Notes under the pieces: model-generated | What the model saw: only the letters and a program-made list of their open reading frames with translations | The model's database searches: none | What the model was told of the DNA's origin: nothing | Program-made: the position numbers and the translations under genes | Shown: positions 1 through 64,000 of the stretch, piece after piece | How positions within the stretch are numbered: the first letter of the stretch is position 1 | How the letters are laid out: each line of letters begins with the position of its first letter | Assembly: GCF_002914585.1 (NCBI RefSeq) | Contig: NZ_PDDM01000007.1 | Span: forward strand, 1 to 64,000 | DNA length: 64,000 bases | Direction of reading: 5' to 3' | Source of the DNA: Pseudanabaena sp. BC1403 | Lineage (GTDB): Bacteria > Cyanobacteriota > Cyanobacteriia > Pseudanabaenales > Pseudanabaenaceae

Positions 1-50
1 GAATTTAATTCTTCCCCCTTTTTAAGGGGGATTGAGGGGGATCTCTTAGA
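1..50. repeat. C-run/G-run repeat-like intergenic sequence
   Basis: A run of C5 followed by AAGGGGG and a second GAGGGGG block, able to form a short hairpin. Similar C5/G5 intergenic strings are common in cyanobacterial genomes (general knowledge). No gene end is visible before the first gene at 224. Confidence 0.35.
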
Positions 51-223
51 GCTTTTGACCGCAGAAAGTAATTCTTAAATGGTTTCTAAGACGAGTGACT
101 GCAACTATACTTAGTAAGAGTTTTGAGTTGTCAGGTTGTCCATGCCAAACAGATAACCGCTCGCTACAATAAGACCAATTTAGCGATCGCACTACAATTA
201 AAGAAAAGACAGATCCCAAATCT

Positions 224-940
224 ATGATTGAACTTTACTATTGGCCCACACCCAACGGACATAAGATTACGATCTTTTTAGAAGAATCAGAACTAGAGTA
301 TGAAATTCATCCCATCGATATTCGCGTAGGTGAGCAGTTTCAGCCAGACTTTCTCAAGATTTCTCCCAACAATCGGATGCCTGCAATTATTGATCGTCAT
401 CCATTCGGTCTTCCAGCCGATGATGGGTCAGCTATATCGGTATTTGAATCGGGAGCAATTTTGCAGTATCTAGCCGAGAAAACAGGCAAGTTTTTGCCAA
501 CAAATTTACGCGATCGCACAATTGTCATGGAATGGTTATTTTGGCAAATGGGTGGACTAGGACCAATGGCAGGACAAAACCATCATTTTTCTCAATACGC
601 ACCTGAGAAGATTCCCTATGCGATCGATCGCTATGTCAAAGAAACCAATCGTCTTTATGGAGTTCTAGATCATCAACTAGAGGAAAAAGACTATATCGCT
701 GGAGAGTACTCGATCGCAGATATGGCTTGCTATCCTTGGGTACTTCTGCACAAGCATCAACAACAGAACATTGAAGACTTTCCCAATCTCCAAGCATGGT
801 TAGCAAAAATCAGTGAGCGTCCTGCTGTTATTCGCGCCTATGACAAAGCAAAATCCTTTGCTGGTCAACCAACAATCACAGAAGAAAGCAAGAAAATTCT
901 ATTTGGTCAAACCGCAGCGAATTTAAAACCTGAGAAGTAG
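224..940 (+). CDS. Glutathione S-transferase family protein (YfcG/Ure2-like)
   Basis: A 238-residue cytosolic GST. The N-terminal thioredoxin-like domain (about 1-90) opens with LYYWPTPNGHKITIFLEE and carries the glutathione-binding ESGAILQYLAEK segment. The all-helical C-terminal domain (about 95-210) contains GQNHHFSQYAPEKIPYAIDRY and the N-capping segment YSIADMACYPW. These match the YfcG/Nu-class group, which reduces disulfides or peroxides with glutathione rather than conjugating xenobiotics (family knowledge). Length is normal for the family. It is a stand-alone gene with no partner, so the substrate cannot be read from context. Confidence 0.85.
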   Translation: MIELYYWPTPNGHKITIFLEESELEYEIHPIDIRVGEQFQPDFLKISPNNRMPAIIDRHPFGLPADDGSAISVFESGAILQYLAEKTGKFLPTNLRDRTIVMEWLFWQMGGLGPMAGQNHHFSQYAPEKIPYAIDRYVKETNRLYGVLDHQLEEKDYIAGEYSIADMACYPWVLLHKHQQQNIEDFPNLQAWLAKISERPAVIRAYDKAKSFAGQPTITEESKKILFGQTAANLKPEK

Positions 941-1010
941 ATCTTGCGAATCTATCTTTACAAAGCGTTGCACTCAAGTCCAAACCCCAAAAATTACTTT
1001 GGATAAGTCT

Positions 1011-1784
1011 TTAATTTTTTCTGATTTTTTCAGATAGAGATTCTATTCCTTTTCTTTGATACAGGTTGACTTGCCGATGACGCGAGAACCTTGATTTAAT
1101 TGTGGGATCTGTCAAAAGGTCTTCAACTTGAGTTAATGGAAGTTTTAAGATTATGGCTATGTCTTCTACAGAGAGCCATTGCTGCCCAAATAGATTCAAA
1201 ATTTCATCGTCATTGGCATTGAGTAGTTGAGTCAATAGCTTTTCTAGAAGTAGCCAACAAGCGATCGCATCAGATTCGGCTCGATGCGACTTACCAACAT
1301 TAAAGTCATAATGTTTGACTAACTTAGGTAGCGATCGCGAAGGCAAGTGTGGCAATAAGAGCCTTGACAGCTTGACGGTGCAAAGTTGTTTAGGAGCGAT
1401 ATATTCTGTACCTAATCTTTGATATTCAGCCTTGAGAAAAGAATAGTCAAAGCCAATATTATGAGCAACAAGAACGCCAGATTGGAGCATTGGCAAATAT
1501 TTGGGCAAAATCTGATCACTGCCATCAACACCAGCAACCATATGCTGCGAGATGCCTGTAAATCTGACGATTTGTTCAGGAATCTGGATTTGAGGATTGA
1601 TTAGATCAGTAGATATTTGCTGAATTCCGTCTTTGAGTGTAGCTTGAAGAACAGAAATTTCAATAATGCGATCGCGATCGCCCTTTCCTCCCGTTGTCTC
1701 TAAGTCCACTACCGTGAACATCTCCGTACTCATCTGGCGGTAGTAGTTGAGGAGTTCTGTAGATAGATTGGCATTAATTTTCAT
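1011..1784 (-). CDS. DEDDh 3'-5' exonuclease (DNA Pol III epsilon-like)
   Basis: A 257-residue exonuclease of the DnaQ type. Motif I is VVDLETTG near residue 27, motif II AHNIGFDYSFL near 107, and the DEDDh histidine and last aspartate lie in HRAESDAIACWLLL near 167. The set of D, E, D, H and D residues looks complete, so an active 3'-5' exonuclease is expected. The C-terminal 60 residues look like a small helical module. The true start may be the internal Met before STEMFTVVDLETTG (at 1733), because the upstream 17 residues are not conserved in the motif sense. It is divergent from the DUF1186 gene at 1817. Replicative proofreading is unlikely; repair or general DNA degradation is more plausible. 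Confidence 0.8.
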   Translation of the reverse strand: MKINANLSTELLNYYRQMSTEMFTVVDLETTGGKGDRDRIIEISVLQATLKDGIQQISTDLINPQIQIPEQIVRFTGISQHMVAGVDGSDQILPKYLPMLQSGVLVAHNIGFDYSFLKAEYQRLGTEYIAPKQLCTVKLSRLLLPHLPSRSLPKLVKHYDFNVGKSHRAESDAIACWLLLEKLLTQLLNANDDEILNLFGQQWLSVEDIAIILKLPLTQVEDLLTDPTIKSRFSRHRQVNLYQRKGIESLSEKIRKN

Positions 1785-1816
1785 TTATTATATAAAAAAT
1801 ATTTGAGGCAGTGTAA

Positions 1817-2665
1817 GTGAATATAGATGAAATTTTGGCTGGGTTTGAAATCTATGATGGTGAATATAAGCACGAACATGTTGAAGCTGCTTTAAGCCAC
1901 AAAGAAGAAATCACTCCTCATCTCATTGGCATTCTTGAAAAAGTCAGAGAAGATCCACAAAAATATGCAGAAGATGTTGATTATTTTTCTTATACCTATG
2001 CCTTGATGCTGCTTGGGCATTTTAAGGAACCTAAAGCTCATCAGGTAATTGTTGATTTGTTTAGTTTACCAGATCCTCTTCCAGACGATCTGTTTGGCGA
2101 TACAACCACAGAAGATTTGCCAGTCATTTTGCTGCGAACTTGTGGAGGTTCGCTTGAAGGAATTAAAAGTCTTATTCTAAATAAAAATGCCTATGAATTT
2201 AGTCGTGGTTCAGCACTTACTGCAATGGTATATGCTGTGGTTGAAGGTCTAATTACCAGAGAAGATGCGTTGGCTTTCTTTGGTGGATTGCTCACGGGTG
2301 ATGAGGCTCCTGAAGGTTCATGTTTTCATAGTCAACTAGTTTGTGATATCTGCGACCTTTATCCTGAAGAGTTGATGGATCAGATTAAGGAAGCTTTTGA
2401 CAGGGGACTAATTGAAGAGATGTGGATCGATCTTGAAACAATTCAGAAGATATTGGAGGAAGACGATGTTGAAAAATGTTTTGCTCGGCTCAGAGAAAAT
2501 CTATCGAGAAAATCATTAGATGATTTCCATGAAAGTATGTCATGGTGGGCATGTTTTAATCCAGAAGAAATCGAAGAGCCAGTTTTTTCTAAACCATACA
2601 CCCCTCAATTTTGGGAGCAGCCAAAAACTAAATCCAAAAAGAAAAAAGCATTTTGGGAGCTATAA
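1817..2665 (+). CDS. DUF1186 family protein
   Basis: A 282-residue acidic, mostly helical protein with HEAT-like stretches (ALMLLGHFKEPKAHQVIVDL, ILLRTCGGSLEGIKSLI) characteristic of the DUF1186 family, whose function is unknown. It starts with GTG, since no in-frame ATG lies near the beginning of the conserved region, and the first residues MNIDEILAGFEIYDGEY fit the family N-terminus. The C-terminus is Lys-rich and lacks the zinc-binding SEC-C tail seen in some relatives. It is divergent from the exonuclease with only about 32 bp between them, so their promoters must overlap or lie inside the genes. Confidence 0.7.
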   Translation: MNIDEILAGFEIYDGEYKHEHVEAALSHKEEITPHLIGILEKVREDPQKYAEDVDYFSYTYALMLLGHFKEPKAHQVIVDLFSLPDPLPDDLFGDTTTEDLPVILLRTCGGSLEGIKSLILNKNAYEFSRGSALTAMVYAVVEGLITREDALAFFGGLLTGDEAPEGSCFHSQLVCDICDLYPEELMDQIKEAFDRGLIEEMWIDLETIQKILEEDDVEKCFARLRENLSRKSLDDFHESMSWWACFNPEEIEEPVFSKPYTPQFWEQPKTKSKKKKAFWEL

Positions 2666-2779
2666 CCATAAGCTTCTAGGTACATAACTATCGCCTTCCA
2701 CGCGATCGCTAATAACTTGTTCGATCTATTATTGAGTCTATCTTAGATTCGCGCTAAGCCGAAAGGAGCGTATACATCA

Positions 2780-3355
2780 ATGAATAAAGGCAGATTAGAG
2801 GCATTTAGTGATGGCGTGATTGCCATTATTATCACCATCATGGTGTTAGAACTAAAAGTTCCCCATGAAGTAGACTTGGCAGCACTACGTCCATTAATTC
2901 CAGTATTTCTGAGCTATGTACTCAGTTTTATTTATTTAGGAATCTATTGGAACAATCACCACCACATGTTACAGGCAGTTAGACAAGTCAATGGAAATAT
3001 CTTGTGGGCTAACATGCATCTTTTGTTCTGGCTATCGCTAATCCCCTTTGTCACCGCATGGACAGGCGAGAGCCTCTTTGCGACTGTACCAGTTGCGGTC
3101 TATGGTGTCGTACTTCTAATGTCAGGGCTCGCCTATTACATTCTTAGTCGTGTGCTTGTTTCTTATCATGGTAAAGAATCCACACTAGCGATCGCGATCG
3201 GCAGAGATTTTAAAGGCAAGATATCCATAGTGATTTATGCTGTAGCGGTTCTACTTTCCTTAGTCAATTCTTGGTTAGCTTTCTTGTTATACGTTTCAGT
3301 GGCGATCATGTGGCTAATTCCTGATCGCCGCATTGAAAAGACGATGAGTTCCTAA
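2780..3355 (+). CDS. TMEM175-type potassium channel family protein (DUF1211)
   Basis: A 191-residue integral membrane protein with about six hydrophobic segments. The N-terminal signature LEAFSDGVIAIIITIMVLEL (from about residue 6) is the conserved TM1 FSDGV motif of TMEM175 channels. In bacterial members one six-helix repeat assembles as a tetramer and hydrophobic TM1 residues form the gate (family knowledge). A Shine-Dalgarno AAAGGAG precedes the ATG. The gene converges with polA, and a perfect 26-bp-arm inverted repeat covers both stop codons. The ion specificity is inferred from the family. Confidence 0.85.
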   Translation: MNKGRLEAFSDGVIAIIITIMVLELKVPHEVDLAALRPLIPVFLSYVLSFIYLGIYWNNHHHMLQAVRQVNGNILWANMHLLFWLSLIPFVTAWTGESLFATVPVAVYGVVLLMSGLAYYILSRVLVSYHGKESTLAIAIGRDFKGKISIVIYAVAVLLSLVNSWLAFLLYVSVAIMWLIPDRRIEKTMSS

Positions 3356-3406
3356 GTAAATCAATGAGAAGTAGTGCAAGGCACTACTTCTCATTGATTT
3401 ACTTAG
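3352..3406. terminator. Bidirectional hairpin between the TMEM175 gene and polA
   Basis: Perfect inverted repeat with arms 3352-3377 and 3381-3406 (26 nt each) and loop AAG within a GC-AAG-GC apex. The left arm contains the TAA stop of the channel gene and the right arm the stop codon of polA. It probably ends transcription from both sides. Confidence 0.75.
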
Positions 3407-6260
3407 CTTCCATCCAGTTTTTGCCAGTATGAATATCTACTTCTAGCTTTACCGAAAGCTCTAAAGCTGATTCCATCGCTGCTTTAATTTTGGGTTGCAG
3501 TTCTGAAACTTCATCTGGTGGAACTTCAAATACAAGTTCATCATGGACTTGTAAAAGTAGCTTTGCCTGATACCCAGACAAAAGTTCATTCACCCGTAAC
3601 ATGGCAACCTTGATAATATCGGCACTAGTTCCTTGTATTGGCGCATTAACAGCCGATCGCAATAGCGCCGCCTTTTGATAGCCACCGATCTGACTTAGTC
3701 CGCGAAAATAGCGCCGCCTACCTAATATTGTTTTCACATAGCCATCGCGTTCTGCCTCTGCTTCGACACTTTGCATATAACTAGAAATCTTTTCGTAGCG
3801 CTGATTGAACTTATCAATAAATTGCTTGGCTACTTTTACAGGCACACCGATATCACGGCTAAATTTCTGTGCTCCCATACCGTAAATCACGCCATAATTG
3901 ATGATTTTCGCTAGACGACGCTCATCGCTAGTTACTTCTTCTTTCTCTAATAGAAGTTGCGCTGTAACAGTATGTACATCTTCACCAGCATTAAATGCTC
4001 TCATCAATTCAGGCTCTTGACTTAAATGAGCAAGAATCCGCAGTTCAATTTGCGAATAATCTGCCGCCATTAATATCCAATCTTCTTTTGGCAAAAAGCC
4101 TGCTCTAATCCGCTTGCTAAAGGCAGTACGAATGGGAATATTTTGTAAGTTAGGATTAGAACTACTCAAACGTCCAGTCGAAGCGACAGTTTGATTAAAA
4201 TCAGTATGTACTCGCCCAGTCTTGGGTTGAATCAGCGATGGTAAAGCGTCAACATAAGTGGATTTGAGTTTAGCAAGGGTGCGATTTTCGAGAATGGTAT
4301 CAATCAGAGGCTCACCTTCTAATTTATTAAGTACAGTAACATCAGTAGAGAATCCAGTCTTACTTTTGCGAGATGCCTTCTCAAATTTGCCGCCAAGTTT
4401 GTCCAATAAAATCTCGCTCAATTGCTTAGGTGAATTGAGATTAAATTCTTTGCCAGCTTGGGCATAAGCTGCGATCGCAAGAGCATCCAAATCCTTCTCT
4501 AATTCCAAGGAAAAAGCACTCAAAAACTCTCTGTCGATCCTAATCCCACGCCATTCCATCTCGGCAAGAATCGGCTCTAAAGCCATTTCCACATTTTGAA
4601 ATAAATCCCAAAGCTCAGGTATTGCGGTTAGTTGTGCTTGCAAAATAGGCACAAGGTGATAGGTAAGATAGGTATCCATCCCGCAATATTGAGCAACCAA
4701 AGGGATGGCAATTTCTGCGATCGATTTGCGCTTACCGACTAACGTTTTATAACTAACAGTGCGAATCTGGAGCAAGTCCATCGCCATATCATCCAGCTTA
4801 TGACTTGCTTCTGGATCGATCACATAACTAGCAATCATCGTATCGAATACCACACCTGCTAGCTCAATCCCCGCCGCCTTAAACATCAAGCGATCGAACT
4901 TGGCATTCTGTAAATATTTCGGATGACTAACATCTTCAAGAATAGGTCGAAGAATCTCTCTAACCTCTTCCCATTTGAGATTTTGTCCTTCACTATGACT
5001 TAAAGGAATATAGGCAACCTCACTAATCGAATCGCCCCAACAACAACCAATTCCTACTAATTCGGCTTCAAAGGGATTTAGTGCCGAGGTTTCCGTATCC
5101 CAAGCCACGGGCTGTTTAGTACTGCGAAGAGTTTCCACTAATTGCTCTAACTTCGCGATCGCATCAATTATCTGTACATCTAACTTTAACGACGCTGAAG
5201 CTGCGATCGCCTGATCAGCCTCCTGTTTGGCAAAGTCAAACCATAACTCCTCATCTTCGTTGTTATCCTGATTTTGAGAGGAATCAGTATTTGTCTCTTT
5301 GCTCTTTGAGACAGGGGCTGAGATTGAAGGCTTCTTCTCAAAATTGCCCGACAACTTGGCATGAATCTGATCGACTCTATTCACAAAAGCCTTCAACTCA
5401 AGCTCTTCTAATAAAGGAATTACTTCGGCAGTATCAAAACCCGTTAATTCACAATCTGCGATCGCCATCGGCAGCGGCACATCAGTTTTGATCGTTGCCA
5501 TAAATTGCGAATGTTTAGCAGCTTCAATCCCTTGCTCTAGCTTAGTTTTAATTGCTCCCTTCATCTTTGGTATAGCTGCTAAAACGTTCTCTAAGCTGCC
5601 ATATTCCTCGATTAACTTAATCGCCGTTTTCTCGCCAATACCCCGCACTCCAGGGATATTATCAGAAGCATCACCACAAAGTGCTTTATAGTCCACGACT
5701 TGCGTAGGTAAAACCCCTAAACGCTCTTTTACCTGATCAGCATGATATTCAACAATCTTATCTTTTTGTCCGATATTTAGCACCGAGATACGTTTATCAA
5801 TATCAATCAATTGAAACAAATCGCGATCGCCACTTAATATCTTAACTGTGTAACCCTCAGCACTCGCCGCCTGTGAGAGAGTTCCCAATACATCATCCGC
5901 CTCAAAACCAGCTTGGGTAATTGCAGGCAGATTCATCGCTGCTAAAACCCTTTGTAAGTTCTGCATATCAGGAATAAAACTTTCAGGAGTTTCGGAACGA
6001 TTTGCTTTGTAAGTATCGTCTATCTCATGGCGAAATGTGGGTACGGCAAGATCAAATGCGATCGCAACAGCCGCAGGTTTTTCGCGATCGAGCATTTCGA
6101 TCAATGCTTTCAAGAAGCCAAAACAGATACTAGTGGGGATTCCTGTCGAGGTGCGCAAGCCGCCTTCTGGCTGTTTACCAAAGGCATAAAAGGCTCTGAA
6201 GGCAAGGGAATGTCCGTCAACGAGTAAAAATGTGGGATGGTTTTGTGCGCTTGAAGTCAT
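3399..6260 (-). CDS. polA: DNA polymerase I
   Basis: A 953-residue three-domain enzyme for repair and Okazaki-fragment maturation. The 5'-3' exonuclease (about 10-290) begins LLVDGHSLAFRAFYAF and has the helix-hairpin stretch GVRGIGEKTAIKLIEEYG. A low-complexity linker (about 305-340) follows. The 3'-5' exonuclease (about 375-560) keeps WDTETSALN (D388, E390), NAKFDRLMF and YCGMDTYLTYHL, so proofreading should be active. The polymerase (about 580-953) carries motif A DYSQIELRILAHLS (D734), motif B RRLAKIINYGVIYGM and motif C QVHDELVFEV. Length is in the normal range for a proofreading cyanobacterial Pol I. The promoter lies in the short gap upstream of 6260. Confidence 0.97.
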   Translation of the reverse strand: MTSSAQNHPTFLLVDGHSLAFRAFYAFGKQPEGGLRTSTGIPTSICFGFLKALIEMLDREKPAAVAIAFDLAVPTFRHEIDDTYKANRSETPESFIPDMQNLQRVLAAMNLPAITQAGFEADDVLGTLSQAASAEGYTVKILSGDRDLFQLIDIDKRISVLNIGQKDKIVEYHADQVKERLGVLPTQVVDYKALCGDASDNIPGVRGIGEKTAIKLIEEYGSLENVLAAIPKMKGAIKTKLEQGIEAAKHSQFMATIKTDVPLPMAIADCELTGFDTAEVIPLLEELELKAFVNRVDQIHAKLSGNFEKKPSISAPVSKSKETNTDSSQNQDNNEDEELWFDFAKQEADQAIAASASLKLDVQIIDAIAKLEQLVETLRSTKQPVAWDTETSALNPFEAELVGIGCCWGDSISEVAYIPLSHSEGQNLKWEEVREILRPILEDVSHPKYLQNAKFDRLMFKAAGIELAGVVFDTMIASYVIDPEASHKLDDMAMDLLQIRTVSYKTLVGKRKSIAEIAIPLVAQYCGMDTYLTYHLVPILQAQLTAIPELWDLFQNVEMALEPILAEMEWRGIRIDREFLSAFSLELEKDLDALAIAAYAQAGKEFNLNSPKQLSEILLDKLGGKFEKASRKSKTGFSTDVTVLNKLEGEPLIDTILENRTLAKLKSTYVDALPSLIQPKTGRVHTDFNQTVASTGRLSSSNPNLQNIPIRTAFSKRIRAGFLPKEDWILMAADYSQIELRILAHLSQEPELMRAFNAGEDVHTVTAQLLLEKEEVTSDERRLAKIINYGVIYGMGAQKFSRDIGVPVKVAKQFIDKFNQRYEKISSYMQSVEAEAERDGYVKTILGRRRYFRGLSQIGGYQKAALLRSAVNAPIQGTSADIIKVAMLRVNELLSGYQAKLLLQVHDELVFEVPPDEVSELQPKIKAAMESALELSVKLEVDIHTGKNWMEAK

Positions 6261-6328
6261 GATGCTTGTTTTAAAGTTTTAGCGATCGCTAGTCTTAGGT
6301 TAACCGATTGCTGATTATAGTGCGATCG

Positions 6329-6724
6329 CTACCAAATTGTTTCTACATGCGGATAATTCAAAATCTTGGCATCACAGGTCACGAGTGGAATTTGATATCG
6401 TCTAGAGATCGCCACCAAGATTCTATCAGCAGGATCTTTATGAAATGGCTCTGGTAAAAGACTACTAGCGATCGCATCTAATGGATCTAAAGGTTCAACA
6501 ATGATTCCTGAATGGCTTTTGGCTAATTGATACCATTCATCGATAGGAAGAGGTATGTCTAATTTGCCAAGACTGGCTTTAAAAGCAATTTCCCATACAG
6601 AAATAGCTGAAACCAATAAGCCATCACGATCTTCTTCGATAGAAATTGCTGCTTGTGCTTTTTCTGATAGTTGGCTGGGATTGTGCAGTAACCATAGCCA
6701 AACATGGGTATCGAGTAAAATCAT
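6329..6724 (-). CDS. PIN-domain ribonuclease toxin, VapC type
   Basis: A 131-residue PIN-domain protein. The acidic active site is visible: LLDTHVWLWLL (Asp near residue 5), the middle glutamate in VSAISVWEIAFKA, and DPADRILVAISRRY plus LVTCDAKI near the C-terminus. Such proteins cut RNA and are held inactive by a cognate antitoxin (family knowledge). Its start overlaps the 3' end of the Phd/YefM-type gene at 6721-6951, the usual antitoxin-then-toxin order. RNA target unknown. Confidence 0.88.
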   Translation of the reverse strand: MILLDTHVWLWLLHNPSQLSEKAQAAISIEEDRDGLLVSAISVWEIAFKASLGKLDIPLPIDEWYQLAKSHSGIIVEPLDPLDAIASSLLPEPFHKDPADRILVAISRRYQIPLVTCDAKILNYPHVETIW

Positions 6725-6951
6725 TCGCTTAGTGCTTCCCAGAGATCGGACATTGGTTCGTCAAAGTCAGCAGAGATCTTAATTGGCATTCCTCGAAGTG
6801 GGTAATGTTTAATCCGAGAGGCAGTATAGGGAACGATTTTGGCGAGGGGAATTCCATTGCGAGTGATCACAATTTCAGATTGGTTGACTGAAACTTCGTT
6901 AACAATTGCAGCAAGGGAAGGGTTAACTTCTTGGACGTTCAGATATTTCAT
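6721..6951 (-). CDS. Phd/YefM-family antitoxin
   Basis: A 76-residue protein with the typical Phd/YefM opening (MKYLNVQEVNPSLAAIVNEV) and the strand-turn stretch IVITRNGIPLAKIVPY. This fold binds the operator DNA, while the C-terminal tail wraps around the toxin (family knowledge). It overlaps the downstream PIN toxin by four bases, implying translational coupling. Pairing of Phd-type antitoxins with PIN toxins is common in cyanobacteria. Confidence 0.88.
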   Translation of the reverse strand: MKYLNVQEVNPSLAAIVNEVSVNQSEIVITRNGIPLAKIVPYTASRIKHYPLRGMPIKISADFDEPMSDLWEALSE

Positions 6952-7125
6952 ACCTGTTTTGGGGTGAACCCGATTGGGTAGATTTGCTAGGTTGAGGTTT
7001 AGTTTAATTTTAGCTAGTCTCTAGTGTTTGATGTTGATGCGATAGCCAATAACATGACCATTTTGAGGCTACCTAAAGTTTTTATGTCACAATATTTTTG
7101 TGGTTAGGGCGATGGTAAATTCAAG

Positions 7126-9264
7126 ATGCAGCCTGATGAAAATTTCTGGAAAAAATGTGAAGGCGAACAAATAGCCAACGCATACGAACTTGAACAGTTA
7201 TTGGGCTGTGGGGCTTTTGGTGGTGTGTTTCGAGCCGTGCAGATTGCTAATGGTAAAAGGCTAAATAAGCGGGTGGCGGTAAAGCTGATGCTTTCTGGCA
7301 CGATTCAGCTAGAGGAGCTAAATTTTGCCCTTGATTTGCCGTCTCATCAAAATCTGGTACAGCATTTCGCGGGTAATAATGTGGAGATTCGCGGTTTTCC
7401 GATGTTCTATTTGGTCATGGAGTTGGCAGATTGCTCTCTGGCAGATTTTGTGAAAAAACGGGGTGGTCGGATTTCTTCGGTGGAGGCTAAGGCAATTGTG
7501 CGGGATATTGCTCAGGGCTTGAAATTTTTGCATGAGCTTGATGTTGGTAATTCTCAAGACAAGAGATATGTGCATCGCGATCTCAAGTTGTTGAATGTTT
7601 TACAGGTGGGTGGTATTTGGAAAATTGCTGATTTTGGTTTGTCGAAGGCGTTGGATCGAGGTACGATGCAAGCTTCAAAAATTGCGGGTACGCCTTATAT
7701 GCCGCCCGAATTGTTTCGTAATAGCGATGTTTCGACTAAGTGGGATGTCTGGTCATTGGGGGTGATGATTGTAGAAATGTTGACGGGGCATTTTCCGTTT
7801 GAAGCAGATGGTAATGTAAATACTGACGTGATGATTAAAGAATTGGAGCGTAAAATCCAGAGGGAGAATCCTAATTTACAGGGGGTTCCTAGTGAATGGA
7901 TTGATATTATCAAGGGTTGTTTGGTGAAGGATCATGCTCGGCGTTGGGTGGCGGCGGATGTATTGAAGGCATTGGATTCAATGGTTGGATCGGCTCTTCA
8001 AAATAAACCACGGACTATTCCTCAACCCAATCCAAGTTCACAAAAAACTACACCTGTCCATGCCAGCCCCTCTCGTTCTAATGGATTGTGGGGGACGGCT
8101 ATAACTATCGGGCTGTTTTCTGGTGCTGGTTTTATCATTTGGCAAATTACAAAACCTGTAAACTCACCGCCCATTATTAGTTCGCCATCTCCTACTTCCA
8201 CCCCATCTTCAGAACCACCATCAGTTATTCCCACGATAACTAGCTCACCTTCTCAAAATGAGACAGTTTCTAGTAAGACTGCGACAGATTTTTTTGATGA
8301 TGGAAAGAAAAAACGCGCTGAGAAAGATTTTAAAGGAGCGATCGCCGACTACAACAAAGCTATCCGCCTCAAGCCTGATTTTGCTGTGGCTTACCTTAGT
8401 CGCGGTAATGCGAAGAATGATTTAGGAGACAAGCAAGGAGCGATCGCTGACTACAACGAACTCATCCGCCTCAAGCCTTATTTTGCTTATGCTTACAACA
8501 TTCGCGGGGCAGCGAAGTATGATTTAGGAGACAAACAAGGAGCGATCGCCGACTTCACAGAATCAATTCGCCTAAAAAATCCTGAATTGCATTTGCCTTA
8601 CACCAATCGCGGGGCAGCAAAGGATGATTTAGGAGACAAACAAGAAGCGATCGCCGACTACAACGAAGCCATCCGCCTCAAGCCTGATTATGCTGATGCT
8701 TACTACAATCGCGGGAATGCGAATGCGAAGTCTGAATTAGGAGACAAACAAGGAGCGATCGCCGACTACAACGAAGCCATCCGCCTCAAGCCTGATTATG
8801 CTAAGGCTTACAACAATCGCGGGTTAGTGAAGTCTGAATTAGGAGACAAACAAGGAGCGATCGCCGACTACAACGAAGCCATCCGCCTCAAGCCTGATCA
8901 TGCTAATGCTTATTACAATCGAGGGAATGCGAAGTCTGAATTAGGAGACAAACAAGGAGCGATCGCCGGCTTCAACGAAGCCATCCGCCTCAAGCCTGAT
9001 TATGCTAATCCTTACTACGGTCGCGGGATTGCGAAGTCTGAATTAGGAGACAAACAAGGAGCGATCGCCGACTTCAACGAAGCCATCCGCCTCAAGCCTG
9101 ATTATGCTAATCCTTACTACGGTCTTGGGTTAATTAAAAAAAAACGAGGAGAGCAGCAAGAAGCATTGGCAGATTTTCGGAAAGCATCAGAACTCTATCA
9201 ACAGCAAGGGAATATAGAATGGTATAACAAATCTCTTGATAAGATTAGAGAACTAGGAGGCTAG
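7126..9264 (+). CDS. Membrane-anchored Ser/Thr protein kinase with C-terminal TPR array
   Basis: A 712-residue Hanks-type kinase. The kinase domain (about 19-290) has the glycine loop LLGCGAFGGVF, VAVKLM (K53), the catalytic loop HRDLKLLN (D152) and DFG at 169-171, so it should be active. A Ser/Pro-rich linker surrounds a single membrane segment at about 321-341. The C-terminal half (about 386-705) is an array of roughly nine 34-residue TPRs with near-identical cores such as GDKQGAIADYNEAIRLKPD. The predicted topology puts the TPRs across the membrane from the kinase, as a sensor or scaffold (inference). No neighbour indicates the substrate. The near-identity of the TPRs at DNA level points to recent repeat expansion. 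Confidence 0.9.
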   Translation: MQPDENFWKKCEGEQIANAYELEQLLGCGAFGGVFRAVQIANGKRLNKRVAVKLMLSGTIQLEELNFALDLPSHQNLVQHFAGNNVEIRGFPMFYLVMELADCSLADFVKKRGGRISSVEAKAIVRDIAQGLKFLHELDVGNSQDKRYVHRDLKLLNVLQVGGIWKIADFGLSKALDRGTMQASKIAGTPYMPPELFRNSDVSTKWDVWSLGVMIVEMLTGHFPFEADGNVNTDVMIKELERKIQRENPNLQGVPSEWIDIIKGCLVKDHARRWVAADVLKALDSMVGSALQNKPRTIPQPNPSSQKTTPVHASPSRSNGLWGTAITIGLFSGAGFIIWQITKPVNSPPIISSPSPTSTPSSEPPSVIPTITSSPSQNETVSSKTATDFFDDGKKKRAEKDFKGAIADYNKAIRLKPDFAVAYLSRGNAKNDLGDKQGAIADYNELIRLKPYFAYAYNIRGAAKYDLGDKQGAIADFTESIRLKNPELHLPYTNRGAAKDDLGDKQEAIADYNEAIRLKPDYADAYYNRGNANAKSELGDKQGAIADYNEAIRLKPDYAKAYNNRGLVKSELGDKQGAIADYNEAIRLKPDHANAYYNRGNAKSELGDKQGAIAGFNEAIRLKPDYANPYYGRGIAKSELGDKQGAIADFNEAIRLKPDYANPYYGLGLIKKKRGEQQEALADFRKASELYQQQGNIEWYNKSLDKIRELGG
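8330..9130 (+). repeat. Tandem ~102-bp DNA repeats encoding TPRs
   Basis: Roughly eight near-identical 102-bp units, most containing GGAGCGATCGCCGACT followed by CATCCGCCTCAAGCCTGA. Almost every unit therefore carries an identically placed HIP1 octamer. The DNA-level identity exceeds what protein function would require and indicates recent duplication or gene conversion. Confidence 0.85.
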
Positions 9265-9323
9265 AGAAAGAAAAAGGAAAAAGTTTGAAATAGAGATTGA
9301 CTGAGAATTTAGGAGATTAACCC

Positions 9324-9560
9324 ATGAATATGACACAACAAGAACTATTCAAAGCATTCGAGTCATTACCCACCAAAACCCAACGCCAAGCCCTAAACTT
9401 CATCGCCTTCTTGCAACAAACATACGCCCCAGCAATCAAACCACAAAAAACAGAAATTGACTGGACAAACGATCCTTTTATAGGTAAGTGGCAAGAGCGT
9501 CAAGATATGGACGACTGCACAACATGGGTACGCAATATTCGGAACAACGAGTGGTCATAA
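9324..9560 (+). CDS. Small antitoxin-like protein (orphan)
   Basis: A 78-residue protein, MNMTQQELFKAF at the start, with a helical N-terminus and a C-terminal stretch of the type DPFIGKWQERQDM ending TTWVRNIRNNEWS. That tail resembles small antitoxin-type proteins that usually precede PIN or RelE toxins in cyanobacteria. Here no toxin follows: the next gene, 9570-10424, is convergent and of another family. It is therefore an orphan antitoxin or the surviving half of a lost module. A Shine-Dalgarno AGGAG sits about 10 nt upstream. The family placement is from memory and not firm. Confidence 0.6.
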   Translation: MNMTQQELFKAFESLPTKTQRQALNFIAFLQQTYAPAIKPQKTEIDWTNDPFIGKWQERQDMDDCTTWVRNIRNNEWS

Positions 9561-9569
9561 TGCATGGAA

Positions 9570-10424
9570 CTATTTCTTCTTGCTAAACCAAAGCTCCAAA
9601 TCTGCAAGACTCTGAAAATCCAAAATCGCTTCAGCAAGACTTTCTAAGCGAGGGATATGTAATCGCGTAATTCTAGTATGCAGCTTTGGCGGCAAAGTTC
9701 CAAACTTGTGGGTTAGCAATCTTAAAACAATCGCAACTAAACCTTCCTTGCGACCCTCTTGGCGACCTTCTTGACGACCTTCTTGGCGACCTTCACGAAG
9801 AATTGCTTGATATGTTACAGACTCGCGCATGATATCTCTCCTCAAAATTTGCTTAATGATATTTTCTTCTAAAACCAAACCAGCCAAAACAAAAGTTGCG
9901 GCTCCAATAGTTTGACGTGTTTTTTGCTCAGGGATGTCATCAATTTTTTGAGCAATATCTTGTAATAAGCGCTCTTTATTACCATCATTTACAAGTATAG
10001 CAAAGGGTAACATACCCGTAAATTCTAAAAAATTAGCAAGTGGTTGTTCCCATAGCCTGATCACTTCAAATGCATGGTGAGTTGTGCTTTCCTCAAACTT
10101 GTCTTGAAAAACCACATCTGAACTTGTTTCCTTCAGGTAAATCACAACTTGACGCATCTTTTTATCAGGAAAGCGCCTTTTGCCACGTACCCAATAGTCC
10201 AACATCCTAAACGGAATTTGTGGATCGGCTTTGGTTTGAAATTCTAAATGTAGTAGCAATCCTTCCGCTTCTAGCAAAATTAAACTGTCGGCTCGAATTG
10301 GCTCAACCGCTAACTCTTGTGGTTGGACTTGGGTAAGTGGGATTGGCTCACCGAAAAGCCATGAGGCAATGTCGGCAGAATAAGTTTCAGCAAGAAATTT
10401 GCAAATATTATCAAACATCACCAA
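9570..10424 (-). CDS. Rpn/PD-(D/E)XK nuclease-like protein with DUF4351 tail
   Basis: A 284-residue member of the recombination-promoting nuclease/putative transposase group. The N-terminal PD-(D/E)XK-like core shows ADSLILLEAEGLLLHLEFQT and RMLDYWVRGKRRFP, and the C-terminus carries LESLAEAILDFQSLADLELW, the DUF4351 signature. Between them is a Gln/Arg/Gly-rich tract, EGRQ repeated in tandem (DNA repeat at about 9749-9800). Such proteins are abundant and variable in copy in cyanobacterial genomes, and they make single-strand or double-strand cuts in vitro in E. coli homologues (family knowledge). It is convergent with the orphan antitoxin-like gene. Confidence 0.8.
   Translation of the reverse strand: MVMFDNICKFLAETYSADIASWLFGEPIPLTQVQPQELAVEPIRADSLILLEAEGLLLHLEFQTKADPQIPFRMLDYWVRGKRRFPDKKMRQVVIYLKETSSDVVFQDKFEESTTHHAFEVIRLWEQPLANFLEFTGMLPFAILVNDGNKERLLQDIAQKIDDIPEQKTRQTIGAATFVLAGLVLEENIIKQILRRDIMRESVTYQAILREGRQEGRQEGRQEGRKEGLVAIVLRLLTHKFGTLPPKLHTRITRLHIPRLESLAEAILDFQSLADLELWFSKKK
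9749..9800. repeat. 12-bp tandem repeat in the Rpn-like gene
   Basis: Four to five consecutive 12-nt units of the form CTTCTTGGCGAC on the plus strand, encoding EGRQ repeats on the minus strand. Units of this length can be gained or lost without a frameshift, so copy number is likely to vary between strains. Confidence 0.8.
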
Positions 10425-10481
10425 ATATTAGCATTGCAATAGAGCAAGTTTGAGAAGCTAGCGATCGCCCTGATTCTCAAT

Positions 10482-11321
10482 TTAGACTAAATACGAACAC
10501 CAGTCACTCCAACTACCTGCATAGAGCTTGCCAGTCTCAATTCCAGCAAGTTTCAGCGATAGCAAATTCACGCAAGCCGTTACACCTGAACCACAATAGA
10601 CGATCGCTTCTTGAGCATTTTTTACTTCCTGCCAGCGATCGCCTTGATTGTCAATTACAAAACCTTGCTCATTAGTAACTTCCATCCAAGGATAATTAAC
10701 TGCACCTTCGATATGACCTGCGATCGGGTCGATGGGTTCGCGTTCACCCCGATAGCGATCGCTTTCTCGCGAATCGATTAAAACTACTTCTGGAAAATCT
10801 TTCCGTGATTTCACAGTTTCAATATCAACTACAAATTCAGTTTGAATATTTGGGATAAACTTCCCAACTCTAAATGATGGAACAGTGGAACTAGTCTCAT
10901 AATTCTGAGCTTGCCATCCAGCAAAGCCTCCATCTAGAACTGCTACATGCTCATGCCCCATGTAGCGCAATAGCCACCAAAGTCTTGCAGCAAAACCAAA
11001 CCGCGAATCATCATAGGCAACTATCATTGTTTCGCCTGAAGTTACGCCGATTTGTGATAGCTTAGCGGCAAGCTGATTGATATCTGGCAAAGGGTGACGA
11101 CCGCCATGCTTTTGAATGGGGCTAGACAAATCGCGTTTAAGATCTAGAAAATAGGCTCCCTCAATATGACTCTCTTGATATTGATTAAATCCTAGTTCTT
11201 GATTCATTAACGAATATCGACAGTCCAAAATTACGAGTTGTGGATCGTGAAGATGAGTATGGAGCCATGCTGACGAAACTACATGGCGATTATCACAATT
11301 TCTAAATATTGTTGATTTCAT
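10482..11321 (-). CDS. sseA: 3-mercaptopyruvate/thiosulfate sulfurtransferase (two rhodanese domains)
   Basis: A 279-residue tandem rhodanese protein. The inactive N-terminal domain covers about 15-135 (VSSAWLHTHLHDPQLVILDCRY) and the catalytic domain about 160-279. The active-site loop is YCGSGVTACVN. CGSGVT is the loop reported for mercaptopyruvate sulfurtransferases, whereas rhodanese usually has CRKGVT, so the former substrate is favoured. It transfers sulfane sulfur to thiols or cyanide in the cytosol. The gene lies only 5 bp from gpsA on the same strand, so they are probably cotranscribed although functionally unrelated. Confidence 0.88.
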   Translation of the reverse strand: MKSTIFRNCDNRHVVSSAWLHTHLHDPQLVILDCRYSLMNQELGFNQYQESHIEGAYFLDLKRDLSSPIQKHGGRHPLPDINQLAAKLSQIGVTSGETMIVAYDDSRFGFAARLWWLLRYMGHEHVAVLDGGFAGWQAQNYETSSTVPSFRVGKFIPNIQTEFVVDIETVKSRKDFPEVVLIDSRESDRYRGEREPIDPIAGHIEGAVNYPWMEVTNEQGFVIDNQGDRWQEVKNAQEAIVYCGSGVTACVNLLSLKLAGIETGKLYAGSWSDWCSYLV

Positions 11322-11326
11322 AGCAT

Positions 11327-12277
11327 TTATACAGGTAATTCAAGATTCTCTAAGTTTTCTGGTTTCAGATCTCTTTCCATCAGTCCTTCAACTGACTGCT
11401 GTAATGTAATTTCTCCTTTCAGCAATCGATAAACATAACGCGATACTGGCACACTAATTTTTTCGCGATCGCAAATTTCGATCAATACATTAGCCGTATT
11501 AACACCTTCAGCCGTACCCTGCACATTTGAGATCGCCTCTTCGAGACTTTTACCCTGTGCGATCGCATAGCCAACTTGATAATTGCGACTGAGATTACTA
11601 TTGCAAGTTGCTAATAGATCTCCTAAACCCGATAAGCCCCAAAAAGTTTCAGGTTGCGCCCCAAAGTAAACTCCGACCCGAATAATTTCGATCAGCGATC
11701 GCGTAATCAATGCAGATTTGGCATTTGTGCCTAGATTTAAACCATCACAAGCACCAACAGCGATCGCAATTACATTTTTGAGCGTGCCACCCAATTCCAC
11801 CCCGATAGGATCGGAATTGGTATAGACCCTGAAATTTCTGGATGCAAAAATATTTTGAATAAACTGGGCAGCACTTTCATGGTTACTTGCTACTACTGTC
11901 GCCGCAGGTTGACCAGCCATAATTTCTTTAGAGAGATTTGGACCAGATAAAACCACAAGAGGATGAGCGGGGAGTAGCGATCGCCAAATTTGTGATGGTG
12001 TTTGTCTCGTAATTGGCTCTAAGCCCTTAGTAGCACTAACTAAAACTACATCGGGCAATAACTTAGCTGTTTGTAATTGTTCGGCGATCGCGCGTACCCC
12101 TTTGATTGAGACTGCGGAGATGATGGCATCACTATTACTGACCATTTCTGCTAGGGATACTTGACTTTGGCGTGACCAAATTTGTACATGATGTTGATTG
12201 GTTTGTACTAGATTTGCTAGTGCCGATCCCCATGCACCAGATCCAATGATAGTCACATTTTTTAAGTCTGATTTCAT
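11327..12277 (-). CDS. gpsA: NAD(P)H-dependent glycerol-3-phosphate dehydrogenase
   Basis: A 316-residue enzyme that reduces dihydroxyacetone phosphate to sn-glycerol-3-phosphate for membrane lipid synthesis. The Rossmann fingerprint is IIGSGAWGSALANLV at the N-terminus. Further GpsA landmarks are VSATKGLEP, LSGPNLSKEIM, the catalytic lysine in GGTLKNVIAIAVGACDGL, and GLSGLGDLLATCNSNLSRNYQVG in the helical domain. Length is slightly short at the C-terminus but within range. Start is supported by the immediate dinucleotide fold. It is the first gene of a two-gene unit with sseA. Confidence 0.96.
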   Translation of the reverse strand: MKSDLKNVTIIGSGAWGSALANLVQTNQHHVQIWSRQSQVSLAEMVSNSDAIISAVSIKGVRAIAEQLQTAKLLPDVVLVSATKGLEPITRQTPSQIWRSLLPAHPLVVLSGPNLSKEIMAGQPAATVVASNHESAAQFIQNIFASRNFRVYTNSDPIGVELGGTLKNVIAIAVGACDGLNLGTNAKSALITRSLIEIIRVGVYFGAQPETFWGLSGLGDLLATCNSNLSRNYQVGYAIAQGKSLEEAISNVQGTAEGVNTANVLIEICDREKISVPVSRYVYRLLKGEITLQQSVEGLMERDLKPENLENLELPV

Positions 12278-12604
12278 GTTTTAGGTAGTTGTTAGGAAAG
12301 CAATTGCCAAAATGTTTAAATCTACAGAGCTTTGTGCTCAGGGGGTGTTTGATCGAAACCTGCTGTAAAAATTAGTGCAGAAGAAAAGTAATTACACTCA
12401 TCTATGTAGAATCCAAGCACTAGCAAAAACAAGACTAGAAGCCAGACTCCAGATCAAGACGGTGATATAATAGCGTGCAAAAGCCTCTCAAAAACTAAAA
12501 CCCTTGCTAGTTAGATATTGATCGTCTTTAATTATCAATATCACATCAAGAGCTTTGATTGATGAGGAGTACTTTCGCTCATTTCTTGAGGAAGGCTAGC
12601 AACA
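12278..12604. other. Gene-free divergent region between gpsA and the bifunctional nuclease gene
   Basis: 327 bases between divergent genes. It contains a TATAAT at 12466-12471 on the plus strand, giving a leader of about 130 nt before the ATG at 12605, and a Shine-Dalgarno GAGGAAGG just upstream of that ATG. No further gene, tRNA or conserved RNA structure was recognised. Confidence 0.5.
12466..12471 (+). promoter_or_regulatory. Candidate -10 box for the bifunctional nuclease gene
   Basis: Perfect TATAAT about 134 nt before the start codon at 12605. There is no convincing -35 match about 17 nt upstream, so the assignment rests on the -10 alone. Confidence 0.35.
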
Positions 12605-13102
12605 ATGATCGAAATGAATGTGGCTGGGATTGCTATCGATGCTGTAAGCCGTAATCCTATCGTACTGCTACGAGATACTTTAGAGCGCAGAGCTTTGCCG
12701 ATCTGGATCGGTGAAACTGAAGCTAAAGCTATTATTGGGGCATTAGATGGTAGACCTCTAGAGCGTCCAATGACCCATGATCTCATGCTTAATTTTCTGG
12801 ATGCATGGGGCATAACTGTTGAGCGGATCGTCGTTCATGCACTCAAAAACAGTACTTTTTATGCCGTAATTACGGTTTCGCAGGGTGATATAAAAAAAGA
12901 AATAGATGCACGTCCTAGTGATGCGATCGCGATCGCCGTACGAGCCAAATGTCCGATCTGGGTAATGGAAGAGGTGATTCTCGAAGCTTCAATTCCTGTA
13001 GATCAGGATGCTGATGAAGCGGAAAGAAGAGCATTCCGAGAATTTTTAGCAAAACTAACTCCAGAGGAATTAGTCAAGAAAAGTGGGCTTGAGAGTAATT
13101 AA
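12605..13102 (+). CDS. Bifunctional nuclease family protein (DUF151)
   Basis: A 165-residue protein of the bifunctional nuclease family: VAGIAIDAVSRNPIVLLRD at the start, then LPIWIGETEAKAIIGALDG and the conserved RPSDAIAIAVRAKCPIWV. Plant and bacterial members show RNase and DNase activity (family knowledge). The C-terminal 35 residues are a charged helix typical of the cyanobacterial version (LTPEEL near the end). The 130-nt leader suggests some post-transcriptional control, but nothing specific is visible. Confidence 0.9.
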   Translation: MIEMNVAGIAIDAVSRNPIVLLRDTLERRALPIWIGETEAKAIIGALDGRPLERPMTHDLMLNFLDAWGITVERIVVHALKNSTFYAVITVSQGDIKKEIDARPSDAIAIAVRAKCPIWVMEEVILEASIPVDQDADEAERRAFREFLAKLTPEELVKKSGLESN

Positions 13103-13156
13103 AACCTCAATAAATAAAGCGCCCGCTACGCGGGCGCTTTATTTATTGAGGTTTTA
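13100..13156. terminator. Bidirectional hairpin between the nuclease and RodZ-like genes
   Basis: Perfect arms 13100-13126 and 13130-13156 (27 nt), loop TAC, GC-rich apex flanked by A-rich and T-rich arms. The left arm starts at the TAA stop of the upstream gene. A terminator for both convergent genes. Confidence 0.8.
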
Positions 13157-13162
13157 TAGTAC

Positions 13163-14263
13163 TTAGTTAGTAGAATTGCGAGAGTTACTGCTAGACATCA
13201 CTTCTACAAGTCCACGTAGCTGTGAATCATTGCCTCTAGTATTGCTATTAGCTTGGTTAGTACCAAATAGTCTTTCTGCGACTTCGCCTTCCCGACCAAG
13301 TACTTTAATCGGTTGATTGTTATAGCTAAGAGCCACCGACGAAGCATTACCTACACGAATAGAGATTTGACGATCACCTGATAAAGCTAACTTTTTACCC
13401 TCATTGAGGACACCCTCAAACTCTGTCTGCCCATCAACAGTAATTCTCATCCAAGATTCACCTTGCATAAGGATACCCACGTTAACAGGCTTATTGCCAA
13501 CAAATTCAAAATTACCATTGGCAAGTGTCGCATTATTTAGAGATGCATTGGTCGTGGGAAGACTGCCGCTTGTCCAAGCCAAAAGCATATTATTGATATT
13601 AGAAGTTGTTTGCCCAAGATTAATTTGAGACTTCGGTTTATTCGGAATATCTATGGGAAGAGGCTGATTTTTTATTTCTATTGGTTTATTGGCCACAGGA
13701 TTTACCGTTGCTCCAAGTAACGATGAACCTGTCTGCTTCAAAACTGCTAAGCCACCAATTGTAGGCAACAAAATTTCTGTAGGCTCGACCACTTTGTTAG
13801 ATTTTGACGAACTTATTTGAGCTGCATCCCCAAAATTAGTTTGACTATCATTAATCTTATTTGCATCTGGCGAGTTCAGGAATGTTGCTAACAGACTAAC
13901 TGCCCCCGCAATTACGACAACATACAGTGCATATAAGTGTAAAGGGCGAAGTTCAGCTGCCGCACTACCTGCCCACTTTTGCTCAGGTAAAACAGGATTC
14001 AAAGGAAAATCTTCCGAAAGATCGCCAACACCCAAAGCATCTCCATACTTGCGGATAAATCCACGCACATAGACAGGTTCGGGCAAAGACTCCATTTGAC
14101 CATCTTCGATCGCACGCAAATAGCGCTCAGAAATTAATGTCGTTGCAGTTAGATGTGGAATTGACAATTCCTTATCTTCTCGAATTCGCTTAAATTGCGC
14201 TCCGATTTCTGCTAATTTCTCTGCTTGCTTCGAGGTTGTAATATTCACAATACTCACAGACAT
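13163..14263 (-). CDS. RodZ-like helix-turn-helix membrane protein
   Basis: A 366-residue protein with RodZ architecture. An N-terminal HTH (about 15-80: GAQFKRIREDKELSIPHLTATTLISERYLRAIE, with YVRGFIRKYGDAL) is followed by one membrane segment at about 110-128 (LYALYVVVIAGAVSLLATFL), a Ser/Asn-rich periplasmic linker and a C-terminal beta domain (ESWMRITVDGQTEFEGVL, DUF4115-like). RodZ links MreB to the cell-wall elongasome in rod-shaped bacteria (family knowledge). No mreBCD neighbours are present, so the elongation role is by family only. The tail after about residue 330 is low-complexity. Confidence 0.82.
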   Translation of the reverse strand: MSVSIVNITTSKQAEKLAEIGAQFKRIREDKELSIPHLTATTLISERYLRAIEDGQMESLPEPVYVRGFIRKYGDALGVGDLSEDFPLNPVLPEQKWAGSAAAELRPLHLYALYVVVIAGAVSLLATFLNSPDANKINDSQTNFGDAAQISSSKSNKVVEPTEILLPTIGGLAVLKQTGSSLLGATVNPVANKPIEIKNQPLPIDIPNKPKSQINLGQTTSNINNMLLAWTSGSLPTTNASLNNATLANGNFEFVGNKPVNVGILMQGESWMRITVDGQTEFEGVLNEGKKLALSGDRQISIRVGNASSVALSYNNQPIKVLGREGEVAERLFGTNQANSNTRGNDSQLRGLVEVMSSSNSRNSTN

Positions 14264-14498
14264 GTAGGAAGAGATGGGACTGATTGACTCAAGTTGGCTT
14301 TCAGTCGAACTTGGACAGCAACAAGTTCTATTTAGAGCGTCGTTGGCGATTTTAAGTAATCTGATGTAATTATATTACCTAACCTAAAGTAATATAACAT
14401 TCTGCAAAGTTTTCACAGTAAATTACTGCACCGCCCATTACATATCAACAGCTACATGGCCTACTGTATCTTGTACTAAGCTACTATGTAAATTCTTT

Positions 14499-15230
14499 TT
14501 AGATTGGAAACAATGTTTTGATTTCTTGATCGATTAGTAGTCGATAAGCCCCGACCTTAAGAGTTTCAAGCGAAATAGTCGCGATCGCATTGCGATGCAA
14601 TGCCAGAACAGGATGACCTAACTGTTCGGCGACTCGACGAATTTGACGGTTGCGACCTTCTGACAAAATTATCTGCAATTGAGTACGTGGGGTTGGATAT
14701 TTATTGTGTTCAATTTGCAAAATATTTACTGTCGCAGGAAGTGTAAGTTTACCGTCAAGGTTAATTCCTTCTTGCCAATGTTTAATGATGCGATCGCTAG
14801 GTATATCTTTAACCCAAACTTCATAGGTCTTAGGGACATGGTGACGGGGATGCATTAGATAATTCGCAAAATCTCCATCATTAGTCAAGATCAACGCCCC
14901 ACTACTGTTATAGTCTAGCCGTCCTACAGGATAAACATGTCGATACTGTGATGGCAGAATGTCTAAAACTGTCTTTCGACCTTGCGGATCATCACAGGTG
15001 CTCATTACGCCTATGGGCTTATTAAGTAATAGATATACAAATTTTGGTGCATTGGTTTGGAGTAACTTGCCATCAACTTCAATGCGATCTCGTTCTGGAT
15101 CGGCTTTTGCCCCTAGCTCCGTAATGGGCTTGCCATTTACAAAAACTCGCCCTGCCAAAATTATCTGCTCAGAACCTCTTCGTGAAGCAATCCCATGTCT
15201 AGACAGAATTTTTTGCAGACGATCAAGCAT
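14499..15230 (-). CDS. rRNA pseudouridine synthase, RsuA/RluB/E/F family
   Basis: A 243-residue enzyme if started at the Met of MLDRLQKILSRHGIASRRG (at 15230); the frame stays open a further 24 codons upstream but those residues are not S4-like. An N-terminal S4 RNA-binding domain (about 1-60) is followed by the synthase domain with the catalytic-aspartate motif GRLDYNSSGALILTNDGD and the C-terminal LQIILSEGRNRQIRRVAEQLGHPV. The enzyme isomerises a uridine in 16S or 23S rRNA; RluB (23S) is the commonest cyanobacterial assignment but cannot be settled here. No operon partner; nirA is divergent. Confidence 0.9.
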   Translation of the reverse strand: MLDRLQKILSRHGIASRRGSEQIILAGRVFVNGKPITELGAKADPERDRIEVDGKLLQTNAPKFVYLLLNKPIGVMSTCDDPQGRKTVLDILPSQYRHVYPVGRLDYNSSGALILTNDGDFANYLMHPRHHVPKTYEVWVKDIPSDRIIKHWQEGINLDGKLTLPATVNILQIEHNKYPTPRTQLQIILSEGRNRQIRRVAEQLGHPVLALHRNAIATISLETLKVGAYRLLIDQEIKTLFPI

Positions 15231-15348
15231 AACAAAATTGTAACTGAAATTCAGTAATAGTGATTCGTAATGGCGTTTTGATAATTGCAAACAAATATGC
15301 AATTAATGCATTAGTTTGTTGCAATTATTAAATAAAGCTTAAAAATAT

Positions 15349-15390
15349 GTAGTTTCTTATACGAATCGGGATCGAAACGTTAAGTAGTGT
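15349..15390 (+). promoter_or_regulatory. NtcA-activated promoter of the nitrate assimilation operon
   Basis: GTA-N8-TAC at 15349-15362, then exactly 22 nt, then TAGTGT at 15385-15390 matching TAN3T. This is the canonical class II NtcA promoter layout (established for cyanobacterial nitrogen genes). Transcription should start near 15397 and be induced by ammonium withdrawal through 2-oxoglutarate-bound NtcA. A second, imperfect half-site pair GTA-N7-TAC lies at about 15389-15401. Confidence 0.85.
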
Positions 15391-15503
15391 AAATCCTATA
15401 CAAAGTCGAAATAGCGCTTGAGAACTGGAAATTTACAATTTCGTTAGATTTGGTGATTACTAACATCTAGACATCTCAAGCATCAGCCAAGGATTAAGTA
15501 AGC

Positions 15504-17075
15504 ATGGCAAATAAAATTGAAGACCTGAAGGCAGCAAAAGATGGTCTTGCTGTAAAAGCCGAAATCGACCGATTCGCCGAAATTGGCTGGGAAGCGATCG
15601 ATAACGACGATTTGCAACATCGCTTGAAATGGTTGGGAGTATTCTTTCGCAAAAGTACCCCTGGTCGCTTTATGGTAAGGATGCGCATTCCCAATGGCTT
15701 GCTGAGTAGCGCTCAGATGCGGGTATTAGCTTCTGTGGTCGAAAAGTGCGGTGAACATGGTGTTGCAGATATCACCACCCGACAAAATATTCAAATGCGT
15801 GGCATTCTTATTGAGGATGTCCCTGAAATGTTCGAGAAGTTTAGAGCGGTTGGACTGACAAGTGTACAGTCAGCGATGGACAACATCCGTAATATTACAG
15901 GCTCACCCGTCGCAGGTATTGACTCTAATGAGCTTTACGATACTCGCGAGTTAGCCATTCAAGTGCAGAACTTGCTGACAAGTAATGGTGAAGGGAACTC
16001 AGATTTTACTAATTTACCGCGCAAGTTTAATATCGCGATCGCAGGTTGTCGTGATAATTCAACCCATGCCGAAATCAATGATTTAGCGTTTGTAGCAGCT
16101 TTTAATGAAGAGAATAAAGAAGTATTTGGATTTAATGTATTAGTTGGTGGATTTTTCTCGGCTAAGCGTATTGCTGCGGCAATTCCTTTAAATGCATGGG
16201 TTCCACCTGAAGATGTGGTTACACTCTGTGAAGCGGTACTCATCGTTTTTCGAGACAATGGACTCCGAGAAAAGCGAGACAAAGCGCGTTTAATGTTTTT
16301 AATTGATGAGTGGGGAATTGAAAAATTCCGTGCTGAAGTGGAAAAACAGATGGGTAAACCACTTGCTCCAGCCGCCCTTAAAGATGAGATCGAATGGGAA
16401 AAGCGTGATCACATTGGGGTTCACAAACAAAAGCAAGCAGGAATGAACTATGTCGGGCTGCAAATTCCTGTTGGGCGGATGTATGCCGCCGACATGTATG
16501 AATTTGCAAGGGTTGCAGACACTTATGGCAATAGCGATATGCGACTCACGGTTGAGCAAAATCTGCTCATTACTAATGTGAGCGATGAGCAATTGCCAGC
16601 GCTTCTGCAAGATCCTCTGCTTCAGAAGTTCCCTGTCGATCCTGACAACCTCATGCGCGGTCTGGTTTCCTGCACTGGCAACCAGTTTTGTCCTGTAGCG
16701 ATCGTGGAAACTAAAAATCGCTCCCTTGCACTTACCAAACAACTTTCCGAAGACTATGTTCTTCCTAAAGTTGTGAGGATTCATTGGAGTGGTTGTCCTA
16801 ATTCCTGTGCTCAGCCTCAAGTTGCCGATATTGGCTTTACGGGATGCAAAGCTCGTAAAGATGGCAAAGTTGTCGATGGCGTGGACATATACATGGGTGG
16901 CACGGTGGGCAAAGATGCCCATCTTGGAACCTGTGTAATGGAAAAAGTTCCATGTGAGGACTTGCGCGAAGTGGTCGGCAAGCTCCTAGTTGATCGCTTT
17001 GGGGCTACTCCTAAAGAGAACTCTGCAAACGCAGCGATCGCAACACCATCGGCAGAACTTATTTCTGTCGGCTAA
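15504..17075 (+). CDS. nirA: Ferredoxin-nitrite reductase
   Basis: A 523-residue siroheme/[4Fe-4S] enzyme that reduces nitrite to ammonium with six electrons from ferredoxin. Two ferrodoxin-like/siroheme half-domains are visible: ITTRQNIQMRGI in the first and MRLTVEQNLLITNV in the second. Cluster ligands are CTGNQFC and CPNSC in the region SCTGNQFCPVAI to HWSGCPNSCAQPQV. First gene of nirA-nrtABDC-narB, directly behind the NtcA promoter with a leader of about 107 nt. No C-terminal plant-type ferredoxin fusion is present. Length fits cyanobacterial NirA. Confidence 0.97.
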   Translation: MANKIEDLKAAKDGLAVKAEIDRFAEIGWEAIDNDDLQHRLKWLGVFFRKSTPGRFMVRMRIPNGLLSSAQMRVLASVVEKCGEHGVADITTRQNIQMRGILIEDVPEMFEKFRAVGLTSVQSAMDNIRNITGSPVAGIDSNELYDTRELAIQVQNLLTSNGEGNSDFTNLPRKFNIAIAGCRDNSTHAEINDLAFVAAFNEENKEVFGFNVLVGGFFSAKRIAAAIPLNAWVPPEDVVTLCEAVLIVFRDNGLREKRDKARLMFLIDEWGIEKFRAEVEKQMGKPLAPAALKDEIEWEKRDHIGVHKQKQAGMNYVGLQIPVGRMYAADMYEFARVADTYGNSDMRLTVEQNLLITNVSDEQLPALLQDPLLQKFPVDPDNLMRGLVSCTGNQFCPVAIVETKNRSLALTKQLSEDYVLPKVVRIHWSGCPNSCAQPQVADIGFTGCKARKDGKVVDGVDIYMGGTVGKDAHLGTCVMEKVPCEDLREVVGKLLVDRFGATPKENSANAAIATPSAELISVG

Positions 17076-17129
17076 CCAATTACAAGTTCAATCTAATTCA
17101 CTCAAATTCAGTTTATATTAAGGAAATCA

Positions 17130-18476
17130 ATGAGTACATTCTCTCGTCGTAAGTTTTTGACCACCGCAGGACTTTCTACTGTTAGCGCGATCGCTTTAAA
17201 TGCTTGTGGTGGAGGTGGTGAAACTCCTAAGGCAGATAGTACAGCTACAACCAAGGCTAGTCCTTCAGCTAGTGCAACCACAACGCCTAAAGTCAGTGCG
17301 GCTGATACTCCTGAAACCACTAAAGCCAAGTTAGGTTTTATTGCGCTTACTGACGCATCCCCTCTAATTATTGCAAAAGAGAAGGGTCTGTTTGAGAAGT
17401 ATGGGATGAAGGATGTCGAAGTTCTGAAACAAGCTTCTTGGGGAACTACTCGCGACAATATCGTACTTGGTTCTGATGCGGGTGGTATTGACGGTGCTCA
17501 CATCTTGACACCGATGCCCTATCTAATTTCTGAAGGTAAAGTCACTAATGGAAACAAAGTGCCGATGTATATCTTGGCTAGGCTAAACACCAATGGTCAA
17601 GCCATTTCGATCGCCAATGAGTTTAAAGATCTCAAAATTGCCCTCAAGAGTGACTCTCTCAAGGAAAGCTTTGCCAAAATTAAATCTGGTGGTAAAGAGG
17701 TTAAGTGTGCGGTGACATTTCCAGGTGGAACCCATGACCTTTGGATGCGCTATTGGTTAGCAGCAAATGGCGTTGATCCCAATAACGATGTCAACACAAT
17801 TGTTGTGCCACCACCACAAATGGTTGCCAATATGAAAGCTGGTAACATGCAAGCTTTCTGTGTCGGTGAACCTTGGAATGCCCGTTTGATTGCCCAAAAC
17901 TCTGGCTACAGCGCACTAATCACAGGTGAGCTTTGGAAAGATCATCCTGAAAAAGCTTTCTCATTGCGTGCTGATTGGGTTGACAAGAATCCTAAAGCCG
18001 CTAAGGCTCTATTGATGGCTGTTCTAGAAGCGCAGATGTGGTGCGAAAAGCCTGAGAACAAAGAAGAGATGTGTAAAATTGTCGGTGCTGACAAATGGTT
18101 TAAAGTCCCTGCCATCGAAATTCTGGGCAGACAGCAAGGCAAGGTTGACTACGGCGATGGTAGAACCATTGACAATCCCGATCTCGCTATGAAGTTCTGG
18201 AAAGATAATGCTTCCTATCCATACAAGAGCCACGATCTATGGTTTATCACTGAGGATATGCGTTGGGGCTATTTTGATGCTGATACTGATGCCAAGAAGT
18301 TGGTAGATAAAGTTAATCGTGAAGATCTGTGGAAAGAAGCTGCCAAAGCGATCGGACAAGAGGCGGCTATTCCCAAAAGCACTTCCCGTGGTATCGAAAC
18401 TTTCTTTGATGGAGTTAAATTTGATCCTGAGAATCCTAGCGAGTACTTGAAGAATCTGAAGATTAAGAAGGCTTAA
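17130..18476 (+). CDS. nrtA: Nitrate/nitrite ABC transporter substrate-binding lipoprotein
   Basis: A 448-residue periplasmic binding protein anchored by lipid. The N-terminus has a twin-arginine stretch SRRKFLTTAG and a lipobox ending LNAC with Cys at residue 26, followed by a Gly/Ala/Thr-rich linker. The binding domain starts KLGFIALTDASPLIIAKEKG and includes TFPGGTHDLWMRYWLAANG and VPPPQMVANMKAGNMQAFCVGEPWN, hallmarks of NrtA. It delivers nitrate or nitrite to NrtB/C/D. It lies 55 bp after nirA with Shine-Dalgarno AAGGAAA. Confidence 0.96.
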   Translation: MSTFSRRKFLTTAGLSTVSAIALNACGGGGETPKADSTATTKASPSASATTTPKVSAADTPETTKAKLGFIALTDASPLIIAKEKGLFEKYGMKDVEVLKQASWGTTRDNIVLGSDAGGIDGAHILTPMPYLISEGKVTNGNKVPMYILARLNTNGQAISIANEFKDLKIALKSDSLKESFAKIKSGGKEVKCAVTFPGGTHDLWMRYWLAANGVDPNNDVNTIVVPPPQMVANMKAGNMQAFCVGEPWNARLIAQNSGYSALITGELWKDHPEKAFSLRADWVDKNPKAAKALLMAVLEAQMWCEKPENKEEMCKIVGADKWFKVPAIEILGRQQGKVDYGDGRTIDNPDLAMKFWKDNASYPYKSHDLWFITEDMRWGYFDADTDAKKLVDKVNREDLWKEAAKAIGQEAAIPKSTSRGIETFFDGVKFDPENPSEYLKNLKIKKA

Positions 18477-18480
18477 CCCC

Positions 18481-18514
18481 AAATTTTTGAAGTGTAGCCA
18501 CACTTCAAAAATTT
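18481..18514. terminator. Hairpin 1 in the nrtA-nrtB gap
   Basis: Arms 18481-18495 and 18500-18514 (15 nt, perfect), loop AGCC, AT-rich. It lies 5 bases after the nrtA stop. Within an operon it may stabilise the nrtA 3' end or partly attenuate rather than terminate fully. Confidence 0.55.
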
Positions 18515-18539
18515 GCAGCCAAACCCAGTGGAGCTTTTT

Positions 18540-18572
18540 AATCATCAAAATGTCATTGCCATTTTGATGATT
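18540..18572. terminator. Hairpin 2 in the nrtA-nrtB gap
   Basis: Arms AATCATCAAAATG and CATTTTGATGATT, both 13 nt, with a 7-nt loop. Second of three stem-loops in a 171-nt intergenic gap inside the operon. Confidence 0.5.
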
Positions 18573-18580
18573 GTTATAAA

Positions 18581-18602
18581 ACAAGGGGCTTTAGCCCCTT
18601 GT
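18581..18602. repeat. Hairpin 3, ACAAGGGGCT/AGCCCCTTGT, copy 1
   Basis: Ten-base perfect arms with a TT loop. The same arms recur at 19593-19614 between nrtB and nrtD, so this is a repeated element and not a unique terminator. Confidence 0.7.
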
Positions 18603-18647
18603 CATCATTTCAAATATTCATCTTTAACGTTTTAGGAGATAAACAAA

Positions 18648-19577
18648 ATGGCGGCAGGGAGCTTAAGTTCCAAATTCACCCCCAGTAAGATTGGTGAATG
18701 GTTTCAGCAACAGGCAAGATATATCATTCCTCCAGTGCTCGCACTGATCTTTTTGTTGGGTATTTGGCAGATTCTTTGCTCTGGAGCAAAGCCTCCTCTA
18801 CCGTCCCCATCAAAAGTTTGGCAAGAGACACAGGAATATATCTGGCATCCATTTTTTGATCGTGATGCTTTTGATGTTAGTGCCAAAGATAAGGTTGATA
18901 GTCCTGCCCGTAAGGAACTCAAGGAAAAGCTAACTATTGAGAAGGGCTTGGGTATCAAAACTATGGTTAGCCTGCGTCGTGTGGCAATCGGCTATACTGC
19001 TTCCGCTATTGTTGGTATTTCCCTCGGTATTGCGATCGGGACAAATGTCTTTTTATATCGAGCCTTCGACCCGATTTTTCAGGTTCTACGGACAATTCCT
19101 CCCCTCGCATGGCTACCGATCGCCATGTCAGCTTTCCAAGGTGTCAATGAATCCCTGAAATCAGTTGGTCTAGACGTTACCGAAGCCGCCGCTCTATTCG
19201 TAATTTTTGTCACTTCGATCTGGCCGATCTTGATGAATACTGCCGTTGGCGTGCAGCAAGTTCCCCAAGATTATCGCAACGTGTCGCGGGTACTACGCCT
19301 TAGTAAGATCGATTATTTCATCACCATTCTCATGCCATCAGCAGCTCCTTACATCTTTACAGGTTTACGTATTGCCGTCGGTCTATCTTGGCTAGCGATC
19401 GTAGCTGCCGAAATGTTGACAGGTGGTGTAGGGATTGGCTTCTTTATTTGGGATAGCTACAATAGTCAAAAAAGTAGTGAATTGATTCTTGCGCTGTTTT
19501 ACATTGGACTAGTGGGCTTTTTCCTAGACAAATTGATCTATTACATTAGTAAGTTTACTGTTCAGTCTGATTCGTAA
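18648..19577 (+). CDS. nrtB: Nitrate/nitrite ABC transporter permease
   Basis: A 309-residue inner-membrane permease with about six membrane segments and the ABC coupling motif region around AEMLTGGVGIGFFIWDSYN. The stretch DPIFQVLRTIPPLAWLPIAM is typical of the NrtB/SsuC/TauC permease group. It forms the membrane channel for NrtA-delivered nitrate and pairs with the NrtC/NrtD ATPases. Shine-Dalgarno AGGAG sits just upstream of the ATG. The identification as nitrate-specific comes from the operon. Confidence 0.95.
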   Translation: MAAGSLSSKFTPSKIGEWFQQQARYIIPPVLALIFLLGIWQILCSGAKPPLPSPSKVWQETQEYIWHPFFDRDAFDVSAKDKVDSPARKELKEKLTIEKGLGIKTMVSLRRVAIGYTASAIVGISLGIAIGTNVFLYRAFDPIFQVLRTIPPLAWLPIAMSAFQGVNESLKSVGLDVTEAAALFVIFVTSIWPILMNTAVGVQQVPQDYRNVSRVLRLSKIDYFITILMPSAAPYIFTGLRIAVGLSWLAIVAAEMLTGGVGIGFFIWDSYNSQKSSELILALFYIGLVGFFLDKLIYYISKFTVQSDS

Positions 19578-19592
19578 AATTCATCCTATCCA

Positions 19593-19614
19593 ACAAGGGG
19601 CTGAAGCCCCTTGT
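19593..19614. repeat. Hairpin ACAAGGGGCT/AGCCCCTTGT, copy 2
   Basis: Same ten-base arms as 18581-18602 with loop GA, located in the nrtB-nrtD gap 15 bases after the nrtB stop. Possible intra-operon attenuator or mRNA-stabilising stem. Confidence 0.7.
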
Positions 19615-19649
19615 CTGTATAACATTCAATTAAACCTCGCTATAGCAAT

Positions 19650-20486
19650 ATGCAGACATTAGATCTTACTGATAACAACCAGAAAAAAAATCAAGACCCT
19701 TTTTTAGTAATAGATGGAGTTTCCAAAGTTTACCAAACTGCTAGAGGTCCCTATACCGTTCTTGAAAACGTTAACTTAACGGTATATGAAGGCGAATTTA
19801 TTTGTGTGATCGGTCACTCTGGTTGCGGTAAATCGACATTACTAAATATGGTAGCGGGTTTTAATAGACCAACTGCTGGAGAGATTTGCTTAAAGTCAAA
19901 ACCAATCCTACGTCCAGGGCCCGATCGCATGGTAGTTTTCCAAAACTATTCGCTATTGCCTTGGATGAGTGCTTTTGAGAATGTCTATCTTGCCGTAAAG
20001 CAAGTTTATACCGACAAATCTAAAGAAGAAAAGACTAAGATTGCCAAAGATAGTCTTGCTTTAGTGGGCTTAACTGAAGCAATGAATAAAAGACCAAAAG
20101 AACTCTCTGGAGGGATGCGTCAAAGGGTATCGATCGCCCGTGCATTGTCAATTCGGCCTGAAGTCCTAATCCTTGATGAACCCTTCGGCGCGTTGGATGT
20201 GATGACTCGCGAAGAGTTACAAGAAGAACTACTATCAATTTGGCGAGCCAATCGAGTTACCGCTCTGATGATCACCCATGATATCGATGAAGCCTTATTC
20301 TTAGCCGATCGCATTGTCCTCATGAGCAACGGCCCCGCCGCCCATATCGCCGAAATAGTTGACATACCCTTCTCACGTCCTCGCGATCGCAAAGCAATTT
20401 CTGACGATCCCCGCTATTACACTCTTCGCAACTACATTCTTGAATTTCTATATAGCCGTTTTGCCCTTGCGGATGAGGCGGAATAA
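19650..20486 (+). CDS. nrtD: Nitrate/nitrite ABC transporter ATP-binding protein
   Basis: A 278-residue single-domain ABC ATPase: Walker A GHSGCGKST, Q-loop VFQNYSLLPWMS, signature LSGGMRQRVSIARALS, Walker B VLILDEPFGALD, and the H-loop in MITHDIDEALFLADRI. It lacks the extra C-terminal binding domain of NrtC, so it corresponds to NrtD. It precedes nrtC here, the reverse of the classical nrtABCD order. It supplies one of the two nucleotide-binding sites of the transporter. Confidence 0.92.
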   Translation: MQTLDLTDNNQKKNQDPFLVIDGVSKVYQTARGPYTVLENVNLTVYEGEFICVIGHSGCGKSTLLNMVAGFNRPTAGEICLKSKPILRPGPDRMVVFQNYSLLPWMSAFENVYLAVKQVYTDKSKEEKTKIAKDSLALVGLTEAMNKRPKELSGGMRQRVSIARALSIRPEVLILDEPFGALDVMTREELQEELLSIWRANRVTALMITHDIDEALFLADRIVLMSNGPAAHIAEIVDIPFSRPRDRKAISDDPRYYTLRNYILEFLYSRFALADEAE

Positions 20487-20615
20487 ATTACGAATTATCA
20501 ATTACGAATTACGAATTATCAAGTTAATAGTTCATGATTCCTTAATTGCTAAATCGTAACGCTCAATCCCCAATTCGTAATTCGTAATTTGTAATTCGTA
20601 ATTTATCTAAAAACC
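20487..20615. repeat. Tandem and inverted TTACGAATTA-type repeats in the nrtD-nrtC gap
   Basis: The left end has four closely spaced copies of the motif ATTACGAATT, and the right end (about 20570-20608) has its reverse complement AATTCGTAAT several times, so the gap can fold back on itself. The motif also occurs before the aldehyde dehydrogenase gene at about 57293-57320. It is a known style of short tandem repeat in filamentous cyanobacteria. Confidence 0.75.
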
Positions 20616-20618
20616 ACC

Positions 20619-22640
20619 ATGTCTGCATTCCTAGAAATCGATCACGTCAGTCGTGTTTTTAAAACCCAAAATGGGCAACCCTATGTTGCTGTCAAAGATG
20701 TCTATTTTGAGATGAAAGAAGGCGAATTCGTCTCGATTATTGGACATTCGGGCTGCGGTAAGTCAACAGTTCTGAATATTTTGTCTGGCTTAGATAAGGC
20801 TAGTACTGGCGGTATTGTTTTAGAAGGGAGAGAAATTAATGAGCCTGGGCCCGATCGCATGTTGGTGTTCCAAAACCATTCGCTATTGCCTTGGTTAACG
20901 GTGAGGCAGAATATTGGTTTGGCGGTGAATCGAGTCTTGAGAGATTTACCTAAGGAAGAGCGTCGTCGGATTATTCAAGAAAATATTGATTTAGTAGGGT
21001 TAAGTCACGCGGCAGATAAGTACCCTAGAGAAATTTCAGGCGGTATGAAACAACGGGTGGGAATCGCTCGTGCTCTGTCGATTAAACCAAAGATTTTATT
21101 GCTAGATGAACCTTTTGGTGCGTTAGATGCCCTGACTAGAGGTCGCTTACAAGAGAAGCTAATGCAGATTTGCGACGAAAGCAAAATTTCGGCAGTGATG
21201 ATCACCCATGATGTCGATGAAGCTCTGTTACTAAGCGATCGCATCATCATGATGACCAACGGGCCAGAAGCGAAAATTGGTCAGGTTCTCACCGTTGATT
21301 TACCTCATCCACGCAAAAGGCTTGAGTCAGTCAATCACCCGAACTATTATCGGCTCCGAGGCGAAGTTGTCAACTTCCTCGATCGCCAGAAACAAATCAA
21401 GATTGAACGTGCTAAGAATAAGAGCACGGCAGCGATCAGTATGGGAAATATCGAGAAAACCAATCTCACAATTGGCTATATTCCTCTTACTGATTGCGCT
21501 CCTTTTGCGATCGCCCAAGAGAAAGGATTATTTGCCAAATATGGTCTAGATGTTACGCTCTCCAAGGAAAACAGTTGGAACGATCTTGCTGAAGGAATCC
21601 GTGAAGGTCGTTTGGATGCAGCACAAATGGTCACAGGAATGCCTCTCGCCATTAGCCTCGGTATGGGGAATAAGATTCCTGTACCTGTGGTCACTTCCTT
21701 AACTTTGAGCCGTAATGGTAATGCGATTACTCTCAGCAATAAGCTTCATGAGGAAGGTGTGCATGATCTTGCTTCCCTCAAAGCATATATCGATAAATTT
21801 GCTGATGATGCGTATAATCCTGCGATCGGCATGGTACACCATGCTTCCATGCATAACTTACTCCTGCGGCATTGGCTAGCTAGTGGTGGGATTCAGCCCG
21901 ATCAAGACGTAGATGTGATTGTGATTCCACCACCACAGATGGTTGCCAACCTGATGGCAAACAATATTATCGGGTACTGTGTAGGCGAACCTTGGAATGT
22001 GAGAGCTGTCAATAGTAACGTTGGTTTTGTGGTAGCTACCGATTTGGATATTTGGCGGGGACACCCAGAGAAGGTTCTTGGTGTACGTAAAGATTGGGCT
22101 GAGCAGTATCCCAATACACATTTGGAACTTGTCAAGGCTCTGTTGGAAGCAGCACAGTTCTGCGAACCATTAGAAAATCGTGATGAAGTAGTGCTGACAT
22201 TGGCAAGCCCCAATTACCTCAATATCGATCCCGTTTATATTCGTCCAGGCTTTGCTGGGCCCTATCGCGTCAGCACTATGGAAGCGAAATATGAGAAAGA
22301 TTTCTGCCAATTTGGTGTGGGCAATATGCCGTCACGCAAGGAGCATCTATGGGTGTTGACCCAAATGGCTCGTTGGGGATTGATTAGTTTTCCAGAGAAT
22401 CACGCAGAGGTGATTTACAACTTGCTTGCCACTGATGTCTATCAGCAAGCTGCGAAGGAGCTAGAAATTCCCATCATTGAGGAAGATAAAACGCCAATTA
22501 TTTTAGCTGATGGCTCAATGTTTGATCCTAACGATCCGATCGCAGCTTTACAATCTATGCCCTACTCTAAATTCACGGAAACCAGCTATTTTGATGCTGT
22601 CAAAGGTTTCGCTAGCAAAAAAGTAGCTGTTCGCCAATAG
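20619..22640 (+). CDS. nrtC: Nitrate/nitrite ABC transporter ATPase with fused NrtA-like regulatory domain
   Basis: A 673-residue two-domain protein. Residues about 1-255 are an ABC ATPase (GHSGCGKST, SGGMKQRVGIARALS, LLLDEPFGALDAL, ITHDVDEALLL). Residues about 285-660 resemble NrtA (TIGYIPLTDCAPFAIAQEKGL, IPPPQMVANLMANNIIGYCVGEPWN). In other cyanobacteria this C-terminal domain binds nitrate and mediates inhibition of uptake by ammonium (established for NrtC). It is cytoplasmic, associated with NrtB. It follows nrtD, separated by 132 bp of repeats. Confidence 0.96.
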   Translation: MSAFLEIDHVSRVFKTQNGQPYVAVKDVYFEMKEGEFVSIIGHSGCGKSTVLNILSGLDKASTGGIVLEGREINEPGPDRMLVFQNHSLLPWLTVRQNIGLAVNRVLRDLPKEERRRIIQENIDLVGLSHAADKYPREISGGMKQRVGIARALSIKPKILLLDEPFGALDALTRGRLQEKLMQICDESKISAVMITHDVDEALLLSDRIIMMTNGPEAKIGQVLTVDLPHPRKRLESVNHPNYYRLRGEVVNFLDRQKQIKIERAKNKSTAAISMGNIEKTNLTIGYIPLTDCAPFAIAQEKGLFAKYGLDVTLSKENSWNDLAEGIREGRLDAAQMVTGMPLAISLGMGNKIPVPVVTSLTLSRNGNAITLSNKLHEEGVHDLASLKAYIDKFADDAYNPAIGMVHHASMHNLLLRHWLASGGIQPDQDVDVIVIPPPQMVANLMANNIIGYCVGEPWNVRAVNSNVGFVVATDLDIWRGHPEKVLGVRKDWAEQYPNTHLELVKALLEAAQFCEPLENRDEVVLTLASPNYLNIDPVYIRPGFAGPYRVSTMEAKYEKDFCQFGVGNMPSRKEHLWVLTQMARWGLISFPENHAEVIYNLLATDVYQQAAKELEIPIIEEDKTPIILADGSMFDPNDPIAALQSMPYSKFTETSYFDAVKGFASKKVAVRQ

Positions 22641-22654
22641 CTAAATAACCGTCT

Positions 22655-24823
22655 ATGTCTGCATCTAGCCCTTCTACTCAATCTATACCGCAAATCGTCA
22701 AAACCCTATGTCCCTACTGTGGTGTTGGTTGCGGCTTAGAAGTCGTGGAAACAACCAATCAACCCACAGTCAAGTTTCCCGATCGCTTTAAAGTGCGGGG
22801 CGATCGCACACATCCTTCGAGTCAAGGTATGGTCTGCGTCAAGGGCGCGACTATTGCTGAATCGATTCAAAAAGATCGGCTACTGCATCCGATGATGCGC
22901 GATCGCCTTGATGATGAATTTCGCCAAGTTAGTTGGGATGAGGCTCTGGATGCGATCGTCAATCGGATGCAGCATGTGCTCTCTACCAAAGGCGCAGATG
23001 CACTCTGTATGTATGGTTCAGGGCAATTCCAAACCGAGGATTATTACACTGCTCAAAAGTTATTTAAAGGTTGTTTAGGAACTAATAACTTTGATGCTAA
23101 CTCGCGGCTTTGCATGTCATCAGCAGTTTCAGGCTATGCCAAAAGTTTCGGCTCCGATGGGCCCCCTTGTTGCTATGAAGATTTAGATATTACCGATTGT
23201 CTATTTGCGATCGGGACAAACACGGCTGAATGTCATCCGATTATTTTCAATCGCTTTCGGAAACATCACAAAAAGGATTCCAATGTTAAGCTCATCGTCG
23301 TTGATCCGCGCCGCACCCAAACCGCAGCAGTCGCTGATTTACATTTAGCGATTCAACCAGGTACAGATATCGATTTATTAAATGGTATCGCCCATTTGTT
23401 ATTGAAATGGGAAAAATGCGATCGCGCTTTTATTGAGCAGCACACCACAGGTTTTGCTGAATTTGCTGAAATCACGCAACTCTATACGCCTGAATTTGTA
23501 GCGCGACGTTGTGGAATTGCTATTAACGATCTAGAACTAGCTGCTAAATATTGGGCAGAATCTTCACGAGTTCTATCCATTTGGTCAATGGGTGTCAATC
23601 AATCCACTCAAGGCACAGCAAAAGTCCAATGCATCATTAATCTACATTTGCTCACTGCTCAAATTGGTAAAGCTGGATCTGGCCCCTTCTCATTGACTGG
23701 ACAGCCCAATGCGATGGGCGGAAGAGAAGCTGGCGGCTTAGCGCATTTATTACCAGGATATAGATTTGTTGCTAATCCTCAACATCGTGCTGAACTAGAA
23801 ACATTTTGGGGATTGCCTGATGGTCAAATATCCAGTCAAGTCGGACGTACTGCATGGGATATAATTCGCGGCTTAGAAGTCGATGAAGTGGACTTTCTCT
23901 GGATTGCGGCGACAAATCCTGTCGTTAGTTTTCCTGATTTGGAGCGGACTAAAGCGGCTTTAAAGCGATCGCCTTTCACGGTCTATCAAGACGCATATTA
24001 CCCAATCGAAACCTCTGCTTTTGCTCATGTTCTACTTCCAGCGACACAATGGAGTGAGAAGACGGGCACAATGACTAATTCCGAACGCTGTGTTACGCTC
24101 TGCCAAGCCTTTCAGCCGCCTCTCGGAGAAGCCCGCGATGATTGGTCGATTTTTGCTGAAGTTGGTCGCCGCCTCGGTTTTGCCGATAAATTTAATTTCC
24201 AATCTTCAGCAGATGTGCATTCTGAATTCGTGCAGATAACCCGCGATCGCCCCTGCGATATGACAGGAATTAGTCACGCAAAACTGGCGAAACTAGGCGT
24301 AATGCAATGGCAAGCTTCTGATCAACATCCTGAACAAGAGCAAGTTCACAATAAACGACTCTACACCGATCTCCAATTCCATACGCCCGATCGCAAAGCT
24401 AGATTTGGCGCTTATCATTCTAAAGGTGTATTTGAAACTCCTGACGAACAATATCCATTTATCCTTACCACAGGCAGACTCTACGGACATTGGCACACGC
24501 AAACCCGCACAGGGCGCATCGACAAAATCCGTCAGATGCACCCAAATCCATTTATCGAAATCCATCCCAAGGATGCCAACAAGTTTGGTATTAATAACGG
24601 CGATCTAGTAGAAGTGCGATCGCGTCGTGGCTCTTCTAAATTTCCTGCTCTGGTGACGGAGGCGATCGCCAGAGGCGTTTTATTTGTACCCATGCATTGG
24701 GGAACGCTCTGGGCAGACAATGCCGAGGCGAATGCGCTCACCCATCCCGAAGCAGATCCCGACTCGAAGCAACCAGAGTTAAAGGCTTGTGCAGTAGCGA
24801 TCGCTTTAGCTAGTGTGGATTAA
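22655..24823 (+). CDS. narB: Ferredoxin-nitrate reductase, molybdopterin catalytic subunit
   Basis: A 722-residue molybdopterin oxidoreductase of the NasA/NarB class, reducing nitrate to nitrite with electrons from ferredoxin. The N-terminal [4Fe-4S] site is [12 protein letters not shown] with a later Cys in [14 protein letters not shown]. The molybdenum-coordinating Cys is likely in [13 protein letters not shown]-binding landmarks include [25 protein letters not shown] and [17 protein letters not shown]. There is no signal peptide, as expected for an assimilatory cytosolic enzyme. Only 14 bp after nrtC. Its last codons ([12 protein letters not shown]) recur in a decayed copy at 29841-29969. 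Confidence 0.96.
24775..24814 (+). repeat. 40-bp direct repeat, copy 1 (narB 3' end)
   Basis: The sequence from AGAGTTAAAGGCTTGTGC to TTAGCTAGT recurs at 29915-29954 in the same orientation with 38 of 40 bases identical by eye. The two copies bracket the toxin-antitoxin/STAND island. Confidence 0.9.
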
Positions 24824-24924
24824 TCCTAGTTGATCATAATACGGGTTTTATTGGTTAAATCTAGTTTGGTTAAAAAAATTATGTTAACCTTATGGGTGAA
24901 TAATATTAACTAAGTCCTGTTATA

Positions 24925-25260
24925 ATGGACATTGCATTCAAAAATAAAAAAATCGATAAGTTGTGCAATAACCAAAAACTTTTAGTCAAAGAATTTGGTG
25001 CAGATAGAGCTAAACGCATTCGCGGCCGACTTGATGATCTTCGAGCCGTTGCGGTACTGGAAGATATGCGAAGCTTTCCAGGGCGTTGTCATGAGTTACT
25101 TTATGACCGTTCGGGGCAATTGTCGCTCGATCTCGATCATCCTTATCGACTTATCTTTGAGCCATTTCACGATCCATTGCCTCAAAAGCCTGATGGTGGA
25201 CTTGACTGGACGAAGGTTTCATCGGTAACAATTATTGGAATAGAGGACACCCATGATTAG
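24925..25260 (+). CDS. HigB/RelE-superfamily toxin
   Basis: A 111-residue HigB-type ribosome-dependent mRNA interferase by family. Features: the basic RAKRIRGRLDDLRA helix, MRSFPGRCHELLYDRSGQLSLDLDHPYRLIFEP, and a Val/Ile-rich terminal strand. It overlaps the downstream HTH/peptidase gene by 8 bases (ATGATTAG), toxin first, as in HigBA systems. It is the first gene of the island after narB. Confidence 0.85.
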   Translation: MDIAFKNKKIDKLCNNQKLLVKEFGADRAKRIRGRLDDLRAVAVLEDMRSFPGRCHELLYDRSGQLSLDLDHPYRLIFEPFHDPLPQKPDGGLDWTKVSSVTIIGIEDTHD

Positions 25261-26194
25261 CACGATTAAAAATCAACCTAAAAATCAATATTTACCAGAT
25301 TATGTTTCTCCCCCAGGTGAAACATTAATAGAGCTATTAGAAGATCGTGGCATGAGTCAAGCCGATTTAGCCGATCGCACTGGTAGACCGAAAAAGACGA
25401 TCAATGAAATTATTAATGGGAAAGCTGCGATTACCCATGATACAGCTTTGCAGTTAGAGCGCGTTTTAGGCATTCCTGCTAATTTCTGGAACAGTCGAGA
25501 GCAGCACTATCGTGAGTTCTTGGCACGTCAGCAGGAGCAGGAGCATTTGCAAGAACAGATTGCTTGGCTCGATCGCGTTCCTGTCAATGAAATGGTAAAA
25601 CTCAATTGGATCGAAAAACGAAAAGAGAAGGTTGAGCAGTTACAGATTGTCTTGAATTTTTTTGGTGTGGTTTCCCCTGAGCAGTGGGATACCTACTGGA
25701 ATTCACGATCGCTTGCTTTCCGTAAGTCTGTCAAGTTTGAGGATAACCGCATTGCCACAAATGCTTGGTTGAGAAAGGGTGAACTTGATGCTCAAAAGAT
25801 TGAGTGCGCTCCTTATCAAACAGAAAAGTTTAAGCAGGTATTGCAGGAAATCCGTAGTTTGACTGTGCAGCATCCCAAGGAAGTGATTGCTCAGGTGCAG
25901 CAGTTATGCGCCTCGGCTGGCGTAGCGATCGCTTTAGTCCCATCCCTCAAAGGGGTGAGGGCTAGTGGTGTGACTCGTTGGCTGACTCCTAGTAAGGCGA
26001 TGATTCAACTCAGTTTGCGCTACAAACGGGATGATCGCTTTTGGTTTACGTTCTTTCATGAGGCGGGTCATGTGCTTCAGGAGAAAAAACGCGATGTGTT
26101 TATTGAGACGGATGAGAAACAGGATTATGATCCCAATGATCCAATGGAGCAGGATGCTGATAAGTTTGCCGCAAATTTTTTGATTCCAAAGTAG
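25253..26194 (+). CDS. HigA-type HTH antitoxin fused to an ImmA/IrrE-like peptidase, C-terminally truncated
   Basis: A 313-residue protein. An N-terminal XRE HTH (about 22-80: SQADLADRTGRPKKTINEIINGKAAITHDTALQLERVL) is followed by a helical middle and a C-terminal zinc-peptidase-like region with HEAGHVLQEKK. HEAGH supplies the HExxH motif, and EQDADKFAANFLIP is the usual downstream ligand helix. An in-frame TAG at 26192-26194 ends the protein right after FLIPK. The frame then stays open for 24 more codons that still read like family sequence. The truncation removes the last helices, so peptidase function may be affected; the HTH antitoxin part is intact. Confidence 0.85.
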   Translation: MISTIKNQPKNQYLPDYVSPPGETLIELLEDRGMSQADLADRTGRPKKTINEIINGKAAITHDTALQLERVLGIPANFWNSREQHYREFLARQQEQEHLQEQIAWLDRVPVNEMVKLNWIEKRKEKVEQLQIVLNFFGVVSPEQWDTYWNSRSLAFRKSVKFEDNRIATNAWLRKGELDAQKIECAPYQTEKFKQVLQEIRSLTVQHPKEVIAQVQQLCASAGVAIALVPSLKGVRASGVTRWLTPSKAMIQLSLRYKRDDRFWFTFFHEAGHVLQEKKRDVFIETDEKQDYDPNDPMEQDADKFAANFLIPK

Positions 26195-26269
26195 GATTTA
26201 CAGAGGTTTATGGATGAGAATGTTTTGGATGATCAGGCGATCGCATTGATTCTAGCAGATGGTGAATGA
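26195..26269 (+). pseudogene. Residual 3' coding sequence beyond the premature TAG
   Basis: In the same frame as the HigA-like gene, the bases after the TAG encode DLQRFMDENVLDDQAIALIL and a few more residues before TGA at 26267-26269. These continue the ImmA-type C-terminal helix (FLIPKxDLQRFM) without a break in frame. A single change at the TAG (for example from GAG) is the simplest explanation. Confidence 0.7.
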
Positions 26270-26384
26270 GCGATCACTCAAATCCTCGATTCACAAAATA
26301 ACGTTACAACTGGAATATCTTAATTTTTTGTGTGAGATTTGCCATAATTAATTAAACCTTAACTAAATAAATTAGTGAATTTGT

Positions 26385-26879
26385 ATGTCTACTAAAGAGC
26401 TTGAGATACTTGAGAAAAACATAGATAGGTTAAGTGAACAAATAGCGGGGGCGCAGGAAGCGCTGGTACTAGCTGAAAGACTTGACAAGCCAAGAATTAA
26501 GCAAGTAATTAGTAAATTACGTGAGGAACTTCGTGACTTTGATCAGGAAAAGTGGAATCTGATTGCTGAGGTTACGTCAGATTCAGAGATCGCTAATGAT
26601 GAAGCTGAGAGCATCGTAGCCGAACTTGTGGCAACAGCGACTAATCCTCCTGATGATGCTTCAGCAGAAGTTTTGGCATTATTACAACAAATCCTAACGA
26701 AGATTAACGAACAAGATAAAACGGCAGCGGCAAAGTTGAAGGGGGCAATTTCACTTTTACCACCTTTTGTATCGTTGGTCTTTGAGACAGAACTGGATAC
26801 AGAGAATACAGTTAAGAAATATTTTCCGACCTTTAGCCGTTGGATAAAAAAGGAGGCAGTAGGTCGCCTAAAAAAGTAG
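26385..26879 (+). CDS. Helical protein preceding the NB-ARC/TPR gene; putative effector half of a STAND system
   Basis: A 164-residue protein I cannot place in a named family. Residues about 1-60 are a charged coiled coil (LEKNIDRLSEQIAGAQEALV, KLREELRDFDQEKWNL) and about 70-110 acidic and Ala-rich. The C-terminal part, LKGAISLLPPFVSLVFETEL followed by DTENTVKKYFPTFSRWIKK, looks like a conserved amphipathic segment. Its last 13 codons overlap the NB-ARC reading frame and contain two slippery heptamers A AAA AAG (26846-26852 and 26870-26876). The second directly precedes its UAG stop. A -1 slip at either would join it to the NB-ARC/TPR protein, placing it where STAND proteins carry their effector domain (inference). 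Confidence 0.7.
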   Translation: MSTKELEILEKNIDRLSEQIAGAQEALVLAERLDKPRIKQVISKLREELRDFDQEKWNLIAEVTSDSEIANDEAESIVAELVATATNPPDDASAEVLALLQQILTKINEQDKTAAAKLKGAISLLPPFVSLVFETELDTENTVKKYFPTFSRWIKKEAVGRLKK

Positions 26880-29248
26880 TTCTTCCAGAAGATCATAATT
26901 CTGCAAAATCTGGTGTCAAAATAGCACAAAACATACAAACTGCTTTAGAAAATCCTGTAGCTGGTGGTGATATTAATGCAACCATCACGCAGGAAATCGA
27001 GAACAACCCAAATAAAGTAGCTGAAAATATAGGAGTGTTGGCTCAGTCGGGTAGCAGCGTAACTATTAACAACCTGAATGTTGCTAGTAGCACACCACAA
27101 CTAGAAGCTAATCCCTTTGCGCCACCATATGTGCGTGATGGTGGGTTGTTTGGACGAGCGGACGATCTCAAGCAATTGCATGAGTTGTTGCAAGGTGGAA
27201 AAAATGTCTGCGTGGTAGCGGGTATGGGCGGTGCGGGTAAGACAGAACTTGTACGGGATTATGCGGGTAGTGCGGAATGTCGCGAGTTATTTGCGGGTGG
27301 GGTGTTTTATGTAGATGTGCGAGATCGCCAAAATTTAGCGGCGGAAATTGTCACTTTGACTGAGTGGCGGTTTAAGAGTCCGTTGCCCAAAAATTTGACA
27401 CTGAAGCAGCAAGTTAAGGCTTGTTGGGATGTATGGAAACGTCAAAATGTAAAGTCATTGTTGATTTTAGATGATGTGTCTAAGTTGGCGGAGAATGTGA
27501 AACCCTATTTGCCAACCTCAGATTTGACATCGTTGCGCCTATTGATGACTTCGCGGGAAAGCCCAGACAGCGCTATTCAAAAGTTAGAACTACAGGAGTT
27601 ATTGCCTGATCCTGCAAGGGGATTTTTGGCTTCAATTATTGGGGCGGCGCGGGTAGAACAGGAACGCGAGCAAGCCGATTTGCTTTGTGAGGATTTGGGG
27701 TATTTGCCTTTGGCGTTGGAACTGGTGGGCTATTATCTGATAGATGATGATAATACTGAATTGTCGCTGGCTGCGATGCGGGGCAAGTTACAGGAAAAGG
27801 TAAATCACGCTTCTCTTTCGCCTGAAGATATGCCGATGGGGATAAGTGCGGAAAGAGGTGTGATGGCTGCGTTTGACTTGAGTTGGGAGGAGTTGAAACC
27901 AGAAGCGCAATATCTCGCCTGTGTATTAGGGGCATTTGCATCGGCTCCGATAGATTGGAGTCATGTGGAAGGCATATATGTTAAGTCGCAAGGAGAAGCA
28001 TTTAATCCTGATAATCTAAAAGATCGCTGGTTAAAATCCTTACTGAAACTACATTTAGTCAAGAAAACAGAGTCAGGTCTTTTCGTTCTACATTCTCTCC
28101 TACGAGACTATTTTGCTTCACAACTAAATAAACATAGTGATCGAAGCCAAATTTTGTCTTCTTTTATCGCTGTCTTTGTCGATGTAGCAAAAATTATCGA
28201 GTTATATACAACTCTCGCAATTTTCAAACGACTCGAACCCCAACTTAAACAAATCATCTCTCTTCAAAATAACAAGGAAGATCCGCAACTTGCTATCTGC
28301 TTGAATGGCTTGGCAGGACTATATCAATCGCAAGGTAAGTACGGAGAAGCAGAACCACTCTTTGTTCATGCTCTATTGATTCGGGAAAAAAGACTAGGAG
28401 CATATCATCCCGATGTTGCAACCAGCCTTAACAATCTAGGATTACTGTACGAATCGCAGGTGAAGTATAGAGACGCAGAATTGTTCTATTTGCGATCAAT
28501 CGAAATTTATACAAGACAATTTGGCGTAGACCATCTAACTATCGCAGACAGTTTTAATAATTTGGCAGAACTATACCATACGCAAGGAAGGTACAACGAG
28601 GCACAACCTCTTTTTGTAAAATCTCTTTCAATTTATGAAAAAGAACTTGGTGCAGATCATCTTAATGTTGCTATTGTTCTTAATAATTTGGCAGAACTTT
28701 ATCAAACTCAAAAGAAATATAGCAAAGCAGAACCGCTATTTGTAAAATCACTCTCAATCAGGAAACTGAGACTAGGAGTAGACAATTTGCTTGTCGCTAC
28801 TAGTCTAAATAATTTGGCATTACTTTATAAAGATCAAGGGAAGTACAACGAGGCAGAACCACTCTTCTTTCAATCAATTGAGATTTTGAGACGACAGCTA
28901 GGGGAAAAACATCTTACCTTTGCTAATAGTCTAAACAATCTGGCATCACTTTACGATTTGCAGAAAAAGTATAGTGAGTCAGAACCTCTATATGTTCGAG
29001 CACTCGAAATTAAAAAACTTACATATCAAGGAGATCACCCTGAAATTGCAATAAGCATGAACAATTTAGCACTATGTCATAGATTTCAAGGAAACTACGG
29101 CAAGGCAGAACAGTTCTATGTAAGATCGATCCAGATTCTTGAACAAACCTTTGGATCTAATCATCCCAGCACGATACAAGTGAGCAAGAACTATATGCTT
29201 TTACGCAATGCGATGTGTGAATCTTCACCCAAAAACGATAAATTCTAA
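26840..29248 (+). CDS. NB-ARC STAND ATPase with C-terminal tetratricopeptide repeats
   Basis: An 802-residue open frame starting formally at TTG 26840, though this start has no Shine-Dalgarno sequence. After a Gly/Asn-rich linker (about 20-105), the NB-ARC module (about 105-420) has LFGRADDL, P-loop GMGGAGKT at 128-135, Walker B LLILDDV near 207, and LLMTSRE. About 450-790 is a string of kinesin-light-chain-type TPRs of about 42 residues (AEPLFVHALLIREKRLG, DVATSLNNLGLLYESQ). The design is that of signal-transducing STAND NTPases: TPRs sense, NB-ARC oligomerises, an N-terminal effector acts. The effector may come from the upstream 164-residue frame by -1 frameshifting. A defence or regulated-death role is plausible by analogy, not shown. 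Confidence 0.85.
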   Translation: MDKKGGSRSPKKVVLPEDHNSAKSGVKIAQNIQTALENPVAGGDINATITQEIENNPNKVAENIGVLAQSGSSVTINNLNVASSTPQLEANPFAPPYVRDGGLFGRADDLKQLHELLQGGKNVCVVAGMGGAGKTELVRDYAGSAECRELFAGGVFYVDVRDRQNLAAEIVTLTEWRFKSPLPKNLTLKQQVKACWDVWKRQNVKSLLILDDVSKLAENVKPYLPTSDLTSLRLLMTSRESPDSAIQKLELQELLPDPARGFLASIIGAARVEQEREQADLLCEDLGYLPLALELVGYYLIDDDNTELSLAAMRGKLQEKVNHASLSPEDMPMGISAERGVMAAFDLSWEELKPEAQYLACVLGAFASAPIDWSHVEGIYVKSQGEAFNPDNLKDRWLKSLLKLHLVKKTESGLFVLHSLLRDYFASQLNKHSDRSQILSSFIAVFVDVAKIIELYTTLAIFKRLEPQLKQIISLQNNKEDPQLAICLNGLAGLYQSQGKYGEAEPLFVHALLIREKRLGAYHPDVATSLNNLGLLYESQVKYRDAELFYLRSIEIYTRQFGVDHLTIADSFNNLAELYHTQGRYNEAQPLFVKSLSIYEKELGADHLNVAIVLNNLAELYQTQKKYSKAEPLFVKSLSIRKLRLGVDNLLVATSLNNLALLYKDQGKYNEAEPLFFQSIEILRRQLGEKHLTFANSLNNLASLYDLQKKYSESEPLYVRALEIKKLTYQGDHPEIAISMNNLALCHRFQGNYGKAEQFYVRSIQILEQTFGSNHPSTIQVSKNYMLLRNAMCESSPKNDKF
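26846..26879 (+). promoter_or_regulatory. Candidate programmed -1 ribosomal frameshift region
   Basis: Two A AAA AAG heptamers lie in the zero frame of the upstream gene, at 26846-26852 and 26870-26876. Between them is AAGGAGG (26850-26856), about 13 nt before the second heptamer, and the UAG stop follows that heptamer immediately. A short AGGC/GCCT stem can form between them. A -1 slip at either site enters the NB-ARC frame. The layout resembles the dnaX signal of E. coli. Confidence 0.6.
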
Positions 29249-29272
29249 AGTAAAGTTAGATCGAAAGAGAAT

Positions 29273-29479
29273 ATGAATACAAAACTAGTTGATTCAATCG
29301 TGCAAATAGTCTTATCTCTAACCAAAGAAGAACAAGACCTTTTAACCGAAAGATTGTTTTATTCCTTGTTTGAGCCATCTACCCGCGAACTAGCTCAGTT
29401 AGCTCAAGCTGGTGGCGCATTAAAATTTCTTGATGATGAGCCAGACTTATATACCCTTATGGATGGAGAACCAGTCTAG
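29273..29479 (+). CDS. Small antitoxin-like protein partnering a MazF/PemK-type toxin
   Basis: A 68-residue acidic protein with a helical N-terminus (VDSIVQIVLSLTKEEQDLLTERLF). It is of a type often found before MazF-like toxins in cyanobacteria. The stop codon overlaps the GTG start of the toxin gene (TAGTG), implying coupling. The DNA-binding fold cannot be recognised by eye. Called antitoxin mainly from position and size. Confidence 0.65.
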   Translation: MNTKLVDSIVQIVLSLTKEEQDLLTERLFYSLFEPSTRELAQLAQAGGALKFLDDEPDLYTLMDGEPV

Positions 29480-29829
29480 TGAATAAGGGTGATATTGTCT
29501 TGGTTCCATTCCCATTTACAGATCTCAGTCAAAATAAGCTGAGACCTGCGGTTGTCCTATGGTCTACATCTTCGAGCAATGACGTTACTCTTTGTTTTAT
29601 CTCATCACAAAGTATAGAGAATTTAAGTGAAGGCGAATTTATAATCCATCCATCTGATACGGAATTTAGTAATACAGGCTTAAAAGTTGTATCCAAAGTG
29701 AGAGTTACTAGAATTGTTACAATTGAGCGATCGCTGATTTTAAGACGACTAGGCAAATTAAGCAGCAAACATGTTCAACAATTAAATTTAGCCATGATTC
29801 AGGTATTTAGGCTTCTGGATAGTCGGTAA
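29479..29829 (+). CDS. MazF/PemK-family mRNA interferase toxin
   Basis: A 116-residue protein opening MNKGDIVLVPFPFTDLSQNKLRPAVVL, the hallmark SH3-like barrel start of MazF/PemK toxins, with KVVSKVRVTRIVTIERSLILRRLGKLS near the end. MazF proteins cleave mRNA at short sequences (family knowledge). The GTG start overlaps the upstream stop. Last intact gene of the accessory island. Confidence 0.85.
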   Translation: MNKGDIVLVPFPFTDLSQNKLRPAVVLWSTSSSNDVTLCFISSQSIENLSEGEFIIHPSDTEFSNTGLKVVSKVRVTRIVTIERSLILRRLGKLSSKHVQQLNLAMIQVFRLLDSR

Positions 29830-29840
29830 ACAGATGTTTG

Positions 29841-29969
29841 AATACTAAAATCACCCATCCTGTAAGGTCAACTAACCTAAACGATAAGCAGTCTGATCGC
29901 TATTCCAAACAACTAGAGTTAAAGGCTTGTGCTGTAGCGATCGCATTAGCTAGTTCTCTTCAACCTTAA
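29841..29969 (+). pseudogene. Decayed 3' fragment of a narB-like gene
   Basis: One frame reads ITHPVRSTN, then about ten unrelated residues, then [18 protein letters not shown] and a stop at 29967-29969. The intact narB ends [26 protein letters not shown]. The 3' 40 bases match narB at 38 positions. The upstream portion diverges and seems to carry a short insertion. It is most simply the remnant of a second narB end at the far border of the island. Confidence 0.8.
29915..29954 (+). repeat. 40-bp direct repeat, copy 2
   Basis: Counterpart of 24775-24814, same orientation. Differences are seen at two positions (A/T in TGC-A/T-GTAG and T/A after GCGATCGC). Confidence 0.9.
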
Positions 29970-29979
29970 TATTTAGAGA

Positions 29980-30891
29980 TTATCTAACCAACTTTTGTAG
30001 CCAGTGAATGACCAGAGCATTCACAATCTCAGGGCGATCATCGTGGGGGCAATGCCCCGTATTGGGAATGGGAATTAATTGAATATCCTTATTCTTACCT
30101 GCTTCTTCATAAACCTTCGCTCCATTAATTGGAGTCCAAGGATCAGCATCACCCCAAAGAACTAATAGAGGCTTCTCTAACTTAGCCAATAAATCGGCAG
30201 TGCGGGGGCCAGCAGGAGCCGTCAAAATTGAAGCAAAAACCTTTTGTGCACCTTCATCACAGGATGGTTGATAGAGCATATCCACCAACTCATCATCGAT
30301 CGCTTGATGATTGCGATAAACCTGACGTAGAGAATTCCGAATATTGCGCTTTTGGCGAACTTGGTTGAAGACAAACTTACCAGTCACCTCAGAGCTTACC
30401 AATTTTGCAAAAGCACCCATCACCAATCGTAATGGCAAATTCAACTCTTCAGGACGATGATTTAAGCCACCTGCGGCATTGAGTAAGACTGCTCCGATCG
30501 CAATTTCAGGACTACTAGTTACCACCATCAACGCTAGCAAAGCACCGATGGAATTGCCGATAAATATAGCTGGTTGCTGCACAAATTCTTGATGAAAATC
30601 CTTGAGCAGTTCTTCCCAAAGCTCTAACGAGTAACCTAAAGCGGGTTTCGCCGAACCGCCAAAGCCGAGCAAGTCGATCGCAAATACTTGATAGCCAGCC
30701 TCAGCAAATGCAGGAATATTCTTTTTCCAATGACCGATCGATGCGCCAAAACCATGAATTAGGACGAGAGGCGTACCTGTACCCGTGACTGAATATTTGA
30801 TTTGATGTCCACGCCATGTCCAAGTTTGTGAAGTACTTTGCATTAGATCTTGGGGACGATCGCGAGTTTCAGGATTTTCTGTGGTTAGCAC
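29980..30891 (-). CDS. Alpha/beta-fold hydrolase
   Basis: A 303-residue serine hydrolase. The oxyanion region is LVLIHGFGASIGHWKKNI, the nucleophile elbow FIGNSIGALLAL (Ser in GNSIG), the acid in LWGDADPWTPI and the histidine in NTGHCPHDDRPE, so the triad is complete. Cyanobacterial relatives are chlorophyll-linked or lipid esterases of unproven substrate, and a plastid-type PPH/esterase role cannot be assigned from sequence. Transcribed toward the narB remnant. A strong hairpin lies upstream at 30921-30971. Confidence 0.85.
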   Translation of the reverse strand: MLTTENPETRDRPQDLMQSTSQTWTWRGHQIKYSVTGTGTPLVLIHGFGASIGHWKKNIPAFAEAGYQVFAIDLLGFGGSAKPALGYSLELWEELLKDFHQEFVQQPAIFIGNSIGALLALMVVTSSPEIAIGAVLLNAAGGLNHRPEELNLPLRLVMGAFAKLVSSEVTGKFVFNQVRQKRNIRNSLRQVYRNHQAIDDELVDMLYQPSCDEGAQKVFASILTAPAGPRTADLLAKLEKPLLVLWGDADPWTPINGAKVYEEAGKNKDIQLIPIPNTGHCPHDDRPEIVNALVIHWLQKLVR

Positions 30892-30920
30892 GGCGGTGAC
30901 TCTTTTTTGGAAATATCATA

Positions 30921-30971
30921 GAATCTAGAGCTTGCGCCTCCCGCTAGGCGGGAGGCGCAAGCTCTAGATTC
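30921..30971. terminator. Hairpin between the rsmD and hydrolase genes
   Basis: Perfect arms 30921-30944 and 30948-30971 (24 nt), loop TAG, GC-TAG-GC apex. It lies downstream of rsmD (minus strand) and upstream of the hydrolase. It probably terminates rsmD transcription. Confidence 0.75.
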
Positions 30972-31024
30972 CAAATTTATTTTATGATGATTTATTCAGA
31001 GCGTCATCATACCTAGAGTTGACC

Positions 31025-31573
31025 CTATTCTTTTTCGTAAAAGACTAGGGCAGTTTGTCCATATTGGCGGCGATCGCAACAGATGAGATCGCCCATCACA
31101 TCAGGAAGCGGACGTAAGCGATCGCATTCGGCAATTACTAGCGCTCCATCAGCAAGCAATGGCGATAACGCTTTAAGCACAGGTAGGTATAGCTCGCTTT
31201 GGTAAGGCGGATCAAAATAAACTAAATTAAAATATTTGGGTTGTAATTTCCGCAATGTCTTGAACGCATCGCCTTTAATAATTTCAAATTTTTGCTCTGA
31301 CTTCGCAAATTTCTGCCAGTTTTCGCGCACAATCTGACAGGCGATCGCTGACGAATCAATGCCTACGATATTAGCTGCACCCCTTACTAGAGCCTCTGCC
31401 CCCATAGCGCCTGACCCAGCACAGATATCTAGCCAATTTGCGCCTTTGATACGAGTTTGCAAAATATTAAAAACTGCGGCTCTAACCTTACTAGCGGTTG
31501 GTCGAATTGATAGATCAGTTGAAGTTTTGAGCGCACCTGCGCCGTTGATCCGAATAGACATATTAAAATCCAC
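31025..31573 (-). CDS. rsmD: 16S rRNA (guanine966-N2)-methyltransferase
   Basis: A 182-residue class I methyltransferase. It opens with MSIRINGAGALKTSTDLSIRPT (after a 4-residue extension), followed by SAM motif WLDICAGSGAMGAEALVRGA and the N6/N2-type catalytic motif NLVYFDPPYQSELY. These are diagnostic for RsmD, which modifies G966 of 16S rRNA. The true start is probably the internal Met of MSIRI, four codons in. Same strand as the hydrolase and the following uncharacterised gene. Confidence 0.93.
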   Translation of the reverse strand: MDFNMSIRINGAGALKTSTDLSIRPTASKVRAAVFNILQTRIKGANWLDICAGSGAMGAEALVRGAANIVGIDSSAIACQIVRENWQKFAKSEQKFEIIKGDAFKTLRKLQPKYFNLVYFDPPYQSELYLPVLKALSPLLADGALVIAECDRLRPLPDVMGDLICCDRRQYGQTALVFYEKE

Positions 31574-31605
31574 TAAGTGAAGGCGGCGTGAAGATTTGCC
31601 TTCAC

Positions 31606-32148
31606 TTAAATTAAATGATTAGAAAAAGACAAACCTTCAATTTGATCAATGGGAACCATCCAAATTTTATTTTGGTATGGTCGCCATACCGCACTCATGA
31701 CATAGTGATTACGGATCGAGATGATGTGAACATGAGGAACACCAGAAAATTTTGAGCAGGAGCGTAAAAAATCTAAAGTTCTAATTAGGCGGCTATGCAG
31801 AAATGTTGCCATTTCATCACTACAGTTTTGGCGCAACATCGGTACAACTTGTGGCTCGTTTTCTCCCCTTAACTCATAAATAATGTGAGTTTTACCTTTG
31901 AAATCAATTTTGCGCGATCGCACCTCCCAGCCGCACAAAACACCAAAACCGATCACAGCCATACCTAAATCGATATGAAAGTCACGCATTTGAAATTTCG
32001 TATTACTACTCATGTCTGTATGGGTGTTATACCCAGTCCAAGCATGAAACTTCTCTAAATTATCGTCATTAATATCGACTGCCGAACGATAGGGAGAAGT
32101 TACAACACGATTGATTTGTGTATTTTCTGAAGGTGGCTCTGATGTCAT
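31606..32148 (-). CDS. Cyanobacterial protein of unknown function
   Basis: About 180 residues if started at the Met of MTSEPPSENTQINRV (32148); an upstream in-frame Met at 32199 would add 17 residues. No domain recognised. It contains FHAWTGYNTHTDMSSNTKFQMRDF and conserved-looking Trp/Tyr stretches near the end (SAVWRPYQNKIWMVPIDQ). It has one Cys-Gly-Trp hydrophobic strand pair (MAVIGFGVLCGWEV) but no clear membrane segment. It precedes rsmD by 32 bp on the same strand, so cotranscription is likely. Divergent from the K+ channel gene. Confidence 0.65.
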   Translation of the reverse strand: MTSEPPSENTQINRVVTSPYRSAVDINDDNLEKFHAWTGYNTHTDMSSNTKFQMRDFHIDLGMAVIGFGVLCGWEVRSRKIDFKGKTHIIYELRGENEPQVVPMLRQNCSDEMATFLHSRLIRTLDFLRSCSKFSGVPHVHIISIRNHYVMSAVWRPYQNKIWMVPIDQIEGLSFSNHLI

Positions 32149-32314
32149 ACTTGTCCCATGAGTGACAGCATTTATTTGCAAAAAACTAGACCGAAGCAAT
32201 GAACAATCTTACTAAAAATGCCTAAAAGCTAAAGCTATATCTATAAGCAGCTTAACATTCTTTTATAGAAGTTCTTGGTTAAATTACTGAAAGATTATAA
32301 CTGCACTGACATTT

Positions 32315-33418
32315 ATGACTTCTAAAAGTTCGCTTAACTACCAACAATTGCAACCAATTTATCTACAGCGTGAGTTGCTTCAATATCAGCGTACTTTACT
32401 TGCTAATGTCGGAATTTTAGTCGGTCTAACCGCTATTGGCACATTGGGATATCGATTCATCGAAGGATGGAGTTGGTTTGATTCCCTCTATATGACAATT
32501 ATTACCCTTGCCACGATTGGTTATGGCGAAACTAATCCGCTACATTTCGAGGGACGAATTTTTACGCTTACTCTAATCGTAATGGGAGTTTTAAGCATTA
32601 GTTATATCGCCGCTCAATTTACAGCAGCGATCGCTAATGGTCATATCTATAATATTTTTCAAGCGAGGCGACAGAAAAGGGTTATGGATGCATTAGACAA
32701 ACACTATATAGTTTGTGGCTTTGGTCGAACGGGGCGACAGGTTACAGCAGAATTCGCGGCTGAGGGGAGTATTCAATTTGTGGTAATTGATAGCGATCCC
32801 ATGGCGATCGAGCAAGCCGAGCTAGCTGGATATCCATCTTTACTGGGAGATGCGGCTCTCGACAACACATTACTTCTTGCGGGGATTGAACGATCTGTTT
32901 GTATTGTGGCAGCTCTGCCATCGGATGCTGAAAATCTCTATACGGTATTATCGGCAAAAACCTTAAATCCTGAAATTAGGGCGATCGCTAGAGCCAGTAC
33001 TGAAGAGTCGATGCAAAAGTTACGGCGCGGTGGAGCAGATGAAGTAATTTCGCCATATATTACTGGCGGAAAACGTATGGCGGCAGTGGCTTTACGTCCG
33101 CAGGTGATGGATTTTGTCGATGGCATTATCGCTGGGGCAAATCGCTCATTTTATATTGAGGAATATCGCATTGATGACTCTAACTATGTCGGAGTCTCTT
33201 TGAAAAAGGCAAGTTTGAGATCGCAGACTGGAGCTTTAGTATTAGCAATTCGTCGGGCTGATGGCGATGTAATTGCGGGGCCCGATGGCAATACTGAGAT
33301 TTTGCAAGGTGATGTTTTAATTTCAATGGGAACGCCTGAGCAACTAAGAGCACTCAATCAGTTACTCAGTCCCATTTCTAAAAAACAAAACGTTCTTCGG
33401 TTGCCGCGTACTAAGTAG
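32315..33418 (+). CDS. Two-TM potassium channel with RCK (TrkA-N/TrkA-C) domain
   Basis: A 367-residue Kch-type channel subunit. Two membrane segments (about 31-50 and 85-107) flank a pore loop with selectivity filter TLATIGYGETNP. A cytosolic RCK domain follows: Rossmann fingerprint YIVCGFGRTGRQV, then VVIDSDPMAIEQAELAG, and a TrkA-C domain from about 270 (GVSLKKASLRSQTG, ILQGDVLISMGTPEQL). The RCK senses nucleotide or cation to gate K+ flux (family knowledge). A shared promoter region lies between it and the divergent unknown gene. Confidence 0.92.
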   Translation: MTSKSSLNYQQLQPIYLQRELLQYQRTLLANVGILVGLTAIGTLGYRFIEGWSWFDSLYMTIITLATIGYGETNPLHFEGRIFTLTLIVMGVLSISYIAAQFTAAIANGHIYNIFQARRQKRVMDALDKHYIVCGFGRTGRQVTAEFAAEGSIQFVVIDSDPMAIEQAELAGYPSLLGDAALDNTLLLAGIERSVCIVAALPSDAENLYTVLSAKTLNPEIRAIARASTEESMQKLRRGGADEVISPYITGGKRMAAVALRPQVMDFVDGIIAGANRSFYIEEYRIDDSNYVGVSLKKASLRSQTGALVLAIRRADGDVIAGPDGNTEILQGDVLISMGTPEQLRALNQLLSPISKKQNVLRLPRTK

Positions 33419-33424
33419 CTAATT

Positions 33425-34198
33425 GTGAAGTTTATTTCTCCATCTCGAACTATCCAAATTGCGATCGCTATAGCCATTAATTCAGAATTTCAGCTTTTGC
33501 TAGATCCTAGAGAAATTGGGCTGGAGATTTGCTATCCAAAATATGATGCCCATTACACATCGGCAATCGCGTTGTCGATCGCCAATCGCTTACAGAGAAA
33601 TCCTATACAGATAGCTGATGCGATCGCGCAAACTTGCGCACAAAATCCAGAAATATCTGCTCAATCGCAAATCAGAGCATTTGGCAAAGGTTGGTTAAAT
33701 ATAGTTTTTAGTGAGCAATATATCGCTGAAATTTTATTGTTTCTGGAGAATTTGCGAATAGAAGGAATTACGAACTGTGATGGATTCTGGCAAAAATGCG
33801 AAATTGTTCTAATTCCTATAGGGGATTCAACTGAACAATATGTCTATACCCGATGCTGTGCACTTATGCGTTTGGCGCAGCAATTAAATGTAGGGGCAAT
33901 TCATGAATTGCCCCTACATTTAATTGCTGATTTAGAACCTGTGGAAATTAGTTTGTTAATGCGAAGTTTGGCGATCGCAGATTATTTAGCAGATGAGAAT
34001 GACTCGCCTTTAAATAGACAGAAGAAACAGAAATTATCGCGATCGCTAGCTGAAGCTTTTTTGCATTTTTACGATCGCTGTCGAATTTTTGGAGTACCTC
34101 ATGAAATTGCGATCAAGCGATTATTACTAATTAGCATTACGCAAAAAATGCTACTCGCGATCGCACCATCCGAAATTAATTATGCGACGTACTTGTAA
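33425..34198 (+). CDS. Stand-alone DALR anticodon-binding-domain protein (ArgRS-derived)
   Basis: A 257-residue protein from a GTG start. The N-terminal part resembles the ArgRS N-terminal domain (YDAHYTSAIALSIANRLQRN, then AFGKGWLNIVFS). The C-terminal part resembles a DALR domain (LSRSLAEAFLHFYDRCRI, KRLLLISITQKMLLAIAP). The catalytic Rossmann domain of arginyl-tRNA synthetase (HIGH/KMSKS) is missing between them. It is known as a free-standing cyanobacterial family of uncertain function. Residues VGAIHELPLHLIA in the middle are encoded by a perfect 52-nt palindrome, apparently an inserted repeat. It starts 7 bp after the K+ channel gene. Confidence 0.75.
   Translation: MKFISPSRTIQIAIAIAINSEFQLLLDPREIGLEICYPKYDAHYTSAIALSIANRLQRNPIQIADAIAQTCAQNPEISAQSQIRAFGKGWLNIVFSEQYIAEILLFLENLRIEGITNCDGFWQKCEIVLIPIGDSTEQYVYTRCCALMRLAQQLNVGAIHELPLHLIADLEPVEISLLMRSLAIADYLADENDSPLNRQKKQKLSRSLAEAFLHFYDRCRIFGVPHEIAIKRLLLISITQKMLLAIAPSEINYATYL
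33878..33929. repeat. 52-nt perfect palindrome inserted in frame in the DALR gene
   Basis: Each base from 33878 to 33929 pairs with its mirror around the centre CATG at 33902-33905. The core TAGGGGCAATTCATGAATTG and its complement is an interspersed cyanobacterial repeat (recognised from general knowledge). It encodes LNVGAIHELPLHLIA without breaking the frame. Confidence 0.9.
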
Positions 34199-34243
34199 AA
34201 AGCATAAGGTTGCGCCCCTGCGGGGCGCAACCTTATGCTTTTT
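34197..34243. terminator. Bidirectional hairpin between the DALR gene and queA
   Basis: Perfect arms 34197-34218 and 34222-34243 (22 nt), loop TGC, with A-run and T-run ends. The left arm covers part of the TAA stop of the DALR gene and the right arm reaches the queA stop. Confidence 0.8.
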
Positions 34244-35300
34244 ATCGCAGCATCAACATGGCATCACCAAAGGAATAAAAACGATATTCTTTAGCGATCG
34301 CTTCTTGATATACCGACATTAAAAATTCGCGCCCATTTTCACCCAAAAATGATGACATCATCATTAGCAAAGTTGACTTGGGTAAATGAAAATTAGTCAC
34401 CATTCCATCTAAAACTCGCCACTCATATCCAGAATAAATCATCAAATTCGTTTTACCCCTAAAAGCCTGAAAATTTGAATTTTCCAGCGATCGCGCCACC
34501 GTACTACCAACACCGATCACACGCCCGCCGTTTGCTTTGGTTTCTTTGATTTTAGCGATCGTCTCCTCAGGCACTTCACACCACTCGTTATGCATCACAT
34601 GCTGAGTGATGTCCTCCGTCTCTACAGGGCGAAATGTACCGATTCCCACATGTAAAGTCACAAATGCTTTACCAATACCCTTAGCCGCCAGCTTTTCAAA
34701 TAGCGACTCGGTAAAATGTAAACCTGCTGTAGGTGCAGCGATCGCCCCTGAGATCTCAGCGTAAATCGTCTGATAGCGATCAGGATCAGCATGGGAATCG
34801 GTGACGTAGGGCGGCAAAGGCACTGTACCTAGTTGATCGATAATTTTGTCAAGGTCAGCACCAGCAGGAATATAAAATTGCAATTCTCTTGCTCTGGTGG
34901 TTGTCTCAATCCCTTCGACCGTCGCTTTGACATTATCCGAAAAGATGATCGTGCTACCAATCGGCAAGCGCTTACCAGGCTTAACCAATGCCAACCATCG
35001 ATCAGGTCCAACTGGTTCCATCAGCAAAATCTCGACAGGCACACCCGATTGCTTACGCCCATACATTCTCGCAGGAATGACTTTGGTGTTATTAAAAACA
35101 AGCAAATCTCCTGCCTTCAAAAAATCTGGCAAATCATAAAAGTGCTGATGCCGTAAATTGCGATCGCTTTCAATTACCAAAAGCCGCGAAGTATCCCTTG
35201 GCGTAACTGGATCTTGAGCTATGCGATCGCTTGGCAATTCATAGTCATAGGCGCTTAATGCATAATCAGGATCAAGTTCAGTCGCAGGCGATGAAGTCAT
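34242..35300 (-). CDS. queA: S-adenosylmethionine:tRNA ribosyltransferase-isomerase
   Basis: About 352 residues if started at the Met of MTSSPATELDPDYALSAYDY (35300); 16 further upstream codons are open. QueA transfers the ribosyl group of SAM to 7-aminomethyl-7-deazaguanine in tRNA to form epoxyqueuosine. Signature stretches: YELPSDRIAQDPVTPRDTSRLLVIE, DLLVFNNTKVIPARMYG, AAPTAGLHFTESLFEKL, THVGIGTFRPVETEDI-like (read here as LHVGIGTFRPVETEDI) and LHLPKSTLLMMMSSFLG. Length normal. No other queuosine genes nearby. Confidence 0.95.
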   Translation of the reverse strand: MTSSPATELDPDYALSAYDYELPSDRIAQDPVTPRDTSRLLVIESDRNLRHQHFYDLPDFLKAGDLLVFNNTKVIPARMYGRKQSGVPVEILLMEPVGPDRWLALVKPGKRLPIGSTIIFSDNVKATVEGIETTTRARELQFYIPAGADLDKIIDQLGTVPLPPYVTDSHADPDRYQTIYAEISGAIAAPTAGLHFTESLFEKLAAKGIGKAFVTLHVGIGTFRPVETEDITQHVMHNEWCEVPEETIAKIKETKANGGRVIGVGSTVARSLENSNFQAFRGKTNLMIYSGYEWRVLDGMVTNFHLPKSTLLMMMSSFLGENGREFLMSVYQEAIAKEYRFYSFGDAMLMLR

Positions 35301-35366
35301 AGAAGAGTTACACTTTGGGACATTGGCACTTCTTAAGTAGCTAAGCACAATTAAATATAAAATCCT

Positions 35367-35405
35367 AAAAACTGTACCGCCCGCTGCGCGGGCGGTACAG
35401 TTTTT
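35367..35405. terminator. Hairpin upstream of queA
   Basis: Perfect arms 35367-35384 and 35388-35405 (18 nt), loop TGC, apex GC-TGC-GC, flanked by A5 and T5. It lies 67 bp before queA, so it does not terminate queA itself. It may end a transcript from the opposite side or an antisense RNA. Confidence 0.6.
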
Positions 35406-35412
35406 GGCTTTT

Positions 35413-35438
35413 GGTTTTTAATTATGCTGAGGTACTTA
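35413..35438 (+). repeat. 26-bp inverted repeat, left copy
   Basis: GGTTTTTAATTATGCTGAGG-type sequence next to the hairpin at 35367-35405. Its inverted counterpart is at 36131-36157, next to the hairpin at 36153-36205. One gap and two mismatches by eye. Confidence 0.6.
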
Positions 35439-35611
35439 ATTATTTACAGCACTCCTCTAAGTGTTTGATAAAAAGTGACGAAGTTACAAAAAAATATAAG
35501 AAATGTTATATACCAATCGCGTAAACAGTGGTATACAGATGGCAGCAGCAATATATGTAAAACATATGTTGCGATCGCGTTTTCAGTCTTTCAATATTAA
35601 ACGAGGAGTTT

Positions 35612-35812
35612 ATGCAGTACTTAATGACAGATCTTCACCAACGCTTTATTGGTGCATTGAACTACAACAAGCCGCTCTCTGTGGGTGATGTATTTCGTGC
35701 AGATAATACTAAAACCTATACAGTTGTTAGCATTAACGACACTCGCAACAAGAGTAAGGATGTCAAGTCAGTAACAGTCATTCCTGTTCGCGAAGCTGCG
35801 ATCGCTCATTAA
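35612..35812 (+). CDS. Small cyanobacterial protein of unknown function
   Basis: A 66-residue basic protein beginning MQYLMTDLHQRFIGALNYNK; the start could also be the internal Met at 35624. It has a GDVFRADNTKTYTVVSI beta-like stretch and no recognised domain. An AGGAG lies 4 nt before the first ATG, closer than usual, whereas the second ATG would be 15 nt away. It stands alone between inverted 26-bp repeats and long hairpins. Confidence 0.6.
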   Translation: MQYLMTDLHQRFIGALNYNKPLSVGDVFRADNTKTYTVVSINDTRNKSKDVKSVTVIPVREAAIAH

Positions 35813-36054
35813 TTTAGTAAATTAATAGGCAAGTTAATTGGCTTATTAACTTATTGTCTGGTAATTTTTCTCTTGGCAGTCTATATACATTGCTCACACT
35901 AGCTAGAAGTATTAGCTAAAAATACTATTTCAAAACATTGAAAGTAAGAAATAAGTTTAGGGAATTATCAAAATCAATCTGAGAGAATCATCGAAGCTAT
36001 TGACAATACATTGATATAAACGAGTATTTCTTTGTTCTCTTCAGATATCACATC

Positions 36055-36107
36055 ATTAATGACAAAAGAAAAGCAGCGCTTGGCGCTGCTTTTCTTTTGT
36101 CATTAAT
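36055..36107. terminator. Hairpin after the 66-residue gene
   Basis: Perfect arms 36055-36079 and 36083-36107 (25 nt), loop TTG, apex GC-TTG-GC, T-rich on the 3' side. It may terminate the plus-strand transcript. Confidence 0.7.
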
Positions 36108-36130
36108 CATAGACATGGATTTACACCGCC

Positions 36131-36157
36131 TAAGCACCTCGGCATAATTTAAAAACC
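36131..36157 (-). repeat. 26-bp inverted repeat, right copy
   Basis: Reverse complement reads GGTTTTTAAATTATGCCGAG and on, matching 35413-35438. The two copies bracket the 66-residue gene. Confidence 0.6.
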
Positions 36158-36205
36158 CCAAAAGCTGTACAGTCTGCTACGCAGACTGTACAGCTTTTGG
36201 GGTTT
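36153..36205. terminator. Hairpin downstream of the LRR gene
   Basis: Perfect arms 36153-36177 and 36181-36205 (25 nt), loop TAC, apex GC-TAC-GC. It abuts the stop codon of the LRR gene at 36205-36207 on the minus strand. Confidence 0.75.
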
Positions 36206-36957
36206 CAGATTAAAACTATGCCATGTTTTAAATTATTTAAAGAGGCTGCATCAATAGAGTTACCTCTTAGATCTAGGCGCACAAGATGCTTAAGATTTGC
36301 AATTTCACGGGGTAGCGCCGTTAGCTGATTATAAGACAAATCTAGTTCTGTAATTTTTCTGAGATTACCAATGGCAGATGGCAGACAAGTCAGTTGATTG
36401 TTGCCAAGATATAGATCTGTAAGTGCTGTAAGATTGCCAATTTCCTCTGGCAAAGTAGTTAGATGATTTTTTCGTAAATCTAACTCAGTTAAATTGGTAA
36501 GATTGACAATTTCTGAAGGTAGTCTTTCAATCTTATTTTCACTCAAATCAAGCCATGTTAAAAACTTGAGAAATCCAATCTCAGGGGGCAACTCTCTTAA
36601 AGAATTATCGTTAACAGCTAATCTTGCCAAATTTGATAATTTGCCGAGATCCGATGGCAAACTGGAAATACGATTTTCAGCTAAATTTAGTACTGTAAGA
36701 TTTTTTAGCTTCATGACTGCATCAGGAATTTTCGGCAGTTGGTTGGATTCGAGATGGAGCCAAGTTAGTTTTTGCAAATTCGCGATCGCCTCTGGTAGAG
36801 AGGTCAATTCATTCTCGCTGAGATACAGCCATACTAGATATTTCAGCTTGCCAATCTCTTCAGGAACTGTCACCATCTGTAGCTCACTAAGATAAAGAGA
36901 TGTTGCTTCGGCATCTCTGGCGTTCTCAATTTCTTTCAGAATTTCCTGTTCGTTCAT
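36205..36957 (-). CDS. Leucine-rich repeat protein
   Basis: A 250-residue protein made almost entirely of about ten 23-residue leucine-rich repeats of the form LxxLPxxIxxLxxLxxLxLxxNxL, for example LTSLPEAIANLQKLTWLHLE and LPREIANLKHLVRLDLRGNS. It has no signal peptide, GTPase (ROC) or kinase domain, so it is likely a cytosolic protein-binding scaffold. The N-terminal 14 residues form a short helical cap. It is head-to-head with the menH-like gene, starts about 23 bp apart. Confidence 0.85.
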   Translation of the reverse strand: MNEQEILKEIENARDAEATSLYLSELQMVTVPEEIGKLKYLVWLYLSENELTSLPEAIANLQKLTWLHLESNQLPKIPDAVMKLKNLTVLNLAENRISSLPSDLGKLSNLARLAVNDNSLRELPPEIGFLKFLTWLDLSENKIERLPSEIVNLTNLTELDLRKNHLTTLPEEIGNLTALTDLYLGNNQLTCLPSAIGNLRKITELDLSYNQLTALPREIANLKHLVRLDLRGNSIDAASLNNLKHGIVLI

Positions 36958-36980
36958 GGTCTCGATCGCATTATTTGGAT

Positions 36981-37805
36981 ATGGTACTCAAGGTGCAAAT
37001 TGATAATTATTGTTTTAGCTACTGCTCAGAGGGCGACTCCAACCATCCCACAATTTTGTTTTTGCATGGATTTATGGGAAATCGTTTTGAGTTTAAACAA
37101 GCGATCGCAGTTTTGTCGAAACAATTTCACTGTGTGGCGATCGATTTGCTGGGGCATGGTCAGACTAGTGCTATAGATCAAAGAACTGATCAAGATGTCT
37201 TCTACACAATACAGTCCAGCGCATACTTTGTCATCAAATTTTTGGATTTACTTCGTGTGGATTGCTGTTTTCTAGTTGGTTACTCTATGGGTGGGAGATT
37301 AGCTTTATATTTAACAATCCATTTCCCGCAATATTTTCATCGGGTTGTACTCGAATCTGCATCCGCAGGATTGTCATCAGCCGAGGTAAGAAGCGATCGC
37401 CTAGCCAAGGATCTACAAATTGCCACAAAGCTAGAAACTGGTGATTTTCGATTATTTCTGGAAAATTGGTATCAGCAGTCGATTTTTGCCAACTTGCGAT
37501 CGCATCCACATTTTGCGCAGATGCTAGAGCAAAGGTTAAACAACTCTCCTGCGCAGTTAAGTAGATCCTTACGCAATCTCAGTACAGGAATGCAACCATC
37601 ATTATGGGAAAAGCTCTCTGAGAATGAGATTCCGTTGTTGTTAATTGCAGGTGAGTTAGATCCTAAGTTTGTGCAAATAAATCGACAGATGCAAAAGCTA
37701 TGCAAGTTCTCACAGCTAGAAGTTATACCTAGCTGTGGTCACAATATACATTTCGAGAGTCCAAATCTATTTATTGAAAAGATTAAAACTTTTTTTGTTC
37801 TATAG
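36981..37805 (+). CDS. menH: Alpha/beta hydrolase, probable MenH (SHCHC synthase)
   Basis: A 274-residue hydrolase if started at the Met of MVLKVQIDNYCFSYCSEGD (36981); upstream codons overlap the divergent LRR gene and are unlikely to be used. The fold is shown by ILFLHGFMGNRFEFKQAI, nucleophile CFLVGYSMGGRLALYL (Ser in GYSMG), acid LIAGELDPKF and histidine SCGHNIHFESP. GYSMGGR and the close HGFMG resemble MenH, which makes SHCHC in phylloquinone synthesis. Other men genes are not adjacent, so the assignment is probable only. Confidence 0.75.
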   Translation: MVLKVQIDNYCFSYCSEGDSNHPTILFLHGFMGNRFEFKQAIAVLSKQFHCVAIDLLGHGQTSAIDQRTDQDVFYTIQSSAYFVIKFLDLLRVDCCFLVGYSMGGRLALYLTIHFPQYFHRVVLESASAGLSSAEVRSDRLAKDLQIATKLETGDFRLFLENWYQQSIFANLRSHPHFAQMLEQRLNNSPAQLSRSLRNLSTGMQPSLWEKLSENEIPLLLIAGELDPKFVQINRQMQKLCKFSQLEVIPSCGHNIHFESPNLFIEKIKTFFVL

Positions 37806-37828
37806 TTTTCACCTGTATCAAACTCTCT

Positions 37829-37867
37829 TAAAAATAAAAGCGGTGCTTTGCACCGCTTTTATTTTTA
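37829..37867. terminator. Bidirectional hairpin between menH-like and GHL10 genes
   Basis: Perfect arms 37829-37846 and 37850-37867 (18 nt), loop TTT, apex GC-TTT-GC. The right arm includes the stop codon of the GHL10 gene (37865-37867). Confidence 0.8.
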
Positions 37868-39160
37868 ACTGAAAGCAATATTTCTTAAATCTGGACGAGG
37901 CGCAGGTGAAAAAAGGAGCGTCTCAAAGGAAGCATCACGATTACCTAATGTTTCGTAAAAGAAGAATGAGAAGCCATCAAGGGTAAGTTCACGCACGATT
38001 TTGACTTGACCTTTAATTTGCCTCATATCAATATTTTGGACTCTTAAACCCGTCAAAATACCCACCGCTACAGGGATTTTTAGGCGAATCTCCTGCAACT
38101 CTGGACGTTCTAATTCCCGTTTAAAGTTGTCAATATCATCACGATATACCTGCACAATTAATTCATCAATATATTTGAGATAAACCCAGCTATACCAATC
38201 TTGCAAATATTTCTTGTAGGAAAAATCTTTAGGATTAGGGGAAAGAGAAATTAAGCAGTTAGGTTTAATCGCCCTAACAGCTTTAGAGATCTTTTTCATT
38301 AAATTGCTGACGAATTTAGCCCGCCATTGCATCCATGAAGGATCATTAATATCCTCTGGGGGTAATCTCCCGAAGTGATCTTTTTTATACAAAGCGATCG
38401 TGTAATCGTCATAGCCAAGTTCTATGGGCATCCCAAAATGATCATCAAGCTGAATACCGTCAATATCATATTTGGCAACAACTTCCAAGATTAAATCTGT
38501 AAGTAATTTCTGGACTTCAGGGCGTGCGGGGTTGAGCCAAGCAAGGCGATGTTGATCTCTTTCGCCATGCAAGAAAAGATGGGAACCATCTTTACGCTGG
38601 GTGATCCAGTCAGGATGTTGGCGCATTAACTCTGAGTCTTCCTCAGTCATTAAGCCATATTCAAACCAAGGAATTACCGCAAAATCTTGCTCATGTCCAA
38701 ACTTGATTGCTTCGGCAAGCATATCTCGCTCTTGAAGTTCAGGGATTGGATAAACAGGCACACCAAAACTAGCTTCGGCAACTTTACTAGGGTAGAGAGT
38801 ATATCCCCGATTCCAAACCGTTGGATATAGGGTATTAAATTTTAAACGCTTTAATCTTTTAATCGCCTTTTCAAGGCTCTGGGCTGAAAATAAAACATCA
38901 CTATCGACATTAGTAAGCCAGATGCCACGTAATTCATGACCATTAGATGGTCTGATTATTGGTAGATTCGGTGGCGCTGATTTATCAATTTGATCAGGAG
39001 CGGGGGATTGATTAATGGTGTTGCTAGCAGTATCACTGTTAGGAGTCTGAGCTATAGCCCAAAAAGGAAAATTGATCATCATTGAGATCGTTATTCCTAA
39101 GAACATTAAAACTAGAAAACGGAGGCGCGCTCGCCAAGAGACAGAATTAAATTTCCCCAT
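37865..39160 (-). CDS. GHL10-family glycoside hydrolase-like secreted protein
   Basis: A 431-residue protein with an N-terminal signal peptide or anchor (LVLMFLGITISMMINFPFWAIAQ, cleavage plausible after about residue 37) and a Ser/Pro/Asn-rich linker. The TIM-barrel domain has GHELRGIWLTNVDSDVLFS, KFNTLYPTVWNRGYTLYP, VIPWFEYGLM, YDIDGIQLDDHFG and LISLSPNPKDFSYKKYLQDW, the landmarks of GHL10/YngK-type glycosidases (formerly DUF187). Asp residues in DGIQLDDHFG are likely catalytic. Substrate unknown; a cell-wall or exopolysaccharide sugar is possible. Confidence 0.85.
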   Translation of the reverse strand: MGKFNSVSWRARLRFLVLMFLGITISMMINFPFWAIAQTPNSDTASNTINQSPAPDQIDKSAPPNLPIIRPSNGHELRGIWLTNVDSDVLFSAQSLEKAIKRLKRLKFNTLYPTVWNRGYTLYPSKVAEASFGVPVYPIPELQERDMLAEAIKFGHEQDFAVIPWFEYGLMTEEDSELMRQHPDWITQRKDGSHLFLHGERDQHRLAWLNPARPEVQKLLTDLILEVVAKYDIDGIQLDDHFGMPIELGYDDYTIALYKKDHFGRLPPEDINDPSWMQWRAKFVSNLMKKISKAVRAIKPNCLISLSPNPKDFSYKKYLQDWYSWVYLKYIDELIVQVYRDDIDNFKRELERPELQEIRLKIPVAVGILTGLRVQNIDMRQIKGQVKIVRELTLDGFSFFFYETLGNRDASFETLLFSPAPRPDLRNIAFS

Positions 39161-39170
39161 AATTACTAAT

Positions 39171-39198
39171 GAGCTAGGTAAGCTCTAACTCCTCACAC
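39171..39198 (+). ncRNA. Yfr1-like motif (tentative)
   Basis: A GAGCT-AGGTA-AGCTC stem-loop (39171-39185) is followed by ACTCCTCACAC at 39188-39198. This 11-mer is the invariant unpaired motif of the cyanobacterial Yfr1 sRNA. A convincing terminator stem right after the motif is missing; the next hairpin is at 39249-39281. It may be a coincidence. Confidence 0.3.
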
Positions 39199-39248
39199 TT
39201 AGGCTGCAATTTTTTGTAAATTTATTGTATAGCAATGTAAAAAACCAC

Positions 39249-39281
39249 AAAAGATGGAGATAATTCTTATCTCCATCTTTT
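39249..39281. terminator. Hairpin downstream of the phycobilisome-like gene
   Basis: Perfect 15-nt arms 39249-39263 and 39267-39281, loop TTC, followed by T6 on the plus strand and preceded by A-rich bases. It terminates the minus-strand gene ending at 39282 and could end a plus-strand RNA. Confidence 0.7.
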
Positions 39282-39767
39282 TTATGAATTTTTGGGCTGA
39301 ACTCCCAGTAAATCACGATTTATCTCCAAAATTGGACATAATAAATCGGCAACATTTTTGGGCAACATCTCTTTGACCACATCTTGCATTATCAAATAAG
39401 TGATATTACAAACTTCCTGCGCTCCAAAGGCTTGCATGATCGTCTGGAACCAATACAAGAACTGCTGGCGTAAAAGCTCTGGATCATCCAACAAAACGGT
39501 CATTGCTGAATGACGTAAAACCCTTAAGGTGTCTTGCTTCCATTTACCTTGCAAGTCCTCACCCTTCGGTAAAAGCAATTTGGGATAGGATGTGCGCAGT
39601 TTTTGTAAAACAGTTTCGACGATCTCTTTCTCTACTTCTTTGATGCGTTGATAAGCCTCAACCCGTGAGTCAAAAGAGCTGATATAGGTATCCATAAACT
39701 GCAATTCTGTATCGCTGGCATAACGGCCATCTATGTTTATTCCTAGTTGTTGTAGCTTACTTAACAT
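39282..39767 (-). CDS. Phycobilisome-family globin-like protein lacking a chromophore cysteine
   Basis: About 161 residues from the Met of MLSKLQQLGINIDGRYASD (39767); the frame is open 20 codons more but upstream residues look non-conserved. The order RYASDTELQFMDTYISSF, RVEAYQRIKEVEKEIVETVL, PKLLLPKG, LRVLRHSAM and YWFQTIMQAFGAQ parallels allophycocyanin subunits (RYLSxxEL, R/IV...P..P.G, LR, Y..LG). The site of the bilin-binding Cys (CLRDLDYYLR in ApcA) reads TLRVLRHSA, so no bilin should attach there. Possibly a phycobilisome-derived regulator or chaperone-type protein. The relation is judged by eye. Confidence 0.65.
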   Translation of the reverse strand: MLSKLQQLGINIDGRYASDTELQFMDTYISSFDSRVEAYQRIKEVEKEIVETVLQKLRTSYPKLLLPKGEDLQGKWKQDTLRVLRHSAMTVLLDDPELLRQQFLYWFQTIMQAFGAQEVCNITYLIMQDVVKEMLPKNVADLLCPILEINRDLLGVQPKNS

Positions 39768-39951
39768 TACTGGCTTTACCCGACATTTGCATATGCATGA
39801 TTTTATATGGATCTGCGACTGAAACAATCCGCCACTTCAAGCATTATCTCTAGCGATCGCCCTTTTTTTGTTACGATTCAGATTAATCGATAAATAAATA
39901 ATCGATATTTTCGACAACCATCTATGCGATCGCTCGCCGCCATATCCTGTC

Positions 39952-41607
39952 ATGTTATCTGACAATGATCACATTGAAGGGCTGTTCCCCGAAGCCGCCC
40001 AAAACTGGGATTTAAATCGGCTTTATGCGGATTTACAAGCTTCTAGTGGCAAAGAAATTAAGCCATTTGAAAAGGCTTGCTTGCGTGGTTTGCTATGTCG
40101 TTATCGCCCAGGACAGCTTGCGTTTAAGCTGACTTGGACTTCAGGGGCTTTGCGGGTTGAGTTAAATAAAGGGTTGTATCGATCGCTTGAGGCGATCGCG
40201 GATCAGCCGATCAATACTCTGCGCTGGGAAAAAGTGCCTGAATGGTTAGAGGCTAAAGGCTATAAGGTACAACGCCAAAGCTTGCATAATCCAGCTACTA
40301 ACTCTTCAGATAATGCTGGGGCAAATTTGGCAGATTGGGGCGAGGCTCCAAATATCCAAACTTTTTATGGGCGCACAGAGGAGTTAGCCAAGCTGGAGCA
40401 ATGTGTTGTACGCGATCGCTGTCATCTCTTGGCAATTTGCGGTATGGGCGGCATCGGTAAGACGGCACTGGCAGTAAAACTAGTTGAAAATGTGCAATCG
40501 CAGTTTGATTGCTTTATTTGGCGATCGCTACGGGGCGCACAACCTACTACGCAGTTAATCGCCGATCTGTTGCAATTTCTCAATAGTTCACAGCAAACTG
40601 GTTGTGGCATTTCTGATCTGTTAGAAATTTTGCGCCAAAAGCGTTGTTTAGTTGTGCTAGATGATTTTGAGGCGACGCTCCAAGATGGAGAATTAGTCGG
40701 AGTCTATCGCCAAGGTTGCGAAGCCCATGCGGAATTATTGCAGCGTATTGGGTCAGAACGACATCAAAGCTCGGTGATTTTGATTGGGCGGGAACAGCCG
40801 AAAGAAATATCGATGCATCAAGGTGAAGATCAGCCGATTCGCTATTTCAAAGTGAATGGATTACAGAGGCAAGATGCTTTTGAATTATTAAGAGCGCGAG
40901 GTTTTAAAGGAACTGAGAATGGTTTAGAGGCTTTAGTACAACAATATCGTGGCAATCCTTCAGCTTTAAGGATTGTGGCAGGGACGATTCAGGAATTATT
41001 TAATGGCAATGTTTCGGAGTTTCTCAAACAGACTGCCCTTGCGCTTGGAGATGTGTTACGCACTCTTCTCTATCAACAGTTTGAGCGGCTCTCAAAACTA
41101 GAAAAAGATGTGCTGTATTGGCTGGCAATCAAGCATCGTCCAATATCACTCTCAACCTTGAGATCGGAGATGAACTTGCAAACCTCTGGCTCAGAATTAA
41201 TCAATGCTCTGGAGTCATTGCGCTGGCGATCGCTAATTGAGAAAGTCTCAGAACAGGATGAGGTGATGTTTTTGCTAGAGCCTGTGGTATTGAAATATGT
41301 GAATCGTCAATTTGTGGATGAAGTGAGCAAAGAAATCACCGCGATCGCTATGCAACAAAATCTCAAATCGATTAATTTGCTACAAAGTCATGTCCTCGTC
41401 GAAGATCGCGCTCCTGACTCGATTCGCGCCATGCAGATTCGGTTAGTTCTGAAGCCAATTAAGGACAAGCTAAATAAGGCGATCGCGCAAAATAATATCG
41501 AATTGGAAGCTCTACGGGAGATTCTCGCTAGTCAGCACCAAGTCCAACCAATTGAAGGCACAAGTTACACCGAAGTTAATCTCGCCCTAATCGGCTTATG
41601 GTGGTAG
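39952..41607 (+). CDS. NB-ARC STAND ATPase with cyanobacterial N-terminal domain, no sensor repeats
   Basis: A 551-residue protein. Residues about 1-115 are the domain often placed before NB-ARC-WD40 proteins in cyanobacteria (LTWTSGALRVELNKGLYRSL, INTLRWEKVPEWLEAKGYKV). The NB-ARC follows from about 137: FYGRTEELAKLEQ, P-loop GMGGIGKT at 164-171, LVVLDDFEA near 233, and VILIGREQP. A winged-helix region (about 365-470) follows. The protein ends near residue 551 just where relatives usually continue into WD40 or TPR repeats, so the sensor is missing or supplied elsewhere. No split second frame was seen in the downstream 400 bp. Confidence 0.8.
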   Translation: MLSDNDHIEGLFPEAAQNWDLNRLYADLQASSGKEIKPFEKACLRGLLCRYRPGQLAFKLTWTSGALRVELNKGLYRSLEAIADQPINTLRWEKVPEWLEAKGYKVQRQSLHNPATNSSDNAGANLADWGEAPNIQTFYGRTEELAKLEQCVVRDRCHLLAICGMGGIGKTALAVKLVENVQSQFDCFIWRSLRGAQPTTQLIADLLQFLNSSQQTGCGISDLLEILRQKRCLVVLDDFEATLQDGELVGVYRQGCEAHAELLQRIGSERHQSSVILIGREQPKEISMHQGEDQPIRYFKVNGLQRQDAFELLRARGFKGTENGLEALVQQYRGNPSALRIVAGTIQELFNGNVSEFLKQTALALGDVLRTLLYQQFERLSKLEKDVLYWLAIKHRPISLSTLRSEMNLQTSGSELINALESLRWRSLIEKVSEQDEVMFLLEPVVLKYVNRQFVDEVSKEITAIAMQQNLKSINLLQSHVLVEDRAPDSIRAMQIRLVLKPIKDKLNKAIAQNNIELEALREILASQHQVQPIEGTSYTEVNLALIGLWW

Positions 41608-42012
41608 TTTAATCGTAGCTAGGCAAACCCCCAAAGAGGTTATACCAAAACACAAAGTGGCGCAGCCATTTGTGTTTTTAAAACCCTGACAGGGTTTGGT
41701 TTTTAATTCACAGCAGGGTTGTCACACTTTTGTGAATTGGTATTAGTGCTAAAGAGGTAACATAGACGGCGCGAAGCCGCACCTATGCTTACTATATAAA
41801 TCATTTCCTTTTTAGGAACACCGCAAATCAAGGTACAGCCCCAAAAATCAAAATAAATTTAATGAAATCATCAAATCCTGCGATCGCCTACTAGTCATTG
41901 CGATCGCTATATAATTAATATAAGAAAAACATTTTGATTCTGCCATCTAACTTCTTGACGTTTATAGGAACTTTGCGTCAAACTGTCTATTAACTTAATA
42001 GCTAGAGCCAGC
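41608..42012. other. Gene-free region with dispersed repeat copy 1
   Basis: 405 bases between the NB-ARC gene and the DUF2997 operon. It holds the ~100-bp double-hairpin repeat (41647-41745), a small GC-rich imperfect hairpin around GACGGCGCGAAGCCGCACC, and AT-rich sequence with the presumed promoter of the DUF2997 operon. No ORF of note. Confidence 0.5.
41647..41745. repeat. Dispersed double-hairpin repeat, copy 1
   Basis: Begins AAAACACAAAGTGGCGCAGC, whose ACACAAA/TTTGTGT arms form a first stem. It ends with AATTCACA...TTGTGAATT, a second stem. It aligns along its full length with 44123-44223. The central 25 bases differ most. Confidence 0.85.
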
Positions 42013-42246
42013 ATGGAAACTCTGGAATTCATTATTTACCCAGATGGACGAGTCGAAGAGCGTGTAACAGGCATCATCGGTTCTAGTTGTGCTGAGGTAA
42101 CCGCTGCGATCGAAGCAAAGCTAGGCATAGTTGCTCATCGAGAGTTAACTTCCGAAAATTTTGCCCAACAGCAGCTAAACTCTCAGTCGGCTCAGCAACT
42201 TGATCGCCTGACAGACCCTGATGCTTCTAGCTTCAGCCAATGGTAG
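42013..42246 (+). CDS. DUF2997 family protein
   Basis: A 77-residue protein starting METLEFIIYPDGRVEERVTG, a strong match to DUF2997 as found beside Ycf35 in cyanobacteria and algal plastids. It has GSSCAEVTAAIEAKLG and a Gln-rich tail. No function is established. It is the first gene of the DUF2997-ycf35-ferredoxin cluster, about 96 bp before ycf35. Confidence 0.85.
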   Translation: METLEFIIYPDGRVEERVTGIIGSSCAEVTAAIEAKLGIVAHRELTSENFAQQQLNSQSAQQLDRLTDPDASSFSQW

Positions 42247-42342
42247 TAACACATATAAAATCCTTAGTTTCCGCAGATATATAAAATAAAAAAGTTATAG
42301 TTTTCGCCCATTAGCCATTTAGATCGAAGTCAGGATAAACCT

Positions 42343-42729
42343 ATGTCACATTTTAGCCAAGTAAAAACCCAAATCCGCAGCCTAGAGCCTTTACAAAAGG
42401 CTCTAACTGACTTAGGAGTCAACTGGAAATCTGGTGCTTCGCCCATGCGCGGACATGAAGGCACGACGACATCGGCTGAAGTAGTAATTGAGCAAGACAA
42501 TGGTTATGATGTCGGCTTTCAGTGGAATGGCTCCGAATATGCTCTAGTTGCTGACATGCAATTTTGGCAACAGCCTTGGACTGTAGAGAGTTTCTTAAGA
42601 AAGGTCACTCAAGGCTATGCGATCGCCACAGTCATGGGTGAATCTAGCGAACAGGGATTTGCACTATCCGAAAAGCAAGTGCGTGAAGATGGCTCAGTCC
42701 GCCTAGTTTTACAGCGTTGGAATGGATAA
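42343..42729 (+). CDS. ycf35: Ycf35 family protein (DUF1257)
   Basis: A 128-residue protein: MSHFSQVKTQIRSLEPLQKA at the start, VGFQWNGSEYALVADMQFWQ in the middle, and FLRKVTQGYAIATVMGESSEQGF. This is the Ycf35/DUF1257 family, conserved from cyanobacteria to red-algal plastids with unknown biochemical role. It overlaps the ferredoxin gene by 8 bases. The constant linkage with a ferredoxin suggests a redox or cofactor job (inference). Confidence 0.9.
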   Translation: MSHFSQVKTQIRSLEPLQKALTDLGVNWKSGASPMRGHEGTTTSAEVVIEQDNGYDVGFQWNGSEYALVADMQFWQQPWTVESFLRKVTQGYAIATVMGESSEQGFALSEKQVREDGSVRLVLQRWNG

Positions 42730-43117
42730 CTTGTCGGTACATACAACACCACCAAGTTCAGAGCCTGAGATGAGCGATCGCTCAGGCTTTGAACCTGAAC
42801 TTGGTGGAGAATTGCGCCAAAACGCTGTGTTTGTTGACGAAACGGTATGTATTGGTTGTGGTCACTGTGCTCATACGGCAAGCAGTACTTTTTTTTTAGA
42901 AGAAAACTATGGACGTGCTAGGGTAATCGCCCAAGATGGGGATGAAGAAGATCTAGTACAAGAGGCGATCGATACCTGTCCAGTAGACTGTATTGCATGG
43001 GTCAATTACAACGACCTCAACAAACTTGAAGAAGCCCGAAAGCATCAAATTATTCAAAATTTAGGAATTATTGGCGATGGCTCCGCCTTACGGCGTGCTA
43101 TCAATTTAAAAACCTAA
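42722..43117 (+). CDS. Ferredoxin, single [4Fe-4S]-type, Ycf35-linked
   Basis: A 131-residue protein. After an Asp/Glu-rich N-terminus, the iron-sulfur domain begins FVDETVCIGCGHCAHTAS (CxxCxxC) and closes with AIDTCPVDCIAWV (CPVDC), the ligand set of a single-cluster 4Fe-4S ferredoxin. It overlaps ycf35, so they are translated together. The electron partner is unknown. Its long N-terminus (about 38 residues) is typical for this cyanobacterial group. Confidence 0.92.
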   Translation: MDNLSVHTTPPSSEPEMSDRSGFEPELGGELRQNAVFVDETVCIGCGHCAHTASSTFFLEENYGRARVIAQDGDEEDLVQEAIDTCPVDCIAWVNYNDLNKLEEARKHQIIQNLGIIGDGSALRRAINLKT

Positions 43118-43145
43118 AAGGGGACGCAAAGCGTCCCCTTTTAGG
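43113..43145. terminator. Hairpin after the ferredoxin gene
   Basis: Perfect 15-nt arms 43113-43127 and 43131-43145, loop AAA, apex GC-AAA-GC, with T4 on the 3' side. Overlaps the TAA stop at 43115-43117. Terminates the DUF2997-ycf35-ferredoxin operon. Confidence 0.8.
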
Positions 43146-43148
43146 TAA

Positions 43149-43181
43149 AAAAAGAAGGGGTGCTAAGCGCCCCTTCTTTTT
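43149..43181. terminator. Hairpin after the rbp gene
   Basis: Arms 43149-43163 and 43167-43181 (15 nt, one G-T wobble), loop TAA, A-run and T-run flanks. Ends the minus-strand RRM gene whose stop is at 43184. Confidence 0.8.
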
Positions 43182-43183
43182 AT

Positions 43184-43513
43184 TTAGTAACGACGACCGC
43201 CGCCGCCGCCAGATGGACGACCACCGCCGCCTTTAAAGCCGCCTCTTCCACCACCAAAGGAGTCAGAGCTTTCGCGGGGCTTAGCCTTATTCACCTTGAG
43301 GGCACGACCCATCCATTCGGCCTCGTCTAATGCTTCGATCGCAGCATCTTCTTCCTTTTCATCGGTCATTTCAACGAAAGCGAAACCGCGTGGACGACCT
43401 GACTCGCGATCAATCGGTAGATGAACGCGGGTGATTTTGCCATATTCTGCAAATACGGCTTTCAAATCATCTTCTGTAACCTCGTAAGAGAGATTACCAA
43501 CATAAATAGACAT
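43184..43513 (-). CDS. Glycine-rich RNA-binding protein, RRM type
   Basis: A 109-residue protein with one RRM (about 1-80): RNP2 IYVGNL at residue 3 and RNP1 RGFAFVEM. The C-terminal tail is Gly/Arg/Ser-rich (GGGRGGFKGGGGRPSGGGGG). This is the cyanobacterial Rbp family; several members accumulate in the cold, and related RRM proteins bind mRNAs of photosynthetic and thylakoid proteins (family knowledge). The upstream intergenic region is long, which fits post-transcriptional control, but no known leader motif is seen. Confidence 0.93.
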   Translation of the reverse strand: MSIYVGNLSYEVTEDDLKAVFAEYGKITRVHLPIDRESGRPRGFAFVEMTDEKEEDAAIEALDEAEWMGRALKVNKAKPRESSDSFGGGRGGFKGGGGRPSGGGGGRRY

Positions 43514-43897
43514 AATACTTGCTTCAACAATCAGATATGTGTAGAGATAGAGATTTCGGAAAGAAGCCTGCCACGATGAAACAGAAGACGACTGTCAATA
43601 CTGAAAACAAACATGCGATCTAGAAATACTCATCCGCACATATTCTAGCGTAGTCATCTTAAATTAGTTGCTTATCTTGAAAATATTTACGCAATCTCAT
43701 GGCAAATGAGAAACAGTAGGAAGTAATACCTACGTTTTTTGATTTTAAGTTTGTTCAGAATTCCTATGTAAGAATATTTTTGCCTACTTTTTTTACATAA
43801 AAACGTAATGAGTGATACCGTTTAGCCTGAATTTCAAGAATCACCTTCAAATCCGAAAAGCGATCGCTTTTACGAAAACAACTTTACTCCATTCACC

Positions 43898-43946
43898 TCA
43901 TCCAATAGAGAGTGTGGAGATTTGCCCCACACTCTCTATTGGATGA
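43898..43946. repeat. Hairpin in the rbp-DoxX gap
   Basis: Perfect 20-nt arms 43898-43917 and 43927-43946 with a 9-nt loop. It has no T-run after the right arm, so a terminator role is less certain. Confidence 0.65.
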
Positions 43947-43950
43947 TTTC

Positions 43951-44060
43951 TACTAAGGAATGAAAATTAATTAAAACCAAAATTTGTTGGGGCGGGCTTC
44001 GCCCGCCCCAACAAATTTTGGTTTTAATTGCACAGGTTAATTAATTTTCATTCCTAAGTA
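43951..44060. repeat. Compound nested palindrome
   Basis: The inner stem has 27-nt arms around TTC (GGGCGGGC-TTC-GCCCGCCC core with AAATTTTGG-type outer part). It sits inside outer arms at 43951-43970 and 44041-44060 (one mismatch). The right side has a short unpaired insertion. About 110 bp in all. Confidence 0.75.
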
Positions 44061-44122
44061 CATTGACATAATGAAATAACAAGTAGAAAAGTGTTTTACA
44101 TCACATATTTTGCCTTCATCTC

Positions 44123-44223
44123 AAAACACAAAATGGCGTAGCCATTTTGTGTTTTTAAAACCTTTACTGAGTTTGATTCTTAATTCACAAAAATGTTGTC
44201 ACACTTTTGTGAATTTGTATTAT
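44123..44223. repeat. Dispersed double-hairpin repeat, copy 2
   Basis: AAAACACAAAATGGCGTAGC to TTTTGTGAATTTGTATTA, matching 41647-41745. The first stem is ACACAAAATGGC/GCCATTTTGTGT, the second AATTCACAAAA/TTTTGTGAATT. Confidence 0.85.
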
Positions 44224-44229
44224 AGAGAA

Positions 44230-44278
44230 CTCTAAAACAGAAAAAGGGGCGCAAAGCGCCCCTTTTTCTGTTTTAGAG
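44230..44278. terminator. Hairpin downstream of the DoxX gene
   Basis: Perfect 23-nt arms 44230-44252 and 44256-44278, loop AAA, apex GC-AAA-GC. It ends 6 bases from the DoxX stop (44284, minus strand). Confidence 0.8.
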
Positions 44279-44283
44279 AGGAT

Positions 44284-44811
44284 CTACTTATTAACAGTCA
44301 CTCTTACTGATTGAGCGATCGCATCGCCGTTTGAAGAAACTGACAAAAGTTTATCTAATGATTTCACAATCAGAGTATCGATCGCATAGTTTCCTGCGCC
44401 ATAAACTGCGAAAAATGCAAAAGATACAGCATAAATCGAAGATAACTCAATAGATGGAATCGAGAAACCACCAACTAAGATGTGATGATAATTAGCTACC
44501 AACATAGTTGCAAACAAACCCAAAGCCGCTGGTCTAGTTAAAAAACCAAGGATTAGTAGAGGCGAGGCAACTACTTCAGTAAGAGCAGCACAATAGGCAA
44601 AGAAAATCGGGAATGGCAAACCGATCACCTCGACATAGGCTTCAGCAAAACCAGAAATATCAGATAGTTTATCTAAACCGTTGTGGATCATCATCGTCCC
44701 AAGAACAACCCTTAGCAAAAGAAGAGAAGCTTGAGTTAACGAGATTGGCGCAGAATCTGAACCGAGGATTAAACGAATAATTGAAGCGGCGATGCGAGTT
44801 GTGTTGTTCAT
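44284..44811 (-). CDS. DoxX family membrane protein
   Basis: A 175-residue protein with four hydrophobic segments, starting after about residue 28: LLRVVLGTMMIHNGLDKLSDI, PIFFAYCAALTEVVASPLLI, AALGLFATMLVANYHHILVGG and ELSSIYAVSFAFFAVYGAGN. The RxxxGxxMxxxGxxK pattern and following EVVxxPLLILGF are the DoxX signature. Members are linked to quinol or thiol oxidation and membrane redox stress, but no catalytic residue can be pinned here. Stand-alone gene. Confidence 0.85.
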   Translation of the reverse strand: MNNTTRIAASIIRLILGSDSAPISLTQASLLLLRVVLGTMMIHNGLDKLSDISGFAEAYVEVIGLPFPIFFAYCAALTEVVASPLLILGFLTRPAALGLFATMLVANYHHILVGGFSIPSIELSSIYAVSFAFFAVYGAGNYAIDTLIVKSLDKLLSVSSNGDAIAQSVRVTVNK

Positions 44812-45167
44812 TTCAGCGCATTAGGTAAGAATTTAGTTAATAAAACTTAAAAGATTGCAATAATTCATGACTTTTATACATCAATCTTAACATAAGTTTT
44901 TATAATGCGTCTCATCCAATAATTAAAAAAGTATTGAGGCGTATAGGGTCTTGCCACTCTTTGGGTTAAATGTCGAGAGAAAATCCTTGTCAAACATTTG
45001 ACTTTTTGGTTGTGCTACGATCGCAAACTAAGCAATCTTTACTATATTGCCTAAAATATGCTCATCCAGAAGTTGGGCTGCTCGCGCAGCGAGTAGTCCA
45101 ACTCCTGAGTCAGTATTACTTACAACATTAAAAATCTAAGAAATTCTCAACTATTAAAGCGAAGCCT
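44812..45167. other. Region upstream of rseP
   Basis: 356 bases between divergent DoxX and rseP genes. AT-rich, with one hairpin at 45071-45103 (15-nt arms with two G-T wobbles, loop GCA). It probably holds the promoters for both genes; no clear boxes were seen. Confidence 0.4.
45071..45103. repeat. Hairpin in the rseP leader
   Basis: Arms AGTTGGGCTGCTCGC and GCGAGTAGTCCAACT around GCA, apex GC-GCA-GC. About 65 bases before the rseP start, so on the mRNA leader if transcription begins upstream. Confidence 0.55.
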
Positions 45168-46256
45168 ATGTCCGCCTTGCCTGCAATTGCCGTTCTTGCG
45201 ATTCTGATTTTGGTACACGAACTCGGTCACTTTATGGCGGCTCGTTTACAGGGCATTCACGTCAATCGATTTTCGATTGGGTTTGGGCCTGTGCTATGGA
45301 AATATCAAGGCAAACAAACAGAATATGCGCTCCGAGCAATTCCCCTTGGCGGCTATGTTGGTTTTCCTGATGACGATGAAGAGAGCGACATTCCTACTGA
45401 CGATCCCAATTTGATGAAAAATCGTCCGATTATGGATCGAGCGATCGTCATCAGCGCAGGCGTAATTGCCAATTTTGTCTTTTCTTACTTAGTCTTATTA
45501 GTAATGACCTTAAGTGTTGGCATCGGCACTGTCGATCAACCAGGGGTAAGAATTACAAAAATCCTTGAGCCAAACGCACCCGCAGCAATTTCTGGTTTGC
45601 AAGCTGGCGATATCGTCCTCTCAGCAAATGGGACAAACTTTGATACTAGCCTCACCACGCTCGATCGCTTTCAAACTTTGATTTCTAAAAATGCCAATCA
45701 AAATGTTGATTTGCAAGTAATGCGCGATGGCAAATTGTTGCAAGTGCCAATCTTGCCAGATGGCGAATCAGGCAAAGGACGCATCGGCGTAAGGCTTGAC
45801 TTCACTGGCAAGCCTCACCGTCGAGCTGTGAATAACCTTGCCGAAGCCTTTGACAATGCTACTCAAAGTTTTGAGCGTTTAGTAGTGATGACTGTCCAAG
45901 GGCTAAAACAACTGGCTACCAATTTTCAGAATACGGCTTCTCAGTTATCTGGCCCCGTTGCGATCGTGGCGATGGGTTCTGAGCTAGTTAAGTCTGATGC
46001 CTCAGCATTATTTGATTTCACTGCAATTATTAGTATTAACCTCGCAATTATTAATATCTTGCCTTTGCCAGCTCTTGATGGTGGTCAATTAGTATTTTTG
46101 CTAATTGAAGCTTTACGCGGCGGCAAGCCATTACCTGAAGAATTACAAAATAATGTCATGCAAGGCGGATTAGTAATTCTGCTAGGTTTAGGCGTAGTGA
46201 TGATTTTCAAAGACTCATTTAACTTACTTCAACAAAGTGGGTTAAGTCCTCTATAG
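45168..46256 (+). CDS. rseP: RIP site-2 zinc metalloprotease
   Basis: A 362-residue M50-family intramembrane protease. The HExxH site is LVHELGHFMAAR (H17, E18) in the first membrane helix, the LDG motif is in LPLPALDGGQLVFLLIEAL near the C-terminus, and one PDZ domain (about 120-205: GVRITKILEPNAPAAISGLQAGDIVLS) lies between. It cleaves membrane-bound anti-sigma factors or signal-peptide remnants (family knowledge). It has one PDZ where E. coli RseP has two, which is normal for cyanobacterial/plant S2P. Upstream of typA but with a terminator between. Confidence 0.93.
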   Translation: MSALPAIAVLAILILVHELGHFMAARLQGIHVNRFSIGFGPVLWKYQGKQTEYALRAIPLGGYVGFPDDDEESDIPTDDPNLMKNRPIMDRAIVISAGVIANFVFSYLVLLVMTLSVGIGTVDQPGVRITKILEPNAPAAISGLQAGDIVLSANGTNFDTSLTTLDRFQTLISKNANQNVDLQVMRDGKLLQVPILPDGESGKGRIGVRLDFTGKPHRRAVNNLAEAFDNATQSFERLVVMTVQGLKQLATNFQNTASQLSGPVAIVAMGSELVKSDASALFDFTAIISINLAIINILPLPALDGGQLVFLLIEALRGGKPLPEELQNNVMQGGLVILLGLGVVMIFKDSFNLLQQSGLSPL

Positions 46257-46275
46257 CAAAGGCTTTATAATTTTC

Positions 46276-46334
46276 ATCATCAATACAAAAACAAAGGCAG
46301 CTCTAAGAGCTGCCTTTGTTTTTGTATTGATGAT
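46276..46334. terminator. Hairpin after rseP
   Basis: Perfect 29-nt arms 46276-46304 and 46306-46334 around a single A, so in practice a 3-5 nt loop (CTCTAAGAG). A-run and T-run in the arms. Ends rseP transcription before typA. Confidence 0.8.
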
Positions 46335-46429
46335 TACTACAAGTGGTCATAAATACAAAGTTTTTTGACAAACTCAAGCATAATAGATAAAGAAATAATA
46401 AGTTTTTCGATCAACTCGATACATCACCC

Positions 46430-48223
46430 ATGTCTCTCCCTATACGCAATGTCGCCATCATCGCCCACGTCGATCACGGCAAAACCACTCTAGTAGACGC
46501 ACTCCTCAGACAGTCAGGCGCTTTTCGTGAAGGTGAAGCCCTTGTCGAATGTGTGATGGACTCCAACGACTTAGAGCGTGAGCGCGGCATTACTATCCTT
46601 TCAAAAAATACTGCCGTTAAATACAAAGACACTCTAATCAACATCGTTGATACCCCTGGACACGCCGACTTTGGTGGCGAAGTTGAGCGTGTACTTGGCA
46701 TGGTCGAAGGCTGCCTACTGATCGTTGATGCTAACGAAGGGCCCATGCCCCAAACTCGCTTTGTACTAAAAAAAGCGCTAGAAAAGGGCTTGCGTCCAAT
46801 GGTCGTAATCAACAAGATCGATCGCGAATTTGCAGATCCCCATGTTGCTGTCAGTAAAGTACTCGATCTTTTCCTCGAACTTGGCGCAGATGATGACCAG
46901 TGTGACTTCCCCTACCTATTCGCTTCAGGCATGGGTGGATTTGCCAAAGAAAAACTAGAAGATGAAGGCGTGGATATGAAGCCTCTGTTTGAGGCGATTC
47001 TACATCATTTCTCACCACCAGTTGGCGATCCCGAAAAGCCTTTACAGTTGCAAGTTACCACTCTTGACTATTCCGAGTATCTCGGTCGGATTGTGATCGG
47101 CAAGATTCACAACGGGACAATTACCTCTGGTCAACAAGCCGCGCTAATCTCTGAAGATGGCTCAATCGTCAAAGGTAAAATCACCAAGCTGTTGGGATTT
47201 GATGGTCTCAAACGGGTTGAAATGCAAAGCTCTTCCGCAGGCAACATTGTTGCGGTTTCAGGGTTTGCGACCGCTAACATTGGCGAAACCATTACCTGCC
47301 CCAATGAGCCTTCAGCTTTACCTATGATCAAGGTGGACGAACCCACTTTGCAGATGACCTTCTGCGTTAATGACTCGCCATTTGTTGGTCAAGAAGGCAA
47401 GCTAGTTACTACTCGTCAAGTACGCGATCGCCTGATGCGCGAACTCGAAACTAACGTAGCCTTGCGCGTTCAAGAAAATCCTGAATTCCCCGATCGCTTT
47501 GCCGTAGCAGGACGTGGCGAATTGCACCTCGGCATTTTGATCGAAACCATGCGCCGCGAAGGTTACGAGTTCCAAGTTACCCAACCTCAAGTTATTTACC
47601 GTGAACTCAACGGCAAGCAATGCGAACCATACGAATGTCTGGTACTTGACGTTCCAGAAGATGCTGTCGGCGGTTGTATCGAGCGCCTTGGTCAACGTCG
47701 CGCTGAAATGGTCGATATGCAAATGTCCAGCAGTGGTCGCTCTCAGCTAGAGTTTGTTGTTCCTGCCCGTGGACTGATCGGCTTTCGTGGTGACTTCATG
47801 CGCGCTACTCGTGGCGCAGGCATCATGAACCACAGCTTCCTCGATTACCGTCCTTCGGCTGGAGAAATCAGCGCCCGTCGTAATGGTGTACTAATCTCCT
47901 TTGAAGAAGGCGTAGCCACTGAGTTCTCCTTAAAGAACGCTGAAGATCGCGGCGTGTTCTTTATTAAACCTGGAACGAAAGTTTACAAGGGCATGATCAT
48001 CGGTGAGAACAATCGTCCTCAAGACATGGAGTTGAACGTATGTAAGAGTAAGCAACTTACTAACATGCGTGCAGCTGGTGCTGATGACATCGTTCAGTTG
48101 CAAGCACCAATCGAGATGAGTCTGGAACGCGCCTTGGAATACATTGGTCCCGATGAAATCCTTGAGGTCACACCAGAGTCAATTCGTTTACGCAAGCTCA
48201 CCAAGAAATTTGCAAAGCGCTAA
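46430..48223 (+). CDS. typA: Translational GTPase TypA/BipA
   Basis: A 597-residue ribosome-binding GTPase. G1 is [15 protein letters not shown] near residue 11, G2 within ERERGITI, G3 [16 protein letters not shown] and G4 NKID. Domain II follows ([19 protein letters not shown]), then domains III/V ([21 protein letters not shown]) and the BipA-specific C-terminal domain with [21 protein letters not shown]-type sequence (read here as [20 protein letters not shown]). It aids ribosome assembly and growth in stress such as cold. Length is right for full-length BipA. Confidence 0.97.
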
Positions 48224-48235
48224 ACATTAACAATT

Positions 48236-48282
48236 CCCATAAAGTAAAAGGGGGCGCTTTGCGCCCTCTTTTACTTTATGGG
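48236..48282. terminator. Hairpin after typA
   Basis: Arms 48236-48257 and 48261-48282 (22 nt, one mismatch or wobble), loop TTT, apex GC-TTT-GC. Terminates typA. Confidence 0.8.
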
Positions 48283-48350
48283 TTTATATTTGCTAAACTG
48301 TTTTTTAAAGTTTTAAGGCCATTTCCTAGATATTTCCTAGATATTTACTT

Positions 48351-48518
48351 ATGCATCAAGTTGTCCTCGAGCTAGCTGGCAGTCGCAAAGTGCATGTTAT
48401 TTCCGAACATGCGACAAAAGAGGAGGCTTTGGATAAGTACATTAAGCTAGTTGAGGGCAACAAAGGTTCTCCGATTACGCCTAAAGGAAAATACTCGATT
48501 CGCAAAAAGCCAGAATAG
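48351..48518 (+). CDS. 55-residue conserved-looking small protein
   Basis: Short reading frame starting MHQVVLELAGSRKVHVISEH and ending KGKYSIRKKPE. It has alternating hydrophobic residues suggesting a small alpha/beta fold and a basic tail. Two copies of ATTTCCTAGAT occur just before the start. It lies alone between typA's terminator and a DnaJ-domain gene 42 bp downstream. Supported by coding-like composition only. Confidence 0.6.
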   Translation: MHQVVLELAGSRKVHVISEHATKEEALDKYIKLVEGNKGSPITPKGKYSIRKKPE

Positions 48519-48559
48519 TTACAAATTCTGAGCGGCTTCCTATATTCACACTTCACTTC

Positions 48560-49219
48560 ATGCACTTATCCGAATGCTATCGACTCTTAGGAGTTCCCCG
48601 CAATGCCACCTTAGATGACATTAAGGTTGCCTATCGTCGTCTGGCACGGAAGTATCACCCTGATGTTAATCAGAATGATCCCACGACAACGGATAAGTTT
48701 CGGCTAGTGCAGGAAGCTTACAAAATGCTCAAAGATTCAGACAAAGAGGATTTGAGTAAGGAGCTATTTGCTAAAAAAGAAGCTGCTAATGCAACGCGAT
48801 CGCAACCTGCACCACCACCACCCAAAACTCCCAACAAACCACCTCAGCCTCACCCAAAAATCAAGATAGAGGTGAAACAAGTCAATAATCAAGTTGATCC
48901 AATCAATAGCGATCCAGAACTGAAGCTCAAATTGGATATGTTACGGCGTGTACAGGATTTGCTGAAGCAAAAAAAATATGTCGTTGCGATCGCTGTTGTA
49001 GAAGGTATGAGCGAAAGATTTCCCAATTCCCCAGAAGTAATCCATTGGAAGGCTGTAACTTACCATCGATGGAGTAGTGAATTAATTTTGGTTGGCAAAT
49101 TACGCGAAGCAGAAATCTATCTCAATAAAGCACTAAATACTGATCCTAAAAATCGTGAACTTAGTTTTGAAGTGAAGCGAGACTTAGAGAGAGTCCAATT
49201 ACTAAAAACAAAAAATTAA
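48560..49219 (+). CDS. DnaJ-domain protein with TPR-like C-terminus
   Basis: A 219-residue protein. Residues about 1-70 are a J domain (YRLLGVPRNATLDDIKVAYR, then HPDV), with the HPD motif that stimulates DnaK ATPase. A Pro-rich linker (PAPPPPKTPNKPPQPHPK) follows, then a helical region with two TPR-like repeats (AIAVVEGMSERFPNSPEVIH, EAEIYLNKALNTDPKNREL). It lacks the zinc-finger and C-terminal peptide-binding domains of DnaJ. Role as a specialised co-chaperone is inferred. Confidence 0.88.
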   Translation: MHLSECYRLLGVPRNATLDDIKVAYRRLARKYHPDVNQNDPTTTDKFRLVQEAYKMLKDSDKEDLSKELFAKKEAANATRSQPAPPPPKTPNKPPQPHPKIKIEVKQVNNQVDPINSDPELKLKLDMLRRVQDLLKQKKYVVAIAVVEGMSERFPNSPEVIHWKAVTYHRWSSELILVGKLREAEIYLNKALNTDPKNRELSFEVKRDLERVQLLKTKN

Positions 49220-49289
49220 GATCTGGCAATATCATTTTTGCTTTTTTCAAAAATAATGGTGAGGAGCGCTTCTAGTTCTGTATTAACAA

Positions 49290-49994
49290 CTAAGTAGCAT
49301 CAGATGGTGGCAAAGCACTCTGAGAAGCAGAACTGACGATCATTATTCTGGCTTTGAGCGCCGCTAATTCGTCATCAATATCACTACCTGATTCTAGCTG
49401 TGCAAACTTAGAGCCTAGTTCATCAGCATTAAGCTCAGCAGTAGCACTTGCCAAAGCTTCCGCTTTTAAAATCTTCTCTTCCATACGGGCAAAAGTAGCT
49501 TCTGCCGAATTAGTATTTACACTGCCCAATATATTGTTGAGCTTTTCTTGAGACTTACTTGTTTGTAAACGGACTTTAAGCAATTCTTTCTTAGATTTAG
49601 CTTCAGCAATCTTACCTGCGATCGCAGTTAGATTTTTCTTAAGCAACTCCACTTGCCCTGTTTGTAGTTGTAATCCTGCTTTTAGAGCATTCGCTGCTTC
49701 AGTGTGAGTCTTTTTACGGCTGAGCGCTTCCTTAGCTAGGGCATCATCCCCTTTTTGGATAGCCAACATTGCTCGTTTTTCCCATTCTTGAGCTTGTGTT
49801 GTACTCTGGTTGTATTGCTGCTCTTGGATTTTTAATGATGCGATCGCCTGCGCAACAGCCTGACGCAATTGCACCAAATCTTCTTGCATGTCAAAGATCA
49901 ATTGCTCCAGAATCTTTTCAGGGTCTTCGGCAGCAGAGACAATTGCATTTAGATTGGACTTGAGCACCATAATAATGCGTTCAGGTAATCCCAT
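49290..49994 (-). CDS. PspA/IM30 (Vipp1-like) protein, paralogue 1
   Basis: A 234-residue, almost entirely helical protein of the PspA/IM30 superfamily. It starts MGLPERIIMVLKSNLNAIVS with the amphipathic helix that binds membranes, then EDPEKILEQLIFDMQEDLVQLRQAVAQ. The C-terminus is shorter than in the upstream paralogue and lacks its final AAIDAELEALRRQMG-type helix. It may therefore be PspA-like in function, or a diverged Vipp1. It sits 198 bp downstream of its paralogue on the same strand. Confidence 0.9.
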   Translation of the reverse strand: MGLPERIIMVLKSNLNAIVSAAEDPEKILEQLIFDMQEDLVQLRQAVAQAIASLKIQEQQYNQSTTQAQEWEKRAMLAIQKGDDALAKEALSRKKTHTEAANALKAGLQLQTGQVELLKKNLTAIAGKIAEAKSKKELLKVRLQTSKSQEKLNNILGSVNTNSAEATFARMEEKILKAEALASATAELNADELGSKFAQLESGSDIDDELAALKARIMIVSSASQSALPPSDAT

Positions 49995-50087
49995 AATCCT
50001 GTCCTTTGTCCTAAAAAGTGAATTGCCTACATAATATCATGAGCAAGTTTTTAGCTTTTTCTCTTTTTATAGCAATAATACCAAAAC

Positions 50088-50140
50088 ACAACTAAAAAAT
50101 AAGAGTCAGCGCTTAGCGCTGACTCTTATTTTTTAGTTGT
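50088..50140. terminator. Hairpin between the two PspA/Vipp1 genes
   Basis: Perfect 26-nt arms 50088-50113 and 50115-50140 around a central T (effective loop CTTAG). It would terminate or attenuate transcription between the two paralogues, so the second gene likely has its own promoter. Confidence 0.7.
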
Positions 50141-50191
50141 GACTCTCGTTGATGTTAATTAAAAAACATCTTGTAAATTAATTTCGAGCAA

Positions 50192-50956
50192 TTAACCCAT
50201 TTGACGACGCAAGGCTTCTAGCTCAGCATCGATCGCAGCACCGACGGTTGGCTTAGCTGCATCCGATGGAGGCAAAGCGCCCTGAGATGCGGGGCTACCA
50301 GTCATCATTTTCGCTTTGAGTGCGGCTAATTCATCATCAACCCCACTACCAGCTTCTAACTGAGCAAACTGAGATTCGAGATTGTCCATGCCAAGTTCGG
50401 CGCTAGCACCAGCCCTTGCCTCAGCCATAAGAACTCGCTCTTCCATCCGCTCAAAAGTAGCAGCAGCGGAGTTGGTATTAACTTTACCAAGCATATTGTT
50501 AAGGTTCTCTTGAGCCTTAGCAGACTGCATACGGGCTTTGAGCATCTCTTTCTTGGTCTTTGCCTCAGAGATCTTGCCTTCGATCGCAATTAGATTTTTC
50601 TTGAGCAGATCTACTTGACCTGACTGCTGATCTAAGCCAGTTTTTAAGGTTGCAGCCGAATCGCCGTGGGTTTTCTTGCGGCTAAGCGCTTCCCTTGCTA
50701 GGTTTTCATCTCCTTTTTGGAGAGCTAGCATTGCCCGTTTTTCCCATTCTTGTGCCTGAGAAGCACTTTGATTATATTGTTGCTCTTGGCGCTTCAGGGC
50801 AGCCATTGATTGAGCGACAGCTTGGCGCAATTGCACCAAATCTTCTTGCATATCAATGATTGATTGCTCCAGAATTTTTTCTGGATCTTCAGCAGCCGTA
50901 ACCATTGCATTTACATTGGACTTGACCACCATACCAATGCGATCGAGTAATCCCAT
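50192..50956 (-). CDS. PspA/IM30 family protein, Vipp1-like, paralogue 2
   Basis: A 254-residue helical protein. It starts MGLLDRIGMVVKSNVNAMVT, then EDPEKILEQSIIDMQEDLVQLRQAVAQS, and ends with GAAIDAELEALRRQMG-like C-terminal helix (read as VGAAIDAELEALRRQMG). The C-terminal extension beyond the PspA core is the feature that distinguishes Vipp1/IM30, needed for thylakoid maintenance (established for cyanobacteria and plants). It is a better Vipp1 candidate than paralogue 1. First of the tandem pair. Confidence 0.92.
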   Translation of the reverse strand: MGLLDRIGMVVKSNVNAMVTAAEDPEKILEQSIIDMQEDLVQLRQAVAQSMAALKRQEQQYNQSASQAQEWEKRAMLALQKGDENLAREALSRKKTHGDSAATLKTGLDQQSGQVDLLKKNLIAIEGKISEAKTKKEMLKARMQSAKAQENLNNMLGKVNTNSAAATFERMEERVLMAEARAGASAELGMDNLESQFAQLEAGSGVDDELAALKAKMMTGSPASQGALPPSDAAKPTVGAAIDAELEALRRQMG

Positions 50957-51011
50957 AATCCTGTCCTTTGCGTTAGGGAGTAAATTGTTTACATACTATC
51001 ACGAACACCAC

Positions 51012-51048
51012 AAAAGTATAGGTGAAGCAGAGCCTCACCTATACTTTT
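51012..51048. terminator. Hairpin downstream of tRNA-Met
   Basis: Arms 51012-51025 and 51035-51048 (14 nt, perfect), 9-nt loop, ends in A and T runs. It is placed 10 bases after the tRNA gene on the minus strand, so it probably terminates the tRNA transcript. Confidence 0.65.
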
Positions 51049-51057
51049 TAGTCTATA

Positions 51058-51131
51058 TAGCAGCTCCGGGATTTGAACCCGGGACCTACGGATTATGAGA
51101 CCGTCGCTCTAACCACCTGAGCCAAGCTGCC
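51058..51131 (-). tRNA. tRNA-Met, anticodon CAU (elongator)
   Basis: On the minus strand: acceptor 5' GGCAGCT pairs with 3' AGCTGCT (one G-T at 1:72), then D-arm GGCTCAGGTGGTTAGAGC, anticodon loop CTCATAA, and T-arm with GGTTCAAATCC. The 3' CCA is not encoded. The loop CTCATAA and A1-type acceptor without the C1:A72 mismatch fit elongator Met rather than initiator. Confidence 0.93.
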
Positions 51132-51211
51132 GTGCGTTTCTTAATATAGCATAACTGATGTAAATATTTTGCAATATTAACTTGGTAATTAACAATTCTC
51201 ATTTTATAGAG

Positions 51212-51260
51212 CCGATTTTAGTGTTTCCAGCGCCTTCGGCGCTGGAAACACTAAAATCGG
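51212..51260. terminator. Hairpin downstream of the 165-residue gene
   Basis: Perfect 23-nt arms 51212-51234 and 51238-51260, loop TTC, apex CC-TTC-GG (GGCGC arms). It ends 4 bases from the stop at 51265 (minus strand). Confidence 0.8.
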
Positions 51261-51264
51261 TTTT

Positions 51265-51762
51265 TCACACTCTGCCGTAACACATAGTCCCTTCGTGATG
51301 AAACTCAATACACCATCCAGCGACTGGATCAAAAATCCATGTATCCCAATCTTCAGCCACAATTTCTTCTAGAGAAAGCTTGACCAACTCCAACGGCATT
51401 TCTAGAATTGGATGAGCAGCCGAGAACCAGACTAGATTTACAATAGGGTCTCCAAGTTGCTGTTTTTGGCAAAGTTCATGAAAAGCAGAAGTAGCTTGAT
51501 TCTGCCGACTCTCGCAAATACACCCAGACACTTTTTGCCAATCAATCTGTCCATACTGCCAAGGAAATGATTGACTCAGCCACTGCACAAGGTGATTGAA
51601 TACGTCAGTATTTGGTAAAAATATTTTGCAAAGCTCTAAGGGAATGCCTAACTCAATCAGCAATTGCTGAGCTTCTTTTAACTGCGATCGCTGTCGAAAT
51701 TCAGCTAATTTTTGTGCTAGTTTAGCCTTCCGTTCTGATGGATTAAGCATCTGCTTCATCAC
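51265..51762 (-). CDS. Protein of unknown function downstream of arfB
   Basis: A 165-residue protein of no family I recognise. It has a Gln/Lys-rich N-terminal helix (KLAQKLAEFRQRSQLKEAQQ) and a Trp-rich C-terminus (EDWDTWIFDPVAGWCIEFHH). No signal peptide or membrane segment. Its start overlaps the arfB stop by one base, so it is translated together with arfB. A link to ribosome rescue is possible from the coupling but untested. Confidence 0.65.
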   Translation of the reverse strand: MMKQMLNPSERKAKLAQKLAEFRQRSQLKEAQQLLIELGIPLELCKIFLPNTDVFNHLVQWLSQSFPWQYGQIDWQKVSGCICESRQNQATSAFHELCQKQQLGDPIVNLVWFSAAHPILEMPLELVKLSLEEIVAEDWDTWIFDPVAGWCIEFHHEGTMCYGRV

Positions 51763-52175
51763 TACTCGGTAATGTTACCTCTTAAAGCCTTAATTTCACC
51801 GCGCTTAGTTTTATTATCAATCCGTCGATTTTGAGCACTTCGTGATGGTTTTGTTGGTTTACGTTTAGTTGGGACGATCGCAACGCTTTGGATTAACAAC
51901 TGAAGACGTTTTAGAGCATCTTCTTTATTTTGCTCTTGAGTACGATGTTGTTGTGCCTTAATGATCAGAATGCCATCTTTGGTGATACGTCGATCGTTTA
52001 GGCTGAGTAGGCGTTCTTTGTAGATAGGTGATAAGGAAGATGCATTAATATCAAAACGCAGATGAATCGCTGTCGAAACTTTATTAACGTTTTGACCGCC
52101 TGCACCTTGAGATCGGATGGCAGTAATACTAATTTCGTCGATCGCAATAGACTTGTGTTTTGAGATTTGGAGCAT
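51762..52175 (-). CDS. arfB: Peptidyl-tRNA hydrolase ArfB (alternative ribosome rescue)
   Basis: A 137-residue ICT1/YaeJ-type release factor. The GGQ-containing catalytic loop is IRSQGAGGQNVNKVSTAIHL, with downstream helix LLSLNDRRITKDGILIIKAQ. The basic C-terminal tail (RRIDNKTKRGEIKALRG) enters the mRNA channel of stalled ribosomes. It releases nascent chains without a stop codon. Length matches ArfB. Cotranscribed with the following 165-residue gene. Confidence 0.92.
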   Translation of the reverse strand: MLQISKHKSIAIDEISITAIRSQGAGGQNVNKVSTAIHLRFDINASSLSPIYKERLLSLNDRRITKDGILIIKAQQHRTQEQNKEDALKRLQLLIQSVAIVPTKRKPTKPSRSAQNRRIDNKTKRGEIKALRGNITE

Positions 52176-52294
52176 GAAATTATCTAAAGCGAATCGAGCT
52201 GTCTATTGTGTCTATTTTATAGTGAAAGAACAAAATGTGATTGCGATCAAAGTGCTGACTGCCCTTTTTTAAGTTTTTTTAGTTATAGAGGACA

Positions 52295-53047
52295 TCAACA
52301 AAATAATAATTCTTCTCCAGCGCGATCGCTATGATCGATTTGCTCAACCGATGCTCCATAAGCAGCTTGGATATTTGCAGGAGTCAGTACTTGGCGAGGT
52401 GTACCACTTGCCACTAAATGACGATTAAGTAGCAATAACTGATCATAACGATCAAGACTATCACCCCATTCATGGCAACTAATCAGTAGGGTCTTACCCT
52501 CCTGCTTTAGCTCATTAAAGATATTCCACATTAACGCCTCAGTCTTTTTATCCACTGCGTTCATTGGCTCATCCAACAACAAAATATCTGCCTGTTGCGC
52601 TAAAGCTCTCGCTAAAAACACACGCTGCTGTTGTCCACCTGAAAGCTGCTTAATAGGGCGATCGCGTAAGTCATAAAGTTCAACACGCTCCAATACTTCA
52701 CGCGCAATTTCCTTTGATTGACGGCTGATTTTCCCGAACCAGCCACTATGCAAAGTGCGCGACATCATCACCACATTCCAGACGGTCACAGGGTAGTCCC
52801 AATCAATCTGCGATCGCTGAGGAAGATAAGCAATTTTTTGACGTTGCTGCTTCAGTGGTCTTTCTTTATAAAAAACTTGACCTTTTTGAGCAGGAATCAG
52901 ATCGAGCATTGCTTTCAGCAACGTGCTTTTGCCTGCACCATTGGCTCCAATGAGTCCCACTAGCGATCCAAAGTTGAGACAAAAAGAAACATTCGACAAA
53001 GCCTCAACATCTCGATATCGCACTGACAGGTTTTGCACTTCAAGCAT
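52295..53047 (-). CDS. Metal ABC transporter ATP-binding protein (ZnuC/MntA type)
   Basis: A 250-residue ABC ATPase: Walker A GANGAGKSTLLKAML, Q-loop AYLPQRSQIDWDYPVTVW, signature LSGGQQQRVFLARALAQQ, Walker B ILLLDEPMNAVD, H-loop in LISCHEWGDSLDRY. The Q-loop stretch and LSGGQQQRVFLARAL are typical of zinc/manganese/iron (ZnuC, MntA, SitB) importers. A Zur/Fur-like box lies just upstream (53063-53077), which favours zinc. The permease and metal-binding protein genes are not adjacent, so the transporter must be assembled from another locus. Confidence 0.85.
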   Translation of the reverse strand: MLEVQNLSVRYRDVEALSNVSFCLNFGSLVGLIGANGAGKSTLLKAMLDLIPAQKGQVFYKERPLKQQRQKIAYLPQRSQIDWDYPVTVWNVVMMSRTLHSGWFGKISRQSKEIAREVLERVELYDLRDRPIKQLSGGQQQRVFLARALAQQADILLLDEPMNAVDKKTEALMWNIFNELKQEGKTLLISCHEWGDSLDRYDQLLLLNRHLVASGTPRQVLTPANIQAAYGASVEQIDHSDRAGEELLFC

Positions 53048-53062
53048 AAGTTGCTCAAGAAA

Positions 53063-53077
53063 TGATAATCGTTTTCA
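53063..53077. promoter_or_regulatory. Zur/Fur-like operator
   Basis: TGATAATCGTTTTCA is a 7-1-7 imperfect palindrome (5 of 7 mirrored positions) close to the cyanobacterial Zur consensus TGATAATNATTATCA. It lies 16 bp upstream of the ABC ATPase start, where bound repressor would block transcription. Confidence 0.55.
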
Positions 53078-53141
53078 AAATTATATCTGTAAATTTAGTA
53101 ATTCGCACATATAGCAAAAAAAGAGTTATCTAGTACAAACC

Positions 53142-53194
53142 AAAACCAGAAGATGAGTGGCTGCGCTTCGCGCAGCCACTCATCTTCTGGTTTT
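53142..53194. terminator. Long hairpin between the metalloprotease and ABC ATPase genes
   Basis: Perfect 25-nt arms 53142-53166 and 53170-53194, loop TTC, apex GC-TTC-GC. Terminates leftward transcription from the metalloprotease gene before the ATPase. Confidence 0.75.
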
Positions 53195-53342
53195 ATGTCC
53201 TAAGCAAACCTTGGTTTGCTATAAATAAATATGTGTAAGACGTTTCAGCTTTTCTTTTGCTTTTGTCGATTCCATCGAACTCATGTTTTGAGCGTAATGC
53301 ACTGTAAGGCACTTGTGACTTAATAAAGTACCAAATATAAAA

Positions 53343-53383
53343 CCAGAATCGGTGGGGCGGCTTCGCCGCCCCACCGATTCTGG
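53343..53383. terminator. Hairpin just after the metalloprotease gene
   Basis: Perfect 19-nt arms 53343-53361 and 53365-53383, loop TTC, apex GC-TTC-GC, very GC-rich. It begins 17 bases beyond the protease stop at 53400. Confidence 0.75.
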
Positions 53384-53399
53384 AAAATCTGGATTTGAA

Positions 53400-56261
53400 C
53401 TACTGAGACTGCAACTTAGCATCGATCGCTTTGGCAATGCGATCGCTTGCCTCTTCAAGATGGGCTTTAGTATAGATATCAAGCTTGTCGCCTCGATCGC
53501 GCAATACACTCGCAAGGCGATCGCGCAGTTGGCGCAGTTGATACCATGCAAGGGTTCTGGCATCTTCGGGCGGATTGCTGGTTTGGATTCCAACTACAAA
53601 ATCAAGGAAGTTATCGATTTTGTCTAAGGAGAGACGATTGCGGAGAGCCAAATTAACTAATAGATTCATATGTTGACGCTGAAGTGAACGGCGCAGACTA
53701 GAAACTTGAGTTAAGTCATTAGTTGGTTGCAGAACTTCTGTCCAAATACCTTGCAGTAAAGTATCAAACAGTTCTGGTAATGTCAGGGCTTGACCAACAG
53801 TAGTTTTCAATTCGGTATCCCGCAGCCTTTGCAAGCGCTCTGAAGATAGTAAATCACTCAGGACAAAGGTTTGTAATGATAAAATGCGCTCGTGAATTGG
53901 ATAGTCCAGAGAAGAGAAATCAGGTGAAGCACCCCAGTGATACCAACGGGATGGAGCTAGTTTATTCAGCAGATCTGGAGAAAAATTTAGAGCATCAGCC
54001 GCAAATAGATTTTTTTGAATCATAGCGATCGCTTCACGTTGCTTCGCGACAGGGATTGGCTCAAACGGTAATCGGCCGATCGCATCACCAGAACGATAAC
54101 GATTAAAAGATTGTCCACCAACGTAGGAAACTAGGGTAAACAAATTAGAAGCATAATGGCCAAAGACTTGATTGAAGGCAATTTTGGTGTCATTAAAACT
54201 TTCTCCTTTGCCTGGATAGCGCTTCTCAATGCGATTCCACATGACACGAGAATTATCAAACTGCCACTGCGCATAAGTAACGGAATCATTGCTCAAGTCA
54301 TGGGTTTGAGTCATGGGATCAAGTCCAGACGATGCATCTTCATCGGGGGCATAGGCTAGATCTGGCTGCGGTGCAAGTTTAGCAATTTTTTCTAGCTCTT
54401 TGAGTTCTCCCGCAGGAATAATCGCATTTATTGGGGTATATCCATAGGCGATCGCCCATTCATCATATGCACCAACTTTACTTGTGAAGAAATCACCTTG
54501 CTTTGTCCCCTGTGGCGCAAGATTTACGCCGTTATAATCCATTACGGAAGATACTAAACCTCGTTTACTGGTAATTGCTGTATTATTCAACTCCGTAGGT
54601 GAGAGCATCGCACTACCATGAAAGTTATGCCGCAAACCCAAGGTATGTCCAACTTCATGGGCTGTGACTTCACGCACGAATTGATTAACATAGTCCTTCA
54701 TGCGATCACTACTGGGCAACACATTCTCAGAGAGAGAGAGAGACATTGCACCTAACTGAAATTGTTCCACTGCTTCCATGCCATAGCACAAATCATTAGC
54801 ACTAGACATAAACAAGTTTCTATTGAAATTATTGCTAATCGGTTGTTTTCTGAGCAATGCGATCGCCTGTTTGTCATAGCGCATCCGCCTTGCATCCATG
54901 CCATAGCTGCATAGATTCGGATTACCTGTCAACCGCGATAAAAAAGACAAATTTTGCCAACTATTTTGTTGAGCAACACTTCCATAATTCTGCTTGATCG
55001 ACCGAATCAAATTACTATCGATGATGATATCAGCATCAAGAATCTGCCCTGTTAAGGGATTAGTTCGAGATGGGCCCATCGCAAAGAAACCATCAATCGA
55101 GTTAAACCAACGAATCGTGTTATAGCGAACATCGGCTGGGTTCCAATCAGCTCGATCGGGCATTTGTTTCACTGCGATCGCATCTTTAAACCCAATCTTC
55201 TCAAAGGCACGATTCCACATTAACGCGCCTTCACGCACAGCACTGCGATATTCTAAAGGGACTGTATTCTCAATCCAAAAGGTGATCGGTTGTTTGGGTG
55301 GAGAAAATAAATCATGGGGATTTTGCTTTTCTAAATGCCAACGGTTGATATAGCGGACAAATGGAGTTTTGCCAGAATTTTTAGAAAAGTCTTGATAGGC
55401 TGTGACAAAATAGCCAACTCGCTCATCAGCAAATCGAGGGCGATAGCCATTTTGGGTCGGGAGTTGAGATAGGCTATAACGGACTTTGAGCGTAAAAGCG
55501 CTGCTATCAGACAAGGTACTGAGGTCAGGACTAAACTGTGAGTTTGGTATTCCTGCTCCCATGAAGCTAAATACCGATTCCAATTCAACATTTTGAGGAA
55601 ATGCTTCCGCATTACTGATATAAGATTTGCTGGGGTCGGCGGTGAAGGGAGCGCCAAGCTGTGCGGCTAAGGTTTTACTCAAATTTGGTAAAACATCACT
55701 CAAGATTAAAGGATCTAAATCAACTAAAAAAGATTTGTTCTTAGGATGAATGCTCCGAATTGGTAGTGATATCAAAACCGAGTCACTAAAGGACTGACTA
55801 AGCGATCGCTCTTGGGGATCGCCTAGCTGAGCGCGAAAGTTGGTGTTGGGAACCACAAATTGCAAATTATTGTTTAAGCGGCGAAGGGTGAACATTAAGT
55901 CACGGAGAGGAACGCCACGATAGAGGCCTCGCTCACCTAAACCAGATTCGAGGGTCATCACCGCCAAAAAGTTGCGATTAATTTGTTCGGGTTTAATTTC
56001 GGCAAAAACCTTACCTGTCTCTTGATGACGATAAAGCGTAAATAAACCCGCTAGTTTTTGATGATCTTTGATTAAATCGTCAAATGGTTGTAGTTCGGTT
56101 TGCCCTTGCATGTTGAAAGGTGGCAGGGGAATATTTTGAATAAAAGGAGTTTGCGCATAAATGGGAGAAAGTCTCTCGACAAGTGGATGAGAAATTAGAA
56201 CAAGAAAAAAACTAAGGCAAATTACTATCCAAAATCGAATTTTCTTCATTTCTACGCCCAT
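53400..56261 (-). CDS. Secreted zinc metalloprotease (DUF5117/met-zincin type)
   Basis: A 953-residue secreted protein. N-terminal signal sequence (IRFWIVICLSFFLVLISHPL, then cleavage near YAQT), a DUF5118/5117-like beta-rich region (about 70-330: FAEIKPEQINRNFLAVMTLE, VDLDPLILSDVLPNL), and the zinc site HEVGHTLGLRHNFHGSAM, a met-zincin motif with a following VMDYNGVNLAP Met-turn region. The C-terminal domain (about 660-950) is helical. Substrate unknown; function as an outer-membrane or periplasmic protease is inferred. Size is typical. No partner gene is visible. Confidence 0.9.
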   Translation of the reverse strand: MGVEMKKIRFWIVICLSFFLVLISHPLVERLSPIYAQTPFIQNIPLPPFNMQGQTELQPFDDLIKDHQKLAGLFTLYRHQETGKVFAEIKPEQINRNFLAVMTLESGLGERGLYRGVPLRDLMFTLRRLNNNLQFVVPNTNFRAQLGDPQERSLSQSFSDSVLISLPIRSIHPKNKSFLVDLDPLILSDVLPNLSKTLAAQLGAPFTADPSKSYISNAEAFPQNVELESVFSFMGAGIPNSQFSPDLSTLSDSSAFTLKVRYSLSQLPTQNGYRPRFADERVGYFVTAYQDFSKNSGKTPFVRYINRWHLEKQNPHDLFSPPKQPITFWIENTVPLEYRSAVREGALMWNRAFEKIGFKDAIAVKQMPDRADWNPADVRYNTIRWFNSIDGFFAMGPSRTNPLTGQILDADIIIDSNLIRSIKQNYGSVAQQNSWQNLSFLSRLTGNPNLCSYGMDARRMRYDKQAIALLRKQPISNNFNRNLFMSSANDLCYGMEAVEQFQLGAMSLSLSENVLPSSDRMKDYVNQFVREVTAHEVGHTLGLRHNFHGSAMLSPTELNNTAITSKRGLVSSVMDYNGVNLAPQGTKQGDFFTSKVGAYDEWAIAYGYTPINAIIPAGELKELEKIAKLAPQPDLAYAPDEDASSGLDPMTQTHDLSNDSVTYAQWQFDNSRVMWNRIEKRYPGKGESFNDTKIAFNQVFGHYASNLFTLVSYVGGQSFNRYRSGDAIGRLPFEPIPVAKQREAIAMIQKNLFAADALNFSPDLLNKLAPSRWYHWGASPDFSSLDYPIHERILSLQTFVLSDLLSSERLQRLRDTELKTTVGQALTLPELFDTLLQGIWTEVLQPTNDLTQVSSLRRSLQRQHMNLLVNLALRNRLSLDKIDNFLDFVVGIQTSNPPEDARTLAWYQLRQLRDRLASVLRDRGDKLDIYTKAHLEEASDRIAKAIDAKLQSQ

Positions 56262-56345
56262 AACATGATTTTTGTTAAAACAGCCTACCCCCTGAAGTTA
56301 CTGTTGTCAGCAATGAGTCTAAATATTTTGTAGAAATCTAACAAG

Positions 56346-56402
56346 TCCCTTACCAAGAGATGAATTCAGGGCTTTACTCCGCATTCATCTCTTGGCAAGG
56401 GA
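56346..56402. repeat. Inverted repeat between metalloprotease and GIDE genes
   Basis: 20-nt arms 56346-56365 and 56383-56402 (one mismatch) with a 17-nt loop. Lacks a T-run beyond the arms on one side. Possibly the terminator of the GIDE gene. Confidence 0.55.
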
Positions 56403-56420
56403 TGTAAAGTTCTGTAATGT

Positions 56421-57218
56421 TTATTTTTTTAAAATTAATCCCAAAATCAATAAAATTGCCCCGATCACTAAGCAAGCAACCATGCCATACAAATACCATT
56501 TGGCAGCATTTGCCGTAGACTTGGCAAGTTCCTCTTCACTTTTGAGAGAAATAATAAACTTTTTGTCAGATTGGATCGGCTTGCGGAGAGTGACTTGACC
56601 ACCCTCATCTGCCGCTGTCCCAATGACTAACACTTCGCGATCGCAGGGCAAGATCGACTCCGTATAACGATAACCTATCGTGCGTCTACCACCCATACCC
56701 GCACCGAGTGATAAATTAAACCCGCCAAAAGATATTGAAGAACCGCTTGAATTCTCTTGTCGAAACTCATTTAATACTTGCACAGTATCAATATTGCCAC
56801 CATCAGGATTAACCACAAGTTCGCCAGAATTATCTCGCAAAGTAAATGGAATCGCTTGACTATTACTTGACACGGTTTCTGAACCCCGACGAGTTTCAGT
56901 GTGGGTTTTATTTTCACTATCGCGAGTTGTATGCTCCTCCTCATATTCCCTGACGACTCTCATGGTGTAATGCACACAGGGTTCTTGTTTAAGCTCTGAA
57001 ATTAAAGGGCGATCGCTACGAATAATACCGCGCACCTTCACATATTCTCGTAAATTTCCACTGCCAATCTCTCCCGCAATTTCACTAGCAATACGTTGCA
57101 AATCCGCAACTGTCGAGGCTGTTGCTAGCCTAATACTTTGTAGTTTCGTACTGTAATTCTTTTGGACAAAAAACAGAATGATACCGATTACGATCAGGAT
57201 GCCACCAAAAATTGCCAT
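56421..57218 (-). CDS. GIDE-domain membrane protein
   Basis: A 265-residue protein with an N-terminal membrane segment (MAIFGGILIVIGIILFFVQK), a GIDE domain (about 55-215: GNLREYVKVRGIIRSDRPLI, HYTMRVVREYEEEHTTRDSE, ILPCDREVLVIGTA) and a C-terminal pair of hydrophobic segments (WYLYGMVACLVIGAILLILG). The GIDE domain is named from a eukaryotic mitochondrial E3 ligase; bacterial members lack the RING and their function is unknown. It has no RING here. Confidence 0.82.
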   Translation of the reverse strand: MAIFGGILIVIGIILFFVQKNYSTKLQSIRLATASTVADLQRIASEIAGEIGSGNLREYVKVRGIIRSDRPLISELKQEPCVHYTMRVVREYEEEHTTRDSENKTHTETRRGSETVSSNSQAIPFTLRDNSGELVVNPDGGNIDTVQVLNEFRQENSSGSSISFGGFNLSLGAGMGGRRTIGYRYTESILPCDREVLVIGTAADEGGQVTLRKPIQSDKKFIISLKSEEELAKSTANAAKWYLYGMVACLVIGAILLILGLILKK

Positions 57219-57292
57219 AGTCTTTGAAGTATGTATGCGCTTTTGCTATGGCTTAAAATTAACATGGGTTAACCTTGAGGGAGAACTCAATT

Positions 57293-57320
57293 TTACGAAT
57301 TACAAATTACGAATTATGAA
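57293..57320. repeat. TTACGAATTA-type repeat before the aldehyde dehydrogenase
   Basis: Tandem ACGAATTAC, AAATTACGAATTA and GAATTATGG units just before the ATG at 57323, the same motif as in the nrtD-nrtC gap. It sits where the ribosome-binding site should be. Confidence 0.65.
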
Positions 57321-57322
57321 TT

Positions 57323-58714
57323 ATGGTCACCATACCTGCTATTAGTCTTGATATCCAAGTCACGATCGCCAATCAACGTGCTTTCTTTGCCACAGGTAAA
57401 ACCAAGGACTATAATTTTCGGGTTGCTCAACTCAATAAACTTTCACAACTGATTAAAGACAATGAACAGCTAATTCTTGATGCTGTTTATGCTGATTTAC
57501 GCAAACCTGAGATCGAGGCTTTTGGAAGTGAGATTTTAGTCACCCTCTCAGAGATTAAATTTGCTCTCAAACATCTTAAAGCTTGGATGAAGCCCCAAAA
57601 AGTGGGAACTCCTATAAATTTATTTCCTAGCTCTAGTTATATCTATACTGAACCGCTAGGCGTAGTATTAATCGTTGCGCCTTGGAACTATCCCTTTGCC
57701 CTGACAATCCAACCTCTAATTGGGGCGATCGCGGCAGGCAATTGCTCGATACTTAAGCCTTCAGAGCATACGCCTCACACTTCCAATGCGATCGCTAAAA
57801 TCATTAACAACAACTTCGATCCCAATTTTATCACTGCGATTGAAGGTGGTATCGAGACTAATCAAGCTTTACTTGCCGAAAAATTTGACCATATCTTCTT
57901 CACTGGTGGAACTGCGATCGGCAAAATTGTTATGGAAGCGGCGGCAAAGCATCTAACTCCTGTCACCCTAGAACTCGGTGGCAAAAGCCCCTGTATTGTC
58001 GATGAAACCTGTAATTTAGAAATTACTGCTAAGCGGATTATCTGGGGTAAGTTCTATAATGCTGGACAGACATGTGTTGCTCCTGATTATCTATTGGTTC
58101 AGAAAAATATTAAGCCTGTACTAATAGAGAAGTTAGTCACCCATGTCAAAACCTTCTTCGGTGAAAATCCTCAACAAAGCCCAGATTTTGCCCGTATTGT
58201 CAACGATCGCCAATTTGATCGCCTCGCAAGTTTGCTCAATGAAGGCAAAGTGCTAATTGGTGGCAACAGCGATAAAAGCGATCGCTATATTGCGCCAACC
58301 CTGATCGATAAAGTTGCACCTAACTCGAAAATCATGGCTGAGGAAATCTTTGGTCCAATTTTGCCAATTTTAGAATATGACCAACTCTCAGATGCGATCG
58401 CTTTTGTCAATGCTCAACCTAAACCTCTAGCCCTATATTTCTTCTCCAGCAATAAACAAAATCAAGAGCGCATTCTCCAAGAGATTTCCTGCGGTGGAGG
58501 TTGTTTCAACGACATGATCCTGCACTTAAGCAATCCAGAACTTCCCTTTGGTGGTATCGGTCATAGTGGTATGGGGAACTATCACGGCAAGGCAAGTTTT
58601 GATACTTTCTCCCATCGTAAGAGTGTACTCAAAAATTCTTTCCGCTTCGATCTCAAGTGGCGCTATCCGCCTTATAAAATGACTCTCGACACCTTAAAAA
58701 AATTTATTAACTAG
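57323..58714 (+). CDS. Aldehyde dehydrogenase (ALDH3-like)
   Basis: A 463-residue NAD(P)+-dependent aldehyde dehydrogenase. Visible landmarks: GVVLIVAPWNYPFALTIQPL, KPSEHTPHTSNAIAK, FFTGGTAIGKIVMEAA, the catalytic-base region LELGGKSP, the nucleophile Cys in YNAGQTCVAPDYLLV, and EIFGPILPIL. Cyanobacterial ALDH3-type enzymes oxidise fatty or apocarotenoid aldehydes (family knowledge). It has no strong Shine-Dalgarno because of the upstream AT repeats. A 30-bp-arm hairpin covers its stop codon. Confidence 0.93.
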   Translation: MVTIPAISLDIQVTIANQRAFFATGKTKDYNFRVAQLNKLSQLIKDNEQLILDAVYADLRKPEIEAFGSEILVTLSEIKFALKHLKAWMKPQKVGTPINLFPSSSYIYTEPLGVVLIVAPWNYPFALTIQPLIGAIAAGNCSILKPSEHTPHTSNAIAKIINNNFDPNFITAIEGGIETNQALLAEKFDHIFFTGGTAIGKIVMEAAAKHLTPVTLELGGKSPCIVDETCNLEITAKRIIWGKFYNAGQTCVAPDYLLVQKNIKPVLIEKLVTHVKTFFGENPQQSPDFARIVNDRQFDRLASLLNEGKVLIGGNSDKSDRYIAPTLIDKVAPNSKIMAEEIFGPILPILEYDQLSDAIAFVNAQPKPLALYFFSSNKQNQERILQEISCGGGCFNDMILHLSNPELPFGGIGHSGMGNYHGKASFDTFSHRKSVLKNSFRFDLKWRYPPYKMTLDTLKKFIN

Positions 58715-58765
58715 CTTATGAAAAACCTCACAAATTGAGGTTTTTCATAAGCTAGTTAATAAATT
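58701..58765. terminator. Hairpin overlapping the aldehyde dehydrogenase stop codon
   Basis: Perfect 30-nt arms 58701-58730 and 58736-58765, loop CAAAT. The left arm begins within the last codons and contains the TAG stop at 58712-58714. Longest arms in the window. Confidence 0.8.
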
Positions 58766-58806
58766 GTAGAGATTATCCTGTAAGCTACAGCATTTTGATC
58801 TGAAGT

Positions 58807-59484
58807 TTACGGCAATATCAATTTTCGGCGAACTGCTTGCATACAGAGAGCCACTCTTGCGCTGGTGCAGTTTTCGTCAAGATAATCGATGTCCATTTTC
58901 ATCTTTAGCCTTAGGACGCAGTTCTGTACAGTTTTAAGCGATAAATTGAGTTGTTGCGCGATCGCCTTATCGGTCAGTGATTCTTTACAGAGCAAAGATA
59001 ATACTTGAAGTTCGCGATCGTTGAAGTCAATGCCATAGCGCAATTCTCTGGGAATCTCTAGTTTGCCTTCTAGAGCATGTCTAGCTCCATCCAAAAAAAC
59101 TTTGCGCCGCTCCATTTTACTAACTACGACAAATCCGCCTTGGTGACGACCCATGAGATTGGTTAGAGGTTTGAGATAGTCATATTCACTGGTATAGATC
59201 AGAATATTCAGGAATGGATAGTCTTGAAAGACTTGCTGCAAAAATCTCAGGCTGGATATGGCATATTGTTCTCCTGTAAATGTGCCAAACAGCAAATCGA
59301 CAGTAACTAAATCAGGCGTTTCTAACTTGAGACGTTCTAGCGCATCTGCGTGGCTATTGCAGATGATGCAGAGAGCTAATGGTTCTAGCTTTTGCAAAAA
59401 TAGACAGTTATTCTGAGCCACTTCAGGGTGATCTTCTAATATCAGAAATATGAGAGGCTTAGAGTCGGCTGTACTGAGTTGCAT
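58807..59484 (-). CDS. NarL/FixJ-type response regulator
   Basis: A 225-residue DNA-binding response regulator. Receiver domain (about 8-130) with acidic pocket LILEDHPE, phosphoacceptor region DLVTVDLLFG and a conserved Lys in VVSKMERR. The LuxR-type HTH (about 155-215) is DRELQVLSLLCKESLTDKAI followed by QQLNLSLKTVQNCVLRLK. It lies 27 bp downstream of its probable histidine kinase on the same strand. Targets unknown. Confidence 0.9.
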   Translation of the reverse strand: MQLSTADSKPLIFLILEDHPEVAQNNCLFLQKLEPLALCIICNSHADALERLKLETPDLVTVDLLFGTFTGEQYAISSLRFLQQVFQDYPFLNILIYTSEYDYLKPLTNLMGRHQGGFVVVSKMERRKVFLDGARHALEGKLEIPRELRYGIDFNDRELQVLSLLCKESLTDKAIAQQLNLSLKTVQNCVLRLKMKMDIDYLDENCTSARVALCMQAVRRKLILP

Positions 59485-59510
59485 TAGTTCGACTATTAGG
59501 TATACCCGAA

Positions 59511-60503
59511 TTATTCACTATTACGCAACAAATGCCAAGTTAGTTGGACGCGAATTCCACCATTAGCTAAAGCAATTCTTGCAAATGCTCCGTTAGGAAG
59601 GTCAGAGGCGATCGCTTGCATCAGTTTCATGCCATAACCGCCACGCTGTCGTTGTTGAGTCGTAATTTCAAGTACGGATTTATCCAATATCTCACCATCG
59701 TTTTCGATGCTCAGTGTACATTGCTGATCGTGCTGCACTAAGCTCACCTTAACCTGTGTGGCGATTCCTTGAGGTGGTTGAGCATGGTGAATGACATTCG
59801 CGATCGCCTCGGTAAAAAAGCGATAAATATCTTCACGAGCTTCGAGCCATAAGCTATTTAGCTGAGGTTCTCCTAGTGGTTGCAAGTGCTGGACAACACA
59901 GAGGGTAAGTTCCTCAGACTCAACTAAGTGTTGCAGCTTTTTTGCTATACCAATGTCTAGTCCTTCACGAAGATCGGGCGTGATTTCTAAAGCGATCGCA
60001 CGAGTTTGGTTTAGTTGTTGACGGAGCTGATTACCCATATCTTCTAAGCGATCAAGAATGGGATTGAGATCTACGGTCTGAGAATTCATTTGTAGAAGTT
60101 CTAGGCGATCCATCACCAGTTTGAGTTCTTGGAGTGGTCCATCATGGATATCAGCCGCAATACGATGTAGTAGTTTACGAGTTTGGGATATCACAGCTGT
60201 CTGTTCTATTGCGTGCAGGCGATCAATTTCGCATCTCTGCTCGTTAATCAAGTCTTTTTGCCAATTGAGTCTTAAGGAAAATAAAATCAGTAGTCCGATG
60301 GCAACCAATATCAGCAAAGGAATGACGATAGGTACGTGAAGTTGCGCCCAAAACATGACTGCGCTTAAAATTCCCAAACTACCCAGCAGAATGATGTGCA
60401 GAAGCCAAGACATTCTGGCATTACGTTGCCATGCTTTATGGGGAATCATATCTCTTGCATCGGATGATGTGGATTGAAGATTAAGCGATCGAAATGAACA
60501 CAA
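59511..60503 (-). CDS. NarX/DesK-type sensor histidine kinase
   Basis: A 330-residue membrane kinase. Two closely spaced membrane segments near the N-terminus (about 30-52 and 54-75: LLHIILLGSLGILSAVMFWA, IVIPLLILVAIGLLILFSL). The HisKA_3 phosphoacceptor is in IAADIHDGPLQELKLVMDRL, and the HATPase region carries AIANVIHHAQ (N box) and GGYGMKLMQAIAS. It has no periplasmic domain to speak of, so it may sense the membrane state, as DesK does (inference). Pairs with the response regulator downstream. Confidence 0.9.
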   Translation of the reverse strand: MCSFRSLNLQSTSSDARDMIPHKAWQRNARMSWLLHIILLGSLGILSAVMFWAQLHVPIVIPLLILVAIGLLILFSLRLNWQKDLINEQRCEIDRLHAIEQTAVISQTRKLLHRIAADIHDGPLQELKLVMDRLELLQMNSQTVDLNPILDRLEDMGNQLRQQLNQTRAIALEITPDLREGLDIGIAKKLQHLVESEELTLCVVQHLQPLGEPQLNSLWLEAREDIYRFFTEAIANVIHHAQPPQGIATQVKVSLVQHDQQCTLSIENDGEILDKSVLEITTQQRQRGGYGMKLMQAIASDLPNGAFARIALANGGIRVQLTWHLLRNSE

Positions 60504-60737
60504 ATCTTAATACTCAAAAGGTCTAACATTCGACACATTCTATCTAAATACCTTGAGTTTCTCAATGCAGATAATAGTTATTTTATTTGCGGTTTAACGC
60601 AATTTTATTTACCTAAATCATCATGTCATTGCAGAGGGTATTTAAGTTAATCTTGCAACAAGTTAGCGATCGGGATATGAATTCTTCCTCGATAACCAAT
60701 CAGAAACCACAACTCTATTAATTTATGGAGTCTAGAT

Positions 60738-61919
60738 ATGACGACAAAATCGAGGTCTCATAAGCTAATTCTACCAATTGTTGCCTTTGTACTTATGGTT
60801 AGCGGCTGTGATAAAGAAGACTTGTCATCCGTTGAGAAGTTTGGCGAGACATCAGCAGTGCTTCAGCAAACTTCCACTAAGATGGTTCAAGATATTTATG
60901 ACTCATGCACGCGCAAAGAATATGTGCAGATTCAATACGCTAATGCCCTAGAGCGTGCAGCGCCAATATCTATAAAGCCTACAGTACCTACACCTATTAT
61001 GTCTGGAGTTGTTCTAAGGAATTCAGGCGTTAGTTTGGCAAGAACTTTAAATAGTAATTCTGAGGAAACATCGGAAGCACCTAATTTTCCACCTGCCAAA
61101 ATTCGCTTTAAATGTCGGGCAGAAAAAGACAAGGCACAAGTTTTACAGAACTTGAACGATGTCCTAGCAATTTATGTGTCAACTTTGGGGCGTTTGGCAA
61201 GCCGAAATACGATTACCTTCGATCAAAATTTGAATGCGATCCGAGAATCTTTTATAAGCTTCCAAAAACAAGCACCTGGTTCATCTAGTTCAATAAGTGA
61301 AAATGAACGAAAAACTTTTGAAAATGGAGTGAATAATGGCATTAATATTTCTACTTCTTTGCTCAATCTGATTGCCGATCAGCAACGCCATGAAAAACTC
61401 AAACCAATTATTGTTTGTAATAATGATGCTGTAACTAAATACATTGGTGATTTACAAAATCAAATCAAGAAGTATTATATTACTGGTGTTTTACAAGAAG
61501 AAGAAGAAAAAAACATTCAGTATATTGAGGAAATGTATAATGTCTACCTCAACAATTCAGCTAACAATAAACCCGAATCCAGTATCAATGAATATACAGC
61601 TTTGGAAAATGATTATAATCAGCGTATTGAGGGAATTGAAGCCCGAAAAACATCTGCACAAGCTTACATTAATATTCTAGGACAAACTTCAATTACTCAT
61701 CAGGCTTTAGCCAAAACATTTCGAGGAGATATGACGACAGCAGATCAGAATATCTTATGCCAAAATGAAGGTTATTTAGCATCTGACACAGTTGTTTCCA
61801 CTCAAAAAAGTACACTTGATTTAACACCTGAACAAGTTCAAGAAGCTCACCAAATCTTATCTGAATATGAGGTTAGTATTCAACCTTCTCTAAAGGTTCT
61901 TAAGCAAACTTATCGCTAA
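60738..61919 (+). CDS. Lipoprotein of unknown function
   Basis: A 393-residue protein with a type II signal: basic start, hydrophobic LILPIVAFVLMVSGC, lipidated Cys at residue 24. The mature part is mostly helical and Gln/Asn/Ser-rich, with segments such as QVLQNLNDVLAIYVSTLGRL and LKPIIVCNNDAVTKYIGDLQ. It has no named domain. It precedes a small hydrophobic-helix gene and an amidase gene on the same strand, which suggests a cell-envelope function (inference). Confidence 0.75.
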   Translation: MTTKSRSHKLILPIVAFVLMVSGCDKEDLSSVEKFGETSAVLQQTSTKMVQDIYDSCTRKEYVQIQYANALERAAPISIKPTVPTPIMSGVVLRNSGVSLARTLNSNSEETSEAPNFPPAKIRFKCRAEKDKAQVLQNLNDVLAIYVSTLGRLASRNTITFDQNLNAIRESFISFQKQAPGSSSSISENERKTFENGVNNGINISTSLLNLIADQQRHEKLKPIIVCNNDAVTKYIGDLQNQIKKYYITGVLQEEEEKNIQYIEEMYNVYLNNSANNKPESSINEYTALENDYNQRIEGIEARKTSAQAYINILGQTSITHQALAKTFRGDMTTADQNILCQNEGYLASDTVVSTQKSTLDLTPEQVQEAHQILSEYEVSIQPSLKVLKQTYR

Positions 61920-62162
61920 GGATTTAATTTGATTTTACACCTTATACAGTAGCCCTAAATGAGATATGAGAAAGAATCTAACTGGATATCTATATATTGC
62001 AACAACTTAAAAATCTAAACTTCTCACATTGCATTTTAGGATTGCTATAGTAGTTGTAAATTATATAAAAGAAAGTGTTAAAAATATTGATTTTTAATCA
62101 ATTCAACATTCTCACATAGGATTATTATTTTCCCAAAAATATTTAGACAAGAGGTTTTTCCA

Positions 62163-62573
62163 ATGATTATTACTACAAGTTTAACAATTGATGAAATGGT
62201 GCAACAGCGAGAAAATTGGCGTGGGTTACGCCGCACAATTGCTGGTCGCCGTCGGAGTTTAAACCGAGAACACAAGATTGGGATGGTTGAATACCAACAA
62301 ATGATTATTGCCGAGGATAAAATTAGTGATTTAATCGAAGCTATTAATGATCGTATCTTCGATGCAATTATCATCGATCTAAAGCAAGGAGCGACTAAAA
62401 TTCAGTTTGCAACTGATAAAGCTAATGAAGCCATTGCTCAATTAGAAAAATTGAACAAGATCTTGCAGTATATTAATTTAATTATTGGCTTGACTCAGAA
62501 TATTTTGTTTGTCATTAATACTGGAGATGTGGCTAAAATTGCCGTCATTCTTGATGAAATTGGTAAATTATAA
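62163..62573 (+). CDS. Small helical protein with a hydrophobic C-terminal segment
   Basis: A 136-residue protein without a recognised domain. Basic N-terminus (RENWRGLRRTIAGRRRSLNR), a helical middle (AIIIDLKQGATKIQFATDKA) and a hydrophobic helix ILQYINLIIGLTQNILFVI near the end that could insert in a membrane. It sits between a lipoprotein gene and an amidase gene lacking a signal peptide, so a holin-like or immunity-like role is conceivable, but nothing proves it. Confidence 0.6.
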   Translation: MIITTSLTIDEMVQQRENWRGLRRTIAGRRRSLNREHKIGMVEYQQMIIAEDKISDLIEAINDRIFDAIIIDLKQGATKIQFATDKANEAIAQLEKLNKILQYINLIIGLTQNILFVINTGDVAKIAVILDEIGKL

Positions 62574-62699
62574 TGTTACACAATTTTGCACATCAAGTAA
62601 AAGTCGTGACGAGTTTGGGGTCAAGACTTACATTCTTCTTTTGAAAATTTATTCGTTTTTGAACTCTAGAGTAATCAACATATAATTAGAGGCAAATAT

Positions 62700-63449
62700 A
62701 TGAGCTGGTTAAAATTGACATCTAAAGCACTATACCTGATGCAAGGAGGAACCGAGCAGTACATCAGTAAAGTAGCTCTTGAATCGACAGACAAGTCCAC
62801 CATATTGGATGTCCCTCTAGATTGGTTTACAGGAGCAACTTCAAATTTGCCACGTACAATGCTGGTTGACATGCAAGCTGCTGTTGAACCAGCCCAATTT
62901 TCCTTGCCCGATGGTGCTTTGAAGGGTAAAAAGATTGTCCTTGATCCTGGACATGGAGAAGAGGGTGATTCTGGCGCAGTAGGATTTGAAACTTCGGAAT
63001 TAGTAGAGAATATTATTCAAGCTGATGAAGTTGCGAAATACCTTCGTAGCAAAGGAGCATCAGTCAAAATTGTCCTCAATTCCGACAATCTAGACTTGGG
63101 AGAAATTGGCGCTCGCGGAAAAGGGGCGGATGCATTTGTTTCTCTTCACTTGAATGCTTTTAATGGGGCAGTACAGAGGCATGAAGTGTTAATATTACCT
63201 GAAGCAACTCAAGAAGATGAGCAACTTGCTGAGTTGATTAGTAAGGAACTACAGAATAACCTTCCAAATCCTCCCTTCCAGAATGGGGGAGTAAAACCCC
63301 AACGTCTAGGTGTTTTATATGGAGTTCCCGATGGAGTTCCTAAGGTTTTGACTGAAGCATTGTTTATTGATGCTCCTGGCATGAGTCGTGAAAATGTTGT
63401 GAAAGCAGCACAGGCGATCGCAAGAGGGATAGAAAAGTTCCTGACATAA
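62700..63449 (+). CDS. N-acetylmuramoyl-L-alanine amidase (Amidase_3), no signal peptide
   Basis: A 249-residue cell-wall amidase. A non-catalytic N-terminal region (about 1-75, MSWLKLTSKALYLMQGGTEQ) precedes the Amidase_3 domain with zinc ligands H85 (KIVLDPGHGE), E100 (SELVENI) and H150 (VSLHLNAFNG), and catalytic E219 (LTEALFID). These cut the bond between muramic acid and the stem peptide. No signal peptide or TAT motif is seen, which is unusual for an enzyme acting outside the inner membrane. An export or injection route is needed. Confidence 0.88.
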   Translation: MSWLKLTSKALYLMQGGTEQYISKVALESTDKSTILDVPLDWFTGATSNLPRTMLVDMQAAVEPAQFSLPDGALKGKKIVLDPGHGEEGDSGAVGFETSELVENIIQADEVAKYLRSKGASVKIVLNSDNLDLGEIGARGKGADAFVSLHLNAFNGAVQRHEVLILPEATQEDEQLAELISKELQNNLPNPPFQNGGVKPQRLGVLYGVPDGVPKVLTEALFIDAPGMSRENVVKAAQAIARGIEKFLT

Positions 63450-63777
63450 ATGCTTTTGAATATGAGGAGAATGCATTGCTTCACTAAGATTAGATGCTTT
63501 GCACAATTAGGTTTAAGGATGATCACTAACTTATCCTGCTTTATCATCTAAACCGCGATCGCCATTTAATTTTCAAACGAGAAAATTTGAGGTGATCGCT
63601 TTTTCTATTTGTTGTTTTTTGCGATCGCAATGAAAAAAAGCGATTGCCCAAAAAGTCATCCTTGAAAGCATCAGTTAGCCAAAAGCTTGAAATTCTGGGG
63701 GCATTTTCAGGCAAGATATTAAATTGCTGTAGTTGCCAAGCGAATATCTAAAAGCTTAAGGTTTGTCAAGGAATAAG
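63450..63777. other. Gene-free region before the GMC oxidoreductase
   Basis: 328 bases, AT-rich, with two HIP1 octamer-type sites and no ORF, hairpin or RNA gene that I can support. Probably the promoter region of the oxidoreductase gene. Confidence 0.4.
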
Positions 63778-64000
63778 ATGAGTACCCATCCCTCTTCAGA
63801 AATTTATGATGCGATCGTGGTTGGTTCTGGAGCCAATGGCGGCGTTGCGGCAAAAGAATTGAGCGAACGTGGTCTCAAAGTCCTTGTATTAGAGGCAGGT
63901 CGCACACCTGATGCCAAGGAAGATCTAGGGCATCAGGTCAGGGATATGGCAAAGCGCTTTTACAATCTTGCGATTTCTAAGCGACAGTCCTACCAATCAA
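63778..64000 (+). CDS. GMC-family oxidoreductase, 5' end only
   Basis: The first 74 codons are in the window; the gene runs past its end. It reads MSTHPSSEIYDAIVVGSGAN, then GGVAAKELSERGLKVLVLEAG, an FAD-binding Rossmann fingerprint (GSGANGG and VLEAG) of glucose-methanol-choline oxidoreductases. These oxidise sugars, alcohols or choline-like substrates. The substrate cannot be told from this fragment. Confidence 0.85.
   Translation, partial: MSTHPSSEIYDAIVVGSGANGGVAAKELSERGLKVLVLEAGRTPDAKEDLGHQVRDMAKRFYNLAISKRQSYQS

Follow-up and report, generated by a model that had tools for sequence, protein, structure and literature searches.

The window analysed here (64,000 nucleotides of Pseudanabaena sp. 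BC1403, genome G000) contains a 257-residue open reading frame in which Pfam recognizes Arg_tRNA_synt_N (33.0 bits) and DALR_1 (33.8 bits), both above cut-off. The product is predicted to be a diverged protein made of the N-terminal domain of arginyl-tRNA synthetase (ArgRS) and a DALR domain; it has no catalytic domain and is not a full ArgRS. A stretch of 52 nt inside this gene is exactly its own reverse complement, and the perfect palindrome reported in the earlier note, as well as its in-frame position in a DALR gene, is therefore real. Pairing ends just outside it, where G at 33877 faces A at 33930. The palindrome spans codons 152-168 and one base of codon 169 (peptide QQLN VGAIHELPLH LIA). 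The features of the locus, in window coordinates, are as follows (G008, G016, G018 and G019 are related genomes).

33425-34198, plus strand: host gene, encoding 257 aa with an N-terminal ArgRS and a DALR anticodon-binding domain (ORF; Pfam).
33878-33929, no strand: exact 52-nt palindrome (self-reverse-complement check).
33890-33917, no strand: putatively mobile core GTAGGGGCAATTCATGAATTGCCCCTAC, read VGAIHELPL(H), a GTAG 'double foot' REP (dispersed copies; only frame 0 open).
33878-33889, plus strand: left outer arm CAGCAATTAAAT, encoding QQLN, host sequence and presumed template (resembles the left flank in G008).
33918-33929, plus strand: right outer arm ATTTAATTGCTG, host sequence and presumed rewritten copy (G019 has ATTTAGAATCTG here, G008 ATTTAGAAACTG).
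33923-33926, plus strand: four adjacent substitutions relative to G019 (and G008), completing the palindrome (comparison of right flanks).

Hairpins with arms of at least 12 nt occur 25 times in the window, but when its sequence was simulated three times with a first-order Markov model only 1, 1 and 0 appeared, which excludes chance as the origin of the palindrome. The position of the palindrome in the protein was derived from Pfam and from an ArgRS of a metagenome-assembled genome aligned with structure 3fnr, because phmmer returned no structure chain for the host protein at E up to 1. This placement suggests a loop near the start of the DALR domain, joining the first helix to the second. The ArgRS in question (MAG nzgw234, L184:4310-5875) is full-length, with Pfam tRNA-synt_1d, DALR_1 and Arg_tRNA_synt_N, and has an exact, in-frame core in that same loop of its DALR domain, which looks like an independent insertion in a distant lineage.

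The 28-nt core is a dispersed repeat, and in this respect the earlier note, which had recognized a dispersed cyanobacterial palindrome, was correct: the inner 22 nt occur at 67 sites of the genome at up to 3 mismatches, while the reversed pattern used as control occurs at none. Among the matches listed, at least 32 places match these 22 nt exactly and 11 differ from them at two positions; 9 of these 11 are still symmetric, and 6 of the 9 represent a single variant (AGGG...CCCT), perhaps a subfamily. A scan of genome contigs found the exact 28-mer in at least 115 stretches of other genomes, and not in cyanobacteria alone. The titles of the 80 matches listed name cyanobacteria in 30 cases and not in 50 (4 of the latter say only 'bacterium'), and grouping by record titles gives about 15 phylum-level groups among these matches, including Nitrospirae, Omnitrophica, Planctomycetota, Zixibacteria, Deltaproteobacteria, Spirochaetota, Chloroflexi, Bacteroidetes and Aminicenantes. 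Genome G018 has 97 copies at up to 1 mismatch. Many copies (L008, L014, L085, L096 and others) are housed in a MITE-like unit with ends TAGGACTTACGCA and TGCGTAAGTCCTA. The 12-nt outer arms are not part of the repeat and are locus-specific host sequence. The earlier note was right to think of insertion in coding sequence, but the repeated unit is the 28-nt core and not the 52 nt.

Being palindromic, the core reads identically on both strands. Frame 0 is open and encodes VGAIHELPL, whereas frames 1 and 2 contain TAG and TGA; any coding copy must therefore read VGAIHELPL and never breaks the frame, a point absent from the earlier note. For this reason, all 30 coding copies found among 244 copies examined (ORFs of at least 120 aa with 30 nt to spare; some of them possibly spurious and a few duplicated) are in frame 0. 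Further in-frame copies lie in genes for SelA (L143), YchF (L235) and a ketoacyl synthase (L169), and two lie in an Eco57I-type methylase gene (L173). A P-type ATPase gene (L177:4943-7753) also has two copies, read VGAIHESPLQ and VGAIHELPLQ.

The core belongs to an already known kind of element, since the passages of Quentin et al. (2018, PMC6006769) devoted to subclass 2.4 TnpA_REP describe 'double foot' REPs, some of them in frame in the transposase genes between the HuH and Y motifs, and count Cyanobacteria and Bacteroidetes among the phyla of this subclass. The core (33890-33917) has a GTAG foot on its 5' side and a CTAC foot on its 3' side, in agreement with the double foot GT[AG]G / C[TC]AC, and its 67 sites make it multi-copy and dispersed; the assignment to subclass 2.4 was made from the published description, not via the authors' profiles. 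In other genomes the core lies in frame inside TnpA_REP genes after the HuH motif. The exact core is found right after HuH in the Y1/RAYT transposases of L173 (Brocadia), L180 (Gracilimonas) and L207, and a cyanobacterial transposase (L315:1501-2103) has the exact core followed by HELPL repeats, into which the embedded REP has expanded. At the transposase locus L151 the peptide has diverged to AGAIHELPLPE, and an exact core lies just upstream. Relatives of the L207 protein are present in 90 of 292 genomes drawn from the phylum. When 33 loci of this type were read (34 were given, one without a match), 15 had an internal palindrome with arms of at least 9 nt, GTAG-tagged in 11.

In the 88-contig assembly of our genome, no TnpA_REP gene holding the core was found among five Y1 loci and two L207-related genes (C20 and C30), the latter having other GTAG repeats. 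The Y1 transposase of this genome at L049 has relatives at 5 of the at least 115 core loci. The core is also absent from the 12 + 3 transposase loci read in the genus, and a search of G018 for the L315 transposase gave nothing at E up to 0.001, despite the 97 copies there. Loss of the cognate gene from this genome is possible, and because the gene was not found here we file the core as a REP of the double foot type and not as an active REPtron. A TnpA_REP would have mobilized the core.

The host gene is present in all 26 genomes of the genus, and five of them (G000, G008, G018, G019 and G016) have the core at the same site in the DALR loop. The loop of three others (G005, G012 and G022) contains a different hairpin whose arms measure 13-16 nt, and in the remaining 18 homologues the best arm at the site is 4-7 nt. 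In the 23 homologues whose loop ends are cleanly placed, loop length ranges from 29 to 38 residues (31 in this genome), whether or not the core is there; in G016, G006 and probably G017 the assigned loop end lies too far along. The core thus occupies a loop that varies in any case. Aligning homologues, as the earlier note had proposed, shows that 18 of the 26 lack the segment at both the DNA and the peptide level; it is not simply 17 extra residues, since the loop is about as long without it. A gene tree built without the loop groups G000 with G008 (support 86; the other relevant node has 63); the tree is short. Since the core is shared at one site by 5 of 26 genus genomes, its insertion is not recent. 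The alternatives offered earlier had been recent insertion or correction: the former is not supported by this distribution, only the present arms looking younger, and the latter, applied to the arms, is the better half of the proposal.

It is very likely that the core at the DALR site is an inserted mobile REP. Whether it arrived once is a more delicate matter. The core may have struck the same loop several times, for instance separately in G016, or been refreshed from other copies, and we regard this as the most serious alternative, appreciable in weight although less probable than a single old insertion. G000 and G016 have the same core sequence, although elsewhere their genes share 73.5% identity; at that drift the chance of an identical core is 0.735^28 = 0.0002, and re-insertion, conversion or a hidden constraint are possible reasons for the identity. 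Repeated targeting would also agree with the insertion into the same loop of the distant ArgRS and with the other hairpin in the loop of G005, G012 and G022. Nevertheless, the site is common to the four closest species, and G005, G012 and G022 keep CTCTACATTTAGAACC or CCCTACATTTAGAACC, which in our reading looks like the old right junction; a further point against separate insertions is that the gene tree is short (supports 86 and 63 at the nodes concerned).

The outer arms appear to have a different history. The right flank following the core is ATTTAGAAACTG in G008, ATTTAGAATCTG in G019 and ATTTAATTGCTG in G000. G008 and G019 have in common ATTTAGAA[AT]CTG, a repeat of ATTTAGAACCTG, which is conserved downstream, and the state in G000 is therefore derived; that the common state of G008 and G019 is the older one also follows from the pairing of G000 with G008 in the gene tree (support 86). 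Compared with both, the right arm of G000 has four adjacent changes (33923-33926), clustered as expected of a template-switch product, and with these it pairs base for base with the left arm CAGCAATTAAAT. The left arm of G000 resembles the left flank of G008, from which it differs by two substitutions and by the lack of 9 extra nt present there; for this reason the left arm is taken as the template and the right arm as the copy. In G016, the 12-nt arms GCTCAAAATAAT and ATTATTTTGAGC are again exact complements, but of a sequence other than that of G000, and the left one starts with codons that correspond to the RLAQ conserved in G000. The palindrome of G018 is perfect over 58-60 nt, but its right part can alternatively be described as a 21-nt direct duplication with two differences, so that G000 and G016 are the only clean cases at this site. 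Pairing extends beyond the core by 5 nt in G008 and by 2 nt in G019.

Extension beyond the core is not peculiar to the DALR site. The 29 exact 28-nt copies read in this genome have extensions of 0 to 16 nt, each of its own sequence, and 17 of them reach at least 4 nt. After removal of MITE-like copies (11 of 29 in G000, 6 of 15 in G008, 15 of 28 in G018, 9 of 19 in G019, and 24 of 118 plus 4 near an end in other records), extensions of at least 5 nt were seen in 11 of 18 copies from this genome against 0.72 expected when right flanks were shuffled among copies, and in 18 of 90 copies from other records, again against 0.72 expected. The shuffle control was high for G008 (2.67 of 9 expected, 8 observed). 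Among the 118 copies from other records, 21 extend by at least 5 nt and 81 by only 0-1 nt, which indicates that the seed does not always grow. The arms are also often stable, the extension being the same in all species compared at 7 of 18 aligned core sites.

These data bear on the possibility that element and arms came in together, either because the REP entered pre-existing hairpins or because a longer palindrome was mobilized, the 52 nt arriving as one unit. Such a joint arrival has some precedent in the GTAG-15 dimers of Anabaena variabilis, which lie inside long palindromes according to a portion of Di Nocera et al. (2013, PMC3733652). Some copies of our core do lie in MITE-like palindromic sequence; the long extensions at L003, L089 and L091 belong to MITE-like sequence with palindromic terminal repeats anyway, and at L003 the genomes G008 and G018 are without core and arms together. 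At the DALR site, however, the core is nearly armless in G008 and G019, the arms differ among the five species, and the 18 homologues without the core have no hairpin longer than 7 nt at the site; elsewhere, L246 and L010 have a common left flank but right arms of 12 and 6 nt. Joint arrival is accordingly an unlikely origin for the palindrome.

Equally doubtful, in our estimate, is that the palindrome is kept by selection for an RNA or DNA hairpin with a role in the message, such as stability, pausing or attenuation. The 52 nt do fold to -37.4 kcal/mol, and the 120-nt linker to -47.7, compared with a mean of -28.8 (sd 4.9) for synonymous recodings, only 1 in 300 of which reached -47.9. Selection of this kind would also be expected to produce paired changes in non-coding hairpins, many of which are probably terminators. 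A role as intrinsic terminator was rejected for the palindrome itself, as no T tract follows the stem and a terminator scan gave 0 sites in 33300-34500. Moreover, 18 of the 26 homologues have no hairpin at the site, and a structural function leaves unexplained how four adjacent changes arose in one step. That the arms are chance or assembly artefacts is highly improbable: perfect palindromes can give sequencing trouble, but separate assemblies hold comparable yet different palindromes, and flank shuffles yield far fewer extensions.

Near-perfect hairpins are very numerous in the genus: five 20-kb genus stretches contain 40 of them, against 6 in fifteen 20-kb stretches of other cyanobacteria. 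The 25 in the window often have a 3-nt loop closed by GC (e.g. 13100-13156, 34196-34244, 36055-36107 and 43969-44029). Loss of SbcD was considered as a cause of this abundance and rejected, an SbcD match being present in 26 of 26 genus genomes. Orthologous hairpins of four related contigs were compared, and 76 of the 93 comparisons had 70% or more of the arm aligned. In these, 1298 base pairs are unchanged; where both partners have changed, pairing is kept in 77 cases and lost in 10, so that the two arms tend to change in concert, and in another 90 cases only one partner has changed. Some pairs are counted from both directions, and the comparisons are not independent. One-sided changes are thus about as common as two-sided ones (90 vs 77), which tells against the template switching proposed below. 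These hairpins are mostly non-coding, where selection on an RNA stem could give the same paired changes. At L092 and its orthologues L368, L369, L370 and L372, the arms in the five species are caaaaag, cagaaag or gataaag, each with a matching partner; the L092 core lies just upstream of a gene whose product starts VTIRVAINGFG, presumably that for GAPDH. Among the hairpins of the window, that at 30921-30971 lacks the same three bases from both arms in G008, with paired changes in other species. The loop of the hairpin at 36055-36107 seems to be inverted between G019 (CAA) and the genomes G000, G008 and G018 (all TTG), which would be a mark of template switching. An in-frame 35-nt hairpin, NQADFAKQNLPDI, is found at G018:C68:3020-3054 in a 685-codon ORF, which we take to encode the DNA ligase LigA.

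Taken together, we propose, with a probability of about 0.7, that a mobile REP lodged in the DALR loop and that its hairpin then seeded fold-back template switching, which rewrote the arms. A 28-nt REP of the double foot, subclass 2.4 TnpA_REP family would have entered the loop between the first two DALR helices before the split of at least five species of the Pseudanabaena group. In a coding position such a REP would survive only in its sole stop-free frame, in either orientation, and so always add VGAIHELPL, a peptide most likely without a function of its own and tolerated by the loop. Its stable hairpin would then act as a seed on which the replicating strand folds back, allowing the polymerase to copy the neighbouring 5' flank in reverse and to turn the 3' flank into its complement. 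In G000 the right flank would have been rewritten in this way to give the exact 52-nt palindrome, while in the other species the same seed would have acquired other arms or none. That the arms were made by fold-back template switching after the insertion is likely, not proven; this part is drawn from sequence comparison, the event itself being deduced from derived states. We likewise infer the direction of copying, the replication mechanism and the lack of peptide function. Copying from left to right on the coding strand fits the intrastrand model in the relevant part of Monttinen and Loytynoja (PMC8794818), where template switching makes and mends stems, correcting by the 5' side.

A broader proposal, to which we give slightly less than an even chance, is that a lodged REP is a lasting local mutator, repeated fold-back copying rewriting the adjacent coding sequence in frame, with a different outcome from one species to the next; at other hairpins, such copying could explain why the genus has so many perfect ones. 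In-frame REPs and template switching are each already known. If the two are combined as proposed for this locus, a mobile 28-nt repeat with a single open frame would serve as a peptide tag ready for use and also as a seed diversifying the surrounding loop. With the same core and differing arms, the related species allow the growth of palindromes in bacteria to be tested directly, and the DALR loop, struck in two distant lineages, offers a natural comparison of the cost of the tag to the protein. A search of a library of partial coverage found no literature on locus-specific REP arms or on Pseudanabaena hairpins.

Several known systems share single aspects of this locus. The double foot REPs of Quentin et al. 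(2018, PMC6006769) are the nearest relatives, but the copy described here sits in a DALR gene of a genome in which no core-bearing transposase was found, and the locus-specific arms go unmentioned in the relevant sections of that text. Intragenic GTAG REPs, which according to the part of Di Nocera et al. (2013, PMC3733652) that deals with them lie inside ORFs including those of tRNA synthetases and DNA repair genes, are alike in being REPs within ORFs; the cyanobacterial families given there are GTAG-12, -15 and -16, of which GTAG-15 has large unpaired loops, unlike the core. The Rickettsia palindromic elements, to which the earlier note had likened the insertion, are palindromic repeats in frame in coding genes as well, and lose their repeat identity with time (Mikhailov et al., PMC6649704, in part). 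The likeness holds only as an analogy and not as family membership, because the same section of PMC3733652 files the intragenic R. conorii repeats RPE-4 and RPE-6 as CGTC repeats, a tag that the GTAG-tagged core does not have. Perfect inverted repeats in coding genes are also known from nematomorph mitochondria, where they are dynamic and where conversion or template switching has been proposed to keep them perfect (PMC6649704, in the portion concerned); these are much longer, have no mobile seed, and encode conserved protein regions in both arms. Finally, the template-switch mutations treated in parts of PMC8794818 and PMC8604942 resemble the change seen here in the adjacent substitutions that make arms complementary and in the replacement of several residues at once in coding genes, but they start from inverted repeats of ordinary sequence, whereas here a mobile REP would supply the hairpin.
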